DNA of 64,000 nt. Source: a virus. Below, piece after piece: positions 1 through 64,000 of the stretch. The first letter of the stretch is position 1, and each line of letters starts with the position of its first letter. The notes beneath the pieces were generated by a model. The model saw nothing but the letters and a program-made list of their open reading frames with translations. It did no database searches and had not been told where the DNA came from. The position numbers and the translations under genes were made by a program. The stretch is taken from the IMG/VR virus record IMGVR_UViG_3300029258_004282, positions 1-64,000 of that record, one strand, 5' to 3'.

Positions 1-2
1 AG

Positions 3-107
3 AATGCTAGTATGCTAAAGGATGCTGCTTCCCGTAGTAAAGCTCTTCTTGATGAAGCCGAGAATCTTATGAAAATCGCTGCTTGGCTCAAAGAGAGAGG
101 ACTATAA
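3..107 (+). CDS. C-terminal end of an unknown protein (5' truncated)
   Basis: An open frame runs from the window edge to a TAA at 105-107. It gives about 34 residues ending in KERGL. The fragment is Ala/Leu/Glu/Lys-rich and reads like an amphipathic helix. The next gene begins seven bases after the stop, so the two are probably co-transcribed. Too little remains to assign a function. By position it belongs to the virion module, just upstream of the tail tube genes. Confidence 0.55.
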   Translation, partial: NASMLKDAASRSKALLDEAENLMKIAAWLKERGL

Positions 108-113
108 AAAGCC

Positions 114-587
114 GTGTCCAAAAGACGAAAAGTAGCTATATACCCAACAAACGATTCTGCCGAATATACGCGGCAAAATCCGAATGATACTGGATCCGGA
201 GGGTCTCGAAAGAATCCTGATGATGGTGTTAGACATCTTCCAGATGGGTATAGTGCTACTGCGGATAAAGCACCGGATAGATTACCAAAGGATCTAAAAG
301 CAGTTATTTTAGTTTTGGTTGGGGGGAAAAAGTTAGCTAGCTTTGAAGAAATTAACGAAAATTTACGTAGGATTTCTGAATTACAGCTAGATTTTAGATA
401 TAAAGTATTCCGGTCTAAAAAACATAAAAAAATCGTTTTAATGCATCTTGCAACTTTACCCGAAGCAAGAAGAACAGAGCTTGAAATGATTTGCAACCAA
501 CTTGGGTTGCCCGTTTTATTCTTAGATCAAACTAAGAAAAAACTATCACATTTAGATATAGATAAAATTGCTGGAAAATACCTATAA
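114..587 (+). CDS. Hypothetical protein upstream of the tail tube genes
   Basis: A 157-residue protein that I do not recognise. It starts at a GTG; a purine-rich AGAGAGAGGA tract lies about 13 bases upstream. Residues 1-55 are polar and rich in Gly, Asn, Asp and Pro, so probably disordered. Residues 60-157 look folded, with a hydrophobic strand (AVILVLVGG) followed by helical segments and a second hydrophobic stretch (LGLPVLFLD). The stop codon overlaps the next ATG by one base, which implies translational coupling to the first tail-tube-like gene. A role in tail assembly or as a head-tail or tail-completion factor would suit the position, but no motif supports it. Confidence 0.7.
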   Translation: MSKRRKVAIYPTNDSAEYTRQNPNDTGSGGSRKNPDDGVRHLPDGYSATADKAPDRLPKDLKAVILVLVGGKKLASFEEINENLRRISELQLDFRYKVFRSKKHKKIVLMHLATLPEARRTELEMICNQLGLPVLFLDQTKKKLSHLDIDKIAGKYL

Positions 588-1291
588 TGGTAGTTAATGC
601 GTCTTATTATTATAACCATGGTGTCGAAGTAAATACTCGAGCCGTAGTATCTCAAAAAGTTAGAATTTTTGGATATAGTTCATTTACTGCTGATAATAAG
701 ATGGAACAAATTGGAGCTTTAGCCCAATTTAGTATTTCCGAATCAAGAGCAGTAGAAGAGTTGCGCGGGGTTGGATCGGGTGATCGAATTATGGAACTAA
801 TCCCTGGTGTAACAAGTGCTGCCTCGATAGAAGCTAATAGAGTTGCCCTTTGGTTATCAAACATTTTCCAGGTTTTTGGTTATAAATCTGGTGTGGATGG
901 TTTAGTTAGATCCTTAAAACACCATAGGTGGCCCTTTGATATTCGCCAAGAGCTAGTTTTTAGTGCGATTGATAAAGGCCCAACTTTAGCAAAAGTTAAA
1001 AATGCTGGAGGGCAATCAAATGCTGGGATTGTTGGTAGTGATGCAACAGAAGCGTTAAATACCATAACCCCAGTTATAGAAGATGGAAAGATTTTAGTAA
1101 CCTATTACGAAGGTTGTTGGATGCGCAGTTATTCAATGGCATTTCAATCAACTCAAGCGGTTGTTGCAGAAAACTGTGGGATTATATGTTCTGATGTAGT
1201 TGCTGGTCCATCCTTAATCGGCGACTTTGATAATGATGATTATTTATCTTCAAATAGAACAAAAGCTTTAAGGGTAAGGCAAGAATTTTAA
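587..1291 (+). CDS. Tail tube-like protein, paralogue 1
   Basis: This 234-residue protein is the first of three tandem paralogues. Shared landmarks are VEVNTRAVVSQKVR near residue 15, a Ser/Glu/Arg segment before a GxGDR motif, NIFQVFGYKSG near residue 95, WPFDIRQE near 113, and a C-terminal YEGCWMRSY followed by a strand ending in a valine-rich segment. The CW-containing segment followed by a beta strand resembles the C-terminal half of T4 gp19-type tube proteins, which stack as hexameric rings to form the inner tail tube. It lies two genes plus the chaperone candidates upstream of the tape measure, the usual place for tube genes. The family call rests on motif memory and position. A decoration or tube-tip role for one of the copies is possible. 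Confidence 0.6.
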   Translation: MVVNASYYYNHGVEVNTRAVVSQKVRIFGYSSFTADNKMEQIGALAQFSISESRAVEELRGVGSGDRIMELIPGVTSAASIEANRVALWLSNIFQVFGYKSGVDGLVRSLKHHRWPFDIRQELVFSAIDKGPTLAKVKNAGGQSNAGIVGSDATEALNTITPVIEDGKILVTYYEGCWMRSYSMAFQSTQAVVAENCGIICSDVVAGPSLIGDFDNDDYLSSNRTKALRVRQEF

Positions 1292-1316
1292 GAAGAGTTT
1301 AGGAGGATAACAACTC

Positions 1317-2006
1317 ATGGTAGAACTCGGAAGTTATATACATACGAGGGGAGTTGAAGTCAACACAAGAGTCGCCGTCTCCCAAAAGGTACGTCTTTTT
1401 AGTTTCGTCCCTGCTGGAGGTTCCGACCCTAATAACCCAATTAACCAAATTGGAGTTTTGACTTCATTTTCGCCTTCAGAATCAAGAAATGTAGAAACAG
1501 CGCGAGGAATTGGATTCGGCGACCGCGTCGCGGAGCTAGTTCCTGGGGTAACAGACGCAATGTCGATTTCTGTTGATCGTGTCGCACTATGGCTTATCAA
1601 TGTTTTCCAAGTTTTTGGATATAAGTCTGGCGTGGATGGGATTATCAGAAGTTTACGTCATCACAGATGGCCTTTTGATATTCGCCAAGAGATGATCTTT
1701 AGTGAGATTGCAAAAACCCCAAGCGTTTTGAATCCAGTCGGCGTTACTGGCAATAAGACGCAAGTTCAAATTGGTGGAGTTAATTCAGATGCTGGCCCCA
1801 ACGCGAATACAAAAGCTTTAGTAACCTTCTATGAAGGTTGCTGGATGAATAGCTATGGGACTTCATTTAGTGCCGATACCGCAATCGTATCCGAAAACGT
1901 AGGTATTCAGGTATCAGACGTAACAGCTGGGCCTCTTGATAGTGATCCCGAGCAATACTTTGCTGATGATTCATTACAAGACAAGGCTTTCAGGGTTAAC
2001 CCTTAG
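1317..2006 (+). CDS. Tail tube-like protein, paralogue 2
   Basis: This 229-residue protein is the second of three paralogues. It keeps VEVNTRVAVSQKVRLF, GIGFGDR, NVFQVFGYKSGVDG, WPFDIRQE and YEGCWMNSY in the same order as its neighbours. A strong ribosome binding site (AGGAGG near 1301) precedes the ATG, which is consistent with high expression of a major tail protein. The gene ends in TAG and is followed by two hairpins (2008-2023 and 2031-2061), so transcript processing or a change in expression level may occur after it. It differs from copy 1 mainly in the loop near residues 28-40 and in the variable region before the YEGCW motif. It could be the main tube subunit, with the others specialised. 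Confidence 0.6.
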   Translation: MVELGSYIHTRGVEVNTRVAVSQKVRLFSFVPAGGSDPNNPINQIGVLTSFSPSESRNVETARGIGFGDRVAELVPGVTDAMSISVDRVALWLINVFQVFGYKSGVDGIIRSLRHHRWPFDIRQEMIFSEIAKTPSVLNPVGVTGNKTQVQIGGVNSDAGPNANTKALVTFYEGCWMNSYGTSFSADTAIVSENVGIQVSDVTAGPLDSDPEQYFADDSLQDKAFRVNP

Positions 2007-2007
2007 T

Positions 2008-2061
2008 CTAATATTTATATTAGAAATTAACCTAGGTGGGGGCTTTTTGCCCCCACCTAGG
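2008..2061. promoter_or_regulatory. Double hairpin between tail-tube paralogues 2 and 3
   Basis: Two perfect inverted repeats lie in the 78-base gap. The first has 7-bp arms, CTAATAT (2008-2014) and ATATTAG (2017-2023), around two bases. The second has 13-bp GC-rich arms, CCTAGGTGGGGGC (2031-2043) and GCCCCCACCTAGG (2049-2061), around a TTTTT loop. No T tract follows on the + strand, so it is not a typical intrinsic terminator. An RNA-stability or processing hairpin that sets the dose of the upstream tube proteins is a reasonable inference. An operator is an alternative. Confidence 0.75.
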
Positions 2062-2084
2062 ATAAACTATATGAGGATTTTCAA

Positions 2085-2792
2085 ATGGTAAATGATTCCG
2101 GATACACCCACTTTCACGGTCCAGAAGTGAATACTCGAGCAGTTGTATCTCAAAAAGTCAGGCTCTTTGGATTTGCTGCTACGGAAGAACAAAAAGGAAC
2201 AGCTGACGCTGCTGGGTCCTTGCAGCAAATTGGAGTTTTAAATTCTTTCGGCGTAAACGAATCTCGAAATATTGAGCCAGTTTTTGGAATTGGCTTTGGG
2301 GATAGAATAGCGGAGGTTGTTCCGGGGGTTACCCAACCAACTACCATTTCTGCCAATAGAATTGCTCTTTGGTTATCTAATATTTTTCAAGTCTTTGGCT
2401 ATAAGTCTGGGATAGAGGGAATCGTTCGAAGTTTACGCCACCATAAATGGCCTTTTGATATTCGTCAAGAATTAATTTTTAGCCAAATTAATAAAGCTCC
2501 AGAGATTGAGACCCAAGCAAGCGGAACCAGGGAAGAAAAAGATTCAGAGGCAAGTGGCCAGCCCGGTATCCCGGACGATGCTACAGAAACCCCAGGTAGA
2601 ATGATGATAACTTACTATGAGGGGTGCTGGATGAATAGTTTTAGCGTTCAATTCAATAGCCAACAAGCAGTCGTTGCGGAAGATGTTGGTATAACCGTAA
2701 GCGATGTTACAGCATCACAAACACCAGATTTAGAAGCTTACTTTACTGATGACTCTAACGAAGATAAGGCTTATAGAGTAAAGCCCACGTAA
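2085..2792 (+). CDS. Tail tube-like protein, paralogue 3
   Basis: This 235-residue protein is the third paralogue. It shares PEVNTRAVVSQKVRLFGF, GIGFGDRIAEVVPGVT, NIFQVFGYKSG, WPFDIRQE and YEGCWMNSF with the two upstream copies. It has a larger acidic Glu/Asp/Ser/Gly insertion between residues about 143 and 175, just before the YEGCW strand. In the tube fold this would sit in a surface loop. It is separated from copies 1 and 2 by a hairpin pair, and from the next gene by the longest gap in the window, so its expression may differ. A distinct position in the tail (for example the first or last ring) is possible but unproved. Confidence 0.6.
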   Translation: MVNDSGYTHFHGPEVNTRAVVSQKVRLFGFAATEEQKGTADAAGSLQQIGVLNSFGVNESRNIEPVFGIGFGDRIAEVVPGVTQPTTISANRIALWLSNIFQVFGYKSGIEGIVRSLRHHKWPFDIRQELIFSQINKAPEIETQASGTREEKDSEASGQPGIPDDATETPGRMMITYYEGCWMNSFSVQFNSQQAVVAEDVGITVSDVTASQTPDLEAYFTDDSNEDKAYRVKPT

Positions 2793-3004
2793 GATAAAAG
2801 ATAAGTATATATTTAGATATAGATAAAAATAAATAAATTGTAACATTGAGACCGTTATTACTACGGTTGTAAATGTAAATGTACATTCACACCTTTAATT
2901 CTCATCCTAAAAACGCAAGATTTTTCTACAGAATAGTCTGTTATTCCTTTTATATTAATAGAGGAAGCACTCAATATATATAAAAATTTATAGGAGATGT
3001 AAAT
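2793..3004. other. Longest intergenic gap in the window, AT-rich with small palindromes
   Basis: This 212-base stretch without a gene lies between the tail tube trio and the assembly-chaperone candidates. It is strongly AT-rich. It contains a 10-bp palindrome AATGTACATT (2878-2887), an ACCGT/ACGGT stem with a 7-base loop (2851-2867) and a short ACAGA/TCTGT stem (2928-2941). A clear ribosome binding site (AGGAGATG, about 2992-2999) precedes the next ATG. No convincing -35/-10 pair and no T-tailed terminator is visible. It is the most likely place for a new late promoter, but that is inference from spacing only. Confidence 0.4.
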
Positions 3005-4168
3005 ATGTCTGAATTTCGTTACAACTTGCAATCCTTATTAGGGGTATTGCAAGAGATTAAAGACGCAAGTTATGGTGAAACCAAAATAAACGTCTTTAAG
3101 AAAGAAATTGTCCTTGGGTTATTAACAGCCGAGGAACAAACAAAAGTGCATGAATATTGCTCCCAATTCAAAAATCGCCTCGCTTATATCCTTAATTATC
3201 AAATCGAAGTATTATCCTACGCAATTAAGGCCCTTGGAGGAGAAAGGTTTGGGTCCATCCAACTTTTTCCTACTGGGGAATACGACGAAAGTGGGAATGA
3301 AATCAAAAAACAAAAGAATGTTTTTTGGAGGGAGGTAATTAATAGCTGGAATGTTAAGATTAGAGATAGGCTGTTTGATTCCTATGTAAAGTTTGAAGAA
3401 AGCTTTAATGAAAATATCGAGGAAACAATTGAGTTTGCAGAGCCACCCAAGCAAGAAATCCCAGATTACGAAGACCTAGAAAATCAAAAACCAAAACTTG
3501 AAAAGGTTAAGGAAGGAGAACCTGCCGCGGGGCCTCCTGTGGCAGACGGAAGCTTCTCTATGCCCGAATCGGAAGAAGAAATCCCCATGTACGATGATAA
3601 AGGAAATCTTACTGCGGAGGGGCGAATAATACAAGATTTCTTTGATAGGGAGAAAAAACAAGAGCACCCACCAGGGGTAATTACTGTTGACGAACCCTCT
3701 CCTGAGCAGGAAGATTTGCCGGAGGAAACATCTGAGGGGTTAGACTTCTCAGGTTTATCCGACGAGGAAGTAGTAAAGCAATTAAAATCCTTAATTCCGG
3801 GGGGCGGTGACGTTCGTCAATCAAAAATACAGGACTTATCGGAAGTAACCCAAATAGAAGAAGAAAACTATCCGGAAAAATCAGAAGAAAAAAAAGAAAT
3901 AGCGGCACCGGAAGATGCTAAAAAGGCGGCTAACGCTTTTCAAAAAAATACCCCTAAAAAACCGACTCCTAAACCAGCTTTTAAGCGTCAAAATGAAAAA
4001 CCAGCATCTAAAGCTGAGTTAATAAAACAGATAAAGGCCCAACAAGAAAGGGAAAATGTTAAAAGAGATTCCCAATTCGATGATGACAGAATCCAATTAA
4101 CTTCTGATTCCCAATTTTTAAGGGAAGGCGAGTTACCGCCTGGTGTTAAAGGGAAGAAAAAGAAATAA
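3005..4168 (+). CDS. Possible tail assembly chaperone (position-based)
   Basis: A 387-residue protein. Residues about 1-140 are helical and look folded. Residues about 145-387 are low complexity, rich in Glu, Pro, Lys and Ser, and likely disordered, ending in GVKGKKKK. It sits between the tail tube genes and the tape measure candidate, which is where long-tailed phages encode tail assembly chaperones that coat the tape measure. A charged flexible tail would suit a chaperone. No recognised signature was found, and no programmed frameshift into the next frame was convincing. Its stop overlaps the following start by one base (TAATG). The functional assignment is therefore inference from gene order. 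Confidence 0.5.
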   Translation: MSEFRYNLQSLLGVLQEIKDASYGETKINVFKKEIVLGLLTAEEQTKVHEYCSQFKNRLAYILNYQIEVLSYAIKALGGERFGSIQLFPTGEYDESGNEIKKQKNVFWREVINSWNVKIRDRLFDSYVKFEESFNENIEETIEFAEPPKQEIPDYEDLENQKPKLEKVKEGEPAAGPPVADGSFSMPESEEEIPMYDDKGNLTAEGRIIQDFFDREKKQEHPPGVITVDEPSPEQEDLPEETSEGLDFSGLSDEEVVKQLKSLIPGGGDVRQSKIQDLSEVTQIEEENYPEKSEEKKEIAAPEDAKKAANAFQKNTPKKPTPKPAFKRQNEKPASKAELIKQIKAQQERENVKRDSQFDDDRIQLTSDSQFLREGELPPGVKGKKKK

Positions 4169-5403
4169 TGGAAAAGATTACGACAAAACAAGAGTTTGAG
4201 GTTGAAAATCTTCAAAATAGTTTGGAGGCTCCTCCTGGTATTGTTAATTTTGCTGATACAAAGCAAATGATCTTCAAAAGTTTTGTTCAACTTCAATCTT
4301 ATTATAGAGATATTCCTCTTATTTTCAAAACACTAAATGATAATGAGCTATATAAGATTAAAGCTTTATCTGGAAACGAGGAAAACCCACAATATTTAGA
4401 AAACTTGAATACTTATTATTTTCTACATTCTATCTATATGATTGGGGATGTTAATGTCTTAACCAATAGACAAGCTTTTATGACAGAAGCTCGTAATTTA
4501 ATAAAGACCTTTCATCCGAGAGTCTATAATATGATTTTAACTGAGCTTTTTAAGTTGGGGCAAAGAGCTAATGAAAGCATTAAATTGGTTGAACGCTATT
4601 CTTTTGAGCCAGATTCTAGATGGCTATGGATGTCAACAAAGGGAACACCTTTAACCGCGGTTGCAGTTTCGGGAATTCCTGGAACCGTAAATCTTGGTTA
4701 TAATATTTGTCAATTACTTTGGTCCTATTATAATAGGGTTGAGGATGAAAAGAATGATTTTGATAAGATGTGGGCATCTGCAAAAATGATTGCTGCGGCT
4801 ATTAATCCTAAGGGAATTAAAAAGCTAAATCAAGCCGATGAAAACAGAAAGAAAGAAGAAAAAGCATATAGAGAAAGCATTATATATGGAAAGGACTATA
4901 AACCACGTTTTAAGGTCCAATCCAAGGAAGACCTAGTTGACGAATTAGAAAAGCAAATGTCCGGAGTTAAGGATAGGCATGATGAAATTATTGAAAGGTA
5001 CCTAAAGAAGGGCAAATATGAAAAGGTTAAGGAACAAAAAATGATTGAAGAAAAGTTACAAAGTTACACCAAAACTAAAGGAGGGAAGAATCTCCTGGTC
5101 GATTATGACCCCGAAGCTGTCCGAGATCAATTCAAACATAAAAGACTATTTGAACAAGAATTATCTGAAGAAATTGCAAGACAAAGAACAGAGGAATTAA
5201 AACACCAAGAGAAGATTAAAACTTCTGAAGGAGGCCAAGCTCACTATATGTCTCAACAGCTTACGTCGGAGGACATGGAATCTTTTGAGAACGAGGGAAT
5301 AATTGACCATATAGCTGAGAAGTTTAATCCTAATAAAGAAGATGAGACCCCTCCTCCCATGAACCCCGAAGTATTTATCAATAAAATGCGGCGGAAAAGA
5401 TAG
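4168..5403 (+). CDS. Possible tail assembly protein upstream of the tape measure
   Basis: This 411-residue protein is coupled to the previous gene by a one-base overlap and is followed ten bases later by the tape measure candidate. Residues about 20-200 form a helical, mostly uncharged domain containing RWLWMSTKGTP (about 151-161) and a LLWSYYNRVEDE motif (about 183-194). Residues 200-411 are highly charged and probably coiled coil, with many Lys and Glu residues and a basic end (MRRKR). The bipartite layout suits a scaffold-like or chaperone protein in tail assembly, comparable in position to the second chaperone gene of other phages. I do not recognise the family, so the role is inferred from context. 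Confidence 0.5.
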   Translation: MEKITTKQEFEVENLQNSLEAPPGIVNFADTKQMIFKSFVQLQSYYRDIPLIFKTLNDNELYKIKALSGNEENPQYLENLNTYYFLHSIYMIGDVNVLTNRQAFMTEARNLIKTFHPRVYNMILTELFKLGQRANESIKLVERYSFEPDSRWLWMSTKGTPLTAVAVSGIPGTVNLGYNICQLLWSYYNRVEDEKNDFDKMWASAKMIAAAINPKGIKKLNQADENRKKEEKAYRESIIYGKDYKPRFKVQSKEDLVDELEKQMSGVKDRHDEIIERYLKKGKYEKVKEQKMIEEKLQSYTKTKGGKNLLVDYDPEAVRDQFKHKRLFEQELSEEIARQRTEELKHQEKIKTSEGGQAHYMSQQLTSEDMESFENEGIIDHIAEKFNPNKEDETPPPMNPEVFINKMRRKR

Positions 5404-5413
5404 GAAATAAACT

Positions 5414-8400
5414 ATGGCTGAAGAAAGCATATCCAAAAAAGTTACGGAGGTTACAAAAGCGGTAAATACTTCTGCTAGTATGATTGGGGATACTACAAAG
5501 CTATTTTCTGAAATGCAAAAAGGTCTTAATGGCTTACAGGACGAAGCAAAAAATACTTCTTCCCAAATTTCTGCGATTAATAAAGAGTTCTCAAGTACCG
5601 CTAAATATATAGGGGACATAAATACCCAAATGCAAGGATTAAATGCGTCATTAGCAAATGTTTCTTTGGGGACAGATATTGTTAAAAAACTAGAATCTTC
5701 CCTTGGGAAATCAGTAGATGCTTTCTCTTCGCAATTATCGGCAGTTGTATCAGAAGCAGCGAAGGCATTACCAGAGCCAACCGGCGGCGGGGTGGCAAGG
5801 GGTAGCGGGGTCGCCCCGGACCTATCCTCTCTGGAATCGGGAGTGGGTAACTTAACAAGGATGATAGAAGACCATGCTGCTTCCTTTTCTGAAACTGGAA
5901 ATTCCTTATCTCAGCAAATTGAAAGTTTAAGAAAAATATTTTCAGATTTTGAAAGCCCTACCACCACAACCGCGAAAAGACCTGCTAAAACACGAGGCCC
6001 TGCTGCTCCCCAAGAAATAGATCTTGCGGGCCCCATCGACCTTGGAGAAAGTGGGGGCTTGGGAAGGGATTTCCGATCCTCTAGTGACCGGCAAGCTAGA
6101 AGAATTGTTAAACAATTAGATTCAACAGAACAAGCACTTGGAGAAAATCTAATTAATCTTCGTTCTGCAATTGAAAGACAAGATCTCGGGCCTTTGGTAG
6201 AAAACAGTGCAAGAAGCCTTATAAGGGAAGTTTCAGAATCGAGTGGAAGCATTAATGCAGTTGAGGCCGCCTTAAATCTGTTTAGGGATGAAATTAAGGA
6301 AATCCCCGGTGCAGAAGAATCCCTTGGAGAGTATCTCAAAGATATGCAAACTTCTTTGGATAGCTTAAAGGCTAAAACACCCGGGGAAGGGGTAGAACAG
6401 GAACAATTAAAAGGATTGAGGGACGTTGCTTCTGCTATTAGATCCGGGGCTGGAAATAGAGAAACAGTTGAGGGAATGCAGGATTTATTAAATTCTATGA
6501 ATAACGTTTCAGACGCCGTTTTAACGACAGAGCAAGGCAGGCTTAGAAAAATAGAGGCAACAGAAGAAATCTTCGGAGAAATTTCAGGAAAATTGGAATC
6601 GCTTGGGGATATGGGAGGTTATTTTAAAAAGTTAAGAGATTCGACGGATACAATGCGCGCAGACTTACTAAGTGCTTTTGGGACTTATTTCGAAAATATA
6701 TCCGCAGCATTCGGAGGAGAAGACCTAGAAAAAGCGTCTGATGTACTAAAATATGCTGGTAGAAATATGCAGGAAAGTTTAATAGAGGGGGCAACAAAGA
6801 TTAGTGATGTCCTATCCGCTTTAGAAAGTGCGCAAGAAAGATCAGAAAGAAATGGGACTTCTGTTGCCGTTGAGCAACAAAAAGTGTTAAATTCTTTAGG
6901 AAAGTTTATTAAAAATGCCCCCGAGGAAGTTAGGGTGGCACTGAGAGCTTCTATTGGTGCCCTTGAATCTATTCCTGAAAATACTAAAAGTGCCTTATTA
7001 AAAGTTGTTTCTAATGTCGAAAGTGGCCTTCAAAAAGCAAGCATTCGTCTGGAGGATACCGGAGATGGCCCTACCCGAGCAGATATTACAAAAGATGTTT
7101 TCGAAGAGGCTCTAGGAAATGTTTTTGAAAGTATAGAATCAGGAGCTGACTTGGACTTAAGTTCCTTAAAGGAGTCGGTTGACCTATTAAAAGAACAAGG
7201 AAAAATTGATGAGGCTACCCATGCGACTATGAGAAGAATGTCGGCAAAACTTGCTAATGGATTAACAAGACTTAGGGAGGATGTTGTTGAGACAGGTGGG
7301 GAAAATAGAAAAGCCATAGAAGAAAGTCTTGCTGGGGAACTTACTGAAGCTTTCCTTCAAGCTGGGGCATCAGAGGCAGAAGCGAAAAGACAAGCTCAGC
7401 AATACGTATCAATGGCTATTGCGGGGGAAGTTGGAGGTTTACTAAGAAGAACCTCAGATAACGAAGAAAAGAATTTTGATAAATTAGCAGATAATTTTTC
7501 CACAACCCAAGAAAAGATTTTCGGAGAGGTAGATAAAATTAGCACCCCTGCGGATGCATTAAGTACTCTCGATGAAATAGAAACTGCATTAAGGGAAGAC
7601 GAATCAGGAAAAGACCAAAGCGAAAAGTTACAAGCCTTACTTAATCAACTAACAGCACAGACACAAAGTTTAGTTCAACTAGACACTGGGGAAGATATTG
7701 ACGCCTTGAAAGATTCGATCGTTGTTGGAGAGGCAGCTCGGTTTGAACAATTAGACCAACTAAGGGAAACAATTGAGGCAACTTCGGACCCGAAAGGAAT
7801 TATTGAAGCAATAAGCAGGTCGGCAGAGGTCGGTGAAGCATTGCCAGAACCTCCTCCGATACCGGAAATCGTTGAAGAAAGGGCGGGCGTAGAGGCTGGG
7901 GAAGAAGTAAGAAGGCAAAGGGCAGAAGCGCGGAAGGCAGAAGCCCCCGCTTTGGAAGAGCGCGCTGCACCAGCAGGCGAAAGGGAAGAAACCCAAATAC
8001 CTCAAATGGTGGCGACACGAGGAGAAGTTGAGGGGAGGGCAGAAAGGGGGCCCCAAAGGGCAGAAGCGGAAAGGGCAACATTGGATTTAGACCCCGTTGT
8101 AACTGCAATTAGTGATCGGGAAGGAATGGAAGGTGCGGCAGAAACTGCTCTTCAAGCAAATGTAGCTGCGCTTCAGGCAAATGCTGAAAGATTAGGAGAA
8201 ATGACGAATGAACAGCTAAGATCCGCAGAAGAGGCTGCAGGAGACCCCGTGACCGGAATCGGGGAACAGGAGGAGCTTTTAGACATGATCTCAGCCAACA
8301 CTACTCAAGCATTAGATAGATCGGATGAAATGCTTGAAGAATTAGGAGGGATTAGGGAGGGCATCGCTGAAATGAACCAGCGAGGTATTAAACTTCAAGA

Positions 8401-8440
8401 ATCCCCACATAAATCAAGAACACCTAGGGAAAATAGCTAA
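5414..8440 (+). CDS. Putative tail tape measure protein
   Basis: A 1,008-residue, almost entirely helical protein, rich in Ala, Glu, Ser, Leu and Gln with heptad-like spacing. These features and its place between assembly candidates and baseplate genes fit a tape measure protein, which fixes tail length and is ejected with the DNA. At about 0.15 nm per residue it would correspond to a tail of roughly 150 nm. Two points are odd. It lacks the long hydrophobic segments usual in tape measures, and residues about 820-900 are an acidic/basic Glu-Arg-Ala tract rather than a peptidase or lysozyme domain. A structural coiled-coil protein other than the tape measure cannot be excluded. Its stop overlaps the next ATG by one base. 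Confidence 0.6.
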   Translation: MAEESISKKVTEVTKAVNTSASMIGDTTKLFSEMQKGLNGLQDEAKNTSSQISAINKEFSSTAKYIGDINTQMQGLNASLANVSLGTDIVKKLESSLGKSVDAFSSQLSAVVSEAAKALPEPTGGGVARGSGVAPDLSSLESGVGNLTRMIEDHAASFSETGNSLSQQIESLRKIFSDFESPTTTTAKRPAKTRGPAAPQEIDLAGPIDLGESGGLGRDFRSSSDRQARRIVKQLDSTEQALGENLINLRSAIERQDLGPLVENSARSLIREVSESSGSINAVEAALNLFRDEIKEIPGAEESLGEYLKDMQTSLDSLKAKTPGEGVEQEQLKGLRDVASAIRSGAGNRETVEGMQDLLNSMNNVSDAVLTTEQGRLRKIEATEEIFGEISGKLESLGDMGGYFKKLRDSTDTMRADLLSAFGTYFENISAAFGGEDLEKASDVLKYAGRNMQESLIEGATKISDVLSALESAQERSERNGTSVAVEQQKVLNSLGKFIKNAPEEVRVALRASIGALESIPENTKSALLKVVSNVESGLQKASIRLEDTGDGPTRADITKDVFEEALGNVFESIESGADLDLSSLKESVDLLKEQGKIDEATHATMRRMSAKLANGLTRLREDVVETGGENRKAIEESLAGELTEAFLQAGASEAEAKRQAQQYVSMAIAGEVGGLLRRTSDNEEKNFDKLADNFSTTQEKIFGEVDKISTPADALSTLDEIETALREDESGKDQSEKLQALLNQLTAQTQSLVQLDTGEDIDALKDSIVVGEAARFEQLDQLRETIEATSDPKGIIEAISRSAEVGEALPEPPPIPEIVEERAGVEAGEEVRRQRAEARKAEAPALEERAAPAGEREETQIPQMVATRGEVEGRAERGPQRAEAERATLDLDPVVTAISDREGMEGAAETALQANVAALQANAERLGEMTNEQLRSAEEAAGDPVTGIGEQEELLDMISANTTQALDRSDEMLEELGGIREGIAEMNQRGIKLQESPHKSRTPRENS

Positions 8441-9108
8441 TGGCTTATAATGATAGAACAGACGTTAACGCAGACCAAAAAATACAGAATGAAATAAAAG
8501 TTAAATCTTTGAAAAGAGGATTAACTTTATTGCCTTCTAACGAGTCGGATTTTCCACCGTTTAGGTGGCCTTTCATGTTTATCCCGGTTAATGTGACAGT
8601 TCCTCCTTATAACGAGCTACCTTCAAATATTCCTCAAGCATTTAATACCTTGCTTAGTGTTTTGGATAAACTTCCTCTCGTTTTAGAAGTTCCCCCTGAG
8701 AGTATTGACTATACTTATAGAAAAAAGATTCAAACTGTTCAAACATTAGCGGGGTGGGTTGAATATCATTGGGGGGATGAGTTAGATATTATTTCGGCTA
8801 GAGGAAGTACTGGGGGTTTTATTAATTTAGAAGCGGGAATGTCTGAAGGAATTGATAGGAGGGTAACTTTCTCCTATATCCTTTACGAAAGACTTCTTAG
8901 CCTATATAAAAACAATGGAGCTATTTATAGCGATGCTAACGGACGGGTTTCTGCTTTTTCCGGGCTACGTTTAATTAATGATTTTGGAATTTTTACTGGA
9001 TACTTTAATTCCTTTAATGTAACAGAATCGGCAGAAAGACCCTACAGGTTTCAAATTGACTGGTCTTTTACAGTTGAAAAGACATTACATTTATTCATAA
9101 CGTTTTAG
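8440..9108 (+). CDS. Baseplate/tail tube adaptor protein, first of two related copies
   Basis: A 222-residue protein. A core of about 110 residues begins at VPPESIDYTYRKKIQ (about residue 85), then GWVEYHWGDELD, a Gly-rich RGSTGGF and, after a spacer, SFTVEKTLH near the C-terminus. The same pattern is seen in the next gene. It matches the kind of protein that caps the tube at the baseplate or carries a peptidoglycan-interacting fold in many myophages (T4 gp48/gp54 or XkdP-like position). The gene lies directly between the tape measure candidate and the hub gene, which is the expected site. Which of the known adaptors it equals cannot be decided here. It is coupled to the tape measure gene by TAATG. 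Confidence 0.55.
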   Translation: MAYNDRTDVNADQKIQNEIKVKSLKRGLTLLPSNESDFPPFRWPFMFIPVNVTVPPYNELPSNIPQAFNTLLSVLDKLPLVLEVPPESIDYTYRKKIQTVQTLAGWVEYHWGDELDIISARGSTGGFINLEAGMSEGIDRRVTFSYILYERLLSLYKNNGAIYSDANGRVSAFSGLRLINDFGIFTGYFNSFNVTESAERPYRFQIDWSFTVEKTLHLFITF

Positions 9109-9115
9109 GAGAACA

Positions 9116-10039
9116 ATGGGACTTTTCCAAGCAGCAAATAGTGCTTTTCAATCCTCGGCTAACTTTTTAAGTAGAGGCTTCGAGGCTGCATTAAATACAG
9201 GAGGCTTAATGAGCCGCCTAGCTATTGGGATACCTTTGCCTAATAATGTAACCCCACTTATTATCCCCTTAGCAGGAACTGTAACAGATCCAGACCCTGG
9301 CTGGTCTGCGGCTGAGTTAAATCAATTCACCCCGATGTCCTTTTATCTAAATATACATAGAAATTTGAATCCCCTTTCCTATGGGGTTGCGGCTGCTGCA
9401 GGGGTTACAAATATTAGGGGGATCCAGAATGTAACTCAGGGTGGCGGAAGAAGTGTTGAGCAACTTCAAGATTCAGGTAAGATTTCTTACATCCCAACAG
9501 GCTTATCTGGGCTGCAGCAAGCTGCTTTGCGGCAAGTATTCGTTCCTCCTCTTACCTTATTAGTAAATCCTAGAGAAATCAGGTTTAACTATCCAAAGGA
9601 TTTTGAACAATATCAAGCAAAGGGTGGGGTTGTTACTGAATATTTAGGAAATAACTTAGCCGATATTACTGCGACTGGAACTTCAACAGGGCTTTATACT
9701 AAGGAAGCTGGAATTACCCGAATGAAGAGAACTCAATCTCTTGGGTTCCAGAATCTTATGTCTCTTTATCTTATATATAGAAATAACGGTTGTGACTATT
9801 TACAATACGCAAAAAATACGATATCTGTTGTGGGTGCAGTTACAATTTTTTATGACGGGGTATTTTATATTGGAAGTTTCAGAAACTTTAGCCTTGGGGA
9901 GGACGCAAGCAATCCTTTTAGATTAAGATATAACTTCCAATTTACAGTTAGGTCTAGGCTTAGAAGTTATGCTGCTGATGCTGCTAATATTCCATTCCCT
10001 CTCCTAACTAACTTAACAGCAACTTTGGGAACAGTTTAA
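9116..10039 (+). CDS. Baseplate/tail tube adaptor protein, second related copy
   Basis: A 307-residue protein. Its C-terminal half (about residues 140-290) repeats the pattern of the preceding protein: LLVNPREIRFNYPKDFEQ, a Gly-Gly-Val turn, LADITATGTSTGLY, an LMSLYLIYRNNG helix, and a final FRLRYNFQFTVRSRLRSY strand pair. The N-terminal half is Ala/Gly/Leu-rich and amphipathic, with NTGGLMSRLAIGIPLP near residue 28, and is absent from the first copy. Two successive related tube/baseplate adaptors recall T4 gp48 and gp54, which form consecutive rings between hub and tube. That parallel is inference. A ribosome binding site (AGGAG) overlaps the end of the previous gene. Confidence 0.55.
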   Translation: MGLFQAANSAFQSSANFLSRGFEAALNTGGLMSRLAIGIPLPNNVTPLIIPLAGTVTDPDPGWSAAELNQFTPMSFYLNIHRNLNPLSYGVAAAAGVTNIRGIQNVTQGGGRSVEQLQDSGKISYIPTGLSGLQQAALRQVFVPPLTLLVNPREIRFNYPKDFEQYQAKGGVVTEYLGNNLADITATGTSTGLYTKEAGITRMKRTQSLGFQNLMSLYLIYRNNGCDYLQYAKNTISVVGAVTIFYDGVFYIGSFRNFSLGEDASNPFRLRYNFQFTVRSRLRSYAADAANIPFPLLTNLTATLGTV

Positions 10040-10040
10040 T

Positions 10041-12587
10041 ATGTCTCTTTTTGATCAAACGCAAAAACGAGTTATAACAGTAGCACCCGACGTATTGGTC
10101 TATATTGACGGAGAACCTACTGTTCAATATTGTAACAATTGCGAAGCTCGGGCTAATTTTAATGAATATATTTATGATGTTCAAGTAAACAATGAAGTTG
10201 GAGCTGGTGATGACGGATTAATGCCAACCCCAGCAACTGCTACGGTTACTTTGCGAAACCCTATTCATAGTCCCCATCCTTTCTACAAAAACGGGGTATG
10301 CGTATTTTCTCCAATGCAAAAAATACAAATTTGGATGAAAGGATATTTCCCAAGGGAGGGTGGAGTTGGTTTTATCGGAAAACTTTTAAGCCGCGCCCCT
10401 TCCTTTTTAACTGGAAATATTGCTTTTAGATACTACCCCGTATTTTTTGGTTGTGTCACTAAAATTGATCCCTCGGACGACCCAAGGGATAGAAGAATCG
10501 TAATCCATGCAGAAGACAATTTAAGGTGGCTAAAGCTTGCAAGAGGAACAATAACTGGTTTGGTTCTCCCCGGAGGGGATAAAGGGTATGAACCTATTTT
10601 TAGCAATATTATTAGTGAAGAAGTCCTAGATACGGCAAACGGGGCTCCTAACCCAATCCAAGTGATTCAATATTTAATTTATAGGTTTTTTATTGGTAAC
10701 GTAGCTTTCAAGGAAGACGCAAAAATAACATTTCCAGATATGATTGAAAGCTATAATCGAAATATGCAAGTTTCGGAGAATCTTTGGAAATGGCGAATTA
10801 GTTTCGACGACGTAGTATCAAAATTACAAATATTTGGAAGAAAAGGAGCTTCGTTTAGGGTTTTAGGTGAGGGGGAAGCAGGGGATGCGCAAAACGTTGA
10901 AAATGAATGGGCGGAAGCTCGCGAATTTTTTAACTCCGCAAGACAAGGGCAGGCAGCAAGAAACCAAGCATTCCAATTCCCCACAAGACTCAGTTCATAC
11001 CCTTTTGGAGTCCCTACAAATATTCCTTCTTTCAAATACTTTTTTAATCAAGACTTTATTGAAAATGTATTAACTAAACTAAACCCTAAGAGGGGAAATG
11101 GACCAGAATTCCCAACAGAATATGAATCTACTAAACTTCATCTTAACAAAAACCTTTTAGAAACAATTCATTATTTTCAAAAACTTGTTAATTACGAATT
11201 CTACCAGGACATGGATGGAACGCTAGTTCTTAAGCCTCCCTTCTGGAATCTTGATGTATCAAGAAATAGGGTTCAAGTCATTAAGGCGGAGGAAGTTTTC
11301 TCAGAAAATATTAGAGTTCAAGAATCTTCTGTTTTAACGGCTTACGGCGTTAACGGCGCAACTAAGGATTCAACTGATGCCCGCCCACAAGGCTATGTTT
11401 TTGATGTTAAATTATTAAAACAATATGGGTTTAAGCCAAGTTTTAATAATACCCGCTCGGATATTAATAGCCCCGAGATGTGTAGGTACCAGGCAGCTTT
11501 CAACTTAGAGAGGCATAATAGAAATTATGTAGGGGGTAGCATTACAATTATTGGAAGGTCTGAAATTCAATTAGGCTATCCAATTTATTATGAGCCTCAC
11601 GACGCATTTTATTATGTACGGAAGGTAAGCCATTCGTATAATTATGGGGGAACGTTTAAAACAACTTTGGAATTAGAGGCAGGCAGAAGAAAAATTATTG
11701 AGCGGTTCGCAAGAACTAGTCAGGGAAGGGGTGCCGGGACAGATACTAACCCTGCAGAAGGAATTCCAAATTTATTTTATATATTTAAGCCTAACCAAGA
11801 TGAGCCTACCCCAAGATTAAGTGGCCGTGCGGCAGATGTTGGAGAATCCCCTAGAGAAAGATTAACTACAACTTTCGCTGAATTATTGGATTCTGCAAGC
11901 TCGAATAATGATGTAGGGGTTAATCCTCTTAAAAGATTTATTCAGTCGCTTGCCGGAAATACGGCAGGATGGCCAATGGACTTTGGATATTGGGATTTAG
12001 TACAAGCTGGAAATGACGGGGTACCTGCCCGGCCCTCCGCGGAGTCAGACTTTCATGCTTCGTTTCCAACAGTAGGAATTAACCAATTAAGTTCTTACGG
12101 TTATACCAGGGATTCTGATGGAAACCCCCAAGAAGTAAACCCAGGTGAAAATGCTTGGCTTATTCCTGTTTCGGACAGTAATGGATATGAGGTATTTGGC
12201 TTTTTCGGGTATGGAAGAGGCTTATCCTTGGAAGAGGATGGGACCGTTTCTGTTCCTCCTGAATTTGAATCTCTAGAGGATATTATCGCCTTTATTAAAG
12301 AACAATTAAAACAAGTTAGTGTCCAAAACCTTGGAAGGTTTTTGCTAGCAACAGCATCTAAAGGCTTACATGGTGGAATGGGGGCCGGAGTTTATAATGT
12401 TGACCTTAACTTAGATCAGCGAGTAGCTACGTTGGGGGATGATAAGTACCCAGCCGGAAGGCTTAGTGGTTGGATCGAAGCAGCTAAACAGGGGATTGAA
12501 ATTCCGTTATCTGAAATGCTTAGTACAAAACAATCAAGCAGTTGCTCTTGTAACCTAGGATCTTCTGCCTTTGTAAATGATATTTAA
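10041..12587 (+). CDS. Baseplate hub protein (T4 gp27-like)
   Basis: An 848-residue protein. The N-terminal part has a beta-rich domain with ATATVTLRNP (about residue 66) and QKIQIWMKGYF (about 93-103). It is followed by YYPVFFGCVTKIDPSDD and a VIHAEDNLRWLKLARG segment (about 155-170), the pattern of hub proteins related to T4 gp27 and phage Mu gp44/VgrG N-terminal domains. Residues about 400-570 resemble the second hub domain, with QDMDGTLVLKPPFWNLD and GYPIYYEPHDAFYYVRKV. The C-terminal 270 residues are an extension. There is a CxxC pair at C31/C34 and a CSC motif near the C-terminus. The gene is followed by the spike gene after eight bases, as expected for a trimeric hub-spike complex. Confidence 0.7.
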   Translation: MSLFDQTQKRVITVAPDVLVYIDGEPTVQYCNNCEARANFNEYIYDVQVNNEVGAGDDGLMPTPATATVTLRNPIHSPHPFYKNGVCVFSPMQKIQIWMKGYFPREGGVGFIGKLLSRAPSFLTGNIAFRYYPVFFGCVTKIDPSDDPRDRRIVIHAEDNLRWLKLARGTITGLVLPGGDKGYEPIFSNIISEEVLDTANGAPNPIQVIQYLIYRFFIGNVAFKEDAKITFPDMIESYNRNMQVSENLWKWRISFDDVVSKLQIFGRKGASFRVLGEGEAGDAQNVENEWAEAREFFNSARQGQAARNQAFQFPTRLSSYPFGVPTNIPSFKYFFNQDFIENVLTKLNPKRGNGPEFPTEYESTKLHLNKNLLETIHYFQKLVNYEFYQDMDGTLVLKPPFWNLDVSRNRVQVIKAEEVFSENIRVQESSVLTAYGVNGATKDSTDARPQGYVFDVKLLKQYGFKPSFNNTRSDINSPEMCRYQAAFNLERHNRNYVGGSITIIGRSEIQLGYPIYYEPHDAFYYVRKVSHSYNYGGTFKTTLELEAGRRKIIERFARTSQGRGAGTDTNPAEGIPNLFYIFKPNQDEPTPRLSGRAADVGESPRERLTTTFAELLDSASSNNDVGVNPLKRFIQSLAGNTAGWPMDFGYWDLVQAGNDGVPARPSAESDFHASFPTVGINQLSSYGYTRDSDGNPQEVNPGENAWLIPVSDSNGYEVFGFFGYGRGLSLEEDGTVSVPPEFESLEDIIAFIKEQLKQVSVQNLGRFLLATASKGLHGGMGAGVYNVDLNLDQRVATLGDDKYPAGRLSGWIEAAKQGIEIPLSEMLSTKQSSSCSCNLGSSAFVNDI

Positions 12588-12595
12588 GGTTTGAA

Positions 12596-15496
12596 ATGAC
12601 ATTTAAAAAACTAGCAATCGGTAGAATCGTATTCGTAGACGAAGAACAATACCTTTGCGATATCTACGCGGAGTCGGAGGCCCAGACCTTTACTAAAGTT
12701 CCACTATCTTTTGGTTATGTTGGTAGCCGAGCAATGGTTGGCGTAATGCCAGAAGAAGGGTCTCAAGCCTTATTGGGGTGGGTCGATGATGAAGTTGATA
12801 GTAGCCCAAGAATTATAACTTATATTGCGCAATCCCTAGATAAATATAACCATTTTCAACCAATAGCAACGACTGACGGGTTCGATACTTTTGCACAAGA
12901 GGAAGATTTATATATTGGAAACCAGCCTCTTATTAGAACAAAACGAGGAAGAAAACTATATCCAGGAGATGCCCTTGTCGAGGCATCTCAGGGAGGAAGT
13001 ATTTATGTTAGCGACGATATTTCCTTAAGTAACCAACGGCTAAACGAAATTGAACTCAGAGCAGCCGATCAATCTATTAGAACAAATAGTTTAATTAATA
13101 CTACACGTGCTGCGGGATATAAAGCAATAAAAGGTTTGGTTGTTAGGAATGATGAAGAAGCATGGCTTAAATCGTTAAAAAAGAGCGACGAAGAAATAGA
13201 TCCCGCACAGATAACAACAGAATTAAACACCTTAAGAAAAAACCATGCAATGGTTTTGCCTGATGGAAAATTCCAATATATAGTCACCTTAAATAAGGCA
13301 AATGAAGATGAAGCTTCCCTGGAGAATGAAGCTACCCTAGATAAGCAACAAAGAGATTATATTGGAACATTAACAGCTCAGGATACTCCCCCAGGATTTT
13401 GGGAGGCGCCCGTTACTTCTCCAGCAACAAGTGCGAAAGAAGTACCCCCTCTAGCGTTTACAGAAAACCGTTTAGAAATGGTTGAGTTACATAACGGAAT
13501 AATTGATGTCGATGAAGATCTTTTAGATTTTGACGTGGAGAACGAAGAAGAAAGCCCAACTTTCTTCGTGAGGAACTATGGAACACTAATCAGCAATGAT
13601 CCTAGCAGCATTTTATATGGAAGAGTCTTAATTGACGATCTCTTCTTAACCCCATATTCCTCCCATAGGCGATCGGACCCTTATACTACCTCAGATTTAT
13701 ATGCAGAAGAATCCTATGCAGAATTGACTAATTTAGAAGCAAAGCTCGCAGCAAAACAAATAGTTGAAGAACGATATGCTTCTACGTTACACTTAAGCTT
13801 TCCTTTAAATGGGACAATTGTTGACCGAGCAGCTGATGAAGTAAAGGGTGGGATTAATCCACCTGTATTCGATATTGATAGCGAAGGAATTGAAGAAGCT
13901 TTATCCTGGAATATTGACTCCTATTATTGGGGTGGGCAAATTAAAACAACCAATTTAATTTATAACCCCGAACAAGAACCTTCTTATACGCGTTTTGATA
14001 TACTTAAAACCGGAAATATCCTATTTAATATAGCTGCCTCTGATTCGAAATACGGAGAGTTAAAAGCATCCGATTCTGAGGGAATAACAGCTAGGAAATC
14101 TCCTGGGTATCAAGGGGCAGGGCCACTTTACGGGGCTGGGGTTTCGTTTGCAGATACAACAGATAACGGTCCCGAGAAGCTCCAGGGGTGGTCTATAGAA
14201 GGAAATGTAGAAGGTGGGTCTAAATTAATTTTAGGAAGAGATTTCTCTCGAAGGATTTCTCTGCTCCTTCAAACATATGGAATGATCTATGGTACGATTG
14301 GCAGCGATTTCCCCGCAGGTGAGAGCAATAATCCTCAAGCTATTGGAACAAACAATAGCTTTAACCTTAAAATTGAAGGAAAGGGAAGGATTATTCAAGG
14401 AAAAAATGTTAAAGATCATTTATCTATGGAATATAGAAGTGATGGGAGACATTTTATTCACTTAGGAAGTGCTGGAGATGGTGAAGATACCTATCGGGTT
14501 AAGGTGGAAAAAGGAGAAGACTCGGAAGGAAATGAAATTATTGTCGAGGCAGGGGAGGAAATACTTTATAATGACCCAAATGGCTCGATTACAAACCGGA
14601 TGTTCAATCAGCCCGGCGGCTTAGTCTACAGAGGGGGCAATACATCCTTAGAATTTGCTACCGATGGCGCTATTATTATGCCTTTTATTGGCAAAGATAA
14701 TATTTCCCACAGGTCAGTTACTATTTTCACAGAAGGGTCTTTTGAATTAGGAAACGAGCTTGAACCTATTGGAGAAAATAATCCTGATAATTCCCAAGGG
14801 GCGGGAGACGTTGACAGAACCTTTGGAAATTCTCTTTGCGTTTACACTAAAAAAGGTGCAAAGATGCGCCTTGGCCAACCAGATGCTTTAGCAAATACAA
14901 GCTTAGCAAGTACGGGGAAATATAAGGATAACAACGATAGAGTTCAAGAGTACGAACGCTTGGCCCAAATGGATGTTGCTGGAAATCCATTCGACGAAGC
15001 AGCCCTAGACCTAGAGATATTTGGAAATGTTAATATTGTGGTGCATGGAGATGAATATAGAAGAAATATAGGAAACGTTTATTGGGAGGTTGACGGGGTT
15101 TTCACCCAGCACGTTAAAAATTATGAAGATGAAACTGTTACGGCTTCAACTACGGCTTCAACTAAAGTTGGACCTAATGGCTCGACCCCACAACGTAGAG
15201 TTTTTATTGGGCAAAATGGTAAGGATACATTAGTTGTTTTAGGAAAAAGGATAGTTGCGACAACAGATGATATCTTAATTAAAACAGGGAGCGATTCTTC
15301 TTCTTTTGAAGATGCTTTCGACGATGCGGATAGCAGTCGAAGATTTAATAGATCGAAACTTGAATTGGGAGCTTCAGGAGATATAAAACTTGTGTTGAAT
15401 AACGATGCCGGGTTAACAGTAAATAGCACTACTGCAGAAGTAACTGGTGGGTCTGCCAAGGCAACAGTTGATGGTGGGCGGGTTATTCTAGGATAA
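12596..15496 (+). CDS. Baseplate central spike protein (gp5/gpV-like)
   Basis: A 966-residue protein. Residues 1-80 form an OB-fold-like start (KLAIGRIVFVDEEQYLCDIY, then VPLSFGYVGSRAMVG and GSQALLGWVDDE), typical of the N-terminal domain of T4 gp5, P2 gpV and Mu gp45 spikes. The C-terminal 150 residues are rich in beta strands with alternating polar and hydrophobic residues and many Gly, Asn and Asp turns, ending in ATVDGGRVILG, as in trimeric beta-helical spikes. The 700-residue middle region is much longer than in classical spikes and contains no lysozyme motif I can recognise. No HxH iron-binding tip is visible at the very end. It lies directly downstream of the hub gene, whose trimer it would pierce. 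Confidence 0.7.
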   Translation: MTFKKLAIGRIVFVDEEQYLCDIYAESEAQTFTKVPLSFGYVGSRAMVGVMPEEGSQALLGWVDDEVDSSPRIITYIAQSLDKYNHFQPIATTDGFDTFAQEEDLYIGNQPLIRTKRGRKLYPGDALVEASQGGSIYVSDDISLSNQRLNEIELRAADQSIRTNSLINTTRAAGYKAIKGLVVRNDEEAWLKSLKKSDEEIDPAQITTELNTLRKNHAMVLPDGKFQYIVTLNKANEDEASLENEATLDKQQRDYIGTLTAQDTPPGFWEAPVTSPATSAKEVPPLAFTENRLEMVELHNGIIDVDEDLLDFDVENEEESPTFFVRNYGTLISNDPSSILYGRVLIDDLFLTPYSSHRRSDPYTTSDLYAEESYAELTNLEAKLAAKQIVEERYASTLHLSFPLNGTIVDRAADEVKGGINPPVFDIDSEGIEEALSWNIDSYYWGGQIKTTNLIYNPEQEPSYTRFDILKTGNILFNIAASDSKYGELKASDSEGITARKSPGYQGAGPLYGAGVSFADTTDNGPEKLQGWSIEGNVEGGSKLILGRDFSRRISLLLQTYGMIYGTIGSDFPAGESNNPQAIGTNNSFNLKIEGKGRIIQGKNVKDHLSMEYRSDGRHFIHLGSAGDGEDTYRVKVEKGEDSEGNEIIVEAGEEILYNDPNGSITNRMFNQPGGLVYRGGNTSLEFATDGAIIMPFIGKDNISHRSVTIFTEGSFELGNELEPIGENNPDNSQGAGDVDRTFGNSLCVYTKKGAKMRLGQPDALANTSLASTGKYKDNNDRVQEYERLAQMDVAGNPFDEAALDLEIFGNVNIVVHGDEYRRNIGNVYWEVDGVFTQHVKNYEDETVTASTTASTKVGPNGSTPQRRVFIGQNGKDTLVVLGKRIVATTDDILIKTGSDSSSFEDAFDDADSSRRFNRSKLELGASGDIKLVLNNDAGLTVNSTTAEVTGGSAKATVDGGRVILG

Positions 15497-15519
15497 AAAA
15501 TTTAGATTAGGATGAAGAT

Positions 15520-18500
15520 ATGGCAAACCTAGCAATTCCAGGCGATGCAATAACTATCGACGGCAAAAGTATTTGCGATGTCGATTTAGGCCTCCCAGAT
15601 TGTGTATCAGAGTTTTTAATGAAATTATCTCCTATTAAATTAGGAGAAACTTCCGACGTTTTTAAGCAATCCTGGGCGGACTTATCTGCAGAACTAGATG
15701 GGGATCTCAACGCATTAAAAGATAGTTTTAGGGATTACAAGGACAAAGCATTGGACTTTAATAACTTCTCAGAAGCTTTAAACCAATTAGATACGGTTTT
15801 TAAGTGTAATGGGGATGAAGAGTCTTGTGGCAGCATAGCGGAAGCTGCTAAAAATATTAAGAATTTGTTAGACCAAATAACTCTAGACTTACAAGTTTTA
15901 AACCCTTCCGGGCTTATTAAACAAGCAGTAGCGATAGGAAAGAAATTATTAAATGAAACTTTTCAATGGCCAGTTCTAAACTTTGTTGGGGTTGAATGTC
16001 CCAAACAAGAATTAACCCCGGATACGACAAGAAACGACGACCCTGTGCCACCAGAGCCTCCCGAAAATCTTACGGCCTCTTCTTTTATGCGTGGGGTTTT
16101 GCTGCGCTGGGATCCACCATCAAACACACCGACAGAAAGAATTTTGGGATACGAGATTGCAATTAATAATGCCGTCGTAGCCGCTGTCCCTTATTTTACC
16201 TTTAACTACTTCGTTAACCCTGTTCCGGCGGATTCTCCGTTTATTTATTCCGTAAGAACATTCAACACTGACCCAAATCCCCTTTATAGCGAATATCAGG
16301 ACGTTATAAATGTTTCAACCGATAACCCTTTGGATGTGCCAGCCCCAGTTATCACTTCTGCTATCCCCTATTATGGTGGATTCTACCTTGGTTGGGAAAT
16401 GCCCGAGATTCTAGTTGATACAACAGAATATTCTGATATCGACTATACGGCAGTCGTAATAGATGCCGATGACTACTTTATTGCTGTAAACAATGATTTT
16501 GATAATATAACTGCCATAAGAAACGATTCAGTCTCTGTCCCACCCCCATATAATACTTTTTATGATTTATCTGGAGCAGATATAACAATTGGGTCAACTT
16601 ATAGAGCGACTTTGGATGACACGAATCCTTTAAATATAACTATTGGTTTGCAAAAAACGGATTCTGTTTCCGTGGATTATTATAGACAGGTACCAGCTTC
16701 TTTTACTTTTGTAAGTGGAGTAAATTGGATTGTTCGATTAGATGTTCCTGAGTTATCCCCTGATATATCCTCAATTCAAAGGGTCGATGATTTATATCGG
16801 GTCCGACCAACGGATGGGGCCTATGATACTTATAGCGTAACGGGCTATAACGTTTTAGATTATAATTCTTTCCAAATAGAAGCCGCTTCGGGGTTTGCAG
16901 GTTACGATGTTCAAATTAAACTTAACCCTCAGATACAAACTTTTTCTTCTTTTCCTGGGGATAATGTTGAAGTAACCTTTGATGGCTTAGGGGCGCAGGT
17001 AGCAACTCTAATTAATTCCCAACAATTAATTCTTGGGGTTGCGAATTTTCAAGTTACAGAAGTCCCAAATATCACGGAAATTAAAAATCTTACAAGATCA
17101 AATATTTATAACTTAAATGGAATGGTTTCCCAAACAAACCAAAATGCAAATATTGGGGCAAACCTTTCAGATACGCTACTTTGTAATTGTAAGGTTCGAA
17201 GAAAGGTGGACCATATTAACCCCTTAACTTGGACTTTAACGACCTTAAATACTACTTTCTCTACTGTGAGTGGTATTTATAATGCAACAAAAGACGCTTA
17301 TTATTCCTTATCGGGAGCGAGTTTCATTAAAGGGTCAACCTTAATTAAAATAGACCCCACAACTCCTAAAAACCAAATTATTGGGATGCGGGATGATGAC
17401 TTAATTCGGGTTAAATCAGATGACGTAACACAAGCAACTTTTAATCTCGACGCAACAGAATCTAATGACTTCGATTGGCGATTAGATATTAAGAACTACG
17501 AATTAGGAACAACAGGTTTTATTGAAGAGTTATATTCTATTCAGAATATTGATCGCGGAGGTCAAACATACAACTTAACAAATGCAACATGGACTGATAA
17601 CTATATTATCCTAAACCAATCAGATGGTTTAAACTCTGAAATTGGAATTGATCCTAGAGATAGGTTAAAAGCAGAATATAAATGGCGAAGGTTTTTTAAT
17701 ATCGTCGGATACGAAATATGGTTAAATGAGTCTGGTTTGCCATTACAATACTATAATAGAGTGGGTTTAGTTAATAATAACCTTGAAATTGGTAGCAGGG
17801 CATCAATTCAGGGAAACACCCAAGAATTATTTAAGGTTGACTCTACAAACGACACCTTTAATGTATTTTGTAACGGAATCAGCGAAACTGTCACATTAGA
17901 ACACGGAACAGATTTATCAGCTTTAGATATATCAGCTGATATTATAGGTAAAACAAACGAGTTAGGAGCAACAGTTTCCAGTGGCTACCTTGTTCTTACC
18001 TGTAAAAATTTGATCCCACGGAATCCGTTGGGAAGCGGTACGGGGTTACCTACTGTAAGTGGTGTTGATCCTTGTGTACAAGCAGGTACCTGTCTAATTA
18101 ATGACCAACTAGAAATTATAGACGGCAATGCTGTTACTTACTTTGGTTTTACCCCGGATACTGTTTCTACCGGAATATCCTTTGAAAATGGAATTCCGCT
18201 AAGTATAGCAATTTTGGCAGTTGATAACGACGGGAAGAGAACTCCCCTTACATTATCTGGTCCTAATATAACAACACTCACTCCCTCTGCCCCTATATTT
18301 AATATTTATAATACCTCAACTATTTCATACCAGCCTGGGTTTATCTATAATTCAGCTTGTGGGGACCCTAAAAATATTGTTTGTTATGATTCCCCAGAAT
18401 ACGCATGGGCTCTTAGATTTGATTTGCAAAGTCCAAATCGGGAATTAATCGCTTTTGACGAGGCAATAAAAGCCAGCGTGGACGACGCAACAAGTTACGA

Positions 18501-19836
18501 AGTTTCAATTCCGGTTGCCCTTACCGATTTTAATGATATCCTAACTGTAGGGAGAATTGATACAATAACCGGAGCTTATAGTCAATACGATTTAACTAAT
18601 GCTAGTATATCAATTTCTTCAGAGGGAAGAACCATAATCGATTTAGATGAAAACATTACCTTAAACCAATTAATTGGAATGACAGCTGTTAGCATTATTG
18701 GGGTTCAAACGGATGATTCCTATTCCTATAGTAGTGGTGCTGGGTTAATCCTTCGAATTCCTTTGCCTGCGGCTCAACCAACACCTGAAATTTCAATATC
18801 GGCTGGGTCTGAATTAATAACTTCATCAGAATCACAATCTTTTTATGGGACAGACCCATACGTTAAATTAGCAGATATAACTGCCGAAGTTCAGAATTTC
18901 GATTCCTCCGAAATAATTGGAAACACAGAGTTGAAAACTTTTACTTTGAGAGCATCCTTCCAGGCAACTTCAGAGGAAGGGGTTAGTTCTATTAGCCTTT
19001 TACCAAGAGCTGTTAGAAATACTTATTTCTTCCCTGTAACACAATCTTTTACTCTACTTAGAGGGGACACAGGCCCTAATCAATTAGGCGTTTATGAAGC
19101 TATTCAAACAGTTTCTTTTAGACCTAGGGATGTTTATCTCTATTCTACCATTATTGCCGTGAACCCCTTGGGGAGCGTTCCTGTTCCTGGGTATTTTGGA
19201 AACAGAGATCTTCTGGAGATTACTCTGGATTCGGGAACAATTTTAAGAGATGGCCAATTTGATCCTACAAATCCCCTAGATTACAAGGATTCATGGACTT
19301 ATACTTTAAGCAGGGTACCTTCGGTTTTAGAATTTGAAATTTATGAAACTCATTTAGCCACAAATATTGTCGTAGTAGATATAACTAATGCCGGGGGTCT
19401 CGGAATTTCTCCTGGGGACACAATAAGAATAAAGGCTTCCGCTGATAATTTTGATTTACCAATAACTGATTTATTTAATCCTTCTCGGGGATACGTTGTT
19501 ACGACAAGTACAAATACTGCCCCCTCCTCTGTTATTTCTTATTCCCTAAACGATAACTTAATCCCAGTTTATCTAACTTCCGAAGCATTAAGGATTAACC
19601 CAACCTACCCAACACGACCACAGGATACTTTTAATATCCCAGGAATAAATGCTTTTGATTACAACCAATTATATGCTTCGTCTGATATGAATATAGGGTA
19701 TATTGACGACCAAAATTGGATAGTAACGGCTCAAATAAGAAATCAACTTCTTAATCCTCTTCTCCAGATATTTGTTGAGGGAAGAAATAGTATAGGAGAA
19801 GAAATTTTAGGAGAAGAAAACTACCAAATAACCTAA
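15520..19836 (+). CDS. Large Ig/fibronectin-like baseplate-associated protein
   Basis: A 1,438-residue protein. Residues 1-160 are helical with cysteines (CDVDLGLPDC, CNGDEESC). A Pro-rich linker leads to fibronectin type III-like domains at about 173-270 (PPENLTASSFMRGVLLRWDPP) and 275-350. The rest is beta-rich and contains at least four copies of a degenerate repeat that begins Y-x-L-x-x-A and ends IG-x-x-x-x-D-x-x-x-V (Y348, Y595, Y684 and Y1023). A repeat of the same type is in the J-like wedge protein. Its location between spike and gp25-like genes suggests a baseplate component, for example a hub-proximal arm. No catalytic motif is seen. The function is inferred. Confidence 0.6.
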   Translation: MANLAIPGDAITIDGKSICDVDLGLPDCVSEFLMKLSPIKLGETSDVFKQSWADLSAELDGDLNALKDSFRDYKDKALDFNNFSEALNQLDTVFKCNGDEESCGSIAEAAKNIKNLLDQITLDLQVLNPSGLIKQAVAIGKKLLNETFQWPVLNFVGVECPKQELTPDTTRNDDPVPPEPPENLTASSFMRGVLLRWDPPSNTPTERILGYEIAINNAVVAAVPYFTFNYFVNPVPADSPFIYSVRTFNTDPNPLYSEYQDVINVSTDNPLDVPAPVITSAIPYYGGFYLGWEMPEILVDTTEYSDIDYTAVVIDADDYFIAVNNDFDNITAIRNDSVSVPPPYNTFYDLSGADITIGSTYRATLDDTNPLNITIGLQKTDSVSVDYYRQVPASFTFVSGVNWIVRLDVPELSPDISSIQRVDDLYRVRPTDGAYDTYSVTGYNVLDYNSFQIEAASGFAGYDVQIKLNPQIQTFSSFPGDNVEVTFDGLGAQVATLINSQQLILGVANFQVTEVPNITEIKNLTRSNIYNLNGMVSQTNQNANIGANLSDTLLCNCKVRRKVDHINPLTWTLTTLNTTFSTVSGIYNATKDAYYSLSGASFIKGSTLIKIDPTTPKNQIIGMRDDDLIRVKSDDVTQATFNLDATESNDFDWRLDIKNYELGTTGFIEELYSIQNIDRGGQTYNLTNATWTDNYIILNQSDGLNSEIGIDPRDRLKAEYKWRRFFNIVGYEIWLNESGLPLQYYNRVGLVNNNLEIGSRASIQGNTQELFKVDSTNDTFNVFCNGISETVTLEHGTDLSALDISADIIGKTNELGATVSSGYLVLTCKNLIPRNPLGSGTGLPTVSGVDPCVQAGTCLINDQLEIIDGNAVTYFGFTPDTVSTGISFENGIPLSIAILAVDNDGKRTPLTLSGPNITTLTPSAPIFNIYNTSTISYQPGFIYNSACGDPKNIVCYDSPEYAWALRFDLQSPNRELIAFDEAIKASVDDATSYEVSIPVALTDFNDILTVGRIDTITGAYSQYDLTNASISISSEGRTIIDLDENITLNQLIGMTAVSIIGVQTDDSYSYSSGAGLILRIPLPAAQPTPEISISAGSELITSSESQSFYGTDPYVKLADITAEVQNFDSSEIIGNTELKTFTLRASFQATSEEGVSSISLLPRAVRNTYFFPVTQSFTLLRGDTGPNQLGVYEAIQTVSFRPRDVYLYSTIIAVNPLGSVPVPGYFGNRDLLEITLDSGTILRDGQFDPTNPLDYKDSWTYTLSRVPSVLEFEIYETHLATNIVVVDITNAGGLGISPGDTIRIKASADNFDLPITDLFNPSRGYVVTTSTNTAPSSVISYSLNDNLIPVYLTSEALRINPTYPTRPQDTFNIPGINAFDYNQLYASSDMNIGYIDDQNWIVTAQIRNQLLNPLLQIFVEGRNSIGEEILGEENYQIT

Positions 19837-19889
19837 TAATTCATTTCTATACAATAGAAATAAGGATATACTTTAAAAAGGAGAGAATT
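19834..19889. promoter_or_regulatory. Intergenic hairpin and TAATAATTCA element
   Basis: This gap starts with TAATAATTCA (19834-19843), a 10-mer also present in the gaps at 30299-30308 and 39896-39905. It is followed by a perfect 8-bp hairpin: ATTTCTAT (19843-19850), ACA loop, ATAGAAAT (19854-19861). A strong ribosome binding site (AAGGAGAG) then precedes the ATG at 19890. The hairpin is too AT-rich and lacks the T tail of a terminator. A promoter or transcript-processing role is inference. Confidence 0.4.
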
Positions 19890-20111
19890 ATGGCATGTTG
19901 TGGAAGAGGAAGAAGGAGAAATAATCCGCGACCTACCCCCATAGCAAAGACCCCAGCAACAAAGCCAACAGTTAGAGTGGGGGTTAATCGATGTGTTCAT
20001 TGTGGGGGCGAATTAAAAGCGAATCCGAGCCCTATTAAGTTAGGGGCACAAATGGTAGTTAAATGTAAGTGTAAAAAATGTGGAAAACAAATGTATAGGA
20101 TCCAAAGATAA
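19890..20111 (+). CDS. Small zinc-ribbon protein
   Basis: A 73-residue basic protein with an N-terminal CC pair (C3, C4), an Arg/Pro-rich linker and a C-terminal zinc ribbon formed by C35-x2-C38 and C61-x2-C64, with an extra cysteine at C59. Such ribbons bind zinc and often nucleic acid or protein. No enzyme domain is present. It lies between large baseplate genes and is coupled to the following membrane protein gene by a TAATG overlap. It could be a minor virion protein or a regulator carried in the operon. I cannot choose between these. Confidence 0.65.
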   Translation: MACCGRGRRRNNPRPTPIAKTPATKPTVRVGVNRCVHCGGELKANPSPIKLGAQMVVKCKCKKCGKQMYRIQR

Positions 20112-20500
20112 TGTTAGATTTTTTATTTAAATTTTTCTTACTAGCCTTCATTACTGAGGCTTTTACCGAAATTATTGTAAGCAGAATTATTTTTGAAAAG
20201 ATTAGAGAAAAACTAATGGGGTGGTCTTCCTTCCTTAAAGGGCTTTTAAGTTGTGGCGCCTGCTTTTCGGTTTGGGTCGCAATTGGGTTGTGTTATTTAT
20301 TTTCGTTGAGATTGGGATTTGGGGCTAACCCTATTATTTTCTGGGCTGAACCTTTTTTTATTGGTTTAGGGGTTCACCGATTATCAACTTGGATGCATGT
20401 TGCTTACATGGCATTTAAACAAGGACCCCAGATACACTTAAATAAATTTCATACTATACAAAATATAAATGAGATCAACGAAAAAGATGAGGATAACTAA
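20111..20500 (+). CDS. Small membrane protein, DUF1360-like
   Basis: A 129-residue protein with hydrophobic segments at about residues 1-20, 48-68 and 75-97, separated by a basic loop. A GLLSCGACFSVWVA segment resembles the Cys-x-x-Cys...Trp core of the DUF1360 membrane proteins found in Bacillus and its phages. The C-terminal 25 residues are polar. It overlaps the zinc-ribbon gene by one base. Why an inner membrane protein is encoded among baseplate genes is unclear; a host membrane function (superinfection or lysis timing) is possible. The family suggestion rests on a short motif. Confidence 0.55.
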   Translation: MLDFLFKFFLLAFITEAFTEIIVSRIIFEKIREKLMGWSSFLKGLLSCGACFSVWVAIGLCYLFSLRLGFGANPIIFWAEPFFIGLGVHRLSTWMHVAYMAFKQGPQIHLNKFHTIQNINEINEKDEDN

Positions 20501-20503
20501 GAT

Positions 20504-21097
20504 ATGGCCTTACCACCAGCAGTTTCTTGCCTTTACATGCTTGCACCATGTATTATAGACGCAATTAACGCACCAACTGCAGCCGCAATATGCGATTTCC
20601 TTAGAGAAATAGCTGAACCAGTTATGACTCAAGGGGATTTAGAGCGCGCCAATGCTGAGGCAGATGGAAGAATTAGTAGTGATAGATCCCAACAAACTAG
20701 CGTAATCGCGCCAGGGTGTCAAGTAGACATTATTGCCCAACTTAAATCAAGTACAGATGCTTTGGATAGGGTCGTAACTATTGCAAATGCGATGGATAGG
20801 ACCCAACAGGTAGCTGTAAATATTTATAATAATTTAGCAGATTCCGTTTTTAGTTGTGCGCCTTTAAATGATTTAGCCCTACTAATTGCTGGGGCAGACT
20901 CTAATATCGAGGAATGCAAGGAATTAGCTAGTTTTACAGACGAAGCCATAGTAGGTTTAGAGGCTCAAATATTTGATTGGAAAGAATATCTTAATAAAAT
21001 TGTTCAGCAAGCTATTCTTGCGGATGGTTATTTACAAATTTTTGCTAATTTAGGTATATGTGATAACGGAGCAGATCAACAAATAGTAGATCTATAA
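20504..21097 (+). CDS. Hypothetical helical protein
   Basis: A 197-residue protein that I do not recognise. It begins with a moderately hydrophobic region (residues 1-35) containing three cysteines. A helical core rich in Ala, Asp, Leu and Ile follows, with no charged low-complexity tail. Five or more cysteines are spread along it (for example PGCQVDI, FSCAPLND, IEECKEL and GICDNG). No transmembrane segment is certain. It starts three bases after the membrane protein gene. Because it lies inside the baseplate operon it is probably a virion or assembly protein, but that is inference from position. Confidence 0.6.
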   Translation: MALPPAVSCLYMLAPCIIDAINAPTAAAICDFLREIAEPVMTQGDLERANAEADGRISSDRSQQTSVIAPGCQVDIIAQLKSSTDALDRVVTIANAMDRTQQVAVNIYNNLADSVFSCAPLNDLALLIAGADSNIEECKELASFTDEAIVGLEAQIFDWKEYLNKIVQQAILADGYLQIFANLGICDNGADQQIVDL

Positions 21098-21109
21098 GGC
21101 ATAATAATT

Positions 21110-21859
21110 ATGGCATATGATGGAAAATCAGTTTGGAGACAAAATATTCTAAAAGATTTTACTCTTCGTTTCCTCCCTTTTGTTAGGGGTGAAGAGTTTG
21201 TCTGGTTAGATAAAAGAATCTCCCATTTAGAAATGGAAATAGAGCGCCTAAGAAATAAACAAAATGGGCTTCTCCAAAAACTGAGAACAGCTTCAGGTAA
21301 AGCAACTGAAATGACAGGGACTGCTTCAACTTCTGATCTAGCCCGCCGAGTTAAGCCTTCCGCAGTGGGGTCTTCAGAGGATTTAGCAACAAAAAGTTAT
21401 GAAGGTGATTTTACTTGGGCCTATTACGAAACTCCATTGCCTAAAAGATTCGGGCGGGCTCCTCAGTATCCTGATTTGGGTCCTGGAAGATTAGCTAAAA
21501 AAATGAAAAGTCCTTATATTAAAAGTATTCAAAGATGGAAAGAAAAGGCAGAATTTAAAATAAACAAGATTCAAGATCTCATAGATGAGTTATATCGAGA
21601 ATTGCTAGATCTCAAAAATAGAAGAACAGCAAGCTCGGAAGAAGGAGCAGAAATAGAAGACCAAGTTATTGAAAACAGGGCCACGAATTCAATTATCAAG
21701 AATTCGCAATCAGAATTAACTGCTCCGAACGAAAATTCACTAAGAACTGTTAGACGTTTCTCTGTGCCCTTGGAAGAAAACCAGACTTCAGAGTCCGCAA
21801 ACGCAGAAGCTTATGCAAAACTCTTACAAGACTTGGATGAAGAGGATCCAGCAAGCTAG
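21110..21859 (+). CDS. Hypothetical coiled-coil protein
   Basis: A 249-residue protein. Residues about 25-65 form a likely coiled coil (FVWLDKRISHLEMEIERL, then charged heptads). A Ser/Thr/Gly-rich linker leads to a second helical pair at about 135-185, including KINKIQDLIDELYRELLDLK. The last 60 residues are polar and probably disordered. There is no enzyme motif. The gene lies nine bases before the gp25-like wedge gene. A structural or adaptor role within the baseplate would suit its shape and position, but the family is unknown to me. Confidence 0.6.
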   Translation: MAYDGKSVWRQNILKDFTLRFLPFVRGEEFVWLDKRISHLEMEIERLRNKQNGLLQKLRTASGKATEMTGTASTSDLARRVKPSAVGSSEDLATKSYEGDFTWAYYETPLPKRFGRAPQYPDLGPGRLAKKMKSPYIKSIQRWKEKAEFKINKIQDLIDELYRELLDLKNRRTASSEEGAEIEDQVIENRATNSIIKNSQSELTAPNENSLRTVRRFSVPLEENQTSESANAEAYAKLLQDLDEEDPAS

Positions 21860-21867
21860 GACTAAAA

Positions 21868-22758
21868 ATGGTATACGACTTAAAATTAGAAAATAGCTGC
21901 ACCCATAGAATTGTCGACGAAATTCAACAAGTCGATGATGATAGGCAGTCCCTTAGATTTGAGCGGCCTCCTTCTGCTACAAGATTGGAAGATATTGTTT
22001 TAAAAGTAAATGGGTTTGAAATTAACCCGGAGGATCCTACTTATAGCTATACCTTAGTAAGAGACGAGGCAAGGGCTTCACTCGATGGTTTTGGGGAATC
22101 TACTCGTGTTTGGAAGAAGATCTTATTCGCAAATAAATTGAAAGCAATAGATGACCTTTTCCAAATAACCTATTATACTGACGTTGCTTTTTGTAACAGG
22201 TGCCACGATTTAAGAATTGAGAACGATTTCCGGTATACTACGGCTACAGGGAAGCCTATAACGGTAACAGGGCAGCAAAAGCTACTACAAGATCTAAAAA
22301 AATGGATGTATACAATCTTGGGTTCCAATACTTTCCATGAATATATTGGTACAACGATTTATTTACTAATCGGGCAAAAGATTGTAAACCCAGAGATGAT
22401 GCGATTAAAAATAACCCAAGAGATAAATTCGACTTTAAATGGGTATATTCAAAAACAATTGAATCAGGCACAAATTCAAAGAGTCTCCGATGCTGAGTTA
22501 TTATCAAGCGTTTTAAGCGTAGATGTTGTTCAGAGTTCAGAGGACCCATCATTATTTAATGTTAATGTCGTTGTTCAAAATAAAACTTTTGGGGTTGCAG
22601 AAATAAGCCAGCCTATTAAGGTGCTTCCAAGTATAGACCGAAGCTCCTTATCTTTGCCATCTAACAGACGGCCGGGTTCGCTTACAGCTAGGGATGCAAA
22701 CAATTCTCAAATAACGGAATTGCCACCAAGCCCAGTACAGAATTTTAGAAATATATAA
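21868..22758 (+). CDS. Baseplate wedge protein, gp25-like with N-terminal extension
   Basis: A 296-residue protein. Residues about 135-255 match the T4 gp25/P2 gpW fold: a long helix (LLQDLKKWMYTILGSNTFHE), TTIYLLIGQKI, a second helix, and a two-strand end with LFNVNVVVQNKTFGVAEIS. Classic gp25 proteins are only about 130 residues. Here a beta-rich N-terminal domain of about 125 residues precedes the fold and carries a CNRC pair (C109, C112). The C-terminal 40 residues are a Ser/Pro/Arg-rich tail. gp25 proteins sit at the sheath-baseplate junction, so a contractile tail is implied. The J-like wedge gene follows after ten bases. Confidence 0.7.
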   Translation: MVYDLKLENSCTHRIVDEIQQVDDDRQSLRFERPPSATRLEDIVLKVNGFEINPEDPTYSYTLVRDEARASLDGFGESTRVWKKILFANKLKAIDDLFQITYYTDVAFCNRCHDLRIENDFRYTTATGKPITVTGQQKLLQDLKKWMYTILGSNTFHEYIGTTIYLLIGQKIVNPEMMRLKITQEINSTLNGYIQKQLNQAQIQRVSDAELLSSVLSVDVVQSSEDPSLFNVNVVVQNKTFGVAEISQPIKVLPSIDRSSLSLPSNRRPGSLTARDANNSQITELPPSPVQNFRNI

Positions 22759-22768
22759 GGATATGTAA

Positions 22769-25700
22769 ATGAGTACTCCAAATCGTCCAGTTATATTAAA
22801 TCCAAATAATGGGATAGATTATACTACTTCTGAAACTTCAGTTGTTCTAGCAGGTGTAGTTAGCCAAATTGACCCTATTTTACATATAATAACAGAGCCT
22901 TATATCGTTACCAAAATAACTATTAACGGTAGTGACTCAGGTGTTGTTTTTACCCCAGATTCTACTGCCGATCAGCTCGCTTGGTCATACTCTGCTACCT
23001 TATCAGAGGGCGAAAACGTTTTTAATATTCAAGCGTTCAATGCTGATGGGCTTTCAAGTGCTATTAATATCTTTAGAATAACTGTCATTTCAATATCTGC
23101 TCCTACAATTAATTACCCAAATAATGGGGAAGACTTTGAAACAGATATTAATTCTTTCAATTTCCATGGAACTATTGATAGCCAAACAAAAGAAGTTATT
23201 TTTAAGCAAAATGGGGTGGGTTTACCTGGCGTTTTGGTTATTCCAGAGCAAAGCTCTTGGTCTATCCTAAATGTTTCTCTATCTAATGGGGATAACGATT
23301 TTGAAGTCCTTGCTGAAAATGCTGTTGGGGATCAAAGTGAGGCAACCACACAAAAACTAACATACATTCCATCAGGGTTACCTTTACCACCCCCAACTAT
23401 AACCTACCCTTCTACTGGGAATTTCGAAACTAGGGAAGAATTCGTGACCCTAAGAGGTGTTACGGATCCTTCTACTGAAGAAATTAAGTATTCAGAAAAC
23501 GGGTCCCCCTTTACTGATTTTAATGTAACGTATTATCCTGGGGACAAAGATTGGGAAATCAGAGATATTTCATTACAGGAAGGCTTAAATGTTATTGTTG
23601 TTCAGGCATCTAACACAACAGAAAATGCTTCTACTACAATTCAAATAACATATACCCCTCCACCGGATCTTTTCATCACTATCGACTACCCCCAAGAGGG
23701 GGAGGATTTTTCCACTAATATAGATTTGCAGGATTTAGCGGGGTCTGTCTCTCCTAACGCTGAAAAAGTAACAATTTCAATTAGAGGTTTGAGCGCAACT
23801 GAAGATGGGGTAATCCACACTCCAGGAGATTCGATCTGGTCTTACCCGGATTTAAGGCTCCAAGGAGACCCAACTGCACCTGACGGGATTAATACAATTG
23901 TTGTTCAAGCAACTGATAAATTTGGGAACGTAAGCGACCCAGCAACAATCAACATTAAGCTAGTCTCAGTTGATGATATAGATTTAATTGTCTCCCCTCC
24001 TACCGGGATCTCAACAAAAAGTTTTAGGGATGCAGTTGAAGTTATTTGGTCTCAAAACTTAGAGCAGGATATTGTTGGATATAATGTCTATTATTCCCTC
24101 AACGCTGGGGGTGGTAGCGATGGTTATGTTAAAGCAAATTCAGACTTGGTTACAATTCCAGCTTATTCCGAAGAGGTTGACTACGATGTTGATACGGCCG
24201 TAACTCAAACAGGAAATGTTAGAACAACCGTAACCCAAGAGGTGTTCCAGGATATTAATTTCTTTAGTTTTACCCCAGACAAAAACCCAGACGGAACTAA
24301 TTTTGAGCTCGGAGTTCCCGTTTATTTTGTTTTAACTGCCGTTTCTTATGACACTGCAAATAAAACAGAAGTGGAGAGTTTATATAGCGTTGAGGTGAGT
24401 GCTGAACCCATAGTTATAGATAAGACGGTAAGAGATTTAACGCCTCGCTCGATGTCTGATATTTTAGCTAATATGATTAGTAATATCTTTTCTAAAGATC
24501 AAGCAATTGACTTTTCTCCCGGGTCTGTTGTAAGAGATATTTTCTTAGATCCTCCCGCAGAGGAATTTAGAAAACTTTATGTTATTTTGGATTTTGTTTC
24601 GACCTCGCAATCCTTTTTAACTTTAAGGCAATTTGATGACCCTAATGAAACGGGGGATTCCATTGCTGTTGAAGATTCGGCAGATAAACAGCTTTTAGCT
24701 GATGCCTTAGGTATTTCGGACGACGAAACCCAAACTTTAATTAACGAACAATTTGATAAACTTGCTGCAAACTTCAATGTTTATAGACAAGACGCCCAAC
24801 CTAGCCAGGTCGAGGTTACAATTTATACAACAACGGAACCTTCGGAAGATATAATAGTTAGAAGAGGGGCCAAGTTTTTAACAGGTGGGTCGGGGGAATC
24901 GGTTTCATTTACATCTTTATCCCAAGCTGAAATCCGGGTTGCATCCTTAAACAGTTTTTATAATAGAAACGAACGCCGATGGGAAGTTAAAGTTCCTGCA
25001 CAATCTGACCAGGCAGGCGTGGATTACAATGTGGCTGCTAGCACAATAACGATTGTGGCATCGGGGGTAACTGGAAATAATGTAAGGGCAACAAATGAAC
25101 TTTCCGCCTCTTTCGGAACTGACCAGGAATCCAATTCGGACTTGGCGGATAGGGCAGCCTTAGCATTAGTTGGAGTTGATAGCGGAACTAGGGGCGGATA
25201 CTTAAAGACTGTTTATGCCTTGCCCCAGGTTCGTCAGGCTAAGGTTATTTCTGCCGGGAATAAATATATGGAGCGGGATTTTGATGATGTAAGAGATGAA
25301 CATATTGGTGGAAAAGTTGACATCTACGTGCAAGGAGAAGTTTTATATTCTTACGAAGAAACCTTTAGCTTTAATTACCCCCGCATTACGGATGGGGATT
25401 CAGATATAGTTAGCGTTTCTTTAATGCAGTTCCAACCAAGAAACGATGATTTATCCCCAGATACCCCAATCTTTGAGGTATTGGAAGTTAAAAATGTTTC
25501 TAGAAACCTGAGTTATAGTTTAGCGAATTACCAAGTTATTGGGGGCTCCGTTATTGATTTGGATGAAACGGATCCCCTTAACCAGCAAATTGGATTGGAC
25601 AAGTTTGATACAGTTAAAATTACTTATAGATATAGAACTAATTTACAATATACCCCCGAGAATCAACCCATTGACGAAATTATTAGTGTTGTGGGGGATT

Positions 25701-27916
25701 TGTCGGGGGACCTAGGAAGAAACTATAATTTCTATAAACAGGCTGACCCTCTTCTTTATGGGTTCTCGGAACTTGCAGAAGATAGTATTGAGATCTTTTT
25801 TGATAATGCTGTCCCCTTAACGGAGGTTCAAGAAATTCTTCGTTTGCCTGGAACGGATAGTGTTTCTTTTTCGAATATTAATGTTTTAGATGGCAGCATA
25901 ATCCCAGGTAACGCGACATATAGTATAAATACTGTTACCGTTCAAAATACAAGTGAAACAATAATTTACCAGGAAGGGGTTGATTATCAGCTAATTCCAG
26001 GAAACTTTACGATACCACCCCAAATTGCAAGGTTTGTTGATGGCAGCATTCCGGATGACGGGGATGTTTTAGTTAAATACTATACTAAGGGATCTGGTTT
26101 ACCTGTTGCGGACTTACAACAAGTTATAGACGAGGAAATGTCCTTAGCTGGGGAGTCATATGTTGAAACGACTAAAGTTGGAGTTTTCGATGAATCCATT
26201 ACTGTAATGAATGTTGATAAGACCAAAACATATATTGAAAATCTCGACTACCAAGTTGATATTGGGGATAACTTAACTGCAACAAGAATCAAACGCTTAA
26301 CAAATGGAAATATTCCCAATGGGTCTATTGTTAAAGTTTCCTACAAATGTGGAGAGAATATCACTTTACGTTATTCGACTAACCAACTAATTCACCAGGC
26401 GCAACAAGAAGTTGATGAAATGCGACACGTTACTGCAGACGTTTTAGTAAAAAGTGCGATCCAAGCTCCTGTCGATATTAACGTGACTGTGGTAATCGAC
26501 CCTGAAGGGGATCAAAACGTAATTGAAGGATTAATTAGAACTGCAATTTCCCAATTTATTAATCAGCTTCCAATTGCAAGTAGAGTTTACGAATCAGATA
26601 TTATTAGTCTTATAGAGCAAGTTGAAAATGTTAACTATATTGAGTGGAGCACAACAACATCTCGCCTCAATAAAATGGCAAGAGCAGATGAATCTTTAAT
26701 TAACCGCGAATCAATTGAGGACGAATATACCTCAACATTTATTGAAGACATTACCCTTACTGGAGCTCTCCCAACGGCATTATCAAATTCAAACGTAGAA
26801 TTAAACTCAATTGAAATAGCTTCTCTTGACGGCTCAATTAGTTATGTTAGAGGGCGGGATTTCGATGTCCTCTATGGAAGTACTTTACTTCCCCCAAAAA
26901 TAGTGCGAATTTCTTCTGGAAATATTCCGGATGGAGGCGAGGTGCGGGTTACTTATATCTCCTCCCTATTCGGGACTTTCTTGCCCCCAATTATTGTTAC
27001 GGACGAGTCGCACGTATTAAGCACGGGGGATCTTGTGGACTTAAATAATTCAAACGTGGAAACGTCGTCAATTGTTGTAAGGAGTTCAGACCTTTCAACC
27101 GTTTATACAAATAATGTTGATTATGGTATAATCCCCGGCGACGTAGAAAACCCAGCACAGATTTATAGAATTACTGCTGGCGCAATTCCGGACGGGGGAA
27201 CGGTCCTTGTTAGTTACAGCGCAAACCCAATATCTAATAATCCTATTATAATTTCAAACGAACCACATCAAATAATCTTGTCGAATCCTGTTTCGTTAAA
27301 TAATTCAAATGTGGACGAATCAACTATTGTGGTTACTTTAGGTTCAAATACGCTCACAGAAAACACCGACTACGGAATTATTAGCGGGACGGTAACAACT
27401 CCTCCTAAGGTCTTTGGAATCCCAGGGGGAGCAATATCTGATGGAGATGTTATTTTCGTCTCTTATACAACTTTACCATTTGGTGAATATGAGAGGGATA
27501 GGGTTATATCTTATATTACGAGAGACCCTGTTTTAGCCCATGCAACCCAAGATAATGGTGGAGACCAAGTTCAAGTCGTTTCGGAATCTTTAGATGCGAC
27601 CCCAAAGGCTCCTGGAGGAAATGGATTTAAGTTTAACCCCGCTGCTATCTTTGAAGATCAAAATCGTTTAACTTTGGTTGCTTCCGATGAACTAGTAGAT
27701 ACCGGAAGGGGACAAGGATATATTAGAGGAGATGGTAGAATCGTTGTATCTATGGTATCGGATGACCCAGAAGATCGCCCAGAAAACCATATTTACAAAA
27801 TAACATATATTGTCTTTAATGAATCTGGTTCAAAAAACATTATAACGGCCAGTTTGGAATACCCAACATTAAATGACCTTATTTTAACTTTTATCACTGA
27901 CGATACACAACTATAA
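22769..27916 (+). CDS. Baseplate wedge protein, gp6/J-like, with Ig-like and C-terminal repeats
   Basis: A 1,715-residue protein. Residues 1-400 hold about four Ig-like repeats, each beginning near a P-x-I-x-Y-P-x-x-G motif. A fibronectin-like domain follows at about 405-535. The baseplate J-like core starts near 555 (PRSMSDILANMISNIF), contains DFSPGSVVRDIF, VRRGAKFLTG, and ADRAALALVGVDSGTRGGYL near residue 795, and continues to VTADVLVKSAIQAPVDINVT near 1218. At least five degenerate repeats built on an xDYx... P... G-x-I-P-D-G-x-V-x-V-x-Y pattern occur at about 1054, 1142, 1346, 1433 and 1518. T4 gp6 is about 660 residues, so this is greatly enlarged. It should form the wedge ring with the gp25 and gp7-like neighbours. 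Confidence 0.75.
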   Translation: MSTPNRPVILNPNNGIDYTTSETSVVLAGVVSQIDPILHIITEPYIVTKITINGSDSGVVFTPDSTADQLAWSYSATLSEGENVFNIQAFNADGLSSAINIFRITVISISAPTINYPNNGEDFETDINSFNFHGTIDSQTKEVIFKQNGVGLPGVLVIPEQSSWSILNVSLSNGDNDFEVLAENAVGDQSEATTQKLTYIPSGLPLPPPTITYPSTGNFETREEFVTLRGVTDPSTEEIKYSENGSPFTDFNVTYYPGDKDWEIRDISLQEGLNVIVVQASNTTENASTTIQITYTPPPDLFITIDYPQEGEDFSTNIDLQDLAGSVSPNAEKVTISIRGLSATEDGVIHTPGDSIWSYPDLRLQGDPTAPDGINTIVVQATDKFGNVSDPATINIKLVSVDDIDLIVSPPTGISTKSFRDAVEVIWSQNLEQDIVGYNVYYSLNAGGGSDGYVKANSDLVTIPAYSEEVDYDVDTAVTQTGNVRTTVTQEVFQDINFFSFTPDKNPDGTNFELGVPVYFVLTAVSYDTANKTEVESLYSVEVSAEPIVIDKTVRDLTPRSMSDILANMISNIFSKDQAIDFSPGSVVRDIFLDPPAEEFRKLYVILDFVSTSQSFLTLRQFDDPNETGDSIAVEDSADKQLLADALGISDDETQTLINEQFDKLAANFNVYRQDAQPSQVEVTIYTTTEPSEDIIVRRGAKFLTGGSGESVSFTSLSQAEIRVASLNSFYNRNERRWEVKVPAQSDQAGVDYNVAASTITIVASGVTGNNVRATNELSASFGTDQESNSDLADRAALALVGVDSGTRGGYLKTVYALPQVRQAKVISAGNKYMERDFDDVRDEHIGGKVDIYVQGEVLYSYEETFSFNYPRITDGDSDIVSVSLMQFQPRNDDLSPDTPIFEVLEVKNVSRNLSYSLANYQVIGGSVIDLDETDPLNQQIGLDKFDTVKITYRYRTNLQYTPENQPIDEIISVVGDLSGDLGRNYNFYKQADPLLYGFSELAEDSIEIFFDNAVPLTEVQEILRLPGTDSVSFSNINVLDGSIIPGNATYSINTVTVQNTSETIIYQEGVDYQLIPGNFTIPPQIARFVDGSIPDDGDVLVKYYTKGSGLPVADLQQVIDEEMSLAGESYVETTKVGVFDESITVMNVDKTKTYIENLDYQVDIGDNLTATRIKRLTNGNIPNGSIVKVSYKCGENITLRYSTNQLIHQAQQEVDEMRHVTADVLVKSAIQAPVDINVTVVIDPEGDQNVIEGLIRTAISQFINQLPIASRVYESDIISLIEQVENVNYIEWSTTTSRLNKMARADESLINRESIEDEYTSTFIEDITLTGALPTALSNSNVELNSIEIASLDGSISYVRGRDFDVLYGSTLLPPKIVRISSGNIPDGGEVRVTYISSLFGTFLPPIIVTDESHVLSTGDLVDLNNSNVETSSIVVRSSDLSTVYTNNVDYGIIPGDVENPAQIYRITAGAIPDGGTVLVSYSANPISNNPIIISNEPHQIILSNPVSLNNSNVDESTIVVTLGSNTLTENTDYGIISGTVTTPPKVFGIPGGAISDGDVIFVSYTTLPFGEYERDRVISYITRDPVLAHATQDNGGDQVQVVSESLDATPKAPGGNGFKFNPAAIFEDQNRLTLVASDELVDTGRGQGYIRGDGRIVVSMVSDDPEDRPENHIYKITYIVFNESGSKNIITASLEYPTLNDLILTFITDDTQL
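25929..27480 (+). repeat. Five degenerate protein repeats in the J-like wedge gene
   Basis: Five copies of a unit of about 55 residues are encoded within this range, starting near 25929, 26193, 26805, 27067 and 27322. The first two are separated from the last three by the C-terminal J-like helical part. Each has a beta pair, a (D/N)(Y/F) turn, a central Pro, and a G-(N/S/A)-I-(P/S)-(D/N)-G end followed by a V-x-Y strand. They are too divergent to be a DNA repeat, so they are an old protein-level duplication. Confidence 0.7.
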
Positions 27917-30282
27917 TGGCAATAGATCCTTTTAGTCTAGGAAATTACGATTCAACAAAATCGCGGTATTTACAATCTTTAGCTCTTAGAGATAGTAAGG
28001 AAACCCGTAAAGAACTAATTTTAAGGTCTCAGGAACTTCTTGAGACTCTTTTAACCTTATTGCCCTCTAACTATATTAGCGATATCCTGGGTCCTAACTA
28101 CACCCAATTTTTAAATGCTATCGCGATTGAGTCGGCTATCTTGAGGTTATCCTCTGAAGATGTTCTTGCGGACAATCATTATGTAACGACAAGGGCTGCG
28201 TTTCTTTTCACTAACCTAGGATACCTTCTACACGACGTTGACGTTAAATATAATGTTCCAGCATCTTTTAGTGACGAGAAATACAGATCCTTTCTTCTTT
28301 CAATCTTGGCAGTCTTATTAAATGGCGCAAGGCCCTCCTCGATTGAAAGTGGAGTTCAAATCTTTACAAAGGCACCGACTAAGGTTGTTGAACTATTTGA
28401 GCAAACTCCTCCTCGTGATCCTAATGGTATTTATGATATCAGTGACCAATTTAAGTGGAGATACGATATCACTGTTACTGATCAGTTGGACGCAGAAGGG
28501 TTATCGCTGCAACAATTACAAACTGGCTTGGAATACTTATCAGAAGTAATTCGACCCGCACATACCCTATATTTAATTAGATTTATTTTTGCTGAGATTT
28601 TTAAACTACAAGCTGGGTGCCGAACTCTCTTGGAAGAAGACGGATATTTCTCTGCCTATAAAGTTATTAGGGATTATTCGATTAAACAAACAGCTACTAT
28701 AGGAATTATTGATAACCGAGTAGAGGGAATTCTTGATTTTATTCAGGATGACTTCTTAAATGTTGCGGGGGTTCCTGTTAAAATCCAGGATGACGCGATT
28801 ATTGAGGATGCTTCTGGCATTCCCTTAACAATTGCAGACCTGGTTGAAGGGGATGGTTTAAGAATAGATGGGTTCCCTGTAAACCCACAAATAGATAATG
28901 GTTTCCTGGTTAAACAAAAGCTTGATGAAACTGCTTTTTGTGATAATTCCCATAACGATTATGCAGATTACGATTATGATGACGCCCGAAAATGCTGCGA
29001 CGAGCTTAGAAAACTTACTACCGTTTTGGGCGAAGAGCTATATAATCCAAATATTCTTGGAAATAGAGTTTTTCGAACTAGGTTTTCTCCTATCACAAAA
29101 GCGGAGGAACCTGTAAGATTAGCAGATTCCGTAGACGATGTAAAAGTTTATATTAATGGTATCTTAGTTGGGGTGGACGAAATTCTTCCAGTCGAAGGAA
29201 CGATAGTTTTAATTTTTCCACCTCCACCAGGTGCCACTGTTACGATTAACTACTCATATTTCCCAAATCCCATATTAACATTAAAAACAAATACGGCAGG
29301 ATTAACAACTAACGGGTGGGGCCCTAGCATAATTGGAAATGTGGTTCCCGGAGAAGCAACGGGCCCTTCCAATTATGCAATTCAGCATAGATGTTTCACA
29401 AGAGATTGCGAGGACACAGATATTGATAGAAGCTTATGTGACCCTGTTCAATGGAAATGGGGATGGGAAGCTTTCGATATTAATTATTCTTCTTTAACTA
29501 ACAGCAGATCAACCTTAGTTTCTAATTTCTGGGACTATAAAGAAAATAAAAATAGAACAAATAGTTATCACGTTTTATCAAACGAGGGCCCCAGAGGAAC
29601 TAAAATTGGAGGGCCAGACCCAAATTATAACGATTGGAGCTTAATTGATGACCCAACAGACCCTAACGACAACCCGATTGGAGAATCTTTACATGCTGTA
29701 GACTCTGCTGAGTTTATAAATTGGCCAACTCCTCCGGTTGTTCTTACCCAAAGTGCTAAAAGATGTATAGCAGAACGATTTGAATTCACAGATCCATATA
29801 TTTTGAATAGCCTCGGGTCTATCATTAACGATACAATCCTCTTAAACGAGTCAATTCAGGTTATTGGAAATGATTATATGGATCCAAAGTATTCCCGAAC
29901 AAAATTTGATATTTTGGTGGATGGAACGGGACTTTATGATTTATCCCCAGCCTGTGATGAGCAAGGATTTAATGTCGATGTAGGATCTTTTGAAGAAACT
30001 TACGAGGTTTCAGGGGGCTTAACCTATTATTTAATTACTAATTTCTGGCCGGTAAAAGCTATTGCTGCGAGCCCAGTAACAAGCTTTGAGTTAGATAGGG
30101 AGCAACAATTATTGCATAGCCTGAATTATGGAAAAACTGCCCCCTCAAGTGATCCTTTTACTTCAACTACCACCAATTATTGGCTAACAGAAAATGTTGG
30201 ATCCGAGTTTGAAGATTTCCCCACCCGAGTAGACCAGGTCCGAGGGATCTATGCAAGTGGTGGAACTATAATTTATCTGTAA
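27916..30282 (+). CDS. Baseplate wedge protein, gp7/tail protein I-like by position
   Basis: A 788-residue protein that overlaps the J-like gene by one base. Residues 1-230 are helical, with a long-helix N-terminus and ILGPNYTQFLNAIAIESA, followed by RPAHTLYLIRFIF near residue 215; such a helical start is typical of tail protein I/gp7 wedge partners that follow J. Residues about 395-455 carry a small beta unit (VDDVKVYINGILVG ... FPPPPGATVTINYSYFP) related to repeats in neighbouring proteins. Cysteine-rich stretches occur near 355 (KCCDEL) and 495 (CFTRDCEDTDIDRSLCD). Residues 500-788 are beta-rich and unassigned. The wedge role rests on position and the helical N-terminus. Confidence 0.6.
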   Translation: MAIDPFSLGNYDSTKSRYLQSLALRDSKETRKELILRSQELLETLLTLLPSNYISDILGPNYTQFLNAIAIESAILRLSSEDVLADNHYVTTRAAFLFTNLGYLLHDVDVKYNVPASFSDEKYRSFLLSILAVLLNGARPSSIESGVQIFTKAPTKVVELFEQTPPRDPNGIYDISDQFKWRYDITVTDQLDAEGLSLQQLQTGLEYLSEVIRPAHTLYLIRFIFAEIFKLQAGCRTLLEEDGYFSAYKVIRDYSIKQTATIGIIDNRVEGILDFIQDDFLNVAGVPVKIQDDAIIEDASGIPLTIADLVEGDGLRIDGFPVNPQIDNGFLVKQKLDETAFCDNSHNDYADYDYDDARKCCDELRKLTTVLGEELYNPNILGNRVFRTRFSPITKAEEPVRLADSVDDVKVYINGILVGVDEILPVEGTIVLIFPPPPGATVTINYSYFPNPILTLKTNTAGLTTNGWGPSIIGNVVPGEATGPSNYAIQHRCFTRDCEDTDIDRSLCDPVQWKWGWEAFDINYSSLTNSRSTLVSNFWDYKENKNRTNSYHVLSNEGPRGTKIGGPDPNYNDWSLIDDPTDPNDNPIGESLHAVDSAEFINWPTPPVVLTQSAKRCIAERFEFTDPYILNSLGSIINDTILLNESIQVIGNDYMDPKYSRTKFDILVDGTGLYDLSPACDEQGFNVDVGSFEETYEVSGGLTYYLITNFWPVKAIAASPVTSFELDREQQLLHSLNYGKTAPSSDPFTSTTTNYWLTENVGSEFEDFPTRVDQVRGIYASGGTIIYL

Positions 30283-30298
30283 ATTGACCTTAAAAACG

Positions 30299-30308
30299 TA
30301 ATAATTCA
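30299..30308 (+). promoter_or_regulatory. TAATAATTCA intergenic element (copy 2)
   Basis: The 10-mer TAATAATTCA lies 53 bases before the ATG at 30362. It is shared with the gaps at 19834 and 39896, always 38 to 53 bases before a gene. A TATAAAAAT stretch follows at 30322-30330. A promoter element is one explanation, but no transcription data exist and the gaps are AT-rich. Confidence 0.3.
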
Positions 30309-30361
30309 CTACTTTTTTGGTTATAAAAATGTAAATTACTTGAAATTAAATGGAGAAGAAT

Positions 30362-30532
30362 ATGAATAAGCGTCCGAACCTAAAAAGCACTAATTACAAC
30401 TTAATCCAAAAAAAACATAAGAGTTTAGCAAATAAACAAAGAAGGACTTCTAAAAAGACTTCTATGCTAAAAGACGTTTTATTCTCCCATGTTTGGAGAA
30501 AAAACCGTCTTCCATACAATGAAAATTTATAA
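30362..30532 (+). CDS. Small basic hypothetical protein
   Basis: A 56-residue protein, very rich in Lys, Arg and Asn, with no hydrophobic core. The start at 30362 is preferred over an in-frame ATG at 30350 because the GGAGAAG binding site (30352-30358) lies six bases before it and would be part of the coding sequence otherwise. It may be a small nucleic acid-binding or minor virion protein. It sits between the wedge and fibre modules, flanked by gaps with regulatory-looking sequence. No family is recognised. The basic composition and good ribosome binding site favour a real gene. Confidence 0.6.
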   Translation: MNKRPNLKSTNYNLIQKKHKSLANKQRRTSKKTSMLKDVLFSHVWRKNRLPYNENL

Positions 30533-30549
30533 GGACATGGAGATTAATA

Positions 30550-31140
30550 ATGACTATTCGCGAAAACTTTAAGGTTAAAAACCAAACTTTAAATTTGCAG
30601 CAGAAAATCGTTGTTCCTGCAGAGCCTGCTTTCCAGAAAGTGTCTGGACATGTTTTTGGTTGGTTAACGGATGTAAGAACTGGGGAAAAGACTCACTTTG
30701 ACCTAGGAAAAAATGTAATTGTCCAGGATGCCTCCGTTTTAATGGGCATCTTATTAAAATCTCCATCTACCTTAACAGGGGGCTTACAATATTTAGCCGT
30801 TGGAACAGGGGCCATAGGGTGGAATTTACAGCAACCACCAGCGGCTACTAGTTCCCAAACACAGCTAGAAGCAGAATTATTCCGGAAAACCTTTTCAAAA
30901 ACTGCCTACATTAAGACAGATGGAAGTGGTGATGAAAGTTCAACGCCAACTAACATTGTTGATTACACTACAATCTTTGCAGAGTCGGAAGCCGTAGGCC
31001 CTCTAGTGGAAATGGGCCTTTTTGGTGGGAACGCAACCGGCGTTCCAAATAGCGGCTACATGTTTAATTATAAAACGTTTCCGGTAATTAATAAAAGTGC
31101 TACCTCCACTTTAACGTTTGTATGGAGAATAACCACTTAA
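30550..31140 (+). CDS. Putative tail/virion protein, first gene of the fibre module
   Basis: A 196-residue beta-rich protein. It has a VSGHVFGWLTDVRTGEKTHF segment, then DASVLMGILLKS, a LQYLAVGTGAIGW motif (about residues 79-91), AELFRKTFSKTAY, IVDYTTIFAESEAVGPLVEM and a last FNYKTFPVINK strand. I recall proteins with an AVGTG...LxxExxR pattern in tail fibre and baseplate-distal regions of various phages, but I cannot name the family. No enzymatic motif is seen. The end overlaps the retropepsin-like gene by one base (TAATG at 31138). A role in attaching or terminating fibres is inference from position. Confidence 0.55.
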   Translation: MTIRENFKVKNQTLNLQQKIVVPAEPAFQKVSGHVFGWLTDVRTGEKTHFDLGKNVIVQDASVLMGILLKSPSTLTGGLQYLAVGTGAIGWNLQQPPAATSSQTQLEAELFRKTFSKTAYIKTDGSGDESSTPTNIVDYTTIFAESEAVGPLVEMGLFGGNATGVPNSGYMFNYKTFPVINKSATSTLTFVWRITT

Positions 31141-31556
31141 TGGATGTTTTTGTTAACTATAAACAAGAAATTTTATTAAAAGATTCTGGTGGCAAGAATC
31201 ATATTGCAATTGCTAAGTTTGATACCGGAGCGGATAATTGCAGTATCGATGAAGCATTAGCTAAAAAATTAAAATTGGATGGAAATATTGTGGGCGAGGC
31301 AGAAATCATTAATGCTAATGGTTCTGATGACCGCCCAATCATAGAGATTGAAATCATATTAAAAGATAGAGAAGACATAAGCATAAAAACTTACGCAACA
31401 TTGGCAGATCGCTCTAACTTGGATACACCTCTTCTTATTGGTAGAAATGCATTGCAACAAGAGGAGGGGGAAGAAATCAGATTTTTTGTGGACCCCAATG
31501 TTGAAAAAGTTGCACGACAATTAAAAAATATAGCAGAGCAGATCAAGAAATCATAA
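31140..31556 (+). CDS. Retropepsin-like aspartic protease, RimK-associated type
   Basis: A 138-residue protein from the ATG at 31140, which overlaps the previous stop by one base; an in-frame ATG at 31122 is possible but less likely. The chain has the retropepsin signature: IAIAKFDTGADNCSIDEAL with catalytic DTGA at residues 28-31, a long flap region, and a C-terminal DRSNLDTPLLIGRNAL ending in the hydrophobic LIGRN motif (98-105). The DRS...LIGR combination resembles the RimK-associated retropepsin-like family formerly called ATP-dependent zinc protease. These act as homodimers. Its location between fibre genes suggests virion protein maturation, but that is inference. No RimK or glutamate ligase is adjacent. 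Confidence 0.75.
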   Translation: MDVFVNYKQEILLKDSGGKNHIAIAKFDTGADNCSIDEALAKKLKLDGNIVGEAEIINANGSDDRPIIEIEIILKDREDISIKTYATLADRSNLDTPLLIGRNALQQEEGEEIRFFVDPNVEKVARQLKNIAEQIKKS

Positions 31557-31566
31557 GGAGATGTAG

Positions 31567-34500
31567 ATGTCGACGCCAAACGAAACAAGATTTGGACCTA
31601 ATATCACAAGAGTTTTAGATGCCAAAGATAGAAACTATTGGGGGGTAACATTTGAATGTGGGACTCCCGTTTTAGATTCGGAGTTAAACTTTATTTGGCA
31701 AACCCAAAACGAAGCCTATGCCCAATACCTAAGATCAAAATACCCTAGTGGTATTCTTGATTTTAGAGAAGCTGGTTATGAGCAAATCTTCGTTCCAACT
31801 TTAGACTCAACATACACTGGGCTAGAGCCTAACGAACTGTTGCTTCAAAATTTTGTGGCTCTAGTTAACGGTTGGACTGTTCCCGTAAAAGGGTCTGCCG
31901 TAAATGGTGGGCAATATCCAGATACGGATTGGCTCGCAATCGAACTGCCGCCATCTCCAACTTCTCTCAGCAAGGTTAATTTCTTATTCCTAGAGGTTTG
32001 GTTGGCAAATATTGCTCCAAATGACGACACTAATAAGCCTTCTCAAACAACCGTTTGGCGTTACGGGAATACCCAATACTCTGGAACTAATCTCCCTGAT
32101 CAGATTATTGACCCCCAAGGAAATATTGAAACTACCCGTAGGATTCAATTACAATATAAAATTAGAATTGTTGAAACCATTGATTTCAATACGTACCCTA
32201 ATGGGTTAGAAGACCCATCTATTAGGGCACAAGGACCAAATTCAACAGATACATCTTATGGTTACCTTTGGGCTGGGGATACCTCTTGGAAAGACCCTGG
32301 TCTTTGGGTTGCTGGAGACGGATCAGATACGGCTGCTGAAACTTTAGGAACTGCTGATGGTTATATTTACTCAATTCCACTAATCGCCGTTTCTAGAAGA
32401 AATAGCTCGGCCTGGGATATTGCAACTAACCCAAACGGAAGTTCAGTTTCTGTCTCTCTTTACCCCAACACAATTTCGGATCGCCCAGACGGTCTTTATT
32501 ATGATGAAGTTTCTAAGAGGGATCTGATGGATGTCCGTAAACAAGTTGCAAATACGGACTATCATAGCATTCTGGAAGAGAATTTCAACTCATTAGTATA
32601 TGGAAAACACCAGGAACAATTTAGTACGGATATGACTGGAATTGTTTATGGAAATACCCTAATGGAAGCAGATGGAATTTCAGGTCCCTCCGTGACACAA
32701 CCTGGAATTTATCATTTTGCTTCGGCAGATAATAGTAGAAGATTCTTTTCAGATAAGGGAAAAATTGAAAATAGAACTGCATGCCTGGATATGTCTGACG
32801 CAACGGCACATGGTGGAATTACAGACGACTCGGCTTGCCCTTCATCCGGTTCTGGTTATTTATCTTCAGTTACTATTCAATATAACGCAAACGTTGTAAC
32901 TGGCCCACAGGTCACTATTAATCTTAACCCCCTGTTATCCCCGGAAGGGTCAGTAATCGCTAACGCAGTTCCTACCCTAACCTGGAGAGAAAGCGGACTC
33001 CCGGTTAATTTAGTTACTGGTTTAACGGGTGCTACAGATAATTGGTTTGGTCTAGGGGATACAACTTCCTATGCTTTCTTAGATGCAACAGACCCAACAT
33101 TTGTTGCTTCCGGTACTGCTGGGATTATTGATATCCTTTATTCAATTGACGTTGCTCGGGGTGGAGGCTTTAGATACGTTCCAGAAGCAATGTATTTAAT
33201 TGAAAAGGCAGACGAATCTAAGTATATGGGTTTTGTTGAAACAAATGATTCTTCAAGAATTGTCCCCAAATTTGAAAGACCTAATCTTCAAAGTCTTCCA
33301 GTTATTGGGGGATACGCGGATAGCGTAGTGGATTATAATTACGAAGATTTTACTACTACAAAAACGGGATATACAAGACTTTATATCGGGCATTTCCAAG
33401 GAAATGGAACTGCTTCCTATAATACTAAAACAGATTTCCCCTCCGGCGTATTTAATGCCGATGGAAACGCAGTTCAATTAGTCCCACCCGTCGGGCAAAC
33501 TGCTTTAGGTTTTATTAAATTTGAGAAGTTAACACCAAGTGGCTTTATTACAATTCCGACAGAGTCGGTTGAAAGAGGCGTTGACGGGAATTTCATTATC
33601 ACGTTTACTCAGGTATTTTCTACCGCAGATGTTGTTCGGTATAGCCTTGCCCTAGAAAATTATCATTGCATTTATGAGAAGGTCACTAAAGGTGCTACTG
33701 ACTTCGCAAAAACTGCCTTACTAACTGGAACCCCTGACGGAACTAACCAGGTAATCTTTACGGCGCCAACTAATGAGTTAATTTATGATGTTTTTGCTTT
33801 TGACCCAGATGGGACGGGGCTTAATACTGATTATATCAGCTATCAAGCATTAGCTGGAGGGGTTTACGCCGGGGCTCCCCAAACCACAACATCCCCGGGA
33901 TCTACATATGAAATTTCAGCAATTACTGGATTCGGGACAAACGCAATTACTGTTACATACACAACCGTAATACCCCCTGCAACTGTTTCTAGTATTGACT
34001 TAGTGGTTAACCACTCGTATACCCCAACAACATCAGATAAAATTAACTTCTACTATGACCACGAGCCTTATCAAGGTAATAACCAAAATATTAATAAGGC
34101 AATTATCAGGTCTTTAGGAAAATCTGGTGTAATCCACAATCTAGGAACCGGAGGGGACGAGCCTTCCTTAAGAAGTAACCTATTGGTTAACGTTTCAAGC
34201 AGGCTCCCAATGCCTTCAGATGGGGATGATTCAGATCTTACTTCAACTGTAGAGCTAACTCCTTTCGGGGGTCTTCCTTCTACCTATTATAGGTTCTCGG
34301 AGCAAAACAACGACCCATCAAGAGGAACAGGGGTTCTTCCTTATACTGGACAACGTATTTTTGTTCAGGATATTAGAGACTTCATTACAAGCCCAAGTAC
34401 CCCACTGCCAGAAGAACCAAAAAGAGGTATTGACTTTTATTTCTGGGTAATGGCGGATAAAAACGGAACTATTTCAGAAGACAATGCAATGGAAGTGGTT

Positions 34501-35079
34501 ACCGTTCCTCTTCTTAACGAGCTTATCAATATCCAAGGCTGCTGGTATGGCCTAGTTGAGCATCCCACTACGGGCGAACTATTAATGTTTGTTGTTTCTA
34601 GTTTAGGAAAGAATCTAGGGATTAGTAGCCAAACAACAACAGTAGTTGATAGCCAATCAGATTTCCAAAACCCAACATTTGATGGCCAAACAGACTTTAC
34701 CGTTTCTTTTGATTTCACCCCTGGAGGGCAATTACAAGTTTACAGAAATGGTGTCTTACAAATACTAGGAAAGTCATATATTGAATTAGGTGGAAGCATT
34801 ATTAGGTTTATTGATCCCGTGGGTGGTTTACTCACTACGGATGATTTGCTTTTCCTCCTTCCAAAAGGTAGCGTGACAATTAATGAAGGGTCTACAACCA
34901 TTATGGATTCTAATTATTCCCTTCCGGATTCTCTTGGAAATCTTCATATTGCATATGACGTTTATAGGTGTATTGGAAGACCTACTGTGAAACCAACAAA
35001 GAAATATGGTGACGGTTTCTCGGGCGGAACGGATTACGAAGTTCCTTCGGGTGGAATTGCGCAAAGGCAGAACTTCTAA
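31567..35079 (+). CDS. Large fibre/baseplate-peripheral protein A
   Basis: A 1,170-residue protein. Its N-terminus (RVLDAKDRNYWGVTFECG, then PVLDSELNF) shares the pattern D-x-x-x-x-Y-x-x-V-x-F-x-x-x-x-x-(V/I)-L-D-S-E-L-N with the next gene, a motif common at the start of phage tail proteins that anchor fibres or wedges. The centre is beta-rich. A Phe/Tyr strand unit with QVYRNGVLQILGKSYI occurs near residue 1057. No catalytic motif is seen. A good ribosome binding site (AAGGAGATG) precedes it. It is probably a fibre-connecting or short-fibre protein. The exact role is unknown. Confidence 0.6.
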   Translation: MSTPNETRFGPNITRVLDAKDRNYWGVTFECGTPVLDSELNFIWQTQNEAYAQYLRSKYPSGILDFREAGYEQIFVPTLDSTYTGLEPNELLLQNFVALVNGWTVPVKGSAVNGGQYPDTDWLAIELPPSPTSLSKVNFLFLEVWLANIAPNDDTNKPSQTTVWRYGNTQYSGTNLPDQIIDPQGNIETTRRIQLQYKIRIVETIDFNTYPNGLEDPSIRAQGPNSTDTSYGYLWAGDTSWKDPGLWVAGDGSDTAAETLGTADGYIYSIPLIAVSRRNSSAWDIATNPNGSSVSVSLYPNTISDRPDGLYYDEVSKRDLMDVRKQVANTDYHSILEENFNSLVYGKHQEQFSTDMTGIVYGNTLMEADGISGPSVTQPGIYHFASADNSRRFFSDKGKIENRTACLDMSDATAHGGITDDSACPSSGSGYLSSVTIQYNANVVTGPQVTINLNPLLSPEGSVIANAVPTLTWRESGLPVNLVTGLTGATDNWFGLGDTTSYAFLDATDPTFVASGTAGIIDILYSIDVARGGGFRYVPEAMYLIEKADESKYMGFVETNDSSRIVPKFERPNLQSLPVIGGYADSVVDYNYEDFTTTKTGYTRLYIGHFQGNGTASYNTKTDFPSGVFNADGNAVQLVPPVGQTALGFIKFEKLTPSGFITIPTESVERGVDGNFIITFTQVFSTADVVRYSLALENYHCIYEKVTKGATDFAKTALLTGTPDGTNQVIFTAPTNELIYDVFAFDPDGTGLNTDYISYQALAGGVYAGAPQTTTSPGSTYEISAITGFGTNAITVTYTTVIPPATVSSIDLVVNHSYTPTTSDKINFYYDHEPYQGNNQNINKAIIRSLGKSGVIHNLGTGGDEPSLRSNLLVNVSSRLPMPSDGDDSDLTSTVELTPFGGLPSTYYRFSEQNNDPSRGTGVLPYTGQRIFVQDIRDFITSPSTPLPEEPKRGIDFYFWVMADKNGTISEDNAMEVVTVPLLNELINIQGCWYGLVEHPTTGELLMFVVSSLGKNLGISSQTTTVVDSQSDFQNPTFDGQTDFTVSFDFTPGGQLQVYRNGVLQILGKSYIELGGSIIRFIDPVGGLLTTDDLLFLLPKGSVTINEGSTTIMDSNYSLPDSLGNLHIAYDVYRCIGRPTVKPTKKYGDGFSGGTDYEVPSGGIAQRQNF

Positions 35080-35103
35080 ATTTAGATGAGGATAAACTAA
35101 AAA

Positions 35104-38100
35104 ATGACTGTTTCACGCAATACATTTGATCCAGATAAGAACTATGATCGTGTAGTATTTAACGAAAAACGATCAATCTTAGATTCTGAGTTAAATGAAT
35201 TACAAGATATCCAAGCAGAAATGTCGAATCTCCTCTCTGAAGTTGGGGTTGGGGATGGGCCTTTTGGGGATAGCTATCAAGTTTTTTCTACTGGGGAGCC
35301 TAATGAGGTTGGAATTAGGTCTGGTATTTATTATAATTCAGGAAATTTTTTAAGGCTTCCTACCTATAGAGTCCTTTCTAATTTAACAACGCCTTTAGGT
35401 GGATCTAGAGTCGACCTAGTTTATATTTATTATAAGTTCGAGCCCGTTGATTCGACAGAGGATCCTAATATTATAGACCCAGACATTGGAACAGAAACAG
35501 CTACCCGCAGGCAGATCTATATTGAATTAAGAATTGCTGAAGGAACCTCTATCCCGACAGTAGATTTTGAAACCGAATTCATTGTCCCTATTGCAAGGCT
35601 AAATAGGCAAGCCTTGAACGAATCTATCTCCGCAGACCAAATTGAGGATTTGAGAATTTTCTCAGCCAGAAATTATGTTGGGGATGGTTTGGCTATTGCC
35701 ACTGTGGGAACAAACCAGGTCGTTTGGGATTCTGGGTGGGGCTACGTTGGAGATCATAAATTTACGATTCAAGCGGGATCTGCAACGCTTGCTTCTCCCA
35801 ATATTCCAAGAAAATGGTATGTAGATTCTTCTGGGAATTTAACATATAATGAACTTTGGCCCACAGATTTCCATGTTAAGGTCGCAGAGACTTATATCGA
35901 CCCGACTACAGGCTTGTGGACAGTAGATGATAAGAGAAGATTTGTTCCAATTGCGGGTCTTCCTATAGAATTTCCAATAACAAACTTGGATGTTAACCCC
36001 TTAGGAACAACTGTTACTATAAATCAAGGTTTAGTTTATGTTGATGGGACTGATATCTTAAGATTTCCAACAACTATAATAGATTTAGGGTTTGGGGGCA
36101 ATCACCAATTAAATGCCATCACAAATGCTGGGTATTACCAAAAAGTCCTGATCTCTTTAATGAAGGATGATACAGGAACAACCCCAGCTGCTGATTTAAT
36201 TACCGTAACCCAAGGTATAGAAATTGCAACTCGCCCAGATGCTTCCACAGCGAACCCAGAGGCCCCGGACGACGAGTTGCCCATTGCAATTTTAATAGTT
36301 CAGGATGATGGAAGAAGTATCCCCGGGTCGGTAAAAGCAATAACAAAAGATGATGTTGAAGATATCAGACCTTTCCTAAACATGGGCGCAAGTCCTGAAA
36401 TTGTAGATGCCCGAGGAAATAGGGATTCCTTGGGGGATAGGCTTGACGAGTCTTTAACCCCCTATGGGCATATTAAAGAAAATGCCGTAACAATCGACGG
36501 AATTAGGGATTTAAGGGTTGAGCCAACAACGGGACAGGACTCTTCTTACCCAAACCCAAGCCTAAGGTTATATGCCCAACCGGGGACATACAACTTTGGG
36601 GAATTTGCTGGATTTTGGCAAGGTGGAGTTACGAACGAATTTGCCGTCCCGGCGACAGGAAAGCATCGGGTAGACCTAATCTCCCTTGGCGAGAGTGGTA
36701 TCTTAGAATATTCTTCTGGAATTGAAGTTTCCCATTCTGCTCAGCCAGTTACCCCTTCCCATATCGGGAAGTTTCCCTTAGCAGAAATTTATTTGCGGGA
36801 CACAATGACCGCATTAACGGAAACGGATGCTTCAGTTGAGTCTGTTCAAATTGTTAGTAGTTTATCTTATGTGAATTTGCAAGGATCTGTGATTTCTACA
36901 GATGACCAATTTAATGGTTATAAACTATTCATTGTTACCGGCGTCTTAAACGGAAAAACATATACTATTACGGATACTGACGCAGCAAATAACAGATTAA
37001 TTATTTCTGGAAATCTTGGATTATTATCTTCAGACGATGAAGTTAGAATAACCCCGATTACTAGAGTTCGTCCTATAAATAATTTAATGACTGCCCAAGT
37101 TGTTTCTCCCGAAAGGTATGTCTGGACGATTGCTAGTGGCGGGGATATAAACAATGTTGGTTTTGTTTCTGGGGGAATAACGCAAGGACTCCCTGGAATT
37201 CCCCTTAATCAAGTTTCTGGAAAAACAGCTACATTACCTTTTGAATATTTAACAGGTGGATACGAGTTACTAGTTTATAGAAACGGCGTTAAATTATTAA
37301 ATAATGTTAATTATGAAGAGTTTGTTCCAGCGGGGGAAACAGTTGGGATTTATCGTTCTAACAAAGTAACTTTCCTTTGGGGCTCTACAACAACCTATTT
37401 CCCAGAGGGGGATAATATTGAGTTTCAGGTTGTCGCTGGCGCACAAAGCTTATATGCTCCTGGAATTAACCCACCGCAACGGGATGTTCAAATTTCAGCG
37501 CCCGCACAAGTAACATTTACATTACCTTTTAGTTATATCGTGGGACAAGCTGGGAACGATTACGAACAACAATTATTAGTTTTCGTAAACGGAGCAAAGT
37601 ATACAAGAAAAGATCCACCTGGAGGAGACCCACAAACTCAAACTCTTACAGTCTATTACGAAGAGGCGGGCCCAACACAAGTAACTTTCAGTCCAGCCTT
37701 AAGCTCGGGCGACATTGTTGAGTTCGTAATACCGGCAGGGTCTTTAACGAGCGAGCTTGAGTCATCTTCTAATTGGACGAATAATGGAGCAACCCTACAG
37801 CCTAAGGAAAATCAAGGAATAAAACTATTTAACACTAATGTTGGTGTTCCGGACATTGAGGGGTCAAATAATAATTGGAATATTGACCGGGTAGGAAATG
37901 CAACCGTTACAACAATTAATGGGAAAGACCCAGATGGTATTTTGGATCCTACAGCTCGAGCCACATTAGAAGGTGGCCCTGCAAGTATTGCTGATTCCTA
38001 TCATACGCATGACGGCTTAATCTCTGATAATGTTAATTTCCAGTCTCCGCCACAGTTTGATAGTGGTTGGATCCCAACCTCAACTGGAAATACAGAATTT

Positions 38101-39879
38101 GTTTTTGCAGCCCTAGACCCCGCAAATGAGCTAGGGCTAGATCCCCAACAATGGATAATTGTTATAGAGGGAGCAAATGATAGCGCGGGAACAACAGTAA
38201 CAAATAAACAAATTGGTTTAGAACAAGTGGGCGCAAGTGTTTATGGCTATGCTTACCATACTGTGACTGCGTCAAGCCTTTACGTTGCCCGTGGAGCAAA
38301 TGATACAGATAATCCTTATATAAGAGTTCGGGTATGGGACTATTCCCGTGGGCCCGTAAGCACGGCTTCTCGGGAATCGTTAGTCCTTGGATACGATAGT
38401 GGTTGGGTCCCAATAAACCCAAGCGCAATACTTACTTTATCACACAATCTTGGGTCTACTATTACAACTAAGGGTGTTGTTGTGTTAGAGGGGTCGTCCT
38501 CCGCTACCGGATCTGACCCACATAATAATGCTTTAGGATTAAACGAAAGAAGTAATGGAGTTACCTGGGGTTCGCGGTGGTTTGGTTTAACCTCCTCTGA
38601 AATTTCAGTTGAGCGTGCTAGTGGGGATAATACCGCACCAGTAAATACTAGATGGAATTATTTTAGGGTTAGGCTATATACATATGAAACGTTATCCCTA
38701 TCTCCTGCGGGCGGCCAATTGGGAATGGGAAAACCTAATTTTGATAGTGGTTGGTTTAACAAGACCAATGGATCAATTAATTTTTCAACCTTAGATCCTG
38801 ACCATACCTTGGGATCAATTCCTGATAATTATATAGTTGACGTCCAATTAAGGGACACCTTAAGTACTTTTGGAACACACAATAGAGGAATTGGGGGAAA
38901 TACCCCACAAGCGGGGATTGAATATTTCGCACATTATACTAATTTAACATCCTCTGCATTAACCCTAGTTTCAAAGCCGGACGACGGGACGACTCTTTAC
39001 GACCAAGTTAGAATTCGAATTTGGGACACGTCTAAAGGAGTTGCAACCCCGGATGCTACGGAAGCCTTAACGCTAAAATATGATTCAGGTTATACGTCGA
39101 TTAGCAACGGACAAACTTTAACGCTAGCTCACAATATTGGGGAAGACCCTGATTCTTATATAATTGATTTAACCTATAAGGATTCAACCGGAAGCGTTAA
39201 TAACCAATACTACGGAACTGAGTCGGATCGCCCCAGTGGAAGCTTGGAGAAAAAGGGAATTTATTGGCACCAAAGTACCAGGAATTCTCTTCAACTAACA
39301 AGGGAAATTTTTGATACTGCTGCGTCCCAATGTAGAGTTAGAATTTTTAGGATGGAGCCAATCGCAGCAATTTACCCAACTGCGAGGTATGGAACGTCTT
39401 ATTTGGATTTAACTTTCGACCCTTCTAGTAGTTATTCACAGCCTTCGGGGTCCTTTATTTCCGGAATCAGTGGCTGGGTTTTAAATGCTGGGACAGAATT
39501 AACATTTAACTTTAGGGTTCCGGGGGATATTAGTTTAGATAATAGCATAAATCTAGAATTTTATTGGAATTCGGTGCTTCCTAACGTGGGAACTTGCCTT
39601 ATTAATTTAGCTTATAAGGTTTTAGATCCAGGAGATAATATTTTTACTGGAGGAAATTCGGGAATTGATTCTATTATAATTAACCCAACCACAGATTCAT
39701 ATGGAAGCGATGCTTTTAATTTAAGCACTGCCTTAGAAATTCCTGCGGCAGCATTAACATCCTCCGAAAATCTTATAACAGGAAGAATTCAGCGGGTTGT
39801 GCAGTCCCCAGGACCTGATTTTGTTTCTGGAGCATTCTTCTTTAGCTCCCCATCATTCAAGTATGTGAAGTTCGAGTAG
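35104..39879 (+). CDS. Large fibre protein B with four DSGW repeats
   Basis: A 1,591-residue protein. The N-terminus (FDPDKNYDRVVFNEKR, then SILDSELNELQ) is related to the preceding protein. Residues about 690-880 contain two strand-rich units with LLVYRNGVKLL and LLVFVNGAKYTR, typical of fibre shaft modules. An ADSYHTH motif (963-969) is of the type that binds iron in trimeric fibres. Four tandem units starting FDSGW/YDSGW/FDSGW/YDSGY at residues 985, 1097, 1213 and 1326 follow, each about 113 residues. Residues about 1,430-1,591 form a final beta domain. Such DSGW units suggest carbohydrate or receptor contact. This is inference. A long side fibre is the likeliest role. Confidence 0.65.
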   Translation: MTVSRNTFDPDKNYDRVVFNEKRSILDSELNELQDIQAEMSNLLSEVGVGDGPFGDSYQVFSTGEPNEVGIRSGIYYNSGNFLRLPTYRVLSNLTTPLGGSRVDLVYIYYKFEPVDSTEDPNIIDPDIGTETATRRQIYIELRIAEGTSIPTVDFETEFIVPIARLNRQALNESISADQIEDLRIFSARNYVGDGLAIATVGTNQVVWDSGWGYVGDHKFTIQAGSATLASPNIPRKWYVDSSGNLTYNELWPTDFHVKVAETYIDPTTGLWTVDDKRRFVPIAGLPIEFPITNLDVNPLGTTVTINQGLVYVDGTDILRFPTTIIDLGFGGNHQLNAITNAGYYQKVLISLMKDDTGTTPAADLITVTQGIEIATRPDASTANPEAPDDELPIAILIVQDDGRSIPGSVKAITKDDVEDIRPFLNMGASPEIVDARGNRDSLGDRLDESLTPYGHIKENAVTIDGIRDLRVEPTTGQDSSYPNPSLRLYAQPGTYNFGEFAGFWQGGVTNEFAVPATGKHRVDLISLGESGILEYSSGIEVSHSAQPVTPSHIGKFPLAEIYLRDTMTALTETDASVESVQIVSSLSYVNLQGSVISTDDQFNGYKLFIVTGVLNGKTYTITDTDAANNRLIISGNLGLLSSDDEVRITPITRVRPINNLMTAQVVSPERYVWTIASGGDINNVGFVSGGITQGLPGIPLNQVSGKTATLPFEYLTGGYELLVYRNGVKLLNNVNYEEFVPAGETVGIYRSNKVTFLWGSTTTYFPEGDNIEFQVVAGAQSLYAPGINPPQRDVQISAPAQVTFTLPFSYIVGQAGNDYEQQLLVFVNGAKYTRKDPPGGDPQTQTLTVYYEEAGPTQVTFSPALSSGDIVEFVIPAGSLTSELESSSNWTNNGATLQPKENQGIKLFNTNVGVPDIEGSNNNWNIDRVGNATVTTINGKDPDGILDPTARATLEGGPASIADSYHTHDGLISDNVNFQSPPQFDSGWIPTSTGNTEFVFAALDPANELGLDPQQWIIVIEGANDSAGTTVTNKQIGLEQVGASVYGYAYHTVTASSLYVARGANDTDNPYIRVRVWDYSRGPVSTASRESLVLGYDSGWVPINPSAILTLSHNLGSTITTKGVVVLEGSSSATGSDPHNNALGLNERSNGVTWGSRWFGLTSSEISVERASGDNTAPVNTRWNYFRVRLYTYETLSLSPAGGQLGMGKPNFDSGWFNKTNGSINFSTLDPDHTLGSIPDNYIVDVQLRDTLSTFGTHNRGIGGNTPQAGIEYFAHYTNLTSSALTLVSKPDDGTTLYDQVRIRIWDTSKGVATPDATEALTLKYDSGYTSISNGQTLTLAHNIGEDPDSYIIDLTYKDSTGSVNNQYYGTESDRPSGSLEKKGIYWHQSTRNSLQLTREIFDTAASQCRVRIFRMEPIAAIYPTARYGTSYLDLTFDPSSSYSQPSGSFISGISGWVLNAGTELTFNFRVPGDISLDNSINLEFYWNSVLPNVGTCLINLAYKVLDPGDNIFTGGNSGIDSIIINPTTDSYGSDAFNLSTALEIPAAALTSSENLITGRIQRVVQSPGPDFVSGAFFFSSPSFKYVKFE
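38056..39360 (+). repeat. Four DSGW-type protein repeats in a fibre gene
   Basis: The units start at 38056, 38392, 38740 and 39079, giving spacings of 112, 116 and 113 residues. Each begins (F/Y)DSG(W/Y), has a Thr/Ser-rich strand with an LG or LD...LG turn, a central xIVxxx strand, and ends with an (I/V)RxRxW or RVRIF-type strand. They are conserved at the protein level only. Fibre modules of this kind often contact receptors. Confidence 0.75.
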
Positions 39880-39895
39880 GAAACGAATAAACTAT

Positions 39896-39905
39896 TAATA
39901 ATTCA
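39896..39905 (+). promoter_or_regulatory. TAATAATTCA intergenic element (copy 3)
   Basis: The third copy of the 10-mer lies in the 64-base gap before the ATG at 39944, 38 bases upstream of it. It follows a 17-base tract after the stop of the preceding gene. The same sequence precedes 19890 and 30362. Function is unknown; a promoter or processing signal is possible. Confidence 0.3.
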
Positions 39906-39943
39906 GTGAAATTAAATTGATTTAGATGAAAAAGTAAATAAAT

Positions 39944-40990
39944 ATGGCTGGACAAAACCCAATTCAAGAAAATCAAATAGCAGAATACGCCCTCCCAAAA
40001 ACAGGTGGTATCGTTTCGGATACTGGGGCAACTTCCCCAGGGACCGGCGGTTTAGTTAGAATTAGCCGTATTCACCCCGGCGGCCCTGCGCTGGAAGTTA
40101 ATAACATAAATACTGGCGACCTCCAAATTACGGCGGCGGGTGGGGCGTTTCAAGTCGATAGCCAAGGAAGAGTTAACGGACAGACCATAAGCGCCGCAAC
40201 GATGCTAAATCAGGCGCAAAAAACTGCTTTAACGGGAGGCCCAAACGTTAAAGCGGATGACTATCATTCACACTCTATTCCTTCTTTTTTCCATTATCAT
40301 GGGACAATATCAGATGGAATGCAATTACAAGTTCCGTCGGGGTTTACTTCTAATGATATGCACTATATCGTTTCCCCAAGCCATTATTTGCTGGGAAATG
40401 TGGAAGCTAACCAACCATTTGAGCTAACTTGTAATATTGATGAAAATAGAATCGTAACTTTTGAAGTTGTGAATGGGACAAGGATTGCAACAAATAGGAT
40501 TGCTAATTATTATGTCACTGCCTATAAAGAGGGAACTGGATCTACTAATTCTTCCGGATCTACTCCCCCTTACCCAACCTTAAAGGCGGTAATGGGGTAT
40601 TGGGATGGGTTGGCAACAGAGGTTGATTTTAGCACTGGGATTATAACGATTGATACCACAGATTTAACGGCAATAGACCCAACATTCGTTGGATACTCGG
40701 ATGTTCTAGGGTATCCAACTGGATTTTCTGGATTTAATAATCCTCCACTAGTTATTTGGTCCGTCTTAAACGAAAACTTAATGCGACATTATGTTGGGGT
40801 GGGTGGTTATTCTGATCATTCGTTTATTGCTAGTGACGCAAACTTTGGAGGCGAGAAGAAATCCCCAATTGTTTCTTGGAATCAAATGAAGTATACCAAT
40901 ATTGGAGTTAAAACAACGAATACGAATTTGGGCTCAAGTGGGTTATTCCTCGGCCGCACAGGATTTTTAGCTATTGGTATAAACGACTAG
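39944..40990 (+). CDS. Tail fibre-like protein with HxH motif
   Basis: A 348-residue protein. The N-terminus is Gly/Thr/Pro-rich with repeating PG and GG turns, and a strand-rich section (LEVNNINTGDLQITAAGG) follows. An ADDYHSHSI motif (about 104-112), then FFHYHGTISDG, matches the AD-x-x-HxH class that binds iron in phage fibres. Residues 115-340 are mainly beta. The last strand runs into FLGRTGFLAIGIND. It is likely a trimeric short fibre or receptor-contact protein, or a partner of the adjoining fibre proteins. No glycan-hydrolysing motif is seen. The gene begins after a gap with a conserved 10-mer and ends ten bases before the next gene. Confidence 0.55.
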   Translation: MAGQNPIQENQIAEYALPKTGGIVSDTGATSPGTGGLVRISRIHPGGPALEVNNINTGDLQITAAGGAFQVDSQGRVNGQTISAATMLNQAQKTALTGGPNVKADDYHSHSIPSFFHYHGTISDGMQLQVPSGFTSNDMHYIVSPSHYLLGNVEANQPFELTCNIDENRIVTFEVVNGTRIATNRIANYYVTAYKEGTGSTNSSGSTPPYPTLKAVMGYWDGLATEVDFSTGIITIDTTDLTAIDPTFVGYSDVLGYPTGFSGFNNPPLVIWSVLNENLMRHYVGVGGYSDHSFIASDANFGGEKKSPIVSWNQMKYTNIGVKTTNTNLGSSGLFLGRTGFLAIGIND

Positions 40991-40999
40991 GAGAAGTAA

Positions 41000-43900
41000 A
41001 TGCCTGGATGTGACCCAATTCCATCTGGAAGCCATCAAAACTACCCTCCCGATGCTCATCCTCGGAAAAGAGCTAGCGGAGCTATAAAAGCGGATCAAAT
41101 CAACAACGATTTTGTTTATAACACTTTCGATGTCATGGATGATTGCGCCCCAGAAATTCATCCAACATTAGAGTTAAAAAAGACTCTCACTAATGATCCT
41201 ACTTTACACCAAGGCGGCCCCCTTTTACAACTTACTTACGGGATTTCTCCAACTCTTGGGGATCAAATAGACCTTAAAGGTGGGTATGCGACTGCTTCTG
41301 GTTATAGGCTAGAGATTTACACTGATAATGGTAAAATTTTACATAAAAATTACGATTCAGTTCAGACGATAAACCACGCAAAGGTTTTTTACGATACAGT
41401 ATTAACGGAGACCGAGAGAAGAACCCTTTCTGCTCGTAGTGGCCCTGTTTATAATATGATAAACGGGACAATTTTGACAAATTATTCGGAACTTCCTCAA
41501 CGGGCAGACTCCCTCCACGTTCATAGCTGGGACAGTCTTTTAGACAAACCATCCAACGTTGAGTCCCCTGCACAATGGACAGTTCAGTTCTACAGCGAAA
41601 ATATTGTAGGAAGAAGATCGGGTCCTTTAAATTTGGCTCCGTCTGCCCTAACAAAACCAATCTATGCTTCTGGAGGCGTTGCAAGAAGATTTTCTATTCC
41701 AACTGTTGGTGGGTCTATTTTTATTAATTCCTTATATACGGGATCCCATCGATATGACGCAGTTTTCTCGACTCGTTTTAGAGTCTTATCTTCGGGTGTA
41801 GCTTCAATACAAGATTTGGTAGCAGTTACTCAGCTTAATAGTTGGGTTGAAGTATATTTAGACGGCGCACAAGTTGCTGGGCCATCCTTGGAACACCTTA
41901 AAGCTAATTTAACTTTTACTGTTACTAACCCCGGAGATGATACAGATACACATCTTCTTCAGATTGTTGTTTATGGGCTCGAGCCAGGAAATAATAATGG
42001 AAGTATTATTACGAACTTGTTCCATAACGATGAAGTTACTTTCAGCGACTACCAGCTTGAAGCTACTCCTGGAACGATAACTAATTTACTAATTCCCCCA
42101 AGCTTTAGAGAAGATTTTTGTGCCTACCCTCCGGGGAATAGATTCTTATACACTAGTCCTATTGATGGAGAGGTACTTGGGTTACTACCATATCATAGGA
42201 ATGACGTAAACTGCTGTTGCTGTATTACTTGCGCAGATGTTTTAAGACCCTACCCACAAGTGGACTATCCATATACTTATACCCCTATATTTAGTGGGAA
42301 GCCCTATCCAGAGAACGATTTTGATGGGGACGATGAACCCCCAATTATTCCTGGTCCAGTCCCTGGAAGGGGAATTCCTGGCAATCCTGGTGGGCCCGTT
42401 CCTGGTGGGGGTACTGGAGGTGGGGGTGCTGGAGGCGGTGCTGCTGATGGAGGCGCGGGGGACGATGGGTTTAGGCTAGCACGCCCAGCTTTCAGATCGG
42501 GGCAAATTGATAATGAAACTTTTAGAGATCTTATTCAGGGAATAACCGTTTCTAACAACCCTAATATTATTGGTAATCTCGATACCGTTCCTCTAAATGG
42601 GACTTCTACTGGCAACGTAGACCCTACTATTATGTATCCAGTGTCGGCTGTCCCCACAGCAGCAGACCCAGGGGAATATATTGATCCAGAAGGATTCGAT
42701 CCTAATATTATTGAAGGGGCAAGCCCTGAAACAAACTTTACCCCAACGTATCCACATTTCCAAGGAGCTAGTTCTAGTCGAGAAAATTCTAATTTGCCAG
42801 ATGGAACTTTAGGTCGCCGTATCCCTCCTTATGATATTGTTGACACCTACGGTGCCCCTGTTGACTGGATTCCGTCTCCAACAGAACAAGTGGATGAGAT
42901 TTTGCGCGGGCTGGAAGATGAAGGAATTATGGTTAATTATCCATGGTATCCCTTTAAGGTGGAATCTGGACCATCAATGCCTTTCGAAGTTGAACAAAGA
43001 ACTGGTAATATAGTTGCGCCACACGCTGAATACAGGATTCCGGGATTAAATATTACGCCTTCCGGCAGCATTGAGACTTTTCCACCCCCAATGCCGAGTT
43101 CCTTTAACAAATTAGGGATTTTAGTTAATAAAGATAACTATACTGGGGTTACTTTGACCCTCCCAGCGCCAGTCCCAGAAGACGAAACTAATATTTCTCA
43201 GTACGATTTAATTTATCATGACATTCAAAATGCAACAGATACAATAGATGCTGCTGTTGTCCCTTCTGGGGAAGACGAGTTGCTTACAAAGATTTTTGGG
43301 AAGCGTGGGGAAAAGGTTGTTAAGTTTGATGCAAATATTCCTCCGGCAATTGCTGCCATCTTGGCAGGCACTGCAGTGGATCTATACTTGCAAATAACAT
43401 TTACGGATTCATCTGTTTATGCAGGAGGCCGCGTTAGATTCCCAATAGCCTCGTTATTACCTGTACCCGGGTCCGCAACTAGAATAAGGTATGATATAGG
43501 GTACAGGACTTCAAATCTACTATCCGAAAGATATACTGATATCTATACGGCTATTCTTTTTGATCGGCCGCAGCCAACGGGAGGGGTTCTTTCAATTGGG
43601 CGGAATCCTTATCGAAACTATGATAATATTAGCAATAGTAGGACTCCAATTGACCCAGATTTATTTAGAAATGATATTATGTGGGATCCAGGATATGTTG
43701 AAGTTCCTAGCCCTGCCGAAACAAACTTCTCTGATATTAACTCTAGGCCACCGCTAGGAACTCCAAATAGAGATTCTACTGAAGCCGTTGTTGGTTTGGG
43801 TTTACCCGAGCCGCCAGCAGCAAGAAATATAGGAAGAGTAGCCGGTGGAAGATTACCAATAGAAGCCGATTCGGGTGGAAACCCTCCTCAAAGCGCGACA

Positions 43901-45094
43901 GTAACTTACCCGGGTACCAGTGGTACTGGCTCGGAAAATATTCCTGTTTGGGCAATACAACAGGGACAAGGCAGTTCTGTAGTCCCAATGCCTAACGTTC
44001 CAGTAGGTTTTGGGGAATTTCCTCTTCGGGAGCTCCAACCTTCAGAATTAGAAATATCATACGAAAGAACTAGAAACCTTTGGTTAATTGCCGACTCCCT
44101 TGGGAATAATTATTACCAAACTGCAAATGGAGCAATGAGATGTCTCTTATGTTTCCATGGCGGACCGATGATTGTATCCCAAAATTTGTGGTTACAATTT
44201 AGTGGAACAGGGATATCCTTAGAAGAGTTTAAGGAATTTTTGGAGGAACAAGGACTTGATGATCTCTTCTCCCTCCCAGATTCTCTGGGTAGTAATGATG
44301 GAAATAATGAGACAAATGATGCAGATAATATAATTGTTTATGATAATGATGGTTTTGATTTCGACTCAGACTCCTCAGCATCAAATATTTCTTTAGAAGA
44401 TGATCCCGATGCTCCCATAAATACGCAATTATTAGACCCTAATTTCTTTAAGCCAGGGACACAGACATCGCCTGGTTTTGGGGACCCTAATAACAACACT
44501 AGCAATAATGGGTATACTGACCCAATAGTAAATTATAATTTAACGCCGACATTAATATCAACTAAAAATGTTAATCCAAAGGCCCCAAAGGTTATGTCTA
44601 CCCCAACATTGAATACAAATATTACGGCAGGACTTTATAAACTTGTTGTTCGCAGAAGATCCGATAATGTGGCGGTCTATTCTGGAAACCCAATTAGAGT
44701 TGAATACGCAACGTTAGACCCAGCAACTCTTCAAACAATTAATAGTTTAAGACCAAGTTTGAATAGCGTTCCTCCAAGAGCGTATAAGATGTGGGAGGAC
44801 CAAGTCTCTGCTGGAGGATATGCACATTTCCAAGTTTATGGCCCAACAGTAACAGATATTGCTTTTGCGGGGGCTGGCGGGGAAACTTCATTAAGTGGTT
44901 TAACATATATTTCTGATAATATTGTTAGAGTTGATATTCCTGCCTACGCAAGCTTAACCCCTCCATACGCTGAAGTTGATGGAGATATGTGGGATGTTAA
45001 ATTTTATAGCGATTCTAAGACTTTTTCAAGAACGAGAAGATCAGCAAAATGGGGAGCTGTAACAGTTTATAATACTGGGCCCTCTTGGACATAA
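41000..45094 (+). CDS. Large fibre protein with Cys cluster and Gly-rich segment
   Basis: A 1,364-residue protein. The N-terminus (HPRKRASGAIKADQINNDF) is followed by an RADSLHVHSWDSL motif at about 168-180, of the AD-x-x-HxH type. A cluster of four adjacent cysteines, NCCCCITC at residues 405-411, is unusual and could bind metal or form disulphides. Residues about 450-495 are Pro/Gly-rich and collagen-like. The remainder is beta-rich with a Ser/Asp/Asn-rich acidic linker near 1,100-1,180 and a FQVYGPTVTDIAF strand near the C-terminus. A fibre or baseplate arm component is likely; the exact part is unknown. Confidence 0.6.
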   Translation: MPGCDPIPSGSHQNYPPDAHPRKRASGAIKADQINNDFVYNTFDVMDDCAPEIHPTLELKKTLTNDPTLHQGGPLLQLTYGISPTLGDQIDLKGGYATASGYRLEIYTDNGKILHKNYDSVQTINHAKVFYDTVLTETERRTLSARSGPVYNMINGTILTNYSELPQRADSLHVHSWDSLLDKPSNVESPAQWTVQFYSENIVGRRSGPLNLAPSALTKPIYASGGVARRFSIPTVGGSIFINSLYTGSHRYDAVFSTRFRVLSSGVASIQDLVAVTQLNSWVEVYLDGAQVAGPSLEHLKANLTFTVTNPGDDTDTHLLQIVVYGLEPGNNNGSIITNLFHNDEVTFSDYQLEATPGTITNLLIPPSFREDFCAYPPGNRFLYTSPIDGEVLGLLPYHRNDVNCCCCITCADVLRPYPQVDYPYTYTPIFSGKPYPENDFDGDDEPPIIPGPVPGRGIPGNPGGPVPGGGTGGGGAGGGAADGGAGDDGFRLARPAFRSGQIDNETFRDLIQGITVSNNPNIIGNLDTVPLNGTSTGNVDPTIMYPVSAVPTAADPGEYIDPEGFDPNIIEGASPETNFTPTYPHFQGASSSRENSNLPDGTLGRRIPPYDIVDTYGAPVDWIPSPTEQVDEILRGLEDEGIMVNYPWYPFKVESGPSMPFEVEQRTGNIVAPHAEYRIPGLNITPSGSIETFPPPMPSSFNKLGILVNKDNYTGVTLTLPAPVPEDETNISQYDLIYHDIQNATDTIDAAVVPSGEDELLTKIFGKRGEKVVKFDANIPPAIAAILAGTAVDLYLQITFTDSSVYAGGRVRFPIASLLPVPGSATRIRYDIGYRTSNLLSERYTDIYTAILFDRPQPTGGVLSIGRNPYRNYDNISNSRTPIDPDLFRNDIMWDPGYVEVPSPAETNFSDINSRPPLGTPNRDSTEAVVGLGLPEPPAARNIGRVAGGRLPIEADSGGNPPQSATVTYPGTSGTGSENIPVWAIQQGQGSSVVPMPNVPVGFGEFPLRELQPSELEISYERTRNLWLIADSLGNNYYQTANGAMRCLLCFHGGPMIVSQNLWLQFSGTGISLEEFKEFLEEQGLDDLFSLPDSLGSNDGNNETNDADNIIVYDNDGFDFDSDSSASNISLEDDPDAPINTQLLDPNFFKPGTQTSPGFGDPNNNTSNNGYTDPIVNYNLTPTLISTKNVNPKAPKVMSTPTLNTNITAGLYKLVVRRRSDNVAVYSGNPIRVEYATLDPATLQTINSLRPSLNSVPPRAYKMWEDQVSAGGYAHFQVYGPTVTDIAFAGAGGETSLSGLTYISDNIVRVDIPAYASLTPPYAEVDGDMWDVKFYSDSKTFSRTRRSAKWGAVTVYNTGPSWT

Positions 45095-45107
45095 ATAAAG
45101 GATAAAA

Positions 45108-45896
45108 ATGGCACTAAAATGGGCAATCCCACCAGTTAGCGGTGGAATTATATTTACAGGGGGCGATCAGCCTGGCTTTTCCTCTTCTTTTTATGGCCCT
45201 GCTGATTCCCCAATCTTAAATCACCAAGATCCGCCAGGGACTTTTGTTGGATGGTACCAGTCAGTCGTATTGCCATATCCCGGGGACCTCACTGGAAATG
45301 CTGTTCCACTAGCAAGTGGGATTATGTTTACAAAAGTTGTTCGGGACTCGGGGGCACGAATCTTAGATGATAATATTAGAAACCCTATTAATAAATCTAC
45401 GAACAACTATGTCGATACTTCCTTTGTAGTCCTAGATAAATATTATCCTTATTGCGGTTTAATCACTTTAGGGGAAATAACAACATTTAGCGATATAACG
45501 GCAGAGGTCTTAATTACAAACGAAAAGACTGAAGATAAGGAAGGGCGGGTAACATCTTCGCAATATTTCTATACTTATGATATTATTAGGAATGCGAAGA
45601 ATCCAGATAACGCAAGTGTTGGTGGATTAAAAAATACATTAAATGAAAATTTTTCATATTTATATGTTGGGATTCAGCCGATTCCCGCCGGAATTTCTAT
45701 TCCAATGGGAACTTATTTACCCGCATCAGAGTCTGTAAGTTATTCCTACCTTTTAGGCTCCGGAGCAAGATTCCCTCTTTGGGGAAGTGAAGCAACTATT
45801 AGACTATATGTAGATAAGGGGACAGTTAATCAAAAATTATTAAAATTAAAAACGGTCGAGTTAGCCGGGTATAGAGATAACGATATATATCCCTAG
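45108..45896 (+). CDS. Putative virion protein in the fibre module
   Basis: A 262-residue beta-rich protein that I do not recognise. It has a Gly/Pro-rich N-terminus (PPVSGGIIFTGGDQPGF) and a core with VVLPYPGDLTGNAVPLASG and DSGARILDDNIRNPI. No signal peptide or enzyme motif is visible. It lies between two large fibre genes, with start sites after AAGGATAAAA and an AGGAG site after it. It is probably a small structural or fibre-connector protein. This is inferred from position and composition. Confidence 0.5.
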   Translation: MALKWAIPPVSGGIIFTGGDQPGFSSSFYGPADSPILNHQDPPGTFVGWYQSVVLPYPGDLTGNAVPLASGIMFTKVVRDSGARILDDNIRNPINKSTNNYVDTSFVVLDKYYPYCGLITLGEITTFSDITAEVLITNEKTEDKEGRVTSSQYFYTYDIIRNAKNPDNASVGGLKNTLNENFSYLYVGIQPIPAGISIPMGTYLPASESVSYSYLLGSGARFPLWGSEATIRLYVDKGTVNQKLLKLKTVELAGYRDNDIYP

Positions 45897-45909
45897 GAGT
45901 TTTATTTAA

Positions 45910-48900
45910 ATGGCTACGCAAGAACAATTATCATTAAGCAAGTTTTTTAAACTATACGTACCCCCTAATACGTTTACGGGAAGTACCCCGCTTACTGTTA
46001 AAATAACAAATACCCTAAATAATGAGTATGTTCAAGCAGTTTACTCTGATTTAGATGATGTGAATGCCCAGGTATTCCCAGTAGCTTCGGGATCAACATT
46101 ACCTTCTGCCTACTTACCCAATCCAAAATTTTGGGATGGGGTTTCTCTTGATTTCTTTAGGAATTCTAAGGATCTTCCTGTCCTCGTAGAGGTAAGCAAC
46201 TCTGAAGGGACTATTAAAACAGTATCTTGTTGGCCCTGGTATCTCCCATTCATCAGCGATGATAATATTCCTCTCGTTGGAAATTTTGATCCTGTTTATC
46301 TTAAAGGATTGGATTGGCCTTGTGACTGTGTTCCTGAGTCTCCGGTAGATATAACAATTGGGGCACAAACAAGTAACGAACCAATTATTACCTATCCTGT
46401 TTCAGAAAATATTCTGGGGAATCACTTTCTAGAGTCAAATAAACCTTTGGTTCATTTACTTTCTGAAAAAAGGGGTCAACCAGCATTACTTAATTATCTA
46501 ACAAGCTTAACTTTACCAACTTCTCCTCCAAAATTTGCTGAGAATAATATTCCATCGATCTTGGGGGATATAAAAAATATAGAGCCTCTAAGAACAGATC
46601 AAATTACTTTCTACCGGGGGCATAATGGAGATTGCCTAATTTATATTGGTAGGTTGCTTCATCCTTTAATTTCAAGCCCAATTTCTTTCTATGTTGTTGA
46701 GACAACCCCAGACACGGGTTATCAACAAGTAGTATTTGCGAAAGTTTGTGAAGAGCCCGATAGTGTAAATTGCACCACATGGAGACTTCCCGACTTTACA
46801 TTTACCCCAGGAAGATATTATCAGGCTTTAATGTATAATCCTTGCAGTGCTTATGTAACAGCTCCAAAGGATATAACTTATGGCCCAACGTTCCCACAAG
46901 ATTTCATTTCAGTCTCTACTGTACCTAACACTAACGTGGCTCTTGTTTCAGTTGATATTGATCTTCCCGGGAACGAATCAAGGATTAGAAGCTCCTTTGG
47001 AACTTGGGGAGGAACATTCCCTCAAACCTTTGTTTTCTCTTCCCCTGATAAGACTGGCTTAACATACGACTACGTTGAAAATAAGCGTTTTACCTTTACT
47101 AATGGAAATATCCTAAATGGAAAAGACTTTCATCTAGGAAATGCTAAGCTTTTTAGATTCGTGCCTGCTTCTCAAAGGTATTACCCCGGATTTAGCACTC
47201 GGTCTCATGGGTTTGTTTATATCACAGCTATTAATAACCCATCTTATGATTGCAATATAACCCAAAGTAGTTTGGGGACCTTTGTCCCGCTATTGCGGGC
47301 CGCGGTAAGTGGTTCTACCTTTATTGGAAAGGCCAGTACTGTTAGAGATATTATTGATGTTAGAAATACTGGCATAACAATTGACCTTTGGAATAACCAT
47401 ACCTATTTACATTCGACTGCAAGTGGATTTGGTCGTTATAAAGTATCAGGTGCTTCTGGGTATTACCCAGGGGCCTATCCCCTAGACTTAAGTTTGCGGC
47501 ATCTTCTACTTGATGCAAATTCGGGGGTTACCCCAGATACTGCAGAAGTTTGGAGGGATACGTTTAATCATCCGCTTGAACTTAAAAAAGCGATGATTAT
47601 TGGGTCTGGGACTATGCTTCCTTACGACCCGAATCATGCATATTATTCTCCAATCACCCGTTTTTCGGGAGTGGTTCCTGCGGAGGACAGAAGCCAGATT
47701 ATGCCTTACTTCTCTCCCTTCTCCACGGATTCGCGAGGATATGCATATCCTCCTTGGGCTGAGGGCCCGATTGTTCGAATGTATGCGAATCATAGAGAAG
47801 ATTGGATGGGGTATGAATTTATTCCTCATATATTACCTCATATTCAAAGAACAGTTGCTTTTGCTTTCCAGAATTCAGGATATCGTCATCCTTGGAGTTC
47901 TGCGGGAATTATAGGATTATATGATCCCGCTATTCGCGTTGACTTGGTTAGTAACAAGACCTACTTATTAACTAATGATTCTTTTAGTTTATCCTCTAAA
48001 AACTTCCAAAGGCATGCTTCTGGGTCTAACTTTGCTTCTTCTGGATATCAATTAGCAATTAGAAGTAATACGGACAGAAAGGATATTGTTCCAACACTAA
48101 GTGAAGTTCGTTGGTCGGACACTTTCGCTAGCAGTGGCGGGTCGCTTGATGATCGAAATTTTGGAAGCGCAAACCCAATAGTGGTTGGGGCTGCAAATGT
48201 CTTGCCATTTAATCCAACTTGGCCACGTTTCTATCTATTTGATTATTATGACGAAGATTGGACATGCAATAGGATTTGGAATGGGGATTGGCAAAGGGAG
48301 GCAACTGCTAGATTCTTTACCAAAGATTATTTCCTTCATTCTGCAGATTATCTTAGTACCTTATATGGCAGAAATCGGGGGGAAATTCGGTATAACCTAG
48401 ACACCTCAAAGGTTAATATCACTAGGGACCTAAAACAAAATAAAACAATCATTACAGCTCAAGAATATTTTATTGATGAGGATTTTATAAATTCGGCTTC
48501 GGGTGCTGCTAATGGAACAACTACAGTTATTTTAGATATTAGGCATACCTTTGATGGTAGAGATAGCGAAACAAAAGAACCGCTCACTACTTTTATACCT
48601 GCCAGCGGTAATTCCATATTTTACTCAAGTGCTGCTTTAACAATAAATCCTTTAAGCCCTTCTCCAACGCTTGAATTTAATGTTCCTGCCTTAGCTGGGC
48701 AAGGGGGGCCTTCTGGGTTATCCGTAGCGGATAATGGCGGTGGAGCCTTATCAAGCATCCCTCGGGGCTTCGTAGCAACTTTTAATAGTGCCGGTAGCGA
48801 TGTAATTCCAACAAATATCGAGAGAATGACGAAATCAGGGATTTCAAACACAGCTAGTATTATAGCAGACCCATCCTTAGGAAGTGGGGGTGGGATTCAT

Positions 48901-49479
48901 AATAGAAATTGGGTAATGCTATATTGTTCGGACTATGGGGATCCCGGGTCTTCCTCTTATCTTGCAAATCATTCTGATTGGATGGGAATCTTTAGACCGG
49001 TGGATATTGATTATAACTTAAATAGAACTTTAATGCATGTTGAAATTGATTGGCTAAATAATAAGACTAACCTTTACTTCTCTGGCACTAGGTTTGGGTC
49101 AGGGTCATTTTATCTTAGTTCCGGGACAAGTCCGTTTACGTTAGCTCTAAGAAAACCTGTCTTAGAACAACCCAATACCTTATTCCCTTCACACCACGAC
49201 GAAGTTTTCAGAAGGGAATTCACTTATAGCATGGTTTCTGGAGCATATAATTTCCAGGTTTACCCAATTAAGTATACTATTGGGGATGCTTCTTTGTTAG
49301 GCGTTAGGGCGGATATGTATAATGTAAGCGGTGTATATTGTTATGCTTACGCAAATTACGAAGACGATGAATTAGGATTGCCAATTCCTATCAGAATATT
49401 TGATTCTTCTGCAGGAACAGGATCAGGGGGAACCATAACAGGATCATTCGGCTCTTCCTTTAGTTCTGCTTTTAGTTAA
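45910..49479 (+). CDS. Large virion protein with at least three internal repeats
   Basis: A 1,189-residue beta-rich protein. At least three internal units share an (I/V)D(L/W)xxNxTxL signature (I491, V677 and I1046), preceded by a YxxxxxDW segment such as HREDWMGYEF or HSDWMGIFRP. The signature is followed by SG turns, LALR-type strands and an EV(W/F)RxxF or EVRWSDTF end. A more degenerate fourth unit occurs near 840. The C-terminus is Gly/Ser-rich (GTITGSFGSS). No known enzyme motif is seen. The repeats would suit a fibre shaft or an adhesin-like arm. It follows an AGGAG site at 45895, and a short neck/tip protein follows. Confidence 0.6.
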   Translation: MATQEQLSLSKFFKLYVPPNTFTGSTPLTVKITNTLNNEYVQAVYSDLDDVNAQVFPVASGSTLPSAYLPNPKFWDGVSLDFFRNSKDLPVLVEVSNSEGTIKTVSCWPWYLPFISDDNIPLVGNFDPVYLKGLDWPCDCVPESPVDITIGAQTSNEPIITYPVSENILGNHFLESNKPLVHLLSEKRGQPALLNYLTSLTLPTSPPKFAENNIPSILGDIKNIEPLRTDQITFYRGHNGDCLIYIGRLLHPLISSPISFYVVETTPDTGYQQVVFAKVCEEPDSVNCTTWRLPDFTFTPGRYYQALMYNPCSAYVTAPKDITYGPTFPQDFISVSTVPNTNVALVSVDIDLPGNESRIRSSFGTWGGTFPQTFVFSSPDKTGLTYDYVENKRFTFTNGNILNGKDFHLGNAKLFRFVPASQRYYPGFSTRSHGFVYITAINNPSYDCNITQSSLGTFVPLLRAAVSGSTFIGKASTVRDIIDVRNTGITIDLWNNHTYLHSTASGFGRYKVSGASGYYPGAYPLDLSLRHLLLDANSGVTPDTAEVWRDTFNHPLELKKAMIIGSGTMLPYDPNHAYYSPITRFSGVVPAEDRSQIMPYFSPFSTDSRGYAYPPWAEGPIVRMYANHREDWMGYEFIPHILPHIQRTVAFAFQNSGYRHPWSSAGIIGLYDPAIRVDLVSNKTYLLTNDSFSLSSKNFQRHASGSNFASSGYQLAIRSNTDRKDIVPTLSEVRWSDTFASSGGSLDDRNFGSANPIVVGAANVLPFNPTWPRFYLFDYYDEDWTCNRIWNGDWQREATARFFTKDYFLHSADYLSTLYGRNRGEIRYNLDTSKVNITRDLKQNKTIITAQEYFIDEDFINSASGAANGTTTVILDIRHTFDGRDSETKEPLTTFIPASGNSIFYSSAALTINPLSPSPTLEFNVPALAGQGGPSGLSVADNGGGALSSIPRGFVATFNSAGSDVIPTNIERMTKSGISNTASIIADPSLGSGGGIHNRNWVMLYCSDYGDPGSSSYLANHSDWMGIFRPVDIDYNLNRTLMHVEIDWLNNKTNLYFSGTRFGSGSFYLSSGTSPFTLALRKPVLEQPNTLFPSHHDEVFRREFTYSMVSGAYNFQVYPIKYTIGDASLLGVRADMYNVSGVYCYAYANYEDDELGLPIPIRIFDSSAGTGSGGTITGSFGSSFSSAFS
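47370..49330 (+). repeat. Repeated beta modules in the 1,189-residue virion gene
   Basis: At least three units centred on codons at 47380, 47938 and 49045 carry the same (I/V)D(L/W)xxNxTxL core and similar flanking DW and LxLR segments. Spacing is irregular (186 and 369 residues), and a degenerate unit lies between the second and third. The similarity is at the protein level. Confidence 0.6.
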
Positions 49480-49494
49480 AAAGGATAAATAAAT

Positions 49495-50055
49495 ATGGGA
49501 ACGACAGAAAACGAAAGAACCCGGTCAGAACTAGAAAGTTTATTTGCAAATAATTCTTCAGGAAATATTTCTGCGCAAGATACAAGGGATTTAATTGCTA
49601 CAGCCCAGGGAGGGTATTGGGCAAACCAATATACTGGGCTTCAAACTTTTCCAGGCAGCGGGACAACCGGCGCTCCTGACTGGGGCGGTACTTCTGAAGT
49701 TGTAGTCGCCGAAGGAGTCGATGTTTCTGCCGACGGTGCCTCTCTTGTAACAGACGAAAGTGGATATATTGAAGTCCAGCGACAAGGTGTTTATGAAATT
49801 TATGCTGATATTTATGACGCATCTACCCCAGATTCTGGAAATTATACAATAGGAATTTATACAATTTCTGACGGCCTTTGGACCCCTCTACTAACAAGGG
49901 TCCTTACGCCGACTGCTGACCCTTTCTTTATGTCCTTAAAGCTCGTAAGAGAAATATCTGCTTCAACAGTTTTAAGCCTCGGTCTATCTAACGACTCTGG
50001 GGGGGACTTGGATGTAGCTTGTACAGTTACTTTTAGCATGAAAAGGCTTGGTTAA
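49495..50055 (+). CDS. Small fibre tip-like protein
   Basis: A 186-residue protein. The N-terminal segment (RSELESLFANNSSGNISAQD, then TRDLIATAQGGY) is a motif I associate with phage fibre proteins. Residues about 75-186 look like a jelly-roll: GYIEVQRQGVYEIYADI is followed by alternating strands and a closing VTFSMKRLG. TNF/C1q-like fibre tips have this strand pattern. No cysteine or enzyme motif is seen. It follows the repeat-rich virion protein and precedes a larger fibre protein, so a terminal or receptor-binding role is reasonable but unproved. Confidence 0.55.
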   Translation: MGTTENERTRSELESLFANNSSGNISAQDTRDLIATAQGGYWANQYTGLQTFPGSGTTGAPDWGGTSEVVVAEGVDVSADGASLVTDESGYIEVQRQGVYEIYADIYDASTPDSGNYTIGIYTISDGLWTPLLTRVLTPTADPFFMSLKLVREISASTVLSLGLSNDSGGDLDVACTVTFSMKRLG

Positions 50056-50067
50056 AGGAAATATAAA

Positions 50068-51240
50068 ATGGTGCAACCAGTCCAAAGAGATCAAGTGGGG
50101 GACTTTTATGTCCGGAATAATGGTGGGGACACTATTACGGATGCCAACCCAAATGGGCATTACACGGGATCGCCGGATACTAATGGCCTCATTATAGATA
50201 AAACAAACATCTCCTCGGCTCTAGATAGCCTTCAAGTTAGAACTGCAGGAAGCGGAAGAGCTGGTTATTTTCTAGGAACTGGGACCGGAAAAGTTCTTGT
50301 CGTTGAGAGATCTAATATTAGTGCTACTGCCCCCGTTGTTGAAATTATTAATAATTCCGCAGCAGATCAATTCAATGCAACTGGTTTTAAGATTGACTAT
50401 ACTGGAAAGACAACAATTAGCCAAAACTTAGATGTTAGTGGCGCCTTATCTGTTAATGACCATTCGACTTTTTCAGACGGGGCCACTTTTGAAGGGCACT
50501 CTATTTTCGACGATGATGTTTCATTTAACGGAAATATTATTACGAACTTAAATCTTACGAAAGCCTTAAATGTTACTGGCGATATAAATGCAGCAGCAAA
50601 TGTAAATGTTTCCGGAAATATTAGTGGGACTAACATTAAAGCAACAAACCAGATAGATGCCTCTGGGGGGTTTGGTCCTCTTCTACAAGGGTACGTATTA
50701 GATAATGCTGTGGAATTTGGAATTTTTCAGGTTGTTCTCGGCGTCCCAGCAAACCTTACTTTATTCCGCGTAAGCGGTACTTTTGATATATGGTCAGGAA
50801 CTACATTAGGGGTTTCTTCTGCGGATGTTACCGGGGAATATAGAGGACTTTCTGTTAGTAATTTTAAGTTCCCCGATGGCACTTTATTAAGTGGCCTTTC
50901 AAGTACTTTTTTAGGGGCTAAACCATATATAAGGCTTATTGGGGCAGTTGGGGGTATCCCTGACTTTACATTCGCCACAGGTACTTTGGATTCAAGGTTT
51001 GTATGGGAGTTAAATGACCAAGGAATATTATGGTTTAGGTCTCCTTCCTATATAAAAACAGAGCCTTCGTATTTTAGAGCTTACCTCAATTTCCAAGTAT
51101 TATTAAAAAAGGCTGGGTGGCAAAATTATTATTCCACAGCTTTTGTTAGCCCGGATTCAATACCAACAAGCGATCCATCCTATATTTGGAAAGATGGATA
51201 TGATATAAGCCGTCCGGAAGTATCCGGCGGAACTCTATAG
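50068..51240 (+). CDS. Tail fibre-like protein with repetitive beta segment
   Basis: A 390-residue protein. A short N-terminal domain (QPVQRDQVGDFYVRNNGG) is followed by strand-rich sequence. Residues about 115-200 are a repetitive segment of short strands separated by Gly/Asp/Asn turns (LDVSGALSVNDHSTF, ATFEGHSIFDDDVSF, GDINAAANVNVSG), typical of trimeric beta-helical fibre shafts. The last 180 residues form a globular tip rich in aromatic residues (WQNYYSTAFV, WKDGYDIS). It is followed by an AGGAG site and the Ig-like gene. It is very likely a fibre, though which one cannot be told. Confidence 0.6.
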   Translation: MVQPVQRDQVGDFYVRNNGGDTITDANPNGHYTGSPDTNGLIIDKTNISSALDSLQVRTAGSGRAGYFLGTGTGKVLVVERSNISATAPVVEIINNSAADQFNATGFKIDYTGKTTISQNLDVSGALSVNDHSTFSDGATFEGHSIFDDDVSFNGNIITNLNLTKALNVTGDINAAANVNVSGNISGTNIKATNQIDASGGFGPLLQGYVLDNAVEFGIFQVVLGVPANLTLFRVSGTFDIWSGTTLGVSSADVTGEYRGLSVSNFKFPDGTLLSGLSSTFLGAKPYIRLIGAVGGIPDFTFATGTLDSRFVWELNDQGILWFRSPSYIKTEPSYFRAYLNFQVLLKKAGWQNYYSTAFVSPDSIPTSDPSYIWKDGYDISRPEVSGGTL

Positions 51241-51251
51241 GAGATGTAGAT

Positions 51252-51839
51252 ATGTTAGTTGTTTTTGCAACTGAGGATCACGATAAATATAAACGACACG
51301 ACATAATAGCCTTTCATTCTAGCATGCAAGACCAAAAAGGGAATTCTCTCGAACCGCAAAAAACGAATTTGCCTAAAGAGTGCTATGCTTATTGGGGGAT
51401 CCCAAAGAAGAAAACAGACTTTTTGATTGTTCCTGATAACTTTGAATTAATGAAGAAACAGGGGGATTTTAGGGTTAATAAGCTTAGAAATGGGATTGAG
51501 AGAAAACTAAAACCCATTTTAATTTTGACAACCGATGCCCGGGATACTGTCCAACCATATGATGGGTATCCTGATATTCCTGCTAATGGCGTTTCAGAAG
51601 CCACCATCTATATCCAAAAATCTTTCCTTGGAGGGGACCCCTGCGCAAAAGATTCCGATAACGAAGAATTAATTATTGAAACTTCCCGTGGTAAATTATC
51701 AAACTTAAAGGTAAAATTAAAAAAGGGTAAGGCTAGCTTTAAGGTTAAAAGTGTCCCCGAAACTGTTTTAGCAACTATTACAGTTTTCGACCCTTCTGGA
51801 ACTATTGATCCAGCAAAAATTGTAATCCAGTTTGCCTAA
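51252..51839 (+). CDS. Protein with C-terminal bacterial Ig-like domain
   Basis: A 195-residue protein. Residues 1-90 are a small alpha/beta part with YAYWGIPKKKTDFLIVPDNF. Residues about 100-195 form a bacterial Ig-like (invasin/Big_1-type) domain: IPANGVSEATIYIQKSFLGG, LIIETSRGKLSNLKVKLKKG, a conserved KASFKV strand and VPETVLATITVFDPSG. Such domains occur in phage virion proteins that contact cell surfaces. The gene sits at the boundary between fibre genes and the glycosyltransferase cassette. Its start follows an AGGAGATG binding site. A surface-attachment role is inferred. Confidence 0.6.
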   Translation: MLVVFATEDHDKYKRHDIIAFHSSMQDQKGNSLEPQKTNLPKECYAYWGIPKKKTDFLIVPDNFELMKKQGDFRVNKLRNGIERKLKPILILTTDARDTVQPYDGYPDIPANGVSEATIYIQKSFLGGDPCAKDSDNEELIIETSRGKLSNLKVKLKKGKASFKVKSVPETVLATITVFDPSGTIDPAKIVIQFA

Positions 51840-51846
51840 ATAACAA

Positions 51847-52929
51847 ATGAATATTTTAACTTTTATTTCAGGGTTCGATGGTTGTGGTTACTATCGAGCT
51901 GCTGTCCCATCTCTTGCCTTAAATAAATACCCTGGGGTTGTTGCCCGAATTCAAACAGCTTACAGCGAAGAAGCCCTAGATTGGGCAGATCTTATAATTA
52001 TGCAAAAGCAATATAAGGATGAAGTACGGCCTTGGCTGAAATTAGCAAAAGAGAAAAAAAAGCCAGTAATTTATGAAGCGGATGACGATTATTTTAATTT
52101 ACCTAGCTGGAATCCAACAGCAAAATGGTTTCAAGAAAATAAGGAAAAATGGCTTTGGTTTATTAAAAACGCAGATGCTCTAATAGTTTCAACAGAATAC
52201 CTTAAAAATCAATACTTAAAATATAATCCTAATATTTATGTCTTAGAGAATGGGATTAATTTCGATATAATTGATAAACTTGAACAAGGGGGAAATCCTC
52301 TTCGAGTAGCTTATAAGGTAGATCCAAAACGCGGAAAGTCTGCGTTAACAAGAGAAGAAATTATCAAAAGCAAAGCTGATGGTTATATTCATATTGGTTG
52401 GGGAGGGTCACCCACTCACCATCATGATCTGGCCTTGATTCAAGATCTTCTTTTGGGGATTTTGTCGAAATATTCTACTACTAAACTCTTTCATATCGGA
52501 TACACGTTAGATTTTCTAGCAAAAAAGGCCCCGAAAGATAGATTTTTCATGATAGAAGGGGTGGATGTTGATAAGTATCTGCCGTTATTGCATTTTTTAG
52601 ATTTAGATATTGGTGTTGCGCCATTAGTGGATAATGTATTTAATCGAAGTAAAAGCAATTTAAAATCTATTGAATATATGGCACTGAAAACTGCAGTAAT
52701 TGCATCAGATGTTGAAAATTATTCAAAGACCCTAAGACGTAAAAATGTGGGGTTCCTTTGTGCGGGAAAAAAAGATTGGAAGAAAGCATTAGAAAACTTA
52801 ATTAAAAAAGCAAGTTTAAGAAAAGAAATCCAAAATAACGGTTATAATTTAGCAAGGGAAAATTATAATTCATATACTCAAGCAGAAAAAAGACTTAAAA
52901 TTTACCGGGAGTTAATCAATGATGGATAA
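51847..52929 (+). CDS. Glycosyltransferase, GT4-type, copy 1
   Basis: A 360-residue enzyme of GT-B fold. The start has GFDGCGYYRAAVPSL, an acceptor-side Gly motif. VIYEADDDYFNLP is followed by a helix and VLENGINFDII. A second Rossmann half begins at IHIGWGGSPTHHHDL (about residue 178), with LDLDIGVAPLVDNVFNRSKS near 255-275 and SIEYMALKTAVIAS, the usual nucleotide-sugar contact region of GT4 proteins. The donor and acceptor are not predictable. It is related to the larger gene at 57285. It begins eight bases after the Ig-like gene and overlaps the following gene by 11 bases, so it is part of the late operon. Decoration of virion proteins is the likely job (inference). Confidence 0.8.
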   Translation: MNILTFISGFDGCGYYRAAVPSLALNKYPGVVARIQTAYSEEALDWADLIIMQKQYKDEVRPWLKLAKEKKKPVIYEADDDYFNLPSWNPTAKWFQENKEKWLWFIKNADALIVSTEYLKNQYLKYNPNIYVLENGINFDIIDKLEQGGNPLRVAYKVDPKRGKSALTREEIIKSKADGYIHIGWGGSPTHHHDLALIQDLLLGILSKYSTTKLFHIGYTLDFLAKKAPKDRFFMIEGVDVDKYLPLLHFLDLDIGVAPLVDNVFNRSKSNLKSIEYMALKTAVIASDVENYSKTLRRKNVGFLCAGKKDWKKALENLIKKASLRKEIQNNGYNLARENYNSYTQAEKRLKIYRELINDG

Positions 52930-55588
52930 AAAGAAGTATCGGGGATATATTAAACAGCTAAAGGCTATTGGCAGAAATATTAAAACTGCAGCTTTTACCA
53001 GCCATAGTGGGGAAGAGCATGAAATCCTCAAAAGCGATATTGGGACTGTTGAATCGGCTCCTCTTTATATCATGAAAAATGGTAAAGCAGTTCGTCTTGG
53101 TACCTTCATGACAGATTTGCAAGATGCCGTCGCAAAAGCAAATCACCAACTCAACGAACCCTTTAAGTCTATATCTGAGGAAAATATTAAGGTTAGAAAG
53201 TTTAACCAACAAGAGTTAGCTCTATTGGAAAATGCTAGAAGATACCCCACCCTAGAAAAAGCCCTTAATCGGGAAGTTGATGCTCTAGTCCGAGTCAAAA
53301 GAAAGAAAGCAGGTAGGGAGCCTTCGGAACCAGTTACAGATAAGGAACGCGAATCTGCTAGAAAATTAGTTGTCAAAAGACTCCTGGATAGAACACATAA
53401 AACAGATTTTGCTAAGTATCTAAAAGAAACACTCAGCGGAATTATTGGAGACGACTTATCCAGTAAAGCCCGAAATGGTTTGGTTAAAATATTAGATGCT
53501 ACAGCATTGCCCATGTTCCAATTAAGCTCTAGCGGGGGGCACCAAGTAATTAGTGGAAAAGTTCCTACGGATTCCGGTGAGGTTGAAGTTAAGGTTACTA
53601 TGAGTAACGGAACTGGTTTGGACCTTGAGCGAAAAGCAGACATCCTTGGGGTTAATTTAGAACCAAAGGATGAAGAAAAAGAAGACCATATTAAAAATCT
53701 ATTACATGAGACTTTAGAGCATCTTCGGGTTAAAAGAATTGCTGGAAAATTGAACGATCTTCTTATTAAATTCGATGCTGCCGGAGTCAGTGAAACTGAC
53801 CCCATGATCCAAAACTTAAATAAAGAGATTGCGTTCTTAAATAAGCATGGTGGGGAATTATCAGCTCATAAGTTAAACGAACTGGCGGAAGAGATAGAGG
53901 ATTACCAGGAACTTCTTCTAGATGCGGGGACCGACGAAGAACCCGAGACTGATGCTTTTAAGGTTTTAGAAAAAAGAATTAATAATTTAGAAACGAATTA
54001 TAACGAACAACATCAAACAGAATATGTTGATATTAACAAGCATTTATTTAACTACCTTCAACATTTTGTCCGGGTAATTCAAGAGCATGGGATCGCCCCT
54101 GCTGGGCCAAAAACCTTACAAAAGCTTAGGGCCCTTACCAATATTCAATTCCAGCTTCCCAAGTCGGGAAATGCCAAATATAATATTTCCCATAATGTTC
54201 TATTAGATTGGGTTAAAACCCTCCTTAATGGTTTGGTTATTATGCAAAGAGGGGAAAAGGAAGAGGTAATTAACATTGTTAATCTCGAAGACTTTATTAG
54301 GTCTTGCCTGGTTTATAACACTGGGGGACGTTATGATGTAGAAAACTTGTCAAACATTCACCACGTAACAAAAACAACACGAGATCTTCCTGGAAAGAGA
54401 AAGCAGGGGCCACAAGCGGCACCTCGAGAATCCCAAGATTCAACCTTTATTCCGTTAGGTGGCATTAATGCCCTTTCTGCGGCACCCTCAAGGGTCACTC
54501 CCCTGACAGGAATTCCCGAGTCTGTTACAGAAGTCACGAATTACCAAGATATGTTAGATAACCTAGGCTTAAAGGATCACCAACTTCGGATTGATGATCC
54601 TAATTTAAGGAATCTTAATATATCTAATACTTCGGGGCACCCAAATATCGCAAAGGCTGGTATTACTAAGATGCCTATTGCTTCCTATGCTATCTTTAAG
54701 GACGACTTAGGCGACTATTTAGTCTGGAGAAAAGAGGGAAGCAATGTTTGGCATTCTGACCGCCCCAATTCCTATGAAATCGAGTTTCAAAAGAGAAAAT
54801 TAAAGAAAACTGAAAAGGGTGATTTTGCAGAAGAAGCCGGGAAAAGTGCAGAGTCCTGGGAATGTGAAGACTGTGGGATGCGACAAGCTCCACGGGATAT
54901 TATTCAATGTTCTTCTTGTGGTTTTAGAGAAAGCAAACAAAAGGCAGATAAATTATATGATGCTAAAACCCAAACATATATTTGCCCAGAGTGTAAGTCT
55001 GAGATGAAGGCATTGTTGGATTTAGATTGTGCCTCTTGTGGTGGGGATCTTGCTAAGAAGATGAATGTTGAGACGAGAGAGCCAAAGTTAAAAGAATTAG
55101 AATCCGGGGCGGTTAAAAAGATTAAAACTTTATATAAGTTTGATCTTGATAGAGACCTTCTCCAATTCTCTAAGGTTTTGGATGCAAAGAAAGAAGAGGG
55201 TGGAGATGCCCATGCGGCACATAATTTAACCCCAGATGAAATTAAAAAATACGTCACTGGGTCTTACAATATGCCGGGATCGGACAAAGCAAATATTTCT
55301 GGTCGGCACGGTGCCTTAGCAATGTTTATCTTCCGGTTTATTTATGAGGAAATGTTAGGAAAGGGCTATCATCACGATCTTAAAGTTATTAGGGAAGTTG
55401 ATGCCCCACCTCTAATGAGTGCCGCAACAGAGCTTACTAAGATTTTAGAAGACCTCTATAAGAAGGGGAAGAGCCATAGCACAGACGAACGTGCAATGAA
55501 AGCTTTTGATGCCCTAATGAAAGCTTATGGTGGTATCCCAGAAGAGGGAAAAATGGGAGAAACTGAAGAAACAGAGGAAGAAGAGTAA
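52919..55588 (+). CDS. Large protein with two zinc ribbons
   Basis: An 889-residue protein that I do not recognise as a family. It starts with tandem ATGs (52919 and 52922), with GGGAG at 52907-52911. Residues 1-110 are a small domain with APLYIMKNGKAVRLGTF. Residues 255-390 are charged and coiled-coil-like. Residues 530-640 include SYAIFKDDLGDYLVWRKEGS. Two zinc ribbons follow: C649/C652 with C664/C667, and C689/C692 with C704/C707. The last 60 residues are acidic (ending EETEEEE). It overlaps the GT4 gene by 11 bases and the next start by one base. A scaffolding or nucleic acid-binding role is possible. Nothing decides it. Confidence 0.65.
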   Translation: MMDKKKYRGYIKQLKAIGRNIKTAAFTSHSGEEHEILKSDIGTVESAPLYIMKNGKAVRLGTFMTDLQDAVAKANHQLNEPFKSISEENIKVRKFNQQELALLENARRYPTLEKALNREVDALVRVKRKKAGREPSEPVTDKERESARKLVVKRLLDRTHKTDFAKYLKETLSGIIGDDLSSKARNGLVKILDATALPMFQLSSSGGHQVISGKVPTDSGEVEVKVTMSNGTGLDLERKADILGVNLEPKDEEKEDHIKNLLHETLEHLRVKRIAGKLNDLLIKFDAAGVSETDPMIQNLNKEIAFLNKHGGELSAHKLNELAEEIEDYQELLLDAGTDEEPETDAFKVLEKRINNLETNYNEQHQTEYVDINKHLFNYLQHFVRVIQEHGIAPAGPKTLQKLRALTNIQFQLPKSGNAKYNISHNVLLDWVKTLLNGLVIMQRGEKEEVINIVNLEDFIRSCLVYNTGGRYDVENLSNIHHVTKTTRDLPGKRKQGPQAAPRESQDSTFIPLGGINALSAAPSRVTPLTGIPESVTEVTNYQDMLDNLGLKDHQLRIDDPNLRNLNISNTSGHPNIAKAGITKMPIASYAIFKDDLGDYLVWRKEGSNVWHSDRPNSYEIEFQKRKLKKTEKGDFAEEAGKSAESWECEDCGMRQAPRDIIQCSSCGFRESKQKADKLYDAKTQTYICPECKSEMKALLDLDCASCGGDLAKKMNVETREPKLKELESGAVKKIKTLYKFDLDRDLLQFSKVLDAKKEEGGDAHAAHNLTPDEIKKYVTGSYNMPGSDKANISGRHGALAMFIFRFIYEEMLGKGYHHDLKVIREVDAPPLMSAATELTKILEDLYKKGKSHSTDERAMKAFDALMKAYGGIPEEGKMGETEETEEEE

Positions 55589-56169
55589 TGAAAAGAGAAG
55601 CTTTGCAAGTCGACCCTTCTTCCTTGGGAGCGAGAAGAAGGGTCGACATCAGCGAACTCAAGTCAAAGTTCCGAGAAGCCGAAATAAGTCATGAGCTTGC
55701 TCTAGATTATGATGGCACCCACTATTCTGACGATAAAAGTTTATTTAGAAATATTATAACAGAATATAATTTAGGTAGCGGTGCCTATGGAGTTTATGAC
55801 CCTAAACATTCAATGAAGGTAAAAGAGGAACTGGCGAGTAAATTACAGTATAAAGAAAAGGACCTAGAGGAGTTAGGTCATAATGTCTTTGGGGTCAGCT
55901 TTGGTATTAATGTAAATCGAATTTTGCAGGAAGCAAAGAAACTGTATTCTGGGGATATTTGGAAGTTTTTCGCTATTATTTATATAGCCGAAACAATGAT
56001 CCATGAAGCTGCCCACGCAACCTATGGGGCTTCCGAACCCGAAGCAGAAAGGGAGGCGGCGGCTTTTAGGAGCTGGGCTTTAGAAGAAACAAGGGCAAAG
56101 AAAATTTTAAGTGCATTAAATATAAAAGATGTAGATCTTATCCAAGACCTGGAGAAAGGGTTAAACTAA
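55588..56169 (+). CDS. Putative HExxH zinc metallopeptidase
   Basis: A 193-residue protein. A hydrophobic helix (IYIAETMIHEAAHATYG) contains H139-E140-A-A-H143, the HExxH zinc site. It is followed seven residues later by E150 and further acidic residues at E152, E154 and E156, any of which could be the third zinc ligand of a gluzincin-type enzyme. The N-terminal 130 residues have no catalytic motif. There is no signal peptide. It is coupled by one-base overlaps on both sides. A perfect 14-bp inverted repeat (55609-55647) lies in its first codons. The substrate is unknown; processing of virion or host proteins is possible. The fold assignment needs a structure model. Confidence 0.6.
   Translation: MKREALQVDPSSLGARRRVDISELKSKFREAEISHELALDYDGTHYSDDKSLFRNIITEYNLGSGAYGVYDPKHSMKVKEELASKLQYKEKDLEELGHNVFGVSFGINVNRILQEAKKLYSGDIWKFFAIIYIAETMIHEAAHATYGASEPEAEREAAAFRSWALEETRAKKILSALNIKDVDLIQDLEKGLN
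55609..55647. repeat. Perfect 14-bp inverted repeat at the start of the HExxH gene
   Basis: GTCGACCCTTCTTC (55609-55622) pairs with GAAGAAGGGTCGAC (55634-55647) around an 11-base loop. It begins 21 bases after the ATG at 55588 and encodes residues 8 to 20 of the protein. It is coding sequence, so it is not an ordinary terminator, and there is no T tail. An RNA hairpin this close to the start could reduce or time ribosome loading; an operator or recombination site is an alternative. Confidence 0.75.
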
Positions 56170-56525
56170 TGACGATAGATCTTAAGTCTTCCTTACGGTT
56201 TTTGCATATAGATTCAACAGTAAAATATGATCATGTAAGTGAAATTCTATTTTTTAGTGCTATAGAAACAGACACGGATGGAAGGCCAGTAGCAGATCCA
56301 GCAAAGATGATGTTTCTTGCCCCTTCCCAAGTAAGGCATTTCGTTCACGAAGGTGATTGGTTAAAGATTTGGGATTTTTATAGAGAACAGGACCCCGACC
56401 CAGTTCTTAGTCGTCTTATTGGGGATGAAGATTCTAAACAAATCTACCCTACTTTAGGATATAAGGTCGATAAATATAACTACGAAACAGGAACATGGGA
56501 TTATGTTTATGAAAAGATTGGATAA
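56169..56525 (+). CDS. Hypothetical protein in the glycosyltransferase cassette
   Basis: A 118-residue acidic protein with mixed helix and strand. It has FLAPSQVRHFVHEGDWLKIW near the middle and ends with YKVDKYNYETGTWDYVYEKIG, an aromatic-rich segment. It starts with a one-base overlap with the previous gene and ends five bases before the GT2 gene. I do not recognise the family. It could be a small adaptor or structural protein carried with the enzymes. Confidence 0.55.
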   Translation: MTIDLKSSLRFLHIDSTVKYDHVSEILFFSAIETDTDGRPVADPAKMMFLAPSQVRHFVHEGDWLKIWDFYREQDPDPVLSRLIGDEDSKQIYPTLGYKVDKYNYETGTWDYVYEKIG

Positions 56526-56530
56526 TAGTT

Positions 56531-57292
56531 ATGGAAATCGGGCTAGGGATCATAACATACAATAGAAAAGATTGTCTAATACAATGTATTAACAGCATCC
56601 GTCAAACGGATGCTTTTTTATTATCAAAAATTATTGTGGCTGACGATGCTTCCACAGACGGGACTGCGGAGTGGTTAAAACAACAAAAAGATATAATTTC
56701 TATATTAGGAAGAAAAAATGTTGGAGTTGCAAGAAATTCAAACCGCGCTTTAAGTTTATTAAGAAATGTTGACTATGGTTTTTTAATTAACGATGATGTA
56801 AAATTTAATAAGCCTGGTTGGGTTCGCAAATACGTGAATGCAATGTTTAAATCCCCATACCACCATTTTGGTTTTATGGGCGGGCAGCTAGGAATTAATT
56901 TAGTTAAGGTTGAAACAATCAGGGGTGTAAAAATTTCTTTCCATAACCAAATGATGGGAAGTTTCCTTACTTTCACTAAAAAGATTTTAGAGCGAGTGGG
57001 GGGATTTAATGCTAACTATGGAAAATATGGGTTTGAACATTCAGAGTGGACAGAGAGAATTAGTTTAGCCGGGTTAGGTTACCCTTGCGACTTAAATAAC
57101 CAAACCCCAGAAAAAATAAAAATTATAGACATTGCAGAGAGCTTAGAATATATTTCTGATATTCCTTTTAATAGTGTTTACTCAGAGCCGCAGAAATTAG
57201 AATTATTACAGCAAGGACTAATTTTAAATAGCCAAGTTGTCAGAGATCGAAAAACTTTATACCAGCCTTTTATAACAGAAGAAAATGCGTAA
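56531..57292 (+). CDS. Glycosyltransferase, GT2-type
   Basis: A 253-residue GT-A enzyme. IGLGIITYNRKDCLIQCINS at the start and VADDASTDGT (residues 36-45) form the nucleotide-sugar site. The NDD at 87-89 sits at the position of the DXD metal-binding motif. GGFNANYGKYGFEHSEW (about 157-173) corresponds to the acceptor/catalytic region of GT2 enzymes. The last 80 residues are not diagnostic. It overlaps the following GT gene by eight bases. A terminator-like hairpin lies inside the coding sequence at 56594-56619. It probably acts with the two GT4-type neighbours to build a glycan on a virion protein or host surface molecule. That step is inference. Confidence 0.8.
   Translation: MEIGLGIITYNRKDCLIQCINSIRQTDAFLLSKIIVADDASTDGTAEWLKQQKDIISILGRKNVGVARNSNRALSLLRNVDYGFLINDDVKFNKPGWVRKYVNAMFKSPYHHFGFMGGQLGINLVKVETIRGVKISFHNQMMGSFLTFTKKILERVGGFNANYGKYGFEHSEWTERISLAGLGYPCDLNNQTPEKIKIIDIAESLEYISDIPFNSVYSEPQKLELLQQGLILNSQVVRDRKTLYQPFITEENA
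56594..56619 (+). terminator. Terminator-like hairpin inside the GT2 coding sequence
   Basis: AGCATCCGT (56594-56602), CAA loop, ACGGATGCT (56606-56614), with a TTTTTT run at 56614-56619. The 9-bp GC-containing stem, small loop and T tract fulfil the pattern of an intrinsic terminator. It lies about 60 bases after the GT2 ATG and is translated through (encoding SIRQTDAF). Ribosomes would normally prevent it from acting, so if real it would work as an attenuator or polarity element when translation is weak. Confidence 0.5.
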
Positions 57293-58895
57293 TAAGATAA
57301 TTTTTTATCAGGGGGACCCAGGGGGTTGCGGAGTTTTAAGAGTTGCCCAGCCAGCAAAATATTTGCAAAAGTTGGGTTACGATGTAAATGTAACTGCGTT
57401 GGAAACCCGTAATAGGATAGATCCTTCCACTGCTGTTTGTGTTTTCCAAAGAGACTATATTCAAGAGAATATAGTCGAGTATTGGAAATTTCTAAAGACC
57501 CAGGGAATAAAAATAGTTTACGACCTAGATGACGATATATTCAGTATCCCAAAAAACCATCCCGACTATACTTATTACCAAGACCCTGAGGTTAGAAGTA
57601 GGTTCGAGTTTTATCTACGGAATGCAGACGTTGTAACAGTTTCAACTCCTTTCTTAAAAAAGAGACTCGGCAACCTAAATAAAAACATAGAAGTTTTACC
57701 TAACTGTATTGATTTTGAGACTTGGCCTCGTAGGACAGAATCCATTCACAAAGATGTTCGAATTGGTTGGGCGGGCTCTCCAACTCATCATTATGACTTA
57801 ATGTTGATATTTCCCGCATTGAAGGCAATGATGAAAAAATATAATAATGTTCACTTATATTTTTTCGGTTATGCTCCACCAGAATTCTTAACTGAATTCA
57901 AGGACAAAATTATTTATATACACCCTGGGCATTATGGGTTTTACCAACTAAAGCTTTCACAGCTATGTTTTGATATCGGGATAATCTCAGTTGAAGATAA
58001 TAACTTAAATAGATCAAAAAGTAACGTTAAGTTCTTAGAATATGCTGCGCTGCAGATACCAACACTTGCTACAAATTTTGGTGCTTATGCAGATATAATT
58101 GTTGATGGTGAAACTGGTCTTTTAGCGAAGACAACCCAGGAATGGGAAAAGAAATTAAGATATTTAATTGATCATAAAGGAATTCGGGAAAAGATCGGGA
58201 AATCTGCGTTTGATTTTTGTTACCAGAACTATGGTATGCATAATTACGTTTACCAGTGGGAGAATGTTTATAAGGGGCTCTTAAGTGGAAATTTAGTTAA
58301 AATTCGCCAAGAAACCCCAACCGCCGAAACCCTAAATCAAGAAACTGGGTCGGAGGTTGCCATAATAGAACAAAGGGTTGATACCGAATTAGAGGAGGCC
58401 CAACTGTTCCACGATCAATACAACCTTTCAAAATTATTTACAAGGCAAAAAAGAATTTTATTAACAGATGCAGATTCTCTTTTTGGATTAAGCCTTTTAG
58501 AGAAAAGCAACCCAAGATCAGTTGAGGTTGTTTGTCCAGATAAAGAACAATATCAATCTTTTAAGACCCAATACTCGACAAAGGATATCTCTGGAATTAT
58601 TTACGATTTTAATAATAATAACGTACTTTTCCCAATTAATGATCCTTTTGATATAATTTTATCATTCAATACCTATACTAAATTAAAGGATAAGGGTAAG
58701 TTTTTAGGGCAATTACAGAAAGTCCTAAAGAGATTTGGGACACTAATTATTTCGGCAAAATTGCCAAATGAAGAAAAGTCCCAGTTTATTAAGAATGTGA
58801 AATATTTTTACAAGGTTAACGATGTAATTACCTTACAAGAAATTTTAAGGCCGTCATCAGAAAAGTTTACAGTAATCTTTGCTTCTAAATACTAA
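57285..58895 (+). CDS. GT4-type glycosyltransferase fused to a methyltransferase-like domain
   Basis: A 536-residue protein. Residues 1-340 are a GT4-type glycosyltransferase related to the gene at 51847: GDPGGCGVLRVAQPAKYL, IVYDLDDDIFSIP, VRIGWAGSPTHHYDL and DNNLNRSKSNVKFLEYAALQ. After a linker, residues about 388-536 have the pattern of a class I SAM methyltransferase: RILLTDADSLFGLSLLEKSN, VEVVCPDKEQ, DPFDIILSFNTYTKL and KRFGTLIISAKLPN. The usual Gly-rich GxGxG loop is not intact, so SAM binding is doubtful. It overlaps GT2 by eight bases and the M6-like gene by one. It may extend or cap a glycan. Confidence 0.7.
   Translation: MRNKIIFYQGDPGGCGVLRVAQPAKYLQKLGYDVNVTALETRNRIDPSTAVCVFQRDYIQENIVEYWKFLKTQGIKIVYDLDDDIFSIPKNHPDYTYYQDPEVRSRFEFYLRNADVVTVSTPFLKKRLGNLNKNIEVLPNCIDFETWPRRTESIHKDVRIGWAGSPTHHYDLMLIFPALKAMMKKYNNVHLYFFGYAPPEFLTEFKDKIIYIHPGHYGFYQLKLSQLCFDIGIISVEDNNLNRSKSNVKFLEYAALQIPTLATNFGAYADIIVDGETGLLAKTTQEWEKKLRYLIDHKGIREKIGKSAFDFCYQNYGMHNYVYQWENVYKGLLSGNLVKIRQETPTAETLNQETGSEVAIIEQRVDTELEEAQLFHDQYNLSKLFTRQKRILLTDADSLFGLSLLEKSNPRSVEVVCPDKEQYQSFKTQYSTKDISGIIYDFNNNNVLFPINDPFDIILSFNTYTKLKDKGKFLGQLQKVLKRFGTLIISAKLPNEEKSQFIKNVKYFYKVNDVITLQEILRPSSEKFTVIFASKY
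57453..57476. repeat. Perfect 10-bp inverted repeat in the GT4/methyltransferase gene
   Basis: GACTATATTC (57453-57462), AAGA loop, GAATATAGTC (57467-57476). It is about 170 bases into the coding sequence, AT-rich in the stem, without a T tract. It could be chance at this length. Confidence 0.5.
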
Positions 58896-61615
58896 TGTTT
58901 GTCTCAGGAACATATAAACTTCTAGGAATAAAAGTTCAATTCCAGGATATCAAGTTTGGGACAGGGCCTTTTCCAGCCCACGATCCTTACGTAACCACTC
59001 CTTGGGCAACTTTTCCGGATGCAACATCTTCTGGATATAATACATATCTTTACGAGAAGATGAAGAGTGCTACGGATTTTTGGGAAGATGCAAGCAAAGG
59101 ATCGTATTCGTTTAATTTATCTACAGGGGTAGGGTCGGGCTTTTCTCCAAACGTAATTCCAACAGTTTATACGGCATTACACGATATTCAAGCTTATGCT
59201 TCGGGCACATATGATTTATCTTCCGAAGTCTCCGGATATGCTATTTCGCAAGGTTACCCCTTGTATAATCCAACATCGGCGCCGAGTGGTTACCATGGTT
59301 ATGTTATTTTTACGTCTGCTTTATCCTATGATCAATTCAAATACATAGACCCAAGTTTTGATGAGAAATGGAGACTATTAAATTGGGCAAAACCTCCTAA
59401 AACTTATACCCTAGGAACAATTACAGTTCCGGGGGTGGAACAGGAAACTTTTAGATTAAATGGGAGCTTGACAAAACAACTTGGGAAAGCTTTAGGTTTT
59501 GACTACCTAGAAGCTTCCCCGAGAAACGTGATATCCGGAAGTTTTGGTGTTGGGTTTTTCGGGATTATGGGAAGTGGCGAATTTTTGGGGTTATCCCCTA
59601 ATGACGTCGTCCGTGGAAGAAACCCATCTTACCCAAGTGCTTTTACGCGCTCGCAGGGAGGATGGTATCCAATTACGGAGATATCCGAATCTACTTTTAA
59701 TGTTCGCCTCTATGACCCTAAGTCTTTTACAAGTGGGACTTTAGTAAAAATTTCTCACCCGACTAAATCTTATGAGTATTTCTTATTAGAGTATCGTCAA
59801 GCGATAGGCTACGACGCAGGGCTAGCTCCGGGGTTAACAACAACTACCCCAGGCAACACGGCACAAGGGTTACTCATTTGGCATATAGACGAGACGGCGC
59901 CTAACTTTACAAATATAACAAACTACCCCTATAGAAATAAAGTAGCTCTACAACAAAAAGATGGGTTTTACGAGATAGAGTTAAACGAAAATCGAGGTAA
60001 TAGCGAAGACCCATATCCAGGATCAATCGTAAAGATTTATTGGTACAATGATGCTACTGACCCATCTAGTAGCTGGTATAGCGGTGCTTCATATTTCAGT
60101 GTTTCTATCCCTCGTGATTTTAGTTATAACGATTATTTTGATATTGATATTGGGCTAGACCAGCCTATTAGCGTTTTATATACTGAAAATATAGATCTTT
60201 CAGATCGGCCAGGCTTTACAGGTTCGGGGTTTGATACCTCGGGTGCCCTTACTTCTGCAATTACAGATTGTTCCACTGGGCCTTGTATCTTGGGGTGCTT
60301 ATCTGGAAGTGGCGCACACACCGTGGTGGATTATCCTAATACTGTTGATTTTTATTTAGGAAACCCATCAAATTATAATTTAGTTGGGGTTGAATCAAAA
60401 AGTATTGTTAATACTATTCCCATTATGGATTCTTTCCAACCAAGTATTTACGATACAACAAGTGCCTCTGAGTGGATTGTTGCCTCAAATTCGTCCCTAA
60501 TCAAGAAATTTTCGTTTAATGACTTGGCTGCTGGGTTTACTGATTTAGATCTTATTTCGGGTGGGATTAATGCTTTTGCTGCAAATGATAATTTCTTATG
60601 GGCTGCACGAAATGCTAACTCGCCTTTAGGGTCTGCTGCCATTTCAATTTATAGAGGAAGCGGTAGCCTGCTTTCTAGAATTAATACCGGAACGTACCTA
60701 TGTGATTATTTATATGCAGATTTATTTAAAAATTCATCTGTGTGGGCAGCTTTGAGAAATACTCAAGCTCCCTACGATTCATTGCTTGCAAGATATAAAA
60801 CTGCTACTCAAACTTTCTCCTTAACTTTAGTTAGTGGTGGGGGAGTTTTAAGTGGCGCAATAACTTCCGGATTTAAGAATACCCTTTCTGGAAGTTTCTT
60901 TTTCGGCAATAGTTATATTAATAGGGGCATTACTCAGCACCCAATTTCTGGGACTTTATTCGCTGCCTACCAAGCAGGGTCCGGAAATAATTTAGTTTTT
61001 ACTCTTGACTCCTTTTCCCCAACGGTCGCATCTGGTTGGGAGCTAGGATCCGGGGCCTTAAAGGGGTTAGACCTAACTCATTACGCATCTGGTCTTTGTT
61101 TCGCTATAGCTTCTGATGTTTATAAGTATGATCTAAATGGAATTTTGGATCGAAATTATTATATAAGTGGTGGGCTAGCCTCGGGTTTGAATATTGATAG
61201 TAATAATTCTGCGTGGGTAATTAATGGGAATAATATTATTAATCTAGACCTTGATAGTGGGGGCATAGTTCAATTGGGAACAGGGGATACTTTGGCAGCC
61301 TGGGGGAATTTTATTCAAAAAGTTCATCCCATTATTTGTGCCGGAACTGAATTTAATATTCTTGCTTCCGGAATAGCTGGAACCCAGATTTTTACTTCTG
61401 GTGGGGTTACTTACGATGTAACTTTCCCAATATCAAGTTTTCATTCTTCGGCTTCTATTCAAGGACCCTTTTGGTTAGGAGAGGTGCCCATAACTGTTGC
61501 CCAAGAACAATTAAATGCTATAATTAGTGGTTGTCAATGCTATTTTAACGATACCCGGAACTTTATCTCCTTAAAATCCATTGCTCCCGCAAACTTAACC
61601 TGGAAAAACCCTTAA
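58895..61615 (+). CDS. M6 peptidase-like virion protein with replaced active-site motif
   Basis: A 906-residue protein. The start (YKLLGIKVQFQDIKFG ... DFWEDASKGSYSFNL) resembles M6/immune inhibitor A-type metallopeptidases. MGSGEF (225-230), the LLEYRQAIGYDAG segment and GLLIWHIDE (325-333), then VALQQKDGFYEIEL and DPYPG, also match the conserved pattern after the M6 catalytic helix. The helix that should carry HExxH reads G-S-L-T-K-Q-L-G-K-A-L-G-F (190-202), so the two His and the Glu are replaced by K194, Q195 and K198. Zinc catalysis is therefore unlikely. Residues about 430-906 are beta-rich and propeller-like. A binding or structural protein seems most likely. The start overlaps the previous stop by one base; no ribosome binding site is visible. 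Confidence 0.6.
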   Translation: MFVSGTYKLLGIKVQFQDIKFGTGPFPAHDPYVTTPWATFPDATSSGYNTYLYEKMKSATDFWEDASKGSYSFNLSTGVGSGFSPNVIPTVYTALHDIQAYASGTYDLSSEVSGYAISQGYPLYNPTSAPSGYHGYVIFTSALSYDQFKYIDPSFDEKWRLLNWAKPPKTYTLGTITVPGVEQETFRLNGSLTKQLGKALGFDYLEASPRNVISGSFGVGFFGIMGSGEFLGLSPNDVVRGRNPSYPSAFTRSQGGWYPITEISESTFNVRLYDPKSFTSGTLVKISHPTKSYEYFLLEYRQAIGYDAGLAPGLTTTTPGNTAQGLLIWHIDETAPNFTNITNYPYRNKVALQQKDGFYEIELNENRGNSEDPYPGSIVKIYWYNDATDPSSSWYSGASYFSVSIPRDFSYNDYFDIDIGLDQPISVLYTENIDLSDRPGFTGSGFDTSGALTSAITDCSTGPCILGCLSGSGAHTVVDYPNTVDFYLGNPSNYNLVGVESKSIVNTIPIMDSFQPSIYDTTSASEWIVASNSSLIKKFSFNDLAAGFTDLDLISGGINAFAANDNFLWAARNANSPLGSAAISIYRGSGSLLSRINTGTYLCDYLYADLFKNSSVWAALRNTQAPYDSLLARYKTATQTFSLTLVSGGGVLSGAITSGFKNTLSGSFFFGNSYINRGITQHPISGTLFAAYQAGSGNNLVFTLDSFSPTVASGWELGSGALKGLDLTHYASGLCFAIASDVYKYDLNGILDRNYYISGGLASGLNIDSNNSAWVINGNNIINLDLDSGGIVQLGTGDTLAAWGNFIQKVHPIICAGTEFNILASGIAGTQIFTSGGVTYDVTFPISSFHSSASIQGPFWLGEVPITVAQEQLNAIISGCQCYFNDTRNFISLKSIAPANLTWKNP

Positions 61616-61641
61616 TATACTTTTAATCATTAAATATAAAT

Positions 61642-61992
61642 ATGGAAATTAATGTTCAAAATTGGGATATCCCTTATTATCATCAGTTTTGGCCTTCGTC
61701 CGAAGTTTTAGCACGTAGGTTGAAAAACTATATCGCAAATTTTTTAAATAACAGAGGATTCCAAATTGACCCCAATAAAATTTCATTAGAACTTGAATTA
61801 AGGCAAGGCGAGTCTGCTTTTAGAGTACACTTTAATATTATCGACGCCCTTTTTCAGGAACAGAGTTATATTGATTTTACAGCCTTAGCTAACATAGAGT
61901 CGGCAATGGATGCAGCTTTACAGCAAATATTTGGAACAACCACGATTACAAGTGAAACTTCTTTACAAGTTATCAATGTTGCCAGAGTTTAA
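61642..61992 (+). CDS. Hypothetical protein, possibly paired with the next gene
   Basis: A 116-residue protein. It has a helix (SEVLARRLKNYIANFLNNRG), a beta hairpin with LELELRQGESAFRVHFNI, and a C-terminal helix plus strand. The next gene (61995) has a similar plan of charged strands and a final helix/strand pair, and the two may be distant relatives or partners. No ribosome binding site is visible before the ATG. The 26-base gap holds a short palindrome (TTTAAT-C-ATTAAA, 61622-61634) and a TATAAAT stretch that touches the start. Function unknown. Confidence 0.55.
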   Translation: MEINVQNWDIPYYHQFWPSSEVLARRLKNYIANFLNNRGFQIDPNKISLELELRQGESAFRVHFNIIDALFQEQSYIDFTALANIESAMDAALQQIFGTTTITSETSLQVINVARV

Positions 61993-61994
61993 TA

Positions 61995-62360
61995 ATGGTA
62001 AATGCTTTTTTAAAACAAATATCTGCCAGCAATATATCCTCTTGGAATTCTTATTTTGGGTCAGAGGGTGCAATCCAGGCTTTTTTAACGGCTTTTAAGG
62101 CAGACCTTGACGGAGGAGATTTTAGGTTTACACCCGATTCCCTTTTATATGGGAAGGTTAGCTTAGATGCAAAAACAGTTACAGAATTAGGATTTGATAT
62201 TGAAATCTATTCGGTTGAAATCCTTATTGGCTCAAGTTTTAAAGGAAATGTAACAAAACTGGGAACCACTGATGTTTTAAGATTAAAGACGGCATGCATA
62301 AATAGCCTCCAAACAATACTTAGCTCAACTATCCAGTTTGGATCATTTTATATTACGTAG
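61995..62360 (+). CDS. Hypothetical protein following 61642
   Basis: A 121-residue protein. It has a helical start (MVNAFLKQISASNISSW), a middle of strands (LYGKVSLDAK, LGFDIEIYSVEILIG) and a final helix/strand (LKTACINSLQTILSSTIQFG). It starts two bases after the previous stop. The overall plan is similar to the gene before it, though identity is low. I do not recognise a family, and nothing suggests an enzyme. Operon membership makes a small virion or assembly protein likely. Confidence 0.55.
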   Translation: MVNAFLKQISASNISSWNSYFGSEGAIQAFLTAFKADLDGGDFRFTPDSLLYGKVSLDAKTVTELGFDIEIYSVEILIGSSFKGNVTKLGTTDVLRLKTACINSLQTILSSTIQFGSFYIT

Positions 62361-62369
62361 GAAAAAGAG

Positions 62370-63341
62370 ATGACTAATATCCCTAAATTACTAAGGCGCT
62401 TAAAACTAAAGTTAAGCCTAGATACTGTTAATAGCTCAATGGTTAAACAAATTTCAGAGCGCCTTAATCAGCTTTCTGCCCAAATTGAACAAGAAATGGA
62501 AAATTCGAAATTGATCCCAATTGAAGAACCAATTAGAAAAACAGCAAGCTATAAGGAAGCCTTAAAATCTTTAGAGCGAAAGATGGATATTGTCGACGAG
62601 GCTAGCTTAATGAAATTAAGCACAGCTGATCAAAGCAGTAATCTCCCTAAAACTATTGAAACCTTAAAATTAGCCTATGATAATGCTGGCGATTCTTCAA
62701 TTTCTAAAATCAAAATCTTAAACGTAGAACCTACAGACTTCGGAGCCTCCTTAATTAAGGTAACAGACGGACATGGGGCCGATCTTTCTTTCTTTTTATT
62801 CCCCTATGGGAATAGAATGAAAATGGTTCCTGAAAATCCACAAAATTTAGCACTTTGGGAATCTATTGTTTCAAATGCAGGGAATATCGCTAATGTCTTG
62901 AATATGTGGAGTTGTGGGACTCGAGAAAATAACTCTGCACAAGCAATAGGGGTTACAGAACCCGAAGTTCGTATGTATAATGGTCCTGGGATTGCTAAAA
63001 GTGCAGCTGAAAGAACATATGTCGGCTCCCCAATGTTACAAAACATTAATAAACAGCAGGCAGACTTTATTGAAGTTTCTGCTAGTGATGTTATTCCACA
63101 AGACCCAAAGTGGTTGAAGCATGCTTCTTCTAAGGAACTGCAACAGGCATTAAAGAAAGTTTCTACAATTAGAAATAGCCTCGGCAAAAATCAGTTTACT
63201 GAGACTAAAAAGTGGGCTATAAAGTGGCAGGAAAGAATTAAAACAGCATTGGAAAAGCGGAAAAATAAGGATGCGCTGAAAAAGCTTGCGTATAAAAAAA
63301 TGCAAGAATTAAAACGGATTATGCAAAAACTAAAATCGTAA
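62370..63341 (+). CDS. Hypothetical protein with basic helical C-terminus
   Basis: A 323-residue protein. Residues 1-110 are helical and charged. A beta part contains VEPTDFGASLIKVTDGHGAD and LSFFLFPYGNRMKMV near 115-155. It is followed by helical sequence with a basic C-terminal 60 residues (KWAIKWQERIKTALEKRKNK). No catalytic motif. It overlaps the next gene by one base. A DNA-binding or assembly role would fit the basic tail. I do not recognise a family. Confidence 0.55.
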   Translation: MTNIPKLLRRLKLKLSLDTVNSSMVKQISERLNQLSAQIEQEMENSKLIPIEEPIRKTASYKEALKSLERKMDIVDEASLMKLSTADQSSNLPKTIETLKLAYDNAGDSSISKIKILNVEPTDFGASLIKVTDGHGADLSFFLFPYGNRMKMVPENPQNLALWESIVSNAGNIANVLNMWSCGTRENNSAQAIGVTEPEVRMYNGPGIAKSAAERTYVGSPMLQNINKQQADFIEVSASDVIPQDPKWLKHASSKELQQALKKVSTIRNSLGKNQFTETKKWAIKWQERIKTALEKRKNKDALKKLAYKKMQELKRIMQKLKS

Positions 63342-63847
63342 TGCAAACCCAAAAACTAATCGGTGTATATGCTAATCCAATTTATGCGTATCGGGACCCA
63401 ACGATAGAAGATACGCTTTTACTGGTCTACTACCTTTTTAACGACGGAAGAACCTTAGTAGAAGCTTCCCATATAATAGACGTAGAAAAGCCTAAAATGT
63501 GTGTTATTAAATCCAAGGTTGATTGGAAATTGTGGCACAACCATTGGGATCTTCGGCAGTACTATATTTTTCAAGAATTAGATCCTTATTTGTTGCTCAC
63601 TGAAAGATCCCCCTATAGTAATATAGCTAAAATTTATTTACGGGAAAATTTTGAATCATACTGTTTAACAAATTTTACAACCTTTAAATTATTTGCGTAT
63701 GCTTGGGACGACTTAGAGACCCCCCGGTTTTCAAGGAAATACGGGTCTGTTAACGCTACTTCTCAGGCTTCCTCCCCTCTTTTCTACGGAGATCTTTCCT
63801 CTATTAGATTCTCTCCGCACGAATATATTAAGCTGTCCCCAGAATAA
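63341..63847 (+). CDS. Hypothetical protein
   Basis: A 168-residue protein with a balanced alpha/beta composition. TLLLVYYLFNDGRTLVEASH and AYAWDDLETPRFSRKYGS are notable, and it is rich in Trp, Tyr and Phe. No known motif. It starts with a one-base overlap with the previous gene (TAATG) and ends 30 bases before a zinc-ribbon gene. Function unknown. Confidence 0.55.
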   Translation: MQTQKLIGVYANPIYAYRDPTIEDTLLLVYYLFNDGRTLVEASHIIDVEKPKMCVIKSKVDWKLWHNHWDLRQYYIFQELDPYLLLTERSPYSNIAKIYLRENFESYCLTNFTTFKLFAYAWDDLETPRFSRKYGSVNATSQASSPLFYGDLSSIRFSPHEYIKLSPE

Positions 63848-63877
63848 AAGAGTAATATAGAAAAACTAAGGTGAACT

Positions 63878-64000
63878 ATGAAAGTTACATGCCCGGATTG
63901 TGGAGAATCTTTAGAACTTAAAAAACCTTATAAATGTAAAGCTTGTAAGGCCGCCATTAATCCCTACCTATTTATCAAGCCTAAGGTTTACGATAAGCTT
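63878..64000 (+). CDS. Zinc-ribbon protein, 3' truncated by the window edge
   Basis: The open frame begins at ATG 63878, with an AAGGTGA binding site at about 63868, and stays open to the window end (41 codons). The first residues are MKVTCPDCGESLELKK followed by CKACKAAINPYLF, giving C5-x2-C8 and a second CxxC near residue 20, a rubredoxin-type zinc ribbon. More of the protein lies beyond the window. Zinc ribbons are recurrent in this region (19890, 52919). The function cannot be told from the fragment. Confidence 0.55.
   Translation, partial: MKVTCPDCGESLELKKPYKCKACKAAINPYLFIKPKVYDKL

Follow-up and report, generated by a model that had tools for sequence, protein, structure and literature searches.

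What are three predicted glycosyltransferases (GTs) doing inside the tail operon of a large phage, interleaved with genes for an HExxH protein and a large zinc-ribbon-like protein? The window analyzed here is a stretch of 64,000 nucleotides of IMG/VR record IMGVR_UViG_3300029258_004282; the whole record has 64,822 bases, so the window represents only part of a larger genome. An initial annotation of this stretch (hereafter the sequence-only reading) had proposed one tightly coupled gene cluster between fibre genes and an M6-like virion protein, and the list of open reading frames bore this out, placing every gene that it named on the plus strand with the same coordinates and order (Table 1). 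From the fibre side through the M6-like gene, successive junctions are a gap of 7 bases, overlaps of 11, 1, and 1 bases, a gap of 5 bases, and overlaps of 8 and 1 bases. The flanking fibre and M6-like genes belong to a phage-G-like tail operon: the operon's tail-tube-like and gp25-like proteins, its baseplate wedge, and proteins encoded downstream have matches in Bacillus phage G, Tunturi_5, and the uncultured 485-kb phage LR745208, and, as judged from these tail gene sequences, the window phage groups with phage-G-like large myoviruses. Promoter-like sites in the window were no commoner than in shuffled sequence. A perfect 9-pair hairpin followed by TTTTTATTAT (56594-56614, plus strand) resembles a terminator; it lies within the GT2 reading frame and may have arisen by chance.

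Table 1. Genes of the GT cluster and its immediate flanks in the window
Feature	Position	Strand	Basis
Fibre-like and Ig-like tail proteins, directly upstream of GT4a	45910-51839	+	Open reading frame list
GT4a, GT-B fold glycosyltransferase	51847-52929	+	PF00534 and PHROG 7162; L025 orthologue
889-aa orphan, four CxxC pairs (zinc-ribbon-like), acidic C-terminus	52919-55588	+	No relative found
193-aa HExxH (zincin-like) protein, uncharacterised large-phage family	55588-56169	+	12 viral-contig relatives
118-aa orphan	56169-56525	+	No family match
GT2 (GT-A fold) glycosyltransferase	56531-57292	+	PF00535, PHROG 2456; nearest named relative Myrna gp234
GT4b (~residues 1-340) fused to degenerate methyltransferase-like domain (~385-536)	57285-58895	+	PHROG 7162; Methyltransf_31 partial
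M6-like virion-type protein, probable pseudopeptidase	58895-61615	+	TIGR03296; HExxH replaced by KQLGK

The assignment of all three GTs, made earlier from the letters alone, held up in family searches. GT4a and GT4b match Pfam Glycos_transf_1 (9.4e-7 and 3.7e-8, respectively) and the glycosyltransferase family PHROG 7162 (7.6e-45 and 2.2e-45), and both contain the GWxGSPTHH and NRSKSN blocks by which they had been called related. In both enzymes, the GT-B C-terminal donor-site block (KSxxKxxE in the family) and the GWxGSxTH block occupy invariant columns. GT2 matches Pfam Glycos_transf_2 (3.4e-15) and PHROG 2456 (1e-32); its N-terminal DD nucleotide site and metal-binding acidic block are present as VADDAS and INDDV, and its distal ED dyad reads EH. 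The proposed methyltransferase-like domain fared less well. The C-terminus of GT4b gave only partial Pfam matches (Methyltransf_31, 3.4e-4), and no glycine-rich SAM motif I was recognizable there, ILLTDADSLFG standing in place of the GxGxG-type loop; from these residues, the domain may be inactive. Searches of viral contigs with single proteins (GT4a, GT4b, or the 889-aa protein) returned no relatives. We also considered GT4b as a close homologue of the solved Phi92_gp126 and rejected this match (E 0.26).

The comparison that weighed most was with a sister tail operon, that of a distant phage, on contig IMGVR_UViG_3300029267_003710 (loci L025, L105, and L106). This contig shares the gene order of the window over a run that opens with the gp25-like gene, includes the wedge, and extends across four more tail genes (32-40% identity in local alignments), and, after its fibre-like genes, it carries adjacent, overlapping orthologues of GT4a (L025:9998-11095, 38% identity) and GT4b (L025:11073-12077, 37% identity, without the C-terminal methyltransferase-like domain). 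In a tree of 56 GT4 sequences inferred by maximum likelihood, the two pairings have support of 98/85 and 99/88, respectively. Identity between the window and the sister contig over whole alignments is 43% for the wedge, 38% for GT4a, and 37% for GT4b. The tree pairing, together with GT4 divergence close to that of the wedge, indicates an old pair kept with the tail operon and rejects a recent duplication as the origin of GT4a and GT4b. No gene separates the two GT4s in the sister contig, and therefore the 889-aa, HExxH, 118-aa, and GT2 genes are not obligatory to the pair. The sequence-only reading had suggested a search for the same cluster in other genomes: the GT4 pair was recovered in this sister tail operon, with no peptidase-like genes between its members; the contig ends soon after GT4b. 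Directly after GT4b lies a frame named by inspection as transposase/TnpB-like, on the opposite strand (L025:12070-12645).

Related GT genes also accompany structural genes beyond this pair of contigs. An apparently unrelated phage (L103) has GT2, GT4, and methyltransferase genes in succession; another GT4 comes next, followed by the genes for the portal and the major head protein. This GT2-GT4-methyltransferase order is also found in the window, as GT2 and the GT4b fusion; the methyltransferase of L103 is intact, and the two GT2 proteins share 30% identity over 103 residues (E 3e-13 in a single comparison). Portal, major head, or other head-structural genes were present in the GT4 locus of all five contigs examined (L031, L035, L044, L091, and L103), which were picked by hand from the GT4 clade holding the window enzymes rather than at random. 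Head proteins and head-tail adaptors were among the commonest neighbour families (133 neighbours at 45 viral loci, counted without a background rate). Linkage of GT genes to structural genes thus recurs across phages; in phi92-like phages and Atuin, related GTs lie away from structural genes. GT4s of the PHROG 7162 type were absent from five relatives with recognizable tail genes (LR745208, Tunturi_5, phage G, L109, and L114); hence, the GT set is not essential to this tail type. The wedge, used to scan genome contigs, yielded short domain matches only.

GTs in tail and head operons are an already known pattern, as the sequence-only reading had said of tail operons, and the window shares features with several described phages. 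Among named proteins, Myrna gp234 is the closest relative of its GT2 (6e-15, 95% of the query at 27.5% identity). The Myrna genes for gp234 and for gp238, a glucosyltransferase, immediately precede a virion structural gene (239) and two minor tail genes (241 and 242). Glycosylated proteins have been reported for Myrna, Che8, and Corndog (Freeman et al. 2023, as related in PMC12363180 and PMC12619734). The window resembles the virion glycosylation of these phages in having phage-encoded GTs, one of them kin to a Myrna protein encoded beside structural and minor tail genes; it differs in adding two GT4s inside the tail operon, in a GT2 identity of just 27.5%, and in being known from genes alone. 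Other members of the PHROG 7162 family (Streptomyces phage Zuko gp5, podovirus ctQWt234, and IMG/VR phages) likewise lie, in several cases, in or beside head-tail operons, whereas in the window there are two paralogues of long standing, and one of them is extended by a methyltransferase-like domain. In the phi92-like coliphage cluster (phi92 gp164, EC.P2), a GT2 also adjoins two related GT4s, but near replication genes, and its GT4 pair is an independent duplication (a sister pair at 100/100), as seen in Escherichia phage EC.P2 (L008:3571-6747). XacN1, whose virions contain glycoproteins (PMC5852040), and moraphage are jumbo phages that, like the window phage, encode several GTs, the likeness being one of gene content.

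We next considered the genes between GT4a and GT2. The sequence-only reading had named an HExxH protein and a large zinc-ribbon protein, and the motifs of both are in place. HEAAH is the sole HExxH among 40 predicted window proteins, and H139, E140, and H143 are invariant in 8 diverged aligned relatives, which argues that the motif is real and not a chance occurrence; a downstream acidic residue is nearly conserved. A model of the 193-aa protein is of moderate confidence (pLDDT 75), and Foldseek with this model found no match in the PDB, including solved zincins, or among viral models. None of the relatives' 12 viral loci has a recognizable GT4 or GT2 near the HExxH gene, and searches of the whole records of five of the contigs gave one weak, partial GT4 match, ~12 kb away in that of L013. 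The 889-aa protein has four CxxC pairs at residues 649-707; it had no convincing Pfam, PHROG, or NCBIfam match and no credible homologue even at E 10, and its single-sequence structure model was unusable (pLDDT 38). The 118-aa orphan had no Pfam, PHROG, or NCBIfam match. Separately, HExxH relatives (L013, L014, L015, L016, L017, L018, and L021; see also L010:18735-19346) start with a leader such as MxxF[KR]xW[LF], absent from the window copy. Leaders of this type also open unrelated neighbouring genes (NUDIX-like and kinase-like; L014, L017, and L018) and resemble those that target T4 internal proteins to the capsid.

The M6-like protein was correctly placed in its family, judging by TIGR03296 (1.3e-11, yet 44.9 bits against a cut-off of 110.8), and it also weakly matches the inactivated-M6 model NF052323 (6.7e-4); PF05547 gave no match. 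Its catalytic motif is gone: aligned by eye within the surrounding M6-type motif order, residues 194-201 read KQLGKALG where M6 enzymes have HExxHxxG. On these residues, it is probably a pseudopeptidase and, while adjacent, probably lies outside the glycosylation set.

Because the GT4 pair is kept in a sister tail operon, GT sets occur in head operons, and GT2 resembles Myrna gp234, we consider glycosylation of a virion protein the best reading of the three-GT set (probability roughly 0.6), with acceptor, donor, and activity all predicted from sequence. The three GTs would form a late-expressed virion glycosylation set, in which GT2 and the two anciently diverged GT4s, GT4b with its methyltransferase-like domain, would use nucleotide sugars of the host to assemble a short glycan on one of the tail proteins from the same operon. 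Operon position by itself does not reveal the acceptor; it would most likely be a fibre or another distal tail protein, and the fibre-like and Ig-like proteins upstream of GT4a are candidates (S+T content 0.18-0.22 in three fibre-like proteins and 0.12 in a 195-aa protein). A protein acceptor within the virion, the order of sugars, and a benefit through shielding or altered adsorption are what we infer from this arrangement. We read the HExxH, 889-aa, and 118-aa genes as inserted and as serving some other function, and we take the M6-like protein for a structural pseudopeptidase. Of the earlier proposal of virion or fibre glycosylation with proteolytic trimming, comparative context thus favours the glycosylation and lends the trimming no support, given a GT4 pair without peptidase-like genes, an HExxH family found elsewhere away from such GTs, and a lost M6 motif.

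Such GTs could instead act on other substrates. They might modify a host surface polysaccharide during infection, masking receptors or excluding superinfection; related GTs are moron genes in the PHROG classification, some of them of GtrB-like O-antigen conversion type, in L026 the GT4s are part of a larger cluster of polysaccharide type, where genes resembling an epimerase and a sulfotransferase were named by inspection, and cyanophage GT clusters have been proposed to modify polysaccharide (PMC7824862). We nevertheless regard this as unlikely, since the set lacks a flippase (GtrA) and a membrane GT, its GT4 pair is kept with tail genes, and the late timing of a tail operon would probably be too late for much help. 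Glycosylation of modified bases in phage DNA is the least probable of the alternatives: phage GTs often hypermodify DNA, as in T4-like phages (PMC13390438), but the window has no base-modification gene, the GTs are surrounded by tail genes, and phi92-like phages, with a GT2 and a pair of GT4s from the same families, are exceptionally sensitive to restriction-modification (PMC8594841). DNA-modification or surface-polysaccharide genes may lie outside the 64.8-kb fragment.

Overlapping genes interleaved between GT4a and GT2/GT4b would also fit a coupled machine in which one fibre protein is glycosylated by the GTs and trimmed by the HExxH peptidase together with the zinc-ribbon protein. The adjacency of GT4a and GT4b in the sister operon, HExxH relatives in other large phages that are not beside such GTs, and an M6-like protein without its catalytic motif make this improbable. 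A more specific proposal is that HExxH proteins form a new small metallopeptidase family of large phages and that this phage has recruited its copy, along with the 889-aa zinc-ribbon protein, to a tail-operon set by which a fibre protein is both cleaved and glycosylated in the course of assembly; it strikes us as more doubtful still. Equally doubtful is a transient cargo insertion without a virion role: the cassette is missing in several relatives, but the orthologous pair is kept beside tail genes down to ~37-38% identity, with family-invariant residues in both enzymes.

If virion glycosylation is indeed the function of the three GTs, then protein glycosylation of virions, documented in a few mycobacteriophages, would extend to phage-G-like large phages, with tail proteins as acceptors. 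A head or tail operon containing GT2 and GT4 genes might then mark a phage with glycosylated virions, a property that affects adsorption, stability, and antibody recognition. Other outcomes of the analysis are an HExxH family, as yet uncharacterised, in large phages and an M6-like tail protein that has been inactivated. Elsewhere in the window, two further features drew our attention, both on the plus strand. A small protein inside the tail operon (31122-31556) resembles a retropepsin or a RimK-associated protease (DTGA ... LIGRNAL; PF05618 1.4e-5, PF13975 2.1e-5), and three tandem paralogues at 587-2792 are kin of one phage G virion structural protein gene and are possibly tail tube proteins.
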